From: Lentisphaerota bacterium
Lineage (GTDB): Bacteria > Verrucomicrobiota > Kiritimatiellia > RFP12 > JAAYLN01
Assembly: GCA_012521875.1 (NCBI GenBank)
Contig: JAAYLN010000141.1
Location: forward strand, 1-33,137
Length of the DNA stretch: 33,137 nt
Direction of reading: 5' to 3'
Each line of letters opens with the position of its first letter. The stretch's first letter is position 1. A program made the position numbers and the translations under genes. Positions 1-33,137 of this stretch are shown one piece after another. The notes beneath the pieces are model-generated. The model did not search any database. It was given only the letters and a program-made list of their open reading frames with translations, and was not told the DNA's origin.

Positions 1-15
1 CTTTTAACACTCAGC

Positions 16-40
16 GATCATACGACTGGGTCGTATGATC
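16..40. promoter_or_regulatory. Perfect inverted repeat GATCATACGAC-TGG-GTCGTATGATC (11-bp arms, 3-nt spacer); operator-like or terminator-like
   Basis: Read directly; both arms match perfectly. Confidence 0.6.
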
Positions 41-432
41 AACCAACCGCCCCGCCGCGAACACCTCTCCCGCCCCCCTCACACGGCGGGGACGCCGCAT
101 CTACCTACCAGCCGACTGCCCCATCACAGGGACTGGTGATTTATTCCCCGCGCGGATTAATCAGGAACTCAAGAACTCAAGAAGAATGGCAGTAATGCGC
201 GGTTTCCACAAATTAATTCCTGATTTCATGAGTTCCTGATAAAAAATCAGCAGGGATTTGCAATAAGTCAACACTCCCTCACAGCCGGGACTGGCGGTAT
301 ACGCGCCCCTTCAGGCTGTCATCAGCGCCATCCTTAGCACCCCACCGGAAATCCGGCGTTGCTATTGCCAAGCGGCGCCATTTGAGTTAAAGTCTTCTCT
401 TGCCGAAACCTAACATTCTCGTGACACCGGTT

Positions 433-2160
433 ATGGGAACTTCAGCAGACATGACCATACGCACATATTTTGACCGGACGGTCGAGGGGCATCCGCAACG
501 GATCGCCATCCAGTACCGGCAGCAGGACCAGATCATCAGCCGCACCTACGCCGAAATGGCCCGGCGCGTGCGCGCGGTGGCCGAACTGGCGCACGAACTG
601 GGGCTTGCGCCACGGACGGCACCGGTGGCCGTCATCCTGGAAAACAGCCCGGAATGGATGGAGATCTATCTGGCCCACGCCGGATGCGGCATCACCGTCG
701 TCCCGATCGACCCCAAGCTGCGACCCTCGGAGGTGGCCTACATCCTGAAGGACTCGGGCGCGGCCGCCGTCTATACCGACCGCCGCCACATCCCCCTGCT
801 GCAGGAGATCCTGCCGGAACTGCCGGCCCTGCGGCAGATCGTGCTGCTCGACGGTACCGCCGACAAGGCCGAGACATGCGCCGACCGTCCCTGCCATGCC
901 TTCGTGCCGCGAGTGGAGGCGCTCGGCGGACAGGCGGAGAAGCCCGATGGCTTCTACCGGCAGCAGGTGGCGCGCCCCGCCGACATCGCCTCGATCATCT
1001 ACACCTCGGGCACCACGGGCGTCCCCAAGGGTGCCATGCTCACGCACGCCAACTTCTGCGCCGATGCCGAGGGCGCCCTGCAACTGATCACCCACATCAC
1101 GGGCGAGGACCGCTTCATGATCGTCCTGCCCCTCTTCCACTCCTTCTCCTTCACGGCCAACTTCGTGGCCCCGCTCTGCATCGGGGCGCGCATGCAGTTC
1201 GTCACCAACCTGCGCAGCGTCGGCGAGGATCTTAAGCGCTACAGCCCCACCGTGCTCATGGGCGTGCCGCTGCTGGTCGAGAAGGTGTACGCCAAGATCA
1301 TCAAGAACATCCGGCGCAGCCCCCTGGCGCAGTTCCTGATCTTCATCGGCCTGCGCTCGCTCGTCGCCCGCGGCGTCCGCCGCAACCTCGGCGGCGCCCT
1401 GCGCCTGATCGTCGTCGGCGGCGCCCCCTGCTCGAAGAAGGTCCTTATCGGCATGCGCAAGTTCGGCCTGCCGATCATCGAGGGCTACGGACTCACCGAG
1501 GCAGCGCCCATCGTCTCGATCACCAAAATAGACAACGTGCGCCCCGGCACGATCGGCGTGCCGCTGCCCAACATCGAGGTGCGCATCGCCGATGCCGACG
1601 CCAACGGCGTCGGCGAGCTGCAGATCCGCGGGCCGACCGTCACCCAGGGCTACCTGAACAAGCCGGAGGCCACGGCCGAGGCCTTCGACGGCGACTGGCT
1701 GCGCACCGGCGATCTGGCCTCGCAGGATGCCGACGGCCACCTTACGATCCGCGGCCGCAAGAAGGCCCTGATCGTCAACCGCGAGGGCAAGAACATCTAT
1801 CCCGAGGAGGTCGAGGTCTGCATCGCCCGCGACCGGCGCATACTCGATATCCTCGTCATAGGCTACCACGAGAAGGGCGAGGTGGGCGAGAAGGTCGGCG
1901 CGATCGTGGTGCCCAACCTCGAGAACTTCAAGTCCGTGGATGCCGACAATCCCGACTGGGAGGAGATCGAGAAGCGCACGCAGGCCATTGTCCGCAAGCA
2001 GTGCCAGAAACTGGCCGACTACAAGCATCCCCGCAAGCTCGAGGTGCGCCGCGAACCGCTCGAGCGCACCTCCATCCAGAAGATCCGCCGCCACATCTAC
2101 GAAGGCCAGCTCGACTCCCTCGCCCCGGCGTCCGCCGACGATGCCGACGATAGCCTATAG
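433..2160 (+). CDS. AMP-dependent acyl-CoA synthetase / long-chain fatty acid-CoA ligase
   Basis: AMP-binding P-loop IIYTSGTTGVPKGAMLTHANF, plus EGYGLTEAAPIVS and WLRTGDLASQDADGHLTIRGRKKALIVNREGKNIYPEEVE. Start uncertain: TTG 400, ATG 433 or ATG 451. Confidence 0.93.
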   Translation: MGTSADMTIRTYFDRTVEGHPQRIAIQYRQQDQIISRTYAEMARRVRAVAELAHELGLAPRTAPVAVILENSPEWMEIYLAHAGCGITVVPIDPKLRPSEVAYILKDSGAAAVYTDRRHIPLLQEILPELPALRQIVLLDGTADKAETCADRPCHAFVPRVEALGGQAEKPDGFYRQQVARPADIASIIYTSGTTGVPKGAMLTHANFCADAEGALQLITHITGEDRFMIVLPLFHSFSFTANFVAPLCIGARMQFVTNLRSVGEDLKRYSPTVLMGVPLLVEKVYAKIIKNIRRSPLAQFLIFIGLRSLVARGVRRNLGGALRLIVVGGAPCSKKVLIGMRKFGLPIIEGYGLTEAAPIVSITKIDNVRPGTIGVPLPNIEVRIADADANGVGELQIRGPTVTQGYLNKPEATAEAFDGDWLRTGDLASQDADGHLTIRGRKKALIVNREGKNIYPEEVEVCIARDRRILDILVIGYHEKGEVGEKVGAIVVPNLENFKSVDADNPDWEEIEKRTQAIVRKQCQKLADYKHPRKLEVRREPLERTSIQKIRRHIYEGQLDSLAPASADDADDSL

Positions 2161-3244
2161 CGCCCTCGTGCTCCGCCCGCCCTTCTCCGGCGTCGAGAAG
2201 AGCGTGGCGGAACTGGCGCGCGCCCTCCTCGCGCGCCGGAGCTTCAACTACCGCCTGCTGCTGCCGGGCGGCAGCGGCAGCGCCGCCCTCCTGCCGGAGG
2301 CCGGCGAGGCGGTCTGGCCCATGCCGGGCTGGTGCCGCGGACGTGCCGGACGCATCCTCCACGAGCTCACGCTTCTGCCGCGCCAGGTGCGCCGTGCCGG
2401 CATCGCCCTCTTCCACGCCCCCGCCTACGTCGCGCCGCCGCGCCTCCCCTGCCCCCTCGTCCTCTCCATCTACGACCTCCACGTCTATACCCACCCGCAC
2501 TTCTGCACACCGGCCAACCGCCTGCACTACCGCGCCCGTCTGCCCGGCTCCATCCGCCGCGCCGCCGCCATCATCGTACCCTCGCGCGCCACGCGCGACA
2601 TCCTCGTGGCGCGCTTTCCCGCCGCCGCCGCCAAAACCCGCGTCATCCCGCTCGGCGTGTCGCCGGCCTACCTCGCCCCCGCCACCCACGCAAGCCAGAG
2701 CCGCGTCCGACAGCGCTACAGCCTCCCTGCCCGCTTCCTCCTCGCCGTTGGCGACCCCACCCCGCGCAAGAACCGCGGCGGCATCCGGCAGGCCTGGGCC
2801 GCGCTGCGCGCCGCCCACCCCAGCCTGCACCTGGTGCTGGCCGGCGCCCCCGGCCGCGCCGCCCCCGCCCGGCCGGAAGGCATACACGTTACCGGCTACG
2901 TTGACGAGGAAGACCTGCCGGTCCTCTACGGCCTCGCCGAGGCGCTGCTCTTTCCCTCGTTCGACGAAGGCTTCGGACTCCCCGTCCTCGAAGCCATGGC
3001 CGCCGGCTGCCCGGTGGTCTGCTCCGACGGCGCCGCGCGCGAGTTCGCCGGCGACGCCGTGCGCTACTGCAATCCCAGCGAGCCCGCCACCATCGCCGAC
3101 GCCCTGCGCCCCCTGCTCGACGATCCGGCCCTGCGCCGGGCGGTGATCGCCGCCGGACGCCACCAGGCTGAAGGCTACACCTGGGAACACACCGCCACCG
3201 CCACCGAGGCGGTTTATGCGGATGTGCTCGGGCACAAGCGGTAG
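2141..3244 (+). CDS. Glycosyltransferase family 4 / group 1
   Basis: ALLFPSFDEGFGLPVLEAMAAGCPVVCSDGAAREFAGDAVRY is the GT4 EX7E-type signature. ATG 2141 (MPTIAYSALVLRPPFSGVEKS) overlaps the upstream gene end by 20 nt. Confidence 0.92.
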   Translation: MPTIAYSALVLRPPFSGVEKSVAELARALLARRSFNYRLLLPGGSGSAALLPEAGEAVWPMPGWCRGRAGRILHELTLLPRQVRRAGIALFHAPAYVAPPRLPCPLVLSIYDLHVYTHPHFCTPANRLHYRARLPGSIRRAAAIIVPSRATRDILVARFPAAAAKTRVIPLGVSPAYLAPATHASQSRVRQRYSLPARFLLAVGDPTPRKNRGGIRQAWAALRAAHPSLHLVLAGAPGRAAPARPEGIHVTGYVDEEDLPVLYGLAEALLFPSFDEGFGLPVLEAMAAGCPVVCSDGAAREFAGDAVRYCNPSEPATIADALRPLLDDPALRRAVIAAGRHQAEGYTWEHTATATEAVYADVLGHKR

Positions 3245-3300
3245 CCTGCGGGGAAGCGCGCGGGTGGTGCATGAAAGGCAGACGGAACGCTGACGAATCG

Positions 3301-3324
3301 TCCTCGTCCTCGTCCTCGTCCTCG
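3301..3324. repeat. (TCCTCG)4 tandem hexamer
   Basis: Direct reading; further arrays at 12177-12194 and 19125-19154. Confidence 0.9.
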
Positions 3325-3330
3325 AAAATT

Positions 3331-3358
3331 TAACGCAGAGTCGCAGAGACGCAGAGAA
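3331..3358. repeat. CGCAGAG-type short tandem repeat (taacgcagagtcgcagagacgcagag)
   Basis: Direct reading; related array at 19067-19093. Confidence 0.85.
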
Positions 3359-3376
3359 AAAGCCTGGGGGCATGAG

Positions 3377-3613
3377 TTCCTGATTAAATGACCGTCGCAG
3401 CATCAGCATTGCGGATGAGAACGCGCAACACCAATCACAAAACCAAAATCCCAAATCTAAAATCTCCCCAGCATTCCCCGCCCGCCACAAATTCCTGCTT
3501 TCCTGCTTTCCTGATTCAAAAACCAGTCGCAGCGTCATCCTCGCGCATGATCACGCGCGGAGTTCCACCAATCACAAATCTAAAATCCCCAAATCCCAAA
3601 TCTAAAATTTCCC
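3377..3613. repeat. Two tandem diverged copies of a ~105-bp composite repeat (3377-3479 and 3508-3613)
   Basis: Collinear matches TTCCTGATT..., GTCGCAGC.TCA, GCG.ATGA..ACGCGC, CCAATCACAA, CCCAAATCTAAAAT.TCCC in both copies. Confidence 0.75.
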
Positions 3614-3626
3614 GCCGCGGCTGGTG

Positions 3627-3655
3627 TTGACACCGGGCAGGGGCTTTGCCATGAT
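3627..3655 (+). promoter_or_regulatory. Candidate sigma70-type promoter TTGACA-N17-CATGAT upstream of the Ldh-family gene
   Basis: Perfect -35 box, 17-nt spacing, weak -10 box (4/6). Confidence 0.4.
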
Positions 3656-3729
3656 TATGCCATCGGCGGTAGGCGCATGGAGCGCGCAATCATTGCCACC
3701 GATGATGCTGCATGAAAGGAAGCAATAGG

Positions 3730-4866
3730 ATGACTCAACAGCCCGCAACCATCACAAGCGAACCGCGTCTCGACTGCGACCTGCTCGAGCGCTTCATGTG
3801 CGACGCCCTTGTCGCCGCCGGCGTACCGGAGCCGGACGCCGCCATCATCGCGGACGTGCTGATCGAATCCGACAAGCGCGGCATCGAATCGCACGGCATC
3901 GGCCGCCTCAAGCCGATCTACCTCGACCGCATCAAGGCCGGCATCCTCAACCCCGTCACCAGAATCGAGGTCGTCAGGGACCAGCTCACCGCCGCCGTGC
4001 TCGACGGCCATAACGGCATGGGCCACGTGGTCGGCGTGCGCGCCATGGAGATGGCCATCGAGAAGGCCCGCACCTACGGCATGGGCATGGTGGCCGTGCG
4101 CAACTCCACCCACTACGGCATCGCCGGCTACTATGTGACCATGGCCACCGACGCCGGCATGATCGGCGTCTCCGGCACCAATGCCCGCCCCTCGATCGCC
4201 CCCACCGGCGGCGTCGAGAACATGCTCGGCACCAACCCGCTCACGTGGGGACTGCCGACCGACGAGCCCTTCCCCTTCGTCCTCGACTGCGCCACCAGCG
4301 TCTCCCAGCGCGGCAAGATCGAGGTGTATGAGCGCGCCGGCAAGGAGCTGCCGCCCGGCTGGGTCATCGGCGCCGACGGCCGCATGCGCACCGACACCGC
4401 GCAGGTGCTCAAGGATCTGACCACCGGCCAGGCCGCCCTCACGCCCCTTGGCGGCATCGGCGAGGAGACCGCCGGCTACAAGGGCTACGGCTACGCCACG
4501 ATCGTCGAGATCCTCAGCGCCGCCCTGCAGGACGGCTCCTGGATGAAGGCGCTCAACGGCACCGACGCCGACGGCAAGCGCATCCCCTACCCGCTCGGCC
4601 ACTTCTTCATGGCGATCAACCCCGAGTTCTTCATGGGACTGGAGACCTTCAAGCGCATAGCCGGCACCATCTGCCGCGAGCTGCGCGCCTCGAACCGCAT
4701 GCCGGGCTGGGAGCGCATCTACACCGCCGGCGAGAAGGAGTGGGATGCGCGCCGCGAGCGGCTTGAAAAGGGCTGCCCGATCCCCCCCGCCCTGCAGCGC
4801 GTGATGGTGGAAATCCGCAACCAGTACAAGCTGCCGTACCAGTTCGCCTTCGAGCCGGCGTCGTAG
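3730..4866 (+). CDS. Ldh_2 family malate/L-lactate-type dehydrogenase (NAD(P)-dependent oxidoreductase)
   Basis: ESDKRGIESHGIGRLKPIYLDRIKAG, VRNSTHYGIAGYYVTMA, LGTNPLTWGLPT, FVLDCATS. AAAGGAAG lies upstream of ATG 3730; alternative ATG 3712. Confidence 0.92.
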   Translation: MTQQPATITSEPRLDCDLLERFMCDALVAAGVPEPDAAIIADVLIESDKRGIESHGIGRLKPIYLDRIKAGILNPVTRIEVVRDQLTAAVLDGHNGMGHVVGVRAMEMAIEKARTYGMGMVAVRNSTHYGIAGYYVTMATDAGMIGVSGTNARPSIAPTGGVENMLGTNPLTWGLPTDEPFPFVLDCATSVSQRGKIEVYERAGKELPPGWVIGADGRMRTDTAQVLKDLTTGQAALTPLGGIGEETAGYKGYGYATIVEILSAALQDGSWMKALNGTDADGKRIPYPLGHFFMAINPEFFMGLETFKRIAGTICRELRASNRMPGWERIYTAGEKEWDARRERLEKGCPIPPALQRVMVEIRNQYKLPYQFAFEPAS

Positions 4867-4912
4867 TTGGTGGGTGGTTGATGGTTGGTGGTTGGTGGTT
4901 GGTGGTTGATGG
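4867..4912. repeat. GGTTGGT/GTTGGTG heptamer tandem repeat
   Basis: tggtggttgatggttggtggttggtggttggtggttgatggg immediately after the Ldh stop codon. Confidence 0.85.
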
Positions 4913-4914
4913 GT

Positions 4915-4943
4915 GAACCGCCAAGACGCCAAGGACGCCAAGC
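4915..4943 (+). repeat. Intergenic word AACCGCCAAGACGCCAAGGACGCCAAG
   Basis: Same word at 12203-12232 (+) and inverted around 17751-17778. Confidence 0.85.
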
Positions 4944-4952
4944 CGACGCCGC

Positions 4953-5000
4953 GATAGAATCGAATGAATCGAGTGATTCGACGGAATCGATTCGCCCGGT
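4953..5000. repeat. GAATCGA-type short repeat cluster
   Basis: atagaatcgaatgaatcgagtgattcgacggaatcgattc; similar cluster at 21676-21729. Confidence 0.7.
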
Positions 5001-5006
5001 TCATTC

Positions 5007-5105
5007 AAGGCTCTTGCAAAACCCCTTGCACGCACACGTGGCACGGGCATCTTGCCCGTGTTTCATGGGCGGAACGCCCATGCCACGAGGGGTTTTGCAA
5101 GCCCC
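5007..5105 (+). mobile_element. 99-bp MITE-like element: terminal inverted repeats (CTTGCAAAACCCC / GGGGTTTTGCAAG) around two palindromes
   Basis: Palindromes GGCACGGGCATCTTGCCCGTG and CATGGGCGGAACGCCCATG. Flanked by direct repeat TCATTC (5001-5006 and 5106-5111). Near-identical core at 21738-21836. Confidence 0.6.
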
Positions 5106-5135
5106 TCATTCGGTTTCCGATAATTTAGCACACCA

Positions 5136-5174
5136 CGGCAGTACCGGTAGTACCGGCAGTCCCGGCAGTACCGG
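5136..5174. repeat. GGCAGTACC-type 9-bp tandem repeat
   Basis: ggcagtaccggtagtaccggcagtcccggcagtaccgg. Confidence 0.8.
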
Positions 5175-5181
5175 GCTTATC

Positions 5182-5211
5182 CCCCGCCGCCCGTTACAGA
5201 CGGCGGCGGGG
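5182..5211 (-). terminator. Strong GC hairpin (CCCCGCCGCC / GGCGGCGGGG, 10-bp stem) downstream of the giant surface-protein gene
   Basis: Perfect 10-bp stem 15 nt past the stop codon; no obvious U-tract, so only terminator-like. Confidence 0.4.
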
Positions 5212-5226
5212 CGCGCAACCGCCAGC

Positions 5227-8200
5227 CTACCGCACAATCAGCAGCGTTCTGGAGAGGGTGGTGTTCTCGTAGGCGCCCATGTCGCACACATTGAAGAGGA
5301 TGCGCGGGTTGCCTTCGAGGTCGAGGTCGTCCCTGGTCCAGAGATAGTTCACACCCGTGTTGACGCAGGGCGAGCCCGTGGTGAGGCGGTAGTTGCCGCA
5401 TGCGCGATCCTTGAAGCGCGGATTGGCGCCGGTGTTGCCGTCGGCGGCCGTTGCGCCGCTCCAGCAGGAGTGACCCACCGTGCCGCCCGTCTTGTGCAAG
5501 TCGTTGGTGCCGTTGAACCAAGCGATCGAGTTGGTCATGTTGCCGTTCGCCAGATAGATGCCGGAGCCGTCAACCCCGTGGCTGTTGTCGACCACCGTAA
5601 CATTCTCCAGACGGGAGATGGAATCGGTCAAAAAGAGTCCGTGGCCGTTCTGGGGTTTTGTTTCAAAGGACCGGTTGCCGGTCACCAGACTGTTGCGCAG
5701 CGCACCGGCGCCGCTGGACCAGGGCGCTGCTGTGCGCTTGCAGAAGTAGGCACCCCCGCCGTAGCCATAGGCGCGGTTGTTCACAATCTCGCAGGCCGTG
5801 GCACTTCCGCCCGCCAGATAAATGCCGCCGCCATGGCGTCCCGTAACACCGGAATAGCCGGAGGTGTTGCCCTCGATCCGGCACCGCTCGACGCTGCCAT
5901 CCGACATCCACACGCCGCCGCCGTAGAGATTGGCCTGGTTGTTGGTGACGATGCAGTCGCGCATCACGCCCCCGCGCACCCAGACGCCACCGCCCAAGCC
6001 GACGCCTGTGTTGCCGTTGCGCGTGGCCTGGTTGTTGAAGATCTTGCAATGCGTCAGCAGCCCCCCCGCCCTAAGTTCCACGGCACCGCTGTTGTCGGCA
6101 CCGTTGTTGTTGCGGATGACGCAGTTCGACACCACGCCGGCGACCAGTCGCAGCGCTCCGGGGCCGGCGTTGTCGCTGTCGCCGGCATAATTTCCGTAGA
6201 CATCCCCGTCCCTCAGGGTCAGTCCGGAGATGAAGGCACCACTGTGGTTGACCCGCAGCACGCGCCGGAAGCGCCATCCTGGGCAGGCCGCACGCAGCAC
6301 GGTCTCCGCCGGCCCGTTGACACTGCGCAGGGCGATGGGCTTCTCCACCTGCACCCAGAAGATGGGGATGTAGTAGTTGCCGTTGGTGATCCAGACCGAC
6401 GCCGGCACCGCGCCATCCCATGCCCAGACGGCGTCCACGGCATCCTGGAGGTTCGTGGCGGCCTTGGCCCACGTGTCGAAGGGCGGCGTATGGCTGCCGT
6501 CGAGGCTGACGTAGCTCGTGGCGCTGCCGGCGCGGATCACATTGACCCCGACAAAGGTTGCCGCCTGGCCGCTGGCGTTGCTGACGGTAAGCGCCACACT
6601 GTGGAACCCCGGCCCGAAGGTGTGCGAGACCGCTTGCTTGTCGGAGCCGGCCGCGTCAATTATACCGTCGTTGTCGAAATCCCAGCCAAACCATGTCAGA
6701 TCGGCATCAGCGCCATCGGCAAACGCCGCGAGGGTGGCCGTGACGGGGGCGAGCCCCTCCTCCGGTGTGGCCGTGAAGCCGCATGTCAGCGGGCCCGTCC
6801 CGGGAATCCTCTCGAATGCCCCCATGTCGGGCGCGCCGTTCTGCGGACGCGCGGTGCCGTTGAGATCGTCCGTGACGTCGTCCAGGACGGCGGCGGCATC
6901 CAGCGCCGGCGAGCCCGGCAGCAGGCGGTAGTCCCCCGCGGCCGCATCGGCAAAGAGCGGATCCGCAGCCACGTTGCCGGTGCCCTCGACGGCCGGCCAG
7001 GTACAACTGTAGTCAAAGGTGCCATCGGTCTTGACGATGTTGCGCGCCTCGATCTGATAGACTCTCTCCCCGTTGCCATACACGATGGCGCCGCTGACCG
7101 CACCGCCCGACTGGTAGAGTCCATTGGCACCCTCGTAAACGACGCGGTTGCCGGTCACGGTGACATTCCGCAGGTTGCCCGAGCTTAGATAGACGCCCGC
7201 GCCGTCGTAGAAGGAACGGTTGCCGGCGAACTGACAGTTGCGCACCGTGGCCGACGAGCCCGCGAGGTAGAGCCCGCCGCCATTTTTCGCCCAATGGTTG
7301 GACACCACCGTGCAGCGCTCCAGCGTGCCGCCGCTCATGTACACCCCGGCCCCCTGCATGTAGCCTGAGGTGTTGTCACGGAAGCGGTTGGCGGCTATCA
7401 GGCTGTCACGGACGATACCACCGGTGATGCGCAGGCCGGCTCCCAGATCGCATGCGCTATTGTTGGTGATGACGCAGGATTGGACTGTGCCGGCCTGTAG
7501 CCGGATACCACCCGCCTTGCCTTCACTGGGGTTATTGCTGGTGCGGTGCGCCGTATTGTTGGCAACTACGCAGTGCGTCAGCAAGCCGCCGCGCATGTCC
7601 ACGCCGCCGCTGTTGTCGAGCCCCTTGCTTCCGAGAATCCAGCAGTTGGTGACGGTGCCTGCGTCAATCCGCAGCGCGCACGCATTCACGGCGTCCGGCT
7701 GCGCATACGCGCTATCGTGGGTGTAGGCACTGACCATGCCCAGACCGGAAATAAGGGCACCCGCATGATTGACGCGCATCACGCGGCGCTGTGTCGGGTT
7801 GAAGGCTGCACATGCGGCTTTCAGCGATGTCACGGCGGGGCCGTTGAGGCTGGTGATCGTCAGCGGCTGCGTCACCTCGACCCAGAAGGAGGTGACGTTA
7901 TGGACGCCGTTGGAGAGGATGATCGTACCCGCCCCCCCGGCCGCCGCGACGGCGGCCTCGATCGTCTGCTTGGCCGTGGCCCAGCTCAGGCCATCGGCGC
8001 TGTCGTCGCCGTCGGTGCGCACGTGGTAGGTCTGCCCGAAGACGGCGGCGGCCGTGACCGGTTCCGCGGTCGGGAAGGAGAGCGTAGCCTGGTAGCGCTG
8101 CGCCTCGGGCACGTTGCCCGTCCAGTAGGCAAAGGCGGCGCCGGCATCGGGTATCGCCGTCACGGTGACGCCGGAGCCTGCGGTGTACCAGTTCCCCGTG

Positions 8201-10713
8201 GTGGAGACCGTGCCGCCGGAACCCGCCGTGACCGCGACGAAGTACTGGTTCGTGAAGTACCACTCCAGCCGCTCAATGTCCGTGTGGGTGTAGGTCAGCC
8301 CGTTGGAGGAGCCGGAGTCCAGCAGCGTCTCCGCGAGCGTCCCGCGGTCGATGCCGTAGCGCCGCCATCCCGTGCAGAGATACCGGACGCCCTCGCCGGC
8401 GGCGACCCAGGGCGAGACCGAGCAGGTGTACTCCCCGTCCTCAACCCGGTCCTCGTGGAGTCCGTAGGCAGGATCGGCGATCCCGTAGTCGGCGGGGCGG
8501 CCGACGACCTGCAGCGAGGTGCTTAAAGTGCCGACTGCGCTGTAGTCGTTGAACGCGGGGTCGGCCACCGTGTCGTGCTCTGCGCGCACCCAGTCGGCGG
8601 AGGCGACGGCGTCGAGCAGCCGGAACTCGTCGAAGCAGCCCTTGTAGGTGGTCACGCTGTTATCGGGATTGCTACCGAAGGCGAGTCCCAGGCCGTTGTC
8701 CGTCGCGGGGACGATGCCGGCGTTACTGACTTTCCTGACGCCGTTGACGTAGGCGTCGAGTTTATCGTTCTTGTAAACGAAGGAGACGTGATACCAGTCG
8801 CCCAGGCTGATATCCGGCGTGGGGACTTTGACCTGAGGATTTTGTGCGGCACCGCGAACTCCCATTTCGACTTTCGATCCGTTTGTGAGCTCGATTTCGA
8901 AGCCGTCCGAGTCTTGCCACCCTTTTTTACGGGAGAAGAGACGCTCCCAGCCATTGGCCGCGTTCTTGCGGTGGCGGCACCAGCCGGAGAGGGTGAAGGT
9001 GCTGCCGATGGCCAGCGCGTTGTAGTTGGCGGTTAGAAAGCCGGTCTTGTCCACCTGAGTAGTGGCGTCGTCGCTGTTCAGGACGCAGTTGCCGACGATG
9101 CCGTCGACGCGGCCGGTGGAGACGGTGGGCTTGTAGGCCGTGCTGTCGAGCCCGCTGGCAGTCGAGTCGGGCGTGACGCCGGCGGGGGAGATGGCGGCGA
9201 AGTGCCAGACCCCGCGGAAGTTGGCCGGTGCCCAGGTCGAGCCGTCGGTGGTGAATCCGGGCGCGCTGGCATCCGGGGCGCTGAAGTAGAGGCGGAGCGT
9301 GGTCGTGGCGGTCAGTTCCGGCACGCAGACCCAGACGAACGAGGTGCCGTTGGTGTTCCAGGTGTCGATCTCGTGCTTCAGGACTCTCCCGTCGGCGCCG
9401 AGGAAGAGGAGGTCGGCGCCGTCGGGCCGGCACATCGTGTAGTCAAAGCCCGTGATCCCCTCCGAGAGGCGCACGAGCACGGGGAAGTTGGTCAGCGGCA
9501 CGCTGCCGGCATAGCCGCGGGTGGTGATGTCTATGAAGCGGCTGCCCCGCGCGTAGAAGGCCGCGGAGGCGGCGACCGGCTCCGCGGCCGGGAAGGAGAG
9601 CGTAGCCTGGTAGCGCTGCGCCTCGGGCACGTTGCCCGTCCAGGAGGCGAAAGTGAAACCGGCATCGGGCGTGGCCGTGACGGTGACATTGGAACCGGCG
9701 GCATACCAGCCGCCGGTGGTGGAGACCGTGCCGCCCGCCCCGGCCGCGAAGGTGACCTTGTTGGAGGCGGTCGCGAACAGCCACTCCAGCACGTCAAAGC
9801 CAGCCTGATGGGTGTACGAGACGGAATTGCCGGTGCCGGAGTCGCAGGCGACACCGTTGGTGGAGAGCCTCCAGCCCGTGCAGTTGGCAATCATCGTGTC
9901 GCTGACAATGCTGGAGGCGACCGAGGCGACAACGTTGGATCCGACGGCCACGTCGTCATACATGCTGCAGGCGGGCGACGCCGACACGATATCGTAGTCC
10001 GAGACAATGTAGAGACGGTTTGTAGCGGGATTCTCACCCCTGTAGGCGCCTCGGGGCGGCGCGTAGAAGGTCTCGGACACCCGATCCCACAGTCCCGTCA
10101 CAGAGCCGACGGCGCAAGGCACGAAGTCGCGGACGAGATCGTCTTCCTCGTAAACCTTCACGGAGTAAATCCGATGCGTGGAAATATTAGAGATGTTGTC
10201 AAGGTTTGGCCCGACTCGTGACGCACCGATGGCAATGGGATAGGGGGTGGTGATGCTCATGCCGGGCGAAAGTGCCGTTTCGGGAGCCGTGGCGCCGTTG
10301 TCGATCTTGAGCGCCCGGCCCGTGGCGGTCTTGTAGTTGAAGTCGATCAGGTGCCTTTCGGTATCAACAGGGATGCCGGGAGCGACTTGGTTCCACCCCA
10401 TGGAACCGCTACAGTAGGTGTATGCCCAGTTGCCGTTGCCGTTCTGGCACATGCTGAAACCCCAGTTCGCCGATGTAAGGTGCGTTCCAAAGAAACGCTC
10501 CTGATTGCCCGTTGTAAGCTTCTGCATGTCGAGAACAAAGCGCGTCGTCGGCGTGGCGTGATACTGCGTGTCGATCCAGGGGCTGTTCGCTGCCGAGACA
10601 ATCGATCCGAGCTCGACGCGCGCGGTTCCGGCGGCCCGCAGAGGCGTGTCCGCGGCCAAACCGATGAACACCGCCAGCGCGGCGGTTGCGAAGCTGGTAT
10701 AATTCCTCATCAT
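5227..10713 (-). CDS. Giant secreted surface protein: LamG-type, divergent InlB B-repeat, DUF2341-like, PKD-like, and two right-handed beta-helix / choice-of-anchor-Q-like segments
   Basis: Signal peptide MMRNYTSFATAALAVFIGLAADTPLRA; VTFAAGAGGTVSTTGGWYAAGSNVTVTATPDAGFTFASWTGNV repeated; LDAYVNGVRKVSN...CFDEFRLLDAVASADWVRAE (LamG); GAGVYMSGGTLERCTVVSNH... and DMGAFE/DMGAYE endings. ORF extends to 10788 but ATG 10713 fits the signal peptide. Confidence 0.88.
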   Translation of the reverse strand: MMRNYTSFATAALAVFIGLAADTPLRAAGTARVELGSIVSAANSPWIDTQYHATPTTRFVLDMQKLTTGNQERFFGTHLTSANWGFSMCQNGNGNWAYTYCSGSMGWNQVAPGIPVDTERHLIDFNYKTATGRALKIDNGATAPETALSPGMSITTPYPIAIGASRVGPNLDNISNISTHRIYSVKVYEEDDLVRDFVPCAVGSVTGLWDRVSETFYAPPRGAYRGENPATNRLYIVSDYDIVSASPACSMYDDVAVGSNVVASVASSIVSDTMIANCTGWRLSTNGVACDSGTGNSVSYTHQAGFDVLEWLFATASNKVTFAAGAGGTVSTTGGWYAAGSNVTVTATPDAGFTFASWTGNVPEAQRYQATLSFPAAEPVAASAAFYARGSRFIDITTRGYAGSVPLTNFPVLVRLSEGITGFDYTMCRPDGADLLFLGADGRVLKHEIDTWNTNGTSFVWVCVPELTATTTLRLYFSAPDASAPGFTTDGSTWAPANFRGVWHFAAISPAGVTPDSTASGLDSTAYKPTVSTGRVDGIVGNCVLNSDDATTQVDKTGFLTANYNALAIGSTFTLSGWCRHRKNAANGWERLFSRKKGWQDSDGFEIELTNGSKVEMGVRGAAQNPQVKVPTPDISLGDWYHVSFVYKNDKLDAYVNGVRKVSNAGIVPATDNGLGLAFGSNPDNSVTTYKGCFDEFRLLDAVASADWVRAEHDTVADPAFNDYSAVGTLSTSLQVVGRPADYGIADPAYGLHEDRVEDGEYTCSVSPWVAAGEGVRYLCTGWRRYGIDRGTLAETLLDSGSSNGLTYTHTDIERLEWYFTNQYFVAVTAGSGGTVSTTGNWYTAGSGVTVTAIPDAGAAFAYWTGNVPEAQRYQATLSFPTAEPVTAAAVFGQTYHVRTDGDDSADGLSWATAKQTIEAAVAAAGGAGTIILSNGVHNVTSFWVEVTQPLTITSLNGPAVTSLKAACAAFNPTQRRVMRVNHAGALISGLGMVSAYTHDSAYAQPDAVNACALRIDAGTVTNCWILGSKGLDNSGGVDMRGGLLTHCVVANNTAHRTSNNPSEGKAGGIRLQAGTVQSCVITNNSACDLGAGLRITGGIVRDSLIAANRFRDNTSGYMQGAGVYMSGGTLERCTVVSNHWAKNGGGLYLAGSSATVRNCQFAGNRSFYDGAGVYLSSGNLRNVTVTGNRVVYEGANGLYQSGGAVSGAIVYGNGERVYQIEARNIVKTDGTFDYSCTWPAVEGTGNVAADPLFADAAAGDYRLLPGSPALDAAAVLDDVTDDLNGTARPQNGAPDMGAFERIPGTGPLTCGFTATPEEGLAPVTATLAAFADGADADLTWFGWDFDNDGIIDAAGSDKQAVSHTFGPGFHSVALTVSNASGQAATFVGVNVIRAGSATSYVSLDGSHTPPFDTWAKAATNLQDAVDAVWAWDGAVPASVWITNGNYYIPIFWVQVEKPIALRSVNGPAETVLRAACPGWRFRRVLRVNHSGAFISGLTLRDGDVYGNYAGDSDNAGPGALRLVAGVVSNCVIRNNNGADNSGAVELRAGGLLTHCKIFNNQATRNGNTGVGLGGGVWVRGGVMRDCIVTNNQANLYGGGVWMSDGSVERCRIEGNTSGYSGVTGRHGGGIYLAGGSATACEIVNNRAYGYGGGAYFCKRTAAPWSSGAGALRNSLVTGNRSFETKPQNGHGLFLTDSISRLENVTVVDNSHGVDGSGIYLANGNMTNSIAWFNGTNDLHKTGGTVGHSCWSGATAADGNTGANPRFKDRACGNYRLTTGSPCVNTGVNYLWTRDDLDLEGNPRILFNVCDMGAYENTTLSRTLLIVR

Positions 10714-10909
10714 GCGTCTCCGGTTGCGGCGTTTGAATACACGCCTGCTATTGTCCGCCATTATAGCCGGAACCAGTGTGGCTGTCATTCCAGAACTGTA
10801 ATCGTGTCATTCCAGAACTGCAATCGGGGTAGTGTGGGGCAGGCATTCCTGCCTGCCCACGCCGTCCCGTGCAGAGCTGACTTCGCTACGCTCGTCGATG
10901 CGGAGCGCA

Positions 10910-10972
10910 TAGAGGCTCTTGCAAAAACCTTGCATGCGCACGCGGCCACGAGGGGGGGGCAAGATCCTGCGT
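10910..10972. repeat. Degenerate or internally deleted relative of the 99-bp MITE-like element
   Basis: gaggctcttgcaaaaaccttgcatgcgcacgcggccacgaggggggggcaag keeps both end motifs but lacks both palindromes. Confidence 0.5.
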
Positions 10973-10974
10973 AG

Positions 10975-12036
10975 TCAATCCGCGAGCGCTTCGGCGAGCG
11001 GCGTCACGCGCTCGAGGCGCCCGGAGGCGGCGGAGCGGAAGAGCGCGTCGGTTATGAGGGCTGTCTCGGTGGCGCTCTCGAACGTGCAGAGGGGCGGACG
11101 CCCTTCCCGCACGGCGGCGATGAAATCGGCGATCATCGGCAGATGCCAGTTGGGCGGTTCGGCGCCTGATGCGCCGGTGGTCGAATCCGCGACGGAACGC
11201 GCGATGTTGGTCACGACCTCGATGGGCAGGTCGAAATGCGGCGGCGCTCCGGGCCAGACGATCCTGCCGTCCGTGCCGAAGAACTCGTAGGAGTGCCGGA
11301 TGCGGGCATGCGAGGTGAGGTTGAGGCGGATTGCGAACTGCCGCCCGCCGAGGAAGCGCAGCAGGAGGTTGTCGAGGTCATCAACGTCGCGCCCCGGCTC
11401 CTGGTCGGGATTGAACGCGGAGAGCATAGCGAAGACGGCCTCGGGCATGCCGAAGAGGTGCTGGGCGATGTTGATGAGGTAGAAGCCGAGCGTCAGGATG
11501 GGCGAGAGACCGTCACTAAGCCGCAGCGTCTGACCGGATGGGTTGTAGAAGGGCTCGTAATCGACCGCCGCGCCACCCACAAGGCGGCCGATGCGCCCCT
11601 CCTCAATGAGCCGCCGGGTAGTGCGGAACTGTGATGTGAAGAGGCGGTAGTTCGAGCAGCCGGCCACAAGACCCGACGCACGCCGGGCGCGGATCATCGC
11701 GAGGCATTCGCCGGTGTCGCGTCCGAGGGGCTTTTCGCAGAAGACGTGCTTGCCGGCGGCCAGGGCGCGGCAGACCATCGTGGCGTGCAACCGGGGCTGG
11801 GTGGCGACATAGACGGCATCGGCACCCGATTCGGCCAGCGCGCGGTCGTAGTCGTCGAAGACCGCCGGATGGCCGGTACGCGTGGCAAGGGCGGCAGCCT
11901 TGGGGCTGCCCGCACGGCCGCAGATGGCAACCAGCCGCGAATCCGGAATCGCAAGCAGCGCCGGCGCGACGCGCCGCGTGGCGATGTCGCCCGGCCCTAC
12001 AAGGAGCCAGGTTAGCGGTTTGGAGGTGGAAGGCAT
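10975..12036 (-). CDS. Gfo/Idh/MocA family oxidoreductase
   Basis: GPGDIATRRVAPALLAIPDSRLVAICGR, DAVYVATQPRLHATMVCRALAAGKHVFCEKPLG, plus a typical C-terminal domain. Confidence 0.93.
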   Translation of the reverse strand: MPSTSKPLTWLLVGPGDIATRRVAPALLAIPDSRLVAICGRAGSPKAAALATRTGHPAVFDDYDRALAESGADAVYVATQPRLHATMVCRALAAGKHVFCEKPLGRDTGECLAMIRARRASGLVAGCSNYRLFTSQFRTTRRLIEEGRIGRLVGGAAVDYEPFYNPSGQTLRLSDGLSPILTLGFYLINIAQHLFGMPEAVFAMLSAFNPDQEPGRDVDDLDNLLLRFLGGRQFAIRLNLTSHARIRHSYEFFGTDGRIVWPGAPPHFDLPIEVVTNIARSVADSTTGASGAEPPNWHLPMIADFIAAVREGRPPLCTFESATETALITDALFRSAASGRLERVTPLAEALAD

Positions 12037-12117
12037 GATGGATGTCCTTAAAAGGCAGACACAAGAGTGATAGTGCAGTCATTTTCCCATGCCCGGGCCA
12101 TAAGGGAAAGGCGAAAT

Positions 12118-12390
12118 GTGGTAATCGGCTAGCGACAGGGATGCGCAAGAGGAGTGGACTGAATGCGGATGGAGCGTCCTCGTCCTCGTCCTCGATAGCG
12201 ATTGAACCGCCAAGACGCCAAGAGCGCCAAGAGGAACCACGAAAGACAGGAAGAGACGTGAAAAAGGGAGTAAGTGTGCGAGTGTGGGAAGTAAGTGCAA
12301 GAGTAGCGCACAGCACCCACTTAAACCCACTCTTAAACTCACTCTTAATCGGCACGCTTAATCCACCCGCTTACTCTTTAGCTTTCGACA
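12118..12390 (-). repeat. ~270-bp composite intergenic element (inverted relative to 17575-17858), pointing toward the Gfo/Idh/MocA gene
   Basis: On the minus strand, in order: TAAG array, GTGC-TGT-GCGC, CTTACTCCC, CTTGGCGCTCTTGGCGTCTTGGCGGTTCAATC, CGAGGACGAGG, CCATCCGCATTC, GCGCATCCCTGTCGCTAGCCGATTAC. Collinear with 17575-17858. Confidence 0.75.
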
Positions 12391-12621
12391 AAGTTTCCGA
12401 CAAAGCTCGCGACAAAGTGGGGGTCGCCACCACCCGCTCTCCATGCTCTCCCCGCGTCCCCTCTGTCAACAGCCGATTACGAAATGTGCGAAACCGCTTG
12501 CACCGCAAGGGCGGCTGGGGTAGGCTTGCATCTATTGAGCTGTAATCGCTCCGTGACGGGTGCGTGCATGCCACATGGCCCCGCTTCGGACCGGAGTCGC
12601 AACCGCCGGCAAGGATACCTT

Positions 12622-15600
12622 ATGACCATCAGACACCTCACCCGCCCGCTCATCACCGCCATGTCATTAGCTCTCGCAACGTCGCCGGCCTTTGCCGCCA
12701 CCGTCAGGACCGTCTATCAGGAGGAGTTCGACGGCTACGGCGATGCGGTCGAGGTCTTCAACCAGGGCGCCACCATCGCCGAGTGGCCCGCCTCGCTGAA
12801 GTCGCTCTGGCTCTCGGATGTGCGCGGCGACGCGCGCAAGACGCCTTTTCCCATCACCACGCCGCCGGCCACGGAGCGCTACACCTTTAGCTTCGCCTTC
12901 AAGTTCGGCCGTAGCGAGGCCCCGCGCGCCTTTCAACTGAAGCTCTACTTCAATGATTCCGGCCAATCCCGCGAAGTCATCCTCACCATTGATGAGGCGG
13001 GCTCGCGTTTCGGCCAGGCTGCCGTTGCCAAGCCCGCCGCAGGCCGGAAGGGCTTTCTCAACGATGGCAACTGGAACCAGGCGCTGATCGCGGTGCAGGG
13101 CCGTCAGGCGCGCCTCTTCCTCTGCCGCGGCGGTCTCTTTGCCGAGGAGTGTTCCGCCACCCTCCCCGCGGGGCGGCTGACCGGCTACAACTTCGCCTCC
13201 GGCACGCCCGTCGGCTTCGACTCCATCCGCATCGTCGAGAACGCCACGCACGAAGATCCCTATGCCTTCCGCTCCTACGTCGCGAAAATCGCGGCGGCGA
13301 GCGCGCGCGCCCGCGCCGCCGCCCTGCCCGATGCCCCCGCCGCCTACACCAACACCACCCCGCTCGGCAGCCTCGTCCTGGCCTACCGCTCCTCCGCCGA
13401 CACCCGCCGCAAGGACGACGTGATCAACCTCGCACTCCTGGACGGCACTTCGCATCCCATCCGTCTCCGCGCGCGGGACGGTCAGGCCCCCTTCGGCTAC
13501 CGCGCCTACGATGCGGCGGAGGGAGTTTTCAAGCCCGTCCCCGGCAACTGCGCCATCTCCAACCTGCTGCTCATGGTGAGCTCGCCCAAACTGGGCCGCA
13601 ACGTCTCCGTCTATACCCGACCGTGCCCGTACTACCGCTACAATCCGCCCGAACTGACCGAGAGTCTCGCCCACCTCGAAGCCTTCCCGGCCGCCGACAA
13701 CCATACGTTCGAGATCGCCCTGCACGCTACAGGCGTAGCCACCAACTACGAGGTCTGGGTCGATGCCAGGTTTGCCGGCCACCTGCCGCTCGCCGCGCCG
13801 CTGGCGGGCTTCACCGCCGCACTCAGCGGCCCCGCATCGAGCGTGCGTCTCGTCCGCGCCACGCCCGCCGGCCAGAGCGCCGGCCACGGCCTCTACCTGC
13901 CGCTGGACGTCAACGGCCTCGGCCGGCCCTTCGGTACACTCGCCGGCAAGGTCGAGTACCAGAAGGGTACCGTGCCCTTCCTGCCCGCCGATCCCGCCAA
14001 CGCCCTGAACCTGGCCCTCTGCCGCGAGAATCTCGGCTCCTTCGCCCTCGAATGCAACGGCTACCTCCAGCGCAGTGCCTTCGACGGCATGCCCTCCAGC
14101 ATGCACTTCGCCGTGCCCACCCGCCAGTATATCCGCGCCCACGCCCTCTGCGCGGTCGCACCCGACGCCCCCGCCGACTTCTTGCCCGTCGTGACCGCAC
14201 GCCTCACGCAGTTCCGCAGCGGCGACGGACGCTCCGAGGCGGTCTGCGACACCACCGTGCGCCTCCCCGCGCCCGGCTCGTCCGAGCCCCTCCCCGCCAA
14301 CGTGCGCGCCGTCGGCAAGGTCGGCAAAGTGCCGCTCTACCAAGTCGCCTTCGACTTCGACGTCGGCGCCATCCAGGACGTCGTCATGATGCAGGATCTG
14401 CCCAACCTCGACTTCGAGTTCCTGGGGCCGACCTACCGCAAGGACACCTACTACCTGAGCCGCAAGCGCTCGCCCGACTACGACACCTTCAGCTCGGTGC
14501 AGGTGCTGGCGGCCACGCTCGAACGCTCGCCCGTGGACTTCGTCGTGCTACCCGCGCGCGTCGGCAGCACCTACTATCCCGACGAGCAGGCGGGCTTTAC
14601 CGTCCGCGCCACCCCCGTGCGTCCCGGCGACAAGGCCACCTACACGGTCACCTGTACCGTCACCGACCGCGCCGGCCAGCAGCTCGATACCTTCACGGAA
14701 CGCTTTTCCGGCGCCATGGAACACACCTTCACCTTCCGCCAGAAGGCCTACGGCCCCTACAACACCATCTTCACCCTCGCGGACGCCGCCGGCAAGCTGC
14801 TCGTCACCCATCGCGCACGCTTCGCGCTGCTCCCGCCCGACACCCGCAAGGCCGGCTACGACGCCCCCTACTACAGTTGGAACTTCAACGGCGCCCACGG
14901 CACACCGCGCGACATCGCCGTCTGGGGCGACATGCTTAAGCGCATGGGCGTCCACCGCACCAATCTCGGCGGTCTCGCCGAGACCAACGAGCTCGCGCGC
15001 CGCTACCAGTTGACGATGGCCCAGTTCCCGCAACTGCGCGCCAAGACCGCCCCCGACGCCACCCCGGAGCAGCAGCGGCAGGCGATGATCGCGCAGGCAC
15101 GCGAACACACCGCCCGCTATCCCCACTGCAAGGCCGCGCTCATCTTCCACGAGAGCGGCGGTGGCGGCCCCTTCCCCGCCGAACTTCTGGGCGGCACAAC
15201 CACCATCACGCCCGAGCAGAAGCAGGAGGACGAGAAACGCACCGCCATCGCCCGCGAAGTGGCCGAGGCCTGGCGCGCCGCCGACCCCTCCGTCCGCATC
15301 GTGATCGGCAACACCGGCGAGTCGGTGGTGCCGATCGCCAAGATGTTCCGCGAAAAGCTGCCGCACAACCTGATCGACGCCATGGGCGAGGAGAGCGTCG
15401 GCATGACCATGCCGCCGGAACTCTCCACTGCCTACCCCGCCTTCAACCTCCGGCGCCTTGCCGAGATTTACGGCTACACCAATGTCATGCCGGAAGCCTG
15501 CTTCGAGTGGAAGTCGCGTGTGCGCCGCCACTTCCGCCCCGGTCTCGACGCCGCCTTCATCGCCCGCGACGCCCTGATCGCCCACGCCTGGCGCTTCCGC

Positions 15601-16698
15601 AATATCCCCGTCGTCGGCATCACCGAGATGGCCAACAGCTACTACGACACCATCTGGGGCTACGGTGCCTTCTCGCGCTGGCCGCTAGCCTACCCCAACG
15701 ACGCCTTCTCCGCCACCGCCACCCTCACTCTGGTGCTCGACCGCGCCACCTTCGTACGCCAGCTCCCCACGGGTTCGCCGACCCTCTACGCGCTCGAGTT
15801 CAAGCGCGACGGCAGCCGCATCTACGCGCTCTGGAGCGCACGCGGCGAGGCGGATGTCACGCTCGACCTCGGTACTGCGCGCTCCTACACCCGTACCGCA
15901 ATGTGCGGCGCGGTCGCGGAGGACCAGACCGCGACGCAGATCGTGGTTGACGAGGAGCCGCTCTACCTGACGCTGACCGCGCCCCTGGCCGGCGTCCGGA
16001 CCGCCCTCACGCGGCGCTACCCTCACGAGCAGTACGCCGGTGCCGACGCCGCCACCGTCGCCGCGCCCCTCGCCACGGCCGACGAGGTCGTGCTTGTCAA
16101 CACACCGGATCCGCGCATCGAGAGCACCACGTGCAACCCCTCCTTCATTGCCTTCTTCCGCCCCGGCGCCTACTCCGTCGCGGAGGTCGCCGACAACGAG
16201 CGCGGCGCCTGCATCGAGCTGACCCTCGCCACCAACACACCCGTCCCCTACCTCTACAACGAATACACCTTCCTGAAACTCGGCAAGACCGCCCCCGTGG
16301 CCGGCGAGCCCTCGACCATCAGCGTGTGGGTCAGGGGCAACTCCTCCTGGGGCAAAATCTTCTTCGAGGTCACGGATGCCGAGGGCGAGAAGTGGATCAG
16401 CGCCGGCTCCGGCGGCTACGGCTGCGTGACGCACGACTGGCCGGGACAGGCGGCCATCAACTTCGACGGCTGGCACTTCGTCCAGTTCCCCATTACCGCC
16501 GCCTCGCCCGTCAAGGTCCATGCCCCCGGCGAAAACCAGTGGCAGTGGCAGCACGACGGCGCGGACGGCAACAAGCGCATGGACTTCCCCATCCGCGTCA
16601 CGGGTCTCGGCGTGGCCATGCACCGCGAGGTGCTCAAGCTCACCGAGCTCGTCCCCGTCACACCCTCCATCCGCCTGCAGAACATTAGCGTTTTTTAG
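12622..16698 (+). CDS. Large exported protein (~1358 aa) with a probable glycoside-hydrolase-like region
   Basis: Signal peptide MTIRHLTRPLITAMSLALATSPAFA. Region PYYSWNFNGAHGTPRDIAVWGDMLKRMGVHRTNLGG...ALIFHESGGGG...NVMPEACFEWKSR...VVGITEMANSYYDTIWGYGAFSRWPL resembles a TIM-barrel glycosidase. Family not identified. Confidence 0.75.
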   Translation: MTIRHLTRPLITAMSLALATSPAFAATVRTVYQEEFDGYGDAVEVFNQGATIAEWPASLKSLWLSDVRGDARKTPFPITTPPATERYTFSFAFKFGRSEAPRAFQLKLYFNDSGQSREVILTIDEAGSRFGQAAVAKPAAGRKGFLNDGNWNQALIAVQGRQARLFLCRGGLFAEECSATLPAGRLTGYNFASGTPVGFDSIRIVENATHEDPYAFRSYVAKIAAASARARAAALPDAPAAYTNTTPLGSLVLAYRSSADTRRKDDVINLALLDGTSHPIRLRARDGQAPFGYRAYDAAEGVFKPVPGNCAISNLLLMVSSPKLGRNVSVYTRPCPYYRYNPPELTESLAHLEAFPAADNHTFEIALHATGVATNYEVWVDARFAGHLPLAAPLAGFTAALSGPASSVRLVRATPAGQSAGHGLYLPLDVNGLGRPFGTLAGKVEYQKGTVPFLPADPANALNLALCRENLGSFALECNGYLQRSAFDGMPSSMHFAVPTRQYIRAHALCAVAPDAPADFLPVVTARLTQFRSGDGRSEAVCDTTVRLPAPGSSEPLPANVRAVGKVGKVPLYQVAFDFDVGAIQDVVMMQDLPNLDFEFLGPTYRKDTYYLSRKRSPDYDTFSSVQVLAATLERSPVDFVVLPARVGSTYYPDEQAGFTVRATPVRPGDKATYTVTCTVTDRAGQQLDTFTERFSGAMEHTFTFRQKAYGPYNTIFTLADAAGKLLVTHRARFALLPPDTRKAGYDAPYYSWNFNGAHGTPRDIAVWGDMLKRMGVHRTNLGGLAETNELARRYQLTMAQFPQLRAKTAPDATPEQQRQAMIAQAREHTARYPHCKAALIFHESGGGGPFPAELLGGTTTITPEQKQEDEKRTAIAREVAEAWRAADPSVRIVIGNTGESVVPIAKMFREKLPHNLIDAMGEESVGMTMPPELSTAYPAFNLRRLAEIYGYTNVMPEACFEWKSRVRRHFRPGLDAAFIARDALIAHAWRFRNIPVVGITEMANSYYDTIWGYGAFSRWPLAYPNDAFSATATLTLVLDRATFVRQLPTGSPTLYALEFKRDGSRIYALWSARGEADVTLDLGTARSYTRTAMCGAVAEDQTATQIVVDEEPLYLTLTAPLAGVRTALTRRYPHEQYAGADAATVAAPLATADEVVLVNTPDPRIESTTCNPSFIAFFRPGAYSVAEVADNERGACIELTLATNTPVPYLYNEYTFLKLGKTAPVAGEPSTISVWVRGNSSWGKIFFEVTDAEGEKWISAGSGGYGCVTHDWPGQAAINFDGWHFVQFPITAASPVKVHAPGENQWQWQHDGADGNKRMDFPIRVTGLGVAMHREVLKLTELVPVTPSIRLQNISVF

Positions 16699-16832
16699 GC
16701 GCCGCCGGATTACCGGCTTTTTTGCCGGTAACCTTGCCGACTTCGCTGCCTGCTGCTTGTTTTCTCTCACAGAGGCAGGGGCAATTTGTGATTTGTGATT
16801 TGGCAGTGGCCTCCCGTTCGCTTCCGATGCAC

Positions 16833-16875
16833 TGGCACGGGCATCTTGCCCGTGTTGACGGCGTGAAACGCCGCC
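16833..16875 (+). repeat. Double-palindrome intergenic repeat: GGCACGGGCATCTTGCCCGTG followed by GGCG-TGAAA-CGCC
   Basis: First palindrome identical to the 99-bp elements, second one different. Confidence 0.65.
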
Positions 16876-17052
16876 CGGACGATCGACGCTCGTCCCTCCC
16901 AGCACTGCGCGATCCCGATCATCGTCCGACAACCAGATTGTCCATCATGCGGTCTTCATTGGCCTCATATGCCCAGAGTATATTCCGCAACACATCTTGT
17001 CTCGCGGAGTCTTCATCATCAAACCGAGACTGACAATCATATGCCTTGCTCT

Positions 17053-17283
17053 CTAGCCACCATCTTTTTCAAAATAAGTTCGTGGCAACTGTGATTGTCG
17101 GATGATCGATAAAAGTGTTCCCATTCTGATTTCACGATGCAGTGGGACAGGAACGGTAATTGTACCGCGTGGAGTTTGCATCTGCATGATGGCATGCCTG
17201 CCTTTTTGACGCACCAGAAAAAAACCATGCTCGCTTAACAAACGGCAAATGTCATGCCCCGAAAAAACACCGAGCTTAGGCAT
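17053..17283 (-). CDS. hicA: HicA-family toxin (mRNA interferase type)
   Basis: MPKLGVFSGHDICRLLSEHGFFLVRQKGRHAIMQMQTPRGTITVPVPLHREIRMGTLLSIIRQSQLPRTYFEK; G-R-H position matches the catalytic-His region; 8-nt overlap with hicB. Alternative start 17295. Confidence 0.87.
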   Translation of the reverse strand: MPKLGVFSGHDICRLLSEHGFFLVRQKGRHAIMQMQTPRGTITVPVPLHREIRMGTLLSIIRQSQLPRTYFEKDGG

Positions 17284-17500
17284 AAACGGCTTCAAATCGA
17301 GAGATGTACACTTCCCCTTTTAAACGGCTCTTAATTTCTTGTGCATCAGCACACTCCAAGTAGAGTTCAACAGCCTCCCGCAAGTTAGCCGCAGCCTCTT
17401 CAACCGTTTTTCCCTGACTGGCAATGTCCAGTTCGGGACAGAGGGAAACAAAACCGTCTCCCTCACGCTCAACAAACGCTGTTAATGAACATTTCGCCAT
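17276..17500 (-). CDS. hicB: HicB-family antitoxin
   Basis: MAKCSLTAFVEREGDGFVSLCPELDIASQGKTVEEAAANLREAVELYLE is HicB-like; RBS GGGGAG upstream of ATG 17500. Confidence 0.88.
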   Translation of the reverse strand: MAKCSLTAFVEREGDGFVSLCPELDIASQGKTVEEAAANLREAVELYLECADAQEIKSRLKGEVYISRFEAVYA

Positions 17501-17574
17501 AGGACTCCCCATTTCATGGCTACACCGTAGCACAAATTATCTACACAACCAAGAATGATTTAGCGTGGGGTGCA

Positions 17575-17858
17575 ATCGGTTGGTGCCGTTTAAGAGCGAG
17601 TTTAAGCGGGTGGTTTAAGTGTGTGCTTTGCACTTACTCTCACACTTAAACGGAACGCTTACTCCACCCGCTTACTCCCAGTTTCACGTCTTTTCATCTT
17701 TTGCGGTTAAACACACCCTCTCTGCGTGTCTTTTCTTTCGCGGCTCTCCTTGGCGCTCTTGGCGTCTTGGCGGTTCAATCTTTTTCGAGGATGAAGGCGA
17801 TCCATCCCGCATTCCGCCCGCTCTCCATGCGCACCCCTGCCGCCAGCCGATTACGGCG
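17575..17858 (+). repeat. ~280-bp composite intergenic element upstream of the GH99-like gene
   Basis: Collinear with the reverse complement of 12118-12390; contains TAAG array, GTGC-TTT-GCAC hairpin, CTTA array, CTTGGCGCTCTTGGCGTCTTGGCGGTTCAATC, and AGCCGATTAC. Confidence 0.75.
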
Positions 17859-17910
17859 TCCCAGACCAGCGGCATTGACCGGCCGGCCCGCCTGTGGCAC
17901 ACTTGATTTT

Positions 17911-19050
17911 ATGTCAAACACCTGCACTCTGGCCGCCTACTATTTCGGCAACTACCACCCGGGCGATCCCCGCAACACGCGCCTGAAGGGCTCGGCGGAG
18001 TGGAGCGAATGGGAACTCGTCAGGGAGGCGCGACCGCGCTTCCCCGGACACCTGCAGCCGCGGGTACCCCTCTGGGGCTACGGCGACGAGTCGGATCCCG
18101 CCGTGATGGCGCAGAAGATCGACGCGGCAGCCGATCACGGCCTCGATGTCTTCATCTTCGACTGGTACTACTACAACGACGGCCCCTTCCTCGAAAGATC
18201 CCTCGACCGCGGCTATCTCGGCGCACCCAACAACGGGCGGGTCAAGTTCGCCCTGATGTGGGCCAACCACGACTGGGTTGACATCCATCCGGCACGCCGC
18301 GGCGTCACACCGGCATTGCTCTATCCGGGCGCGGTGACGCCTGCCACCTTCGAGACCATCGCCGATCTGGTCATCGGGCGCTACTTCCGTCATCCATCCT
18401 ACTGGCGCATCGCGGGCCGTCCCTACTTCTCGTTCTACGATCTCGGCAAGCTGCTGGCCAGCTTCGGGGGCGTGGAGGAGACCCGCGCGGCACTGGAGGC
18501 GTTCCGCGAACGCGCCCGCACCGCCGGCGTGGGCGAACTGCACCTCAACGCCGTGGCGTGGGGACGGCCGATCCTGCCGCGCGAGCAGACGCCCGCCTAC
18601 CTGCCCAAACTGGTAAACGACCTCGGCCTCGACTCCACCACCTCGTATGTCTGGGTACACCATGTCGGCCTGCCGGAACTCGAGACCGACTACAACTGGG
18701 CCCGTGACCGCTACCTCGAGGACTTCGCCAACAACGAGCCCCTCTATTCCGTGCCCTGCTACCCCAATGTCACGCTCGGCTGGGACTCCACCCCGCGCTG
18801 CCATCCCGAGAGCGAATTCGCCCCCGTGGGCTATCCCTTCTCGAATACCATCAGCGGCAACACGCCGGCGCGTTTCCAGGAGGCGCTGTCGCGCGTCTGC
18901 GCGCTGGTAAAGGACCGGCCCACGGATCAGCGCATCGTCACCATCAACTCATGGAACGAGTGGACCGAGGGCAGCTACCTCGAGCCCGACAACATCAACG
19001 GCATGGGCTATCTCGAGGCCATGGCACGGGTAAAGGGTGTTGGTGAGTAG
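17911..19050 (+). CDS. WbsX / GH99-like domain protein
   Basis: AAYYFGNYHPGDPRN..., GLDVFIFDWYYYNDGPFLERSLDRGYL, VKFALMWANHDWVD, INSWNEWTEGSYLEPDNINGMGYLEAM are WbsX/GH99-like motifs. Confidence 0.9.
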   Translation: MSNTCTLAAYYFGNYHPGDPRNTRLKGSAEWSEWELVREARPRFPGHLQPRVPLWGYGDESDPAVMAQKIDAAADHGLDVFIFDWYYYNDGPFLERSLDRGYLGAPNNGRVKFALMWANHDWVDIHPARRGVTPALLYPGAVTPATFETIADLVIGRYFRHPSYWRIAGRPYFSFYDLGKLLASFGGVEETRAALEAFRERARTAGVGELHLNAVAWGRPILPREQTPAYLPKLVNDLGLDSTTSYVWVHHVGLPELETDYNWARDRYLEDFANNEPLYSVPCYPNVTLGWDSTPRCHPESEFAPVGYPFSNTISGNTPARFQEALSRVCALVKDRPTDQRIVTINSWNEWTEGSYLEPDNINGMGYLEAMARVKGVGE

Positions 19051-19066
19051 TGAGCGGGGAGTGGTT

Positions 19067-19154
<88 letters not shown>

Positions 19155-19176
19155 AGCGCGGGTACGGGGGCATGGG

Positions 19177-19512
19177 ATGCCAATGGACAAGGCTATAACG
19201 AAAAGTAACTTCACATTCCGGCTCATGGCCGGAATTTACGGAATTCAGGCGGTCATTGCCACGCTCACGGCATCCCTGGGAACCGCCTGTCCCGCATGGT
19301 TGAAACCCAATACCGTTTTCATTCCGATCTATCTGCTTCCGCTCGCCGGGGTGCCCTGGGCCATGCGCCGCATGGATACCCGGCGCGGCCGCATCCTCAT
19401 GCTTCTCCTTGCGCCCGCCGGCTCGCTCGTTGTGCTGGTTGTCTTCAGCGTGATCGGCGCCGCCTTGTCACTGTTCCTCTTTGGCACTTTTTCGATGGAC
19501 GGGATACAGTAA
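19177..19512 (+). CDS. Small hypothetical membrane protein (~110 aa)
   Basis: Three hydrophobic segments (GIYGIQAVIATLTASLG; FIPIYLLPLAGVPWAM; ILMLLLAPAGSLVVLVVFSVIGAALSLFLFG). Alternative ATG 19183. Confidence 0.55.
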   Translation: MPMDKAITKSNFTFRLMAGIYGIQAVIATLTASLGTACPAWLKPNTVFIPIYLLPLAGVPWAMRRMDTRRGRILMLLLAPAGSLVVLVVFSVIGAALSLFLFGTFSMDGIQ

Positions 19513-19654
19513 TCCTTCCACATTCAGGGCTGCCATCCGCAACCGGCGACGCCGTCCATTTATGCCGCGCCGTAGCCCGCAGGGCTTAAACCACCCGCTT
19601 CCACTTTCGCCTTCGTCAAAGCTCACGACAAAGCGACAACGTGGCGTCTCTGGC

Positions 19655-19688
19655 ACTCGACGACAATCGACGACAATCGACGACAGCG
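19655..19688. repeat. Short tandem repeat (CGACGACAAT)n
   Basis: ctcgacgacaatcgacgacaatcgacgacag. Confidence 0.75.
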
Positions 19689-19762
19689 GCCAACCGGAGG
19701 ATAAAACCTATTGTTAAAACTATGTCCCGCCCCTTCAGGGCTAGTCATTTTTTGCCACATTT

Positions 19763-19781
19763 CCCAGGGCGTTGCCCTGGG
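19763..19781. repeat. Palindromic word CCCAGGGC-GTT-GCCCTGGG
   Basis: Perfect 8-bp stem, flanked on both sides by GCCCCTTCAGGGC words. Confidence 0.7.
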
Positions 19782-19926
19782 CTGGTATATCGCGCCCCTT
19801 CAGGGCTTTCATCAACTTTGTCGCGAGCTTTGCCGGTAACTTTGTTGGTAACTTTGTCGAAATCGCAAGGAACCGCGAAAGCACGAAAGAGAAGGTGCAA
19901 TTTGCCGCGAATGCACGCGAAACTGG

Positions 19927-20003
19927 ATTAAGCGGGTGGAGTAAGCGTGCCGATTAAGAGTGGGTTTAAGTGTGGGGTTTAAGTGTGCACTTCGCACTTT
20001 CTT
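19927..20003 (+). repeat. TAAG-phased repeat copy (TAAG at 19929, 19942, 19955, 19967, 19980)
   Basis: Same spacing (13,13,12,13) and sequence as 20071-20146. Confidence 0.85.
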
Positions 20004-20024
20004 GATCTCCTACACCTTCGTCCC

Positions 20025-20056
20025 CTGCGTCCCATTCGTCCCATTCGTCCCATCAT
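20025..20056. repeat. TCCCATTCG 9-bp tandem repeat
   Basis: gcgtcccattcgtcccattcgtcccatcat. Confidence 0.8.
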
Positions 20057-20070
20057 TGCCGCAAGCTAAA

Positions 20071-20146
20071 GATTAAGCGGGTGGAGTAAGCGTGCCGATT
20101 AAGAGTGAGATTAAGTGCGGAGTTTAAGTGGGTGCTTCGCACCTGC
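20071..20146 (+). repeat. TAAG-phased repeat copy (TAAG at 20074, 20087, 20100, 20112, 20125) ending in GTGC-TTC-GCAC
   Basis: Near-identical to 19927-20003. Confidence 0.85.
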
Positions 20147-20365
20147 ACCTTGTCCCCACACCTTGTCTCCCACTGTAGAGGTTGCCACCTGCCCCTCCAT
20201 GCACTATTCTTAGCACAATGCTGGAAATTTCTGAAGAACCCTGCACCGGCTTTGGTGGCAGGGGTGCAATCTGCGACGACCGCCCATTGCAGTCCGGCAA
20301 CCAAGAGCAACCCGCGCGGCAGCTCCACGGGCTTGTCACAACCGGCTACAGTACGGACAAGCGAG

Positions 20366-21433
20366 GTGATCGTGGCTTCCTGGGCAAAGGTTGAATTGAC
20401 GACCGAGGACGGCAGGACTGTGGAGGCCCAGGCGCCCGTCATCGTCTCCGCCAGCCGCTCGACGGATATTCCGGCATTTTACGCGGACTGGTTCATCAGC
20501 CGTCTTGAGAAGGGCTACGCAAAGTGGTTCAATCCCTTCAACGGAGTGCCACTCTACGTCTCGTTCGCAAAGACCCGGCTGGTCGTTTTCTGGTCGAAAA
20601 ACCCCCGGCCGATGCTGGAGAAGATCCCCGGCAGGCAGGAGACTCCGCTTGATATCGTGGAACAGCTCGGTCGGAATTACTACTTCCAGTTCACGCTGAA
20701 CGATTACGAGGCCGAGAGGATCGAGCCGAACGTTCCGCCGCTTGAAGCCCGCATTGGCACGTTCGTCGAGCTTGCCAGGAGGATTGGCGATTCCGGGCAC
20801 GGCAACGACCGTGTGATCTGGCGGTTCGACCCTCTTCTTCTGACGGATACGCTGACGCCGAGGTTGTTGCTCGAACGGATGGAGCGTATCGGCGACAAGA
20901 TCGCACCGCACACTCCGCGTCTCGTCTTCAGTTTTATCGATATTCAAGCCTATGCCAAAGTCGCACGGAACCTGAAAAGAGCAGGAATTAGCGTCCGGGA
21001 GTTCCGGGAGGAGGAGATGCTCGAGGTGGCGGAGGGGGTCGCACGGCTTGTAAAGGGGTGGGGAATTTCCGCCGGGACATGCGGTGAGGCGGCCGACCTT
21101 CCCGGCATCGGGCACAACCGCTGCGTTGACGACAGGCTGATGGTCAAATGCTTCCCAAACGACGAGGTGCTGATGAAGTTCATCGGGGCACAGTGCGTGG
21201 AGCCCGCCTTCTTCAATCAGGCAGCCGTCTGGAAGGCGCCCGACAGGCCGAGGAAGGATCCCGGACAGCGCGCCGCCTGCGGTTGCATCATGAGCAAGGA
21301 TATCGGCGCTTACAACACCTGCCCGCACCTGTGCCATTATTGCTATGCCAACTCAAGCAACAACGAGGCCATGACGAACTGGCTGCGTCACCGGAAAAAT
21401 CCCCACGCCGAGACAATCACTGGGAAATTTTAG
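20366..21433 (+). CDS. DUF1848 family protein (Cys-rich, SPL/radical-SAM-like)
   Basis: VIVSASRSTDIPAFYADWF..., GISAGTCGEAADLPGIGHNRCVDD, CGCIMSKDIGAYNTCPHLCHYCYANSS. Start uncertain (GTG 20366 chosen; ORF open to 20105 through repeats). Confidence 0.87.
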   Translation: MIVASWAKVELTTEDGRTVEAQAPVIVSASRSTDIPAFYADWFISRLEKGYAKWFNPFNGVPLYVSFAKTRLVVFWSKNPRPMLEKIPGRQETPLDIVEQLGRNYYFQFTLNDYEAERIEPNVPPLEARIGTFVELARRIGDSGHGNDRVIWRFDPLLLTDTLTPRLLLERMERIGDKIAPHTPRLVFSFIDIQAYAKVARNLKRAGISVREFREEEMLEVAEGVARLVKGWGISAGTCGEAADLPGIGHNRCVDDRLMVKCFPNDEVLMKFIGAQCVEPAFFNQAAVWKAPDRPRKDPGQRAACGCIMSKDIGAYNTCPHLCHYCYANSSNNEAMTNWLRHRKNPHAETITGKF

Positions 21434-21675
21434 ATTTTAAATTTTAGATTTGTGATTGTCTGGAGCTTTGCACTGGCACATTAGCGATGCAGTATGCAAT
21501 GTGCCGTCGGTGGCGGCAGGAGACTGGGGTGGAAGACGGAGGCCCGCACGCGGCGGGGAAGCCGCGTCTACTACGCTTGCACATCCAGGAACGGTAATGG
21601 CCGTACCGAGGGGATGCATGGGCGGGAATGGCGGTACGAACGGGAGATAGGGGACAGGAGACGGGAGCACATGGG

Positions 21676-21729
21676 ATGATCGAGCGAATCGACTCATTCG
21701 AATCCATCGATTCTATCGATTCTATCGAA
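21676..21729. repeat. AATCGA/ATCGATTCT short repeat cluster
   Basis: atcgagcgaatcgactcattcgaatccatcgattctatcgattctatcga. Confidence 0.75.
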
Positions 21730-21737
21730 AACCACTT

Positions 21738-21836
21738 GAGCCTCTTGCAAAAGCCTCGTGGCATGGGCGTTCCGCCCATGAAACACGGGCAAGATGCCCG
21801 TGCCACGTGTGCCTACAAGGGTTTTGCAAGAGGCTC
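21738..21836 (-). mobile_element. 99-bp MITE-like element with perfect 15-bp terminal inverted repeats GAGCCTCTTGCAAAA / TTTTGCAAGAGGCTC
   Basis: Two internal palindromes; candidate 4-bp target-site duplication ACTT (21734-21737 and 21837-21840); inverted relative to 5007-5105. Confidence 0.65.
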
Positions 21837-21887
21837 ACTTCATACGCCCCGCCAGGAACGGCAGGCAGTCCCTGTGGCGGCTCGCCG

Positions 21888-21910
21888 GTCACACCGCGTA
21901 GCGGCGTGAC
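21888..21910. repeat. Palindromic word GTCACACCGC-GTA-GCGGCGTGAC
   Basis: 10-bp arms with one mismatch. Confidence 0.55.
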
Positions 21911-22000
21911 GGGGACGGCTCGCCCTACCTCTCGGTGGCTGTACCGTGAGCTTATGCCGGGTCGGCGGGCGGGGTGGTTCGGTACAGGCCGCAGCAAACA

Positions 22001-22050
22001 TTTAGAACTTTAGAACTTCCGAACTTTAGAACTTTAGAACTTTAGAACTT
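22001..22050. repeat. TTTAGAAC 8-bp tandem repeat (about five to six units)
   Basis: tttagaactttagaacttccgaactttagaactttagaactttagaactt. Confidence 0.9.
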
Positions 22051-22082
22051 CCCCGCACCCCCTCCTCGCCAGCCGCTTACCT

Positions 22083-25000
22083 TCAGGGCTGGTTGCGGCG
22101 TTGAATCAGGAAAGTCTCGCCGAAGATGTTGACCAGTACCACGCCCGCATCCGTGGTGGTTGCGCCGATCAGATAAATCATGGGGTATCCGTCGTCGGTC
22201 TTCGCGCGCCGGGCGACGGGGCAGCCCGTGCGCGCCAGCAGCGCGGCGCGCGGCTCCTCCTTGCTAACCCACCAGGACTCGAGGGTGAAAACCGTGTCGC
22301 CATAGCACGCAAGCCGCTGGTTCGCATCCGCTGATGGCAGGTTTACGAGCGTGTTGTCAGATGGCATGAACGCCTTCGGGTGTCCCCCTACCTGCGCATG
22401 ATTGCGGCTGCTAGGCAGCCAGTACACGTTGTCGCGGGTGGAATTGTCTTGTATGCAGGCCAGGCTCTTGGCGGCCGGGCGCCACTCCCATATTTCCAGC
22501 CCGCAGGCGGTCTTCCATTTGATACGCATCAGCAGCCGGTCACGCGCCGGGTCGGGGAGCATGTCGGTGACTTCGCACCGGCAGCCGTCCAACGGCGTGC
22601 GCCGGCTCGACGTGCGCTGAGCCGCCAGCTCCTCGAAAGCGCCGCTTGCGGGATCCATCCGCAACAGGCTGGAGGCCGAGCCTTCGGCCTCGGCGTAGGT
22701 TGACAAGAACAGGGCGTTGTCGAACCATGCTACGGCGGTGACCCTGTTGCACGGCAGTCCCTCCCTGGTCGTCAGGCGTCTGGTGGTGAAGGTCTTGTCG
22801 TCAATGATCAGCAATCCCCGCGGCGTGGCCAGGAAGTAGTTTCCGGCCCCCCAGGCAAACCCATGAACCTCTGTTGTCAGCACATCGGGAACCGGACACT
22901 CCAGCGAGAGCGTGCGATCCGTCTCGACCTGGCAATCCGGCAGCCGCAGGCGCAGCAGCCGCACCTTCAGGGGCTCATGCTTGTTCTTCCAGGCCTGGAC
23001 ATCCGCCACATGCAGCAAGTCGCCGGCGGGATAGAGAAAGAGCCATTGCTGGTCGCGGGCATGGGCAACGCCATTATCGCGGTCGGGCTTGTCTTGCCCG
23101 CGCTGGTATCCCTTGCCGGCGCGCATCACCCGGTAGTCATCCCACGGGGAGGGCTTTGGGGCGGCGGGTGGCGGGGCATCCGCCGGCCTTGCTGCTGCCG
23201 CTGCCGCCGGCTGTGACTGTGCCGGCGCCTTCCGCGGGCCGGTCGCGGCGAGTGCGCGGCGTATGTTGCTGCGTGTTCGCTCTTGCAGTATGTACGTATG
23301 CCTGGGCCAATCCAGTTTTTCGGTCATTGCCAGAATCGCCGCCAGATCGGCGAGGCGTACCGGATCGGAGCGCAGGTCAACCTTCAACATCCGTCGCCGC
23401 TGGCCTCCCTCGACGGGAGCGAAGAGATCCAGCAGCAGGCCCTTCTCCAGCAGGTCGTTGTATTTGGTTTGTCTCTCCTGCTTGTATTTCAGGCGCGGGT
23501 GACTCTCGGAGAGCAGTTCGGGAAGGATTTCATGGCGCACGCTGCGCGCCGCGCGGCGCATGAGCTCCTGGTTGTCCGGCATGTCGTCGGGAACAAGGTG
23601 CGGCAGTTCCTGGTTGCGCGCGCTGTAGGCGCCCCGTCCGGCCGCCAGCCGGCACCAGGCGTTCGAGTCGCCCGCCAGTTCCGCCAGGTATGCGCGGAAC
23701 AACTCGCTCCGCTGCGGATCGTTGCCGCAATACCAGCAAATCTCATGCGAGACCGTCTCGAACAGCAGTTCCACGGCTACTTGCGGGGGACGGATATCGA
23801 GTTTCTGCGCCCGTTTGAATCCGGCAACCGCCTGGCGCAGTATCGCGGCCTGTGCAGCGGGGTTTTCCGGTTGATACTGCGCCAACTGCCTGGTCCGCTG
23901 CAGCAGGGCGCGTAGCAGGAGAAAGGGGTAGCCATAGTCGCGGCAGTAGCGCTCTCCCGTCGCCAACTGCGCCTGGAACATGCGCTCCTCGGCCCCGGCC
24001 AGCGCCTGTAGCTTCTGCCGGATCTCCTGCGTGTCGGTTGGTTGCGCCGGACGGGAGCGGTAGTCGGTTTCAAACACGACGATCATGTCGCCCGAGACAG
24101 GCTTATCATTCAAATCCTCGATATACCGTGTGCGCACCTCCACCGCCCGCCGCATCAGCCCGAGCATGGTGCCTTCATCAAGCTCCGGCGCTTCGCCCAG
24201 CCGCTTGCGCATGTCCTCCGACACCTTGTCCAGCGCCATGAACAGCATGACCCGGTGGTGCTGCCGGGTCGGCGCAAGGGCCATCAGCGCTTCCGCCGAT
24301 TCCTGCGCCTCCGTCCACGAGCGTGATGCCAGCAGCGTCTCTGTCCGGCGGGCCAGCAAGGTGATCTCGTCGGGCGTCAGCTCCGGCACCGCCGCGGCCG
24401 GCGGCGGGAGCGCCAGCAGCGCCGCGGCAGCGTCTGCCAGGCTTTGCGCACTCTGCTCCAGTTTGTCGAGATGCGTCTGTGTCTGCATATTCGTGACGGC
24501 TCCGCCCGATGGCCAGCGCGCACGCAGATTCAGCTCCAACCGGCCTCCAACGTCCATCTGGCGCATCCGCGCATCCAGCAGGATGACGGATGGCAGCAGA
24601 TTCTGGTCGAGACCGCTGATAAAGGCCTCCTCGCCCACGCGTTGCAGCCGGCGGCGGTCCAGCATGGCCACTCCCGGCAGCTCGCTGAGATGCATTTCAA
24701 CCAGTGCGGTCAGGATGCGGGACGCGCGTAGCCACGTCTCGCCGGTCGCGCCGGGGGAGACGCCCAGCCAGCCCACATGGTGTTTCGCCGCCGCCGGCGT
24801 CCGTATCCGGCGCAGGGCGTCGGCCGCCGCCTCGCGGATGTCCCGGCCGGGGGCATCCCCGGATCCGGCGTTCAGCAGCCGCGAGAGGACCAGGGTGCCG
24901 GACTGTGCCTCCACCGCTGTCAGATGCAGCCGTTTGCGCTTCTCGTGCGCGATAATCTCCAGAAACAGGAACCCGTCGGCTTGCAGCGTCGCGCCCAGAC

Positions 25001-25328
25001 TCTCCACCTCCTGACGCGCCAGGTCGGCGGACAACGCCTTTTCCTGCAGAACGGCGCCGATCTGCTCGCGCTCGATCATCTCGCAGGCGGGATCTGTTTC
25101 GAGCGCCGCCTGCACCATGACCGCCGCCGCCAGACTCTCCGCCGTGGATGTCACGGGTATCATGGCGATGCGCAGCACACGCTTTCCCGGCTGCCCCGCA
25201 TCCGCCCCGGTAGCGCACCAGGACGGCGCCGGCAGGCCGGCCAGCAGCAACGCCACGCCCAGGATCCGGCTAAACCGCCGCGCGCGCGACTTGGACAAGG
25301 TGGTTGTACCGCGACATTGTGTTGACAT
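22083..25328 (-). CDS. Large exported protein: two CsgG/TolB-N-like modules + alpha-rich middle + C-terminal propeller-like region
   Basis: Signal peptide SRILGVALLLAGLPAPSWC; EREQIGAVLQEKALS...ADGFLFLEI and DRRRLQRVGEEAFISG; propeller-like WGAGNYFLATPRGLLIIDDKTFTTRRLTTREGLPCNRVTAVAWFDNALFLSTY. ATG 25328 has GGAG upstream; ORF opens at GTG 25349. Confidence 0.8.
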   Translation of the reverse strand: MSTQCRGTTTLSKSRARRFSRILGVALLLAGLPAPSWCATGADAGQPGKRVLRIAMIPVTSTAESLAAAVMVQAALETDPACEMIEREQIGAVLQEKALSADLARQEVESLGATLQADGFLFLEIIAHEKRKRLHLTAVEAQSGTLVLSRLLNAGSGDAPGRDIREAAADALRRIRTPAAAKHHVGWLGVSPGATGETWLRASRILTALVEMHLSELPGVAMLDRRRLQRVGEEAFISGLDQNLLPSVILLDARMRQMDVGGRLELNLRARWPSGGAVTNMQTQTHLDKLEQSAQSLADAAAALLALPPPAAAVPELTPDEITLLARRTETLLASRSWTEAQESAEALMALAPTRQHHRVMLFMALDKVSEDMRKRLGEAPELDEGTMLGLMRRAVEVRTRYIEDLNDKPVSGDMIVVFETDYRSRPAQPTDTQEIRQKLQALAGAEERMFQAQLATGERYCRDYGYPFLLLRALLQRTRQLAQYQPENPAAQAAILRQAVAGFKRAQKLDIRPPQVAVELLFETVSHEICWYCGNDPQRSELFRAYLAELAGDSNAWCRLAAGRGAYSARNQELPHLVPDDMPDNQELMRRAARSVRHEILPELLSESHPRLKYKQERQTKYNDLLEKGLLLDLFAPVEGGQRRRMLKVDLRSDPVRLADLAAILAMTEKLDWPRHTYILQERTRSNIRRALAATGPRKAPAQSQPAAAAAARPADAPPPAAPKPSPWDDYRVMRAGKGYQRGQDKPDRDNGVAHARDQQWLFLYPAGDLLHVADVQAWKNKHEPLKVRLLRLRLPDCQVETDRTLSLECPVPDVLTTEVHGFAWGAGNYFLATPRGLLIIDDKTFTTRRLTTREGLPCNRVTAVAWFDNALFLSTYAEAEGSASSLLRMDPASGAFEELAAQRTSSRRTPLDGCRCEVTDMLPDPARDRLLMRIKWKTACGLEIWEWRPAAKSLACIQDNSTRDNVYWLPSSRNHAQVGGHPKAFMPSDNTLVNLPSADANQRLACYGDTVFTLESWWVSKEEPRAALLARTGCPVARRAKTDDGYPMIYLIGATTTDAGVVLVNIFGETFLIQRRNQP

Positions 25329-25351
25329 TATGCATGACTCCGCAAACACTC

Positions 25352-25380
25352 TTTACACTTTCCTTAGACTCCTCTACAAA
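25352..25380 (+). promoter_or_regulatory. Candidate promoter TTTACA-N17-TACAAA for the sigma-factor operon
   Basis: 5/6 -35 and 4/6 -10 matches with 17-nt spacing in the AT-rich divergent intergenic region. Confidence 0.35.
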
Positions 25381-25460
25381 GCAATATGTTTGAGGCTGAA
25401 TAAATTTTTCCGTGAGCTCAAACATCTGCGCTCCTTGAAGCGTCTATCTCATCGGAAAGG

Positions 25461-26027
25461 ATGCGGAGTTTGAACGCTTTGGGCCGAACCGACAAGCAAT
25501 TGATTGCCGACTACCGCTCCTCCGGGGATCCGCGGATCCTGGAGGAGATCGTGGAACGGCATATGGGCAACGTGCGGGCCGCGGTATATCCGCTGGTCTT
25601 GAACGACGCGGATGCCGACGACGTGGCGCAGGAGGCCATGCTGCGCATTCTCGCCGGGCTGGGCTCCTTCCGGGGCTCCGCGGCCTTCTCGACCTGGTGC
25701 TACCGCGTGGCGGTCAACACGGCGCTGAGCTTCCTGCGCCGGCAGAAGCGCCGGCGTGCCCGCTTTACGGATGCCGACTTGTCGGACGAGGCGCTGGAGC
25801 ATGAGGATCACGCGCCGCCGCGGCAGGCCGAGGTCTCGGAGCTAAACCAGCGGATCACCGCCGCCATGGAGCTGCTGCCGCCGGAACAGCGCGCCGCCCT
25901 GGCGCTGGTCGCGATCCGGGGATTGAGCGAGAGGCAGGCCGCCGTCGCCTGCCAGTGCTCCTTCGCCACCCTGCGCTGGCGTCTCTTCCGCGCCCGGCAG
26001 CGGTTGAAACTGGAACTAGGTATGTAG
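25461..26027 (+). CDS. ECF-type RNA polymerase sigma factor
   Basis: DADDVAQEAMLRILAGLGSFRGSAAFSTWCYRVAVNTALSFLRRQKRR (region 2) and LPPEQRAALALVAIRGLSERQAAVACQCSFATLRWRLFRARQRLK (region 4). Confidence 0.93.
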   Translation: MRSLNALGRTDKQLIADYRSSGDPRILEEIVERHMGNVRAAVYPLVLNDADADDVAQEAMLRILAGLGSFRGSAAFSTWCYRVAVNTALSFLRRQKRRRARFTDADLSDEALEHEDHAPPRQAEVSELNQRITAAMELLPPEQRAALALVAIRGLSERQAAVACQCSFATLRWRLFRARQRLKLELGM

Positions 26028-26128
26028 GAGTGCCCAGGGTATGCCGCAGGATGATGATTTCGACAGGGCGTCCCGCCTGGGCGGGCGCATGGAACACAGG
26101 ACAGATTTGACAACCACGCAGGCCTAGC

Positions 26129-26914
26129 ATGAAACAACCACTCGACAAGCTACTACGCGACTGGGCCGCCAGCCACGAGCCCGACGCGGCCGCCCGGCGG
26201 CAACTGGAGGCACGCGTCGTGCGGGCCGCCCGCCGGAAGCTCCACAACGGCGGCCCCGCCCCGGTGCCGGCCCCGCGGCACCGTCCCTCCCCGCGCCAGC
26301 TCCACCACCTGCTCTGGTTCGCCGCCGGCATGGCGGCGACCATCCTGATCGCGGTGGTCTGGCATTTTGCCGCCGCTCACGCGCCCGCCCCCGCGCCGGC
26401 CGCGTCGCCGCTGGCCGAGGAGCGCGGCCTGTTTGCCGGCCGCCACCGCTCGATGGTCCGCATCTTCCGCGAGACCGAGCAGCTCTTCGGCTCCAACCTG
26501 CAGTGGGTGGCGCAGAGCGGCGACGAGGCCGAGCTGGGCGTCTCGCAAACCTCCGCGGATGGCAGGCCGCTGGTCGTGCGGCTCGTCATCGTGGCCCGCC
26601 CCCTAGGGAACGGCGCCTGGCGCCGCCTCTGGGAGACGGAGGTCGTCGCCCGCGCCAACGCCACGCTGGATCTGACGCCCGCCGGCCGGCCGGACGACCG
26701 CCTGATGCTGTGGATGCACTGCCTGGAGGGTGGGGCGGCCCTCGTCGAGAGCCGCCTTATGCTGCACGGCCCCGTCACCATCGAGGCCGAGACCAGCGAG
26801 GTGCTGAAGTTCGGCGCCACGCGCAAGGTCACCCGCGTCCTGCACGAGGGTGTCGAGTATCTCTTGTTGCAGACCGTCGCGCCGGTGGATGGAGGTGAGT
26901 CATGCCGTTCCTGA
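26129..26914 (+). CDS. Single-TM protein, putative anti-sigma-like factor
   Basis: Charged N-terminus (~60 aa), one TM (LLWFAAGMAATILIAVVWHF), then an extracytoplasmic domain; follows an ECF sigma gene. No zinc-binding HxxxCxxC motif seen. Confidence 0.65.
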   Translation: MKQPLDKLLRDWAASHEPDAAARRQLEARVVRAARRKLHNGGPAPVPAPRHRPSPRQLHHLLWFAAGMAATILIAVVWHFAAAHAPAPAPAASPLAEERGLFAGRHRSMVRIFRETEQLFGSNLQWVAQSGDEAELGVSQTSADGRPLVVRLVIVARPLGNGAWRRLWETEVVARANATLDLTPAGRPDDRLMLWMHCLEGGAALVESRLMLHGPVTIEAETSEVLKFGATRKVTRVLHEGVEYLLLQTVAPVDGGESCRS

Positions 26915-27870
26915 CGCCATCCTCCGCCGTGCGCCTGCGCCGCGCCGCCGCGCTGGCCGTGCTGCTTGCCTCTGGCGGCGCCCTGCCCGCCGCCGAGGCG
27001 GTTGTGAACGCCTTTGCCGGAAGCGAGACGCTGGTGATATGCCGCTCTTCCTTCGTCCCGCGGGCGGGCGAGGAGGTCTGGTTCCGCGTGGTCCGCGATC
27101 ACCGTACCGTGGCCGCCGGCACGGTACGTGCCGGTGGGGATGGCCGCATCGCGCTGCCCGTGGCCCTGCCCGGGATCAGGCCCGGCGTGGCCCTGCCGCT
27201 CGAGGTCACGCTGCGGGCCGGTTCGGAGCAGGGGAGGGTGCTGCCTGGCGGCGGTACGCTCTGGGCTCTCGCCGAACAGCCGCTGCCGCCGGGGCGCAAC
27301 CCCGCCGCACCGCGCGCGATCCGGCTCTATGACCCCGTCGGACGCACGGAGGCCGCCTTCCGCTCCATTAGCCTACCCTTCGAAAGCGTCGTCCGCCTCG
27401 CGGCGCTGGCGGCCATGACCAACACCACCCTGGTCGTGGGCGAGGATCTGGCGCTGGAGTCCGAGCGCGGCCTCTGGGAGGCGCTGATGGCCTCCGTCGC
27501 GCAGGGCAACCGCATACTGCTGCTGGCGCCCGCCGACGGTGTGCTGCGCCCGCCTGCCGACTGGCAACTGCTCATGGCCGGGCCTGCCGACAGGCTGCTG
27601 CGCGCCCCGCCCCGCGGCGGCGCGGCCTACAAGCTCGATCTCCGGGAATGGCCGCCGGCGGGTGCCGTGCGGATCCGTTTCCGGCTCGCCGCGATCCGTG
27701 ACCAGGTCGTCTTCGAGGCCGGCTCCGCCGCCGGCTGCGAGGCCGTCCGCTGGACCGATGCCGCCTCGGGCGGCTCCTTCACGGCCTGTGGCCTGGGAAT
27801 CATCGCTAGTTGGGAAACCGCACCCGCGGCCCGGTGGCTGCTGGTGGAACTGTTGAACGAGGAGAAGTAA
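26902..27870 (+). CDS. Hypothetical exported protein
   Basis: RBS GGAGGTGA before ATG 26902; signal-like LRRAAALAVLLASGGALPAAEA; overlaps the previous gene by 13 nt. Confidence 0.75.
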   Translation: MPFLTPSSAVRLRRAAALAVLLASGGALPAAEAVVNAFAGSETLVICRSSFVPRAGEEVWFRVVRDHRTVAAGTVRAGGDGRIALPVALPGIRPGVALPLEVTLRAGSEQGRVLPGGGTLWALAEQPLPPGRNPAAPRAIRLYDPVGRTEAAFRSISLPFESVVRLAALAAMTNTTLVVGEDLALESERGLWEALMASVAQGNRILLLAPADGVLRPPADWQLLMAGPADRLLRAPPRGGAAYKLDLREWPPAGAVRIRFRLAAIRDQVVFEAGSAAGCEAVRWTDAASGGSFTACGLGIIASWETAPAARWLLVELLNEEK

Positions 27871-27872
27871 GC

Positions 27873-28907
27873 ATGAACACAAACCGCAAGCACTGGATCA
27901 TCCTGACCGCCTGTGCGGTCATCGGCGCCGCACTGCACGCGGAGCCCGATACGCCCGCGACAGCGGACGCACCCAAGGCCGACGCAGCACCCGCCGCAGC
28001 ACCCGCCGCGGCGGAAGCCGCCGGGGAGGCCGCGCCGCAGTTGGCGGCCGAGCCGGTTCCCGCCGCCATTCTGGCCTTCGCCGAGCGCGGGCCGGCCGTC
28101 AAGGGCACCGCCGACAAGGTCGCCGACCTGCTCTTTGCCGAGCTCGCCGCCCACGACGGGCTCTGGCTGGTCGACCGCCAGGATCTGCAGCAGACCCTGT
28201 CCGAGCAGGAGCTTTCCGCCTCGGGCATGGTCAATCCGGCCCAGGCCGTCAGGATCGGCTCGCTGACCGGCGCCAAGGTGCTGATCACCGGCTCCGTCTT
28301 CGAGATCGACAAGGATCTGCACATCGTGGCCAAGATCATCGGCACCGAGACCACCCGCGTCCTCGGGGCCTCAGTCAAGGGGCTGGCCCGCGACGATCTG
28401 GGGCCGCTGGTGACGCAACTGGCCGCCAAGGTGGCCGAGACCGTCACGCGGAAGTCCGGCCTGCTCATCGCGCCTGAAGTCCGGCTGGAGGACCGCATCG
28501 CGGCGCTCAACCGGGCGCTCGGCGACAAGCGCCGGCCCGTGGTCGCGGTGCGCATCGCCGAGCGGCATGTCGGCCAGGCCACCATCGATCCCGCCGCCGA
28601 GACCGAGGTCGCGCTCTTCTGCAAGGAGACCGGCTTCACGGTGCTGGACCACGCGGATGCGGACAAGGCGGATATCCGGATCGAGGGCGAGGGATTCAGC
28701 GAGTTCGGACTGCGCCGCGGCAACCTGGTCAGCGTCAAGGCGCGTGTCGAGGTCAAGGCGGTTGACCGCAAGAGCGGCGAGGTCGTGGCCATTGACCGCG
28801 AGACCGCCGTCGAGGTTGACCTGACCGAGCAGATCGCCGGCAAGAAGGCGCTGCAGGCCGCCGCCGCCCGTATCGCCGAGCGCCTGCTGCCGAAGCTGGT
28901 GAAGTGA
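27873..28907 (+). CDS. Exported CsgG/FlgO-like protein
   Basis: Signal peptide MNTNRKHWIILTACAVIGAALHAE; PAAILAFAERG...GTADKVADLLFAELAAHDGLWLVDRQDLQQTLSEQELSASGM...GSLTGAKVLITGSVFEID; RBS GAGGAGAAG. Confidence 0.83.
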   Translation: MNTNRKHWIILTACAVIGAALHAEPDTPATADAPKADAAPAAAPAAAEAAGEAAPQLAAEPVPAAILAFAERGPAVKGTADKVADLLFAELAAHDGLWLVDRQDLQQTLSEQELSASGMVNPAQAVRIGSLTGAKVLITGSVFEIDKDLHIVAKIIGTETTRVLGASVKGLARDDLGPLVTQLAAKVAETVTRKSGLLIAPEVRLEDRIAALNRALGDKRRPVVAVRIAERHVGQATIDPAAETEVALFCKETGFTVLDHADADKADIRIEGEGFSEFGLRRGNLVSVKARVEVKAVDRKSGEVVAIDRETAVEVDLTEQIAGKKALQAAAARIAERLLPKLVK

Positions 28908-28920
28908 TGGTGCGAAGGTG

Positions 28921-31900
28921 ATGACCGAACCACGAATCGCGTCATTCCGCACGCTGGCCGACCTGCTGACGGTGCAACTGGCGCAGACGCCCGGCGTCGA
29001 GACCGTCGAGCGCGCCGAACTGGACCGCGTTTTGCGCGAGCAGGCGCTCACCGCCGCCGGCCTGGCCGACGGCGCGCAGGGGCGCGTGGCCGTGGGACGC
29101 CTGCTGCGGGCCGATGGCTTTCTCTTCCTCGCGCGCACCGCCTCGCTGCGGCAGTACGCGTCGCGCCTGGTCGAGGCGCGCCACGGCTGCCAGGTCATGC
29201 AGATGCTCTACGCCACCAACGAGGCGCCGGCGGTGATCGCGGAACGCATCGCCGGTGCCGTGTCGGCCAAGCTGCCGACCCTGCGGCTGGCGGATGAGCA
29301 GCGCATCCTGCTCAACGTCATCCGCCTCGGCAACGCCACGCTCGATCCCCGGGCCGGCTGGATCGAGACCGACGGCGTCACGATGCTCTCGGGCTGTCTG
29401 GCGGCGCACCCCGCCGTCCTGGTTGTCGAGCGGCGCGAGATGGGCACGCTGCTGCAGGAGAGCCAGTTGGCCGATGCCGCCGCGCCCGCGTTCCGCGCCG
29501 CCGACTTCCTGATCGATGGCGATGTCTTTCTTACGCCTGGATCCACCAAGGCGCAAGATGATCTGCCCGTCACCCTCGTGCTGCGCCTGCGCGACATGCA
29601 ACTGGTGGAACAGGCGCGCGTGACGCGGTACGGTGGTCTCAACAATCTGGAGGACCTGCTGGTCGAGGCCGCCGCGGAGATGCTGAAAGAGGCAACGACT
29701 CGGCGGCCTGCCATCGAGGGCGCCGCGCAGCTCGAATCCCGCTTCATGAGGGATTTTGGACGCTTTGGCATGCATAAGCTTTGGGCGGTCGAGGCGGCAT
29801 ACGCCCTGGATGCCACCAATGCGGCTGCCCGCCGTGCGCTTGTCAATAGGCTGCTGCGCGTGGCGCAAACCGACAACACTCCCGCGCTTGCCACATGGGA
29901 ACAATGCCGCAGTGCTTATCTGGAGAGGGCGCATTATCTTGCGCAGGTTATCAGCCTCATCGAGCAGGATCCCGATTTGAGGAAGAAACGTTTGGTTGCC
30001 CAATTTCCCATGTCACACGTGCTTGTCGTCCGCGAGTACAAAACGACGCAGAGATATCTGGATTGGGCCAATGATCGCGAGTTGCAGGAGATCCTGCAAC
30101 CGGTACGGTCGCGGGCGCGCTTCGAGATGGCGCAGCACCTGCTGCCGCATGTCGGTTGGTACCCCTCCATGTGCCGGGAGCTCTACGCGATGTTCGAGAG
30201 CGTGGCGGAGTCGGCGACCTACTTGCAGACGCTGGCTGAGCGCCTGGCTGTAGATCCCCAGTTGAAGCCGCTCGAACGCCAGAAACGCGTCTCTGTGCTT
30301 CTGAGTTGCACAACGCTTCCGCCACGGCTCTACGACAACCTGTGTACCAACGCGGATCCTGTCGTCCGGTTTTTCGCGCATGTCAAGGCCGCCCGTGTCA
30401 GCGCCTCTGCCGAAAAGCGCGACCAACACTACACCGCCGTGTTGGAGCTGCTTCCCGATTTGCTGCGCTGCACGCAACTGGCCATCTTCTTCGCCGAGTG
30501 GCACTCGCGGAACGATGGACACCATCATTACAACTTTTTGCGCAATACGCTGCTTGCTATCCGCAACGCTGGCTTTGGTAAGCAGGTGAATGCCGCCCTG
30601 TTGGCCCAGTGCGAAATGTGGCTGGAAGCCGGCGATCTGGCCTCCCTGTGCGACACCTGGTCGGATCAGTATTTCGAATGGTTCGAGCAGGGCGTTGCCG
30701 ATTCACTGCTGGACCGGATAGGGATGCTTCGCACGGTGCCATCCACCCGTTTGCCGCGTTCACACCATGGAAAGAGGGCGCTGGAACGTATCGAGAAAAG
30801 CTGCATCGAGCTTGCCCGCCGCCGCAGTCCTGCGACTCAGGTCTCTCCCGGCGACAAGTTGGCGATGCTCGCGCCGAACGACCGTTACCTCAGGGAGCAC
30901 GGTATATCTCTGGATGGTCTCGACTTCGCGGTTACGCCGCAGCGCCTGTTGGTCGATGGCGATAAACTGTGGATTGCACTTGGCGGGCACGATCTAAACG
31001 ATTTTTCGCGGGACAATACCGACTACACCGGGTTGATACGGATGAACTTGAAAACCGGCGCCATCGACTACTCGCGCTTCGGTAAAATTGTAACCCCGCG
31101 TGGCCGCCCGTATGTATCGGACTGTCAACATGTGTACCATGCCTTTTCGCCTCTCTTCTTCTGGAAGGCAAATATCTGCCTTGCCAGGCGTGGACAGGGC
31201 GTATATCTGTTTCCCCGCGATGCACCTGCGGGCGCGGGCGACTTGTCCGACGTCCGACTGCTGGGCGCTGAGATCGGACTGTCGTCGCTCAACATAACGG
31301 ATGCCGCCGCGCTGGGCGACACGCTCTATATCGCGCTGCCCAACACCTTGCTTGCCTGGCGCAAGGACGCTGCCAAGGCGCGTGTCGTGGCGGTGACGGC
31401 CACGGAAACGGCGACCGGGCCACTGGCATCGGTCGGCTTGATTGATGGTCTGGTGGCTGATGCCGCGTCAGACCGGCTCTATCTTTTCACGAAGCGCTCA
31501 ATCTGGCGCTATACACCGGCTGACGATACATGGACAAAACTGGTCAGCGACGACCGCCGTGTCAGTACTTCGCGCTTGGCACATGGCATCATCACCAGCA
31601 CGCCTGGTCTGGTTCTGTTCACCAAAACACGGCGCAAGGGACGTGGTAGTGGTTCTTTGTTGAACGAGGCTTTAGTTGACATCACCGCTTGTTTCCGCCT
31701 GGCTGACGAGTCGATCGGAGACCCGCCTGTCGAACTCGCCACGCCCGAGAACTATCTGGCCCGCTACGATGTGGCGCGTTATCGCGGCGGTACGATCGTC
31801 ATCGGCGGCAACTATTTTATCAGCAGCCCTCCGGACTGGGAGTTGGCCTATCTGGTCGGGGCCACCAACACGATCAGCGGCGACATGCCCTGGCTCATTC

Positions 31901-33105
31901 CGCCAGCGGCACCCGCGACACCCCCTGCCGTGCCGTCGGGGAAGCCGGACACCCCACCCGTGTACACGCCGCTCGTCGCGGCCGCGCTGGCGGATGATAT
32001 TGACGGACTGAACCGTCTCCTGGATGCCGGAGCGTTAGTTGATGAATACGCCATGGATGGCATGACGCCGCTGGCGCATGCCGCGGCCAACGGGAAGGCG
32101 GCGGCTGTCCGGACGCTTATCGCCCGCGGTGCCGACATTGACGTGCCCAACGCCAAAGGCCGGACACCGCTCATGCTGGCGGCGGAACGCGGGCAGTTGC
32201 AATGCGTGGAACTGCTGCTGGTCGCCGGCGCCAACCCTCGTCACCGTGATAACCAGAGCCGCACTGCTTTGCAGGTTTCACCTGACCCGGGTATCTTGCG
32301 CGCCCTGATGGAGGCCGGTGCCAACCCGTTGGAGCCCAGCATTTCGGGACACTACCCAATGGATTTCTGTACATCAGGCTCAGAAAAGTATGAAATGCTG
32401 TGGCTGGGCACGATGCCGGGCGCGCTGGAGGTAAACCGGCGGCCCTTGCCGGTGCGCCCGCCATCGCACCTCGTCCATACCGCGCGCGTGGATCACGCTC
32501 TGGCGCGGCTGCGGCAGGGCGAGACACTTTCCGATGCGGAGCACAACGCCTGCCTCATAGCCTTTGCCCGCTATTATACCGAGGTCAGCAGCCGGCAGAA
32601 GTACATGTATGCCAGACGGTTCACCGAGCCCGAACGCACCGAACTTTTCCTGCAAGCCGTCAAGATGAGCTTCATTGATTGGCGGCGGCATGGCGGCTGG
32701 GCCTTCCGCTCCGATCTCCGCGCGGCGGTCTGTCCCGGGATCGAGCAGCGTCTGGCGGACGGGCCGTTCGACCCGTATCTAGCCTTCTGCACCCTCTTCC
32801 GCAAGGTGCAGCGTGGCGAGACGGAAGCCGCGCGCCGCGACTTCGAGCGCATCAGGGCGTCCGATCCTTTCCTTGCACGGCACGTGAGCCAGTGGTCCTA
32901 CCGCCACAACAAGCAGGCGGACTGGCTGATCGAGCCCTGCCTGGCCGGTGGCGACCGCGACAAGGTGCGTCAACTCGCCCAACTCGTCCGCCAGCAGGAA
33001 ACGCCCGAGATGCTGCGGATCGCCGCCGATCTCCACCGTCGCGGCGGCGACACCGCCGAAGCCGATGCGCTGCTGGCACGCGCGGAGAAGATGGAGGCAA
33101 AATGA
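28921..33105 (+). CDS. Giant multidomain protein (~1394 aa): CsgG/TolB-N-like modules + alpha-rich region + propeller-like region + ankyrin repeats + C-terminal helical region
   Basis: ERAELDRVLREQALTAAGL...ADGFLFLA; ERREMGTLLQESQLADA; ankyrin TPLVAAALADDIDGLNRLLDAGALVDEYAMDGMTPLAHAAANGKAAAVRTLIARGADIDVPNAKGRTPLMLAAERGQLQCVELLLVAGAN. Confidence 0.85.
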   Translation: MTEPRIASFRTLADLLTVQLAQTPGVETVERAELDRVLREQALTAAGLADGAQGRVAVGRLLRADGFLFLARTASLRQYASRLVEARHGCQVMQMLYATNEAPAVIAERIAGAVSAKLPTLRLADEQRILLNVIRLGNATLDPRAGWIETDGVTMLSGCLAAHPAVLVVERREMGTLLQESQLADAAAPAFRAADFLIDGDVFLTPGSTKAQDDLPVTLVLRLRDMQLVEQARVTRYGGLNNLEDLLVEAAAEMLKEATTRRPAIEGAAQLESRFMRDFGRFGMHKLWAVEAAYALDATNAAARRALVNRLLRVAQTDNTPALATWEQCRSAYLERAHYLAQVISLIEQDPDLRKKRLVAQFPMSHVLVVREYKTTQRYLDWANDRELQEILQPVRSRARFEMAQHLLPHVGWYPSMCRELYAMFESVAESATYLQTLAERLAVDPQLKPLERQKRVSVLLSCTTLPPRLYDNLCTNADPVVRFFAHVKAARVSASAEKRDQHYTAVLELLPDLLRCTQLAIFFAEWHSRNDGHHHYNFLRNTLLAIRNAGFGKQVNAALLAQCEMWLEAGDLASLCDTWSDQYFEWFEQGVADSLLDRIGMLRTVPSTRLPRSHHGKRALERIEKSCIELARRRSPATQVSPGDKLAMLAPNDRYLREHGISLDGLDFAVTPQRLLVDGDKLWIALGGHDLNDFSRDNTDYTGLIRMNLKTGAIDYSRFGKIVTPRGRPYVSDCQHVYHAFSPLFFWKANICLARRGQGVYLFPRDAPAGAGDLSDVRLLGAEIGLSSLNITDAAALGDTLYIALPNTLLAWRKDAAKARVVAVTATETATGPLASVGLIDGLVADAASDRLYLFTKRSIWRYTPADDTWTKLVSDDRRVSTSRLAHGIITSTPGLVLFTKTRRKGRGSGSLLNEALVDITACFRLADESIGDPPVELATPENYLARYDVARYRGGTIVIGGNYFISSPPDWELAYLVGATNTISGDMPWLIPPAAPATPPAVPSGKPDTPPVYTPLVAAALADDIDGLNRLLDAGALVDEYAMDGMTPLAHAAANGKAAAVRTLIARGADIDVPNAKGRTPLMLAAERGQLQCVELLLVAGANPRHRDNQSRTALQVSPDPGILRALMEAGANPLEPSISGHYPMDFCTSGSEKYEMLWLGTMPGALEVNRRPLPVRPPSHLVHTARVDHALARLRQGETLSDAEHNACLIAFARYYTEVSSRQKYMYARRFTEPERTELFLQAVKMSFIDWRRHGGWAFRSDLRAAVCPGIEQRLADGPFDPYLAFCTLFRKVQRGETEAARRDFERIRASDPFLARHVSQWSYRHNKQADWLIEPCLAGGDRDKVRQLAQLVRQQETPEMLRIAADLHRRGGDTAEADALLARAEKMEAK

Positions 33106-33137
33106 TGATGACCGAACCACGAATCACGTCATTCCGC
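33102..33137 (+). CDS. 5' end of a tandem paralog of the 28921 gene (truncated by the window)
   Basis: ATG ATG ATG ACC GAA CCA CGA ATC ACG TCA TTC CGC. From 33107 it matches 28920-28950 at 30 of 31 positions; ATGA overlap with the upstream stop. Confidence 0.65.
   Translation, partial: MMMTEPRITSFR

Follow-up and report, generated by a model that had tools for sequence, protein, structure and literature searches.

The block that occurs in two inverted copies near 12.1 and 17.6 kb of the window, i.e., the whole stretch of 33,137 nucleotides analyzed here, is very probably a gene-less, non-autonomous MITE of 250–570 bp that has IS66-family ends and would be mobilized by IS66. The initial annotation had described two inverted copies with collinear modules, and BLASTN bore this out: the reverse complement of the 12.1-kb block (copy A) aligns collinearly to the 17.6-kb block (copy B), with E = 1.4e-28 for the half that runs from CTTGGCG to the end and E = 4e-16 for the TAAG half. 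What is missing from that annotation is the transposable-element nature of the block, with its terminal inverted repeats (TIRs), target-site duplications (TSDs), autonomous IS66 counterpart, and independent cargo modules.

All copy analyses were based on fetched loci and genome searches. Searching the genome of origin (3.96 Mb, 469 contigs) with copy B, as had been proposed for defining boundaries and copy number, returned 105 matches, many of which are near-full length and span query positions 14 to 285–293 with reproducible ends. The shared start and stop positions of these matches show that the block is one member of a repeat family that is spread through the genome and has defined ends. 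TIRs of about 20 bp (GTAATCGGYTRNYGACAGGG) bound the element, and the TIR pattern matched 125 times in the own genome (≤2 mismatches), compared to a single match for the reversed pattern. Pairing the TIR ends in all fetched loci from the own genome and from other MAGs yielded 47 candidate elements of 150–620 bp. A perfect TSD of 7–10 bp flanks 14 of the 47 pairs, whereas only 1 of 1058 mismatched flank controls showed a duplication and none of the 1058 had one of at least 8 bp. The other MAGs contributed 24 pairs, 10 of them with a perfect TSD (9–10 bp), and the own genome 23 pairs, only 4 of them with a perfect TSD (7–9 bp). Beyond copy A, the own-genome duplications read TCCTTTCGT (C328, 9 bp), TGATTTTT (C128, 8 bp), and CGCACTA (C167, 7 bp). 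TSD length is mostly 9 bp, with 8 bp in copy A and in the Planctomycetota locus L113, and the flanking sequence differs at each copy. Ends, duplications, and copy number were in this way observed directly.

The initial annotation located both blocks but not their exact borders, which it set at 12118–12390 and 17575–17858; the true limits are 12121–12480 for copy A and 17572–17854 for copy B. For copy A, that reading stopped 90 bp short and overlooked the other TIR and the TTTGTCG module (12391–12480). Both ends of copy A read GTAATCGGCT and GAAATGTG flanks each side, i.e., the copy has TIRs and a perfect 8-bp direct duplication. Its features are as follows.

12121–12480, minus strand (5′ to 3′ on the minus strand): copy A, complete MITE of 360 bp with TIRs at both ends and an 8-bp TSD
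12113–12120: TSD, copy 1, GAAATGTG on the plus strand
12481–12488: TSD, copy 2, GAAATGTG on the plus strand
12461–12480, minus strand: left TIR (T), GTAATCGGCTGTTGACAGAG
12382–12418, minus strand: module Q, (ACTTTGTCG)n, with the same border as after Acido-Lenti-1 repeats elsewhere
12311–12376, minus strand: module HA, TAAG array, left arm of a long hairpin
12264–12309, minus strand: module ZC, CTTACTC array, right hairpin arm, decayed (fold z −0.95)
12250–12264, minus strand: module S, TTTCACGTCTCTT
12200–12231, minus strand: module N, CTTGGCGCTCTTGGCGTCTTGGCGGTTCAATC, 202 copies in the own genome
12176–12196, minus strand: module E, TCGAGGACGAGGAC repeat
12121–12172, minus strand: module P/t, CCATCCGCATTC...CCGATTAC, right terminal arm
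12121–12140, plus strand: right TIR (t), GTAATCGGCTAGCGACAGGG

According to the approximate gene calls, copy A lies between a GFO/IDH/MocA oxidoreductase gene on the minus strand and a large ORF without Pfam match on the plus strand, and copy B is found upstream of the gene for a WbsX-like protein. Copy B retains its right end and lacks the left arm and the TTTGTCG module.

17572–17854, plus strand: copy B, internally deleted MITE of 283 bp without a clear TSD
17572–17585, plus strand: left TIR remnant of 14 bp, GCAATCGGTTGGTG, fused directly to the TAAG array
17583–17680, plus strand: TAAG/CTTACTC hairpin (DNA fold z −4.25)
17749–17778, plus strand: module N
17835–17854, minus strand: right TIR, GTAATCGGCTGGCGGCAGGG

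Since its left end is reduced to a 14-bp remnant and no clear TSD is present, copy B would be an internally deleted, older copy. The features expected of a MITE are found in the family: it is short and multicopy, has TIRs at both ends, contains no transposase gene, and is flanked by a TSD at copy A, though not at copy B.

Single modules had also been reported to occur alone at 4915, 19067, and 19927. This holds for the CTTGGCG module and the TAAG array, which we found at the following positions.

4914–4942, minus strand: solo module N, outside any TIR pair
19926–19997, plus strand: solo HA-type TAAG array
20071–20142, plus strand: solo HA-type TAAG array

Position 19067 represents a different, unrelated motif, ACGCAGAGGCGCAGAG, with a GTCCTC run nearby at 19125–19155. 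The ACGCAGAGGCGCAGAG repeat (19067–19090) lies outside the MITE, and its motif also occurs beside another copy of the element (L017).

In the own genome, the founder order of the modules is T-Q-HA-ZC-S-U-N-E-P-t: a terminal repeat comes first, followed by the TTTGTCG repeats, the arms of the TAAG hairpin, TTTCACGTC, an optional short segment, CTTGGCG, GAGGAC, and finally the second terminal arm. The proposal of a modular element with conserved order, rather than random low complexity, passed the order test, as 370 same-strand module pairs are in canonical order and 68 are not. Of the 303 opposite-strand pairs, the majority include the CTTACTC module, an inverse copy of the TAAG module. Chance or low complexity is ruled out by the 105 matches, the TIR excess over the reversed control, and the conserved order. 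A simpler subtype of about 250 bp has TTTGTCG repeats inverted between the ends.

Differing interiors under the same ends were observed directly: these ends bound unrelated sequence in other species, e.g., of the GGGAGCGCGGGCGTCCCCGCCCGC or CGATAGCGATACCGAT type. Within a phylum sample of 241 genomes, one genome (G062) has 124 CTTGGCG copies and no TIR, and another (G010) has 9 TIRs and no CTTGGCG. Furthermore, a TTTGTCG-TAAG string follows 14 of the 19 Acido-Lenti-1 repeats checked in the own genome, and the sharp border seen in copy A is found there too. Together with the dissociation of ends and module N, this shows that ends and cargo are separable. No match was found in phage records, and in plasmid records the sole match, of 30 bp, was to the CTTGGCG module and lies on a Nostoc plasmid. 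Sequence similar to a further inverted repeat of the window, of the ATCGATTCGA type (4952–4998 and 21681–21727, 47 nt, 83%) and apparently another interspersed family, was seen within one MITE copy (L011).

IS66 ends follow a GTAA terminus rule, and the element has ends of this type, with GTAA termini and 8–9 bp duplications. Scanning genome contigs with the TIR pattern gave, among the matches listed, hits in Kiritimatiellae, Lentisphaerae, Verrucomicrobia, Planctomycetota, and Armatimonadota MAGs. We observed the same ends directly on two complete IS66 elements. In a Planctomycetota MAG (L113), exact TIRs lie 2,012 bp apart within an 8-bp TSD (CTGCAGCA) and an ORF matches PF03050 (DDE_Tnp_IS66, E = 8.9e-35). 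An order-level relative (G029) carries an element of 2,023 bp whose ends are the same apart from 2 mismatches each, with a TSD of 9 bp and a PF03050 match (E = 4.8e-36). In the Verrucomicrobia MAG UR.bin27, many contigs break about 50–130 bp inside the TIR on one identical sequence, which is similar to both IS66 elements; such breaks are the pattern that would be expected of a multicopy insertion sequence. An Armatimonadota locus runs on into DNA that is 82% identical to the G029 element. The G029 (locus L158) and L113 elements also have in common an upstream 109-aa ORF beginning with MKT, and their transposases are very similar. The occurrence of such close IS66 relatives in different phyla suggests horizontal spread.

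Autonomous partners with the same ends are thus found in other genomes (L113 and G029) and not in the own genome. Since the latter has no PF03050 match, the element is a MITE and not an IS. No IS66 transposase was found in the own genome or in the sole same-genus relative, both of which are fragmented drafts (469 and 570 contigs), and no longer TIR pairs enclosing a transposase with a perfect duplication were found in the own genome. The IS66 driver may have been lost or may be unassembled in these drafts. That the MITE arose by simple internal deletion from either of these IS66 elements is ruled out, as its similarity to them mostly stops after about 20–37 bp. Among family relatives, which are too diverged at the locus, we found no orthologous DNA and hence no empty site. 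Documented IS66 elements have 8-bp repeats and ends of 22–35 bp (PMC3281130). The missing transposase in the two drafts, TSDs of mostly 9 bp rather than these 8 bp, perfect TSDs at only 4/23 own-genome pairs, the short similarity to IS66, and the lack of an empty site among such diverged relatives count against an IS66-mobilized MITE.

The genomic placement of the copies bears on alternative explanations. Genes were called with a simple caller based on codon usage, for which the window served as training set, and the calls are approximate. Of the intact pairs in the own genome, 10 are in divergent gaps, 3 in co-directional gaps, and 0 in convergent gaps, compared to 7 divergent gaps among 38 controls (Fisher p = 2.6e-4); the corresponding numbers for other MAGs are 8, 7, and 0, with 18/103 divergent controls (p = 4.5e-3). 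Taken together, 18/28 intact copies are located between divergent gene starts and 0/28 in convergent gaps, which argues against a role as terminator. A structured RNA or a bidirectional terminator or mRNA-stabilizing element of the REP/BIME kind, with hairpins acting at gene ends, is for this reason highly improbable. Such a function would agree with the intergenic location and with the strong fold of the full TAAG/CTTACTC hairpin in a well-preserved copy (z −9.45 vs. shuffles), but copy A has a decayed hairpin (z −0.95), neither an Rfam match nor a terminator-like sequence was found within it, and the TIRs with their TSDs would be left unexplained. Only 8 full hairpins could be extracted for covariation analysis, and their register is ambiguous. 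REP/BIME mosaic repeats are likewise high-copy, intergenic, palindromic, and modular (PMC2817692). However, REPs are palindromes of 20–40 bp linked to tyrosine transposases (PMC2817692, PMC3733652), whereas the element described here is bounded by TIRs and TSDs, measures 250–570 bp, and avoids convergent gaps, so that its unit structure does not fit REP.

We also give very little credence to a dispersed mosaic without a transposition unit, in which recombination or template switching would spread and connect the modules, with a segmental duplication behind the likeness of copies A and B. Many modules do occur alone or in other combinations, as shown by the 202 CTTGGCG copies, and some module strings are rearranged or inverted, but a mosaic of this kind does not account for outer borders that recur from copy to copy, inverted ends that match each other, the TSDs of 14/47 pairs, and flanks that differ at each copy. 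The divergent excess in the own genome (10/13 vs. 7/38) and in other MAGs (8/15 vs. 18/103) could further indicate that intact MITE copies are retained as regulatory or insulating sequence between divergent promoters. This would add to the preferred explanation rather than offer another origin, and we consider it unlikely: consensus scanning revealed no promoter or terminator inside copy A and no promoter-like site near it, divergent gaps are not enriched for solo ends in the own genome (8/37), and insertion preference or better survival in gaps without through-transcription would give the same pattern. The bias fits an insertion preference or a better survival upstream of divergent genes.

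For the IS66-mobilized MITE, we propose that an IS66 transposase, present now or formerly in the lineage, would recognize the ends in trans and shift whatever stands between them, leaving an 8–9 bp target duplication. The interior may have been built by successive capture or recombination of resident modules (TTTGTCG, TAAG hairpin, CTTGGCG, GAGGAC), which are independently dispersed, and the fixed module order would go back to a single founder MITE. Copy B and other deleted copies, along with some solo modules, would then be decay products, and other solo modules independent repeats. The family looks old in the own genome and is probably immobile there.

MITEs and IS66 are each already known. 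The element resembles IS66-family insertion sequences in its GTAA ends, its 8–9 bp TSDs, and the complete IS66 elements with the same ends in related phyla, but it has neither transposase nor accessory ORFs, and its interior is unrelated to IS66. Like other bacterial MITEs, e.g., MITEPsy1 of Pseudomonas syringae (PMC3189936), it is short, gene-less, TIR-bounded, and presumed to be trans-mobilized by an IS transposase. Unlike in these, the interior consists of independently dispersed repeats, arranged as a mosaic of fixed order, and varies between species under the same ends. In the open-licence literature searched, we found no IS66-linked MITE, with or without such a fixed-order, species-variable repeat cargo. 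We tentatively raise the possibility that an IS66-type “shell” transports short repeats from a resident vocabulary, with the same ends carrying different dispersed motifs in each lineage and retention favored in divergent promoter gaps. If this is true, such MITEs would be one vehicle by which ubiquitous orphan intergenic motifs like CTTGGCG spread within and between genomes. An unexplained intergenic repeat patchwork becomes a testable object with defined ends, a TSD, and a named transposase family, and, since the transposon ends can be separated from the interior motifs, the origin of motifs like CTTGGCG is directly testable. With the bias toward divergent promoter gaps, the question also arises whether the element has regulatory effects.

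Further repeats were noted in the window and the genome. The only Rfam hit in the window was Acido-Lenti-1 (RF01687) at 19763–19807 on the plus strand, with none inside the MITE. Rfam files Acido-Lenti-1 as an sRNA; in the own genome, it is a repeat dispersed in high copy number, with 136 matches, about 20 of which are arranged as inverted pairs with a constant outer span of about 205 bp. In appearance, it resembles inverted arms belonging to a mobile or repeat element and not an RNA gene with a single locus. Another dispersed intergenic family is represented by a 77-nt inverted repeat with the TGGCACGGGCATCTTGCCCGTG motif (5019–5095 and 21749–21825, 94% complementary), of which a third partial copy lies at 16833–16872. 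Finally, two successive genes, the latter of which is cut by the window end, share a 32-nt direct repeat at their starts (28919–28950 and 33106–33137, 97%), suggesting either tandem paralogous genes or a contig end caused by the repeat.
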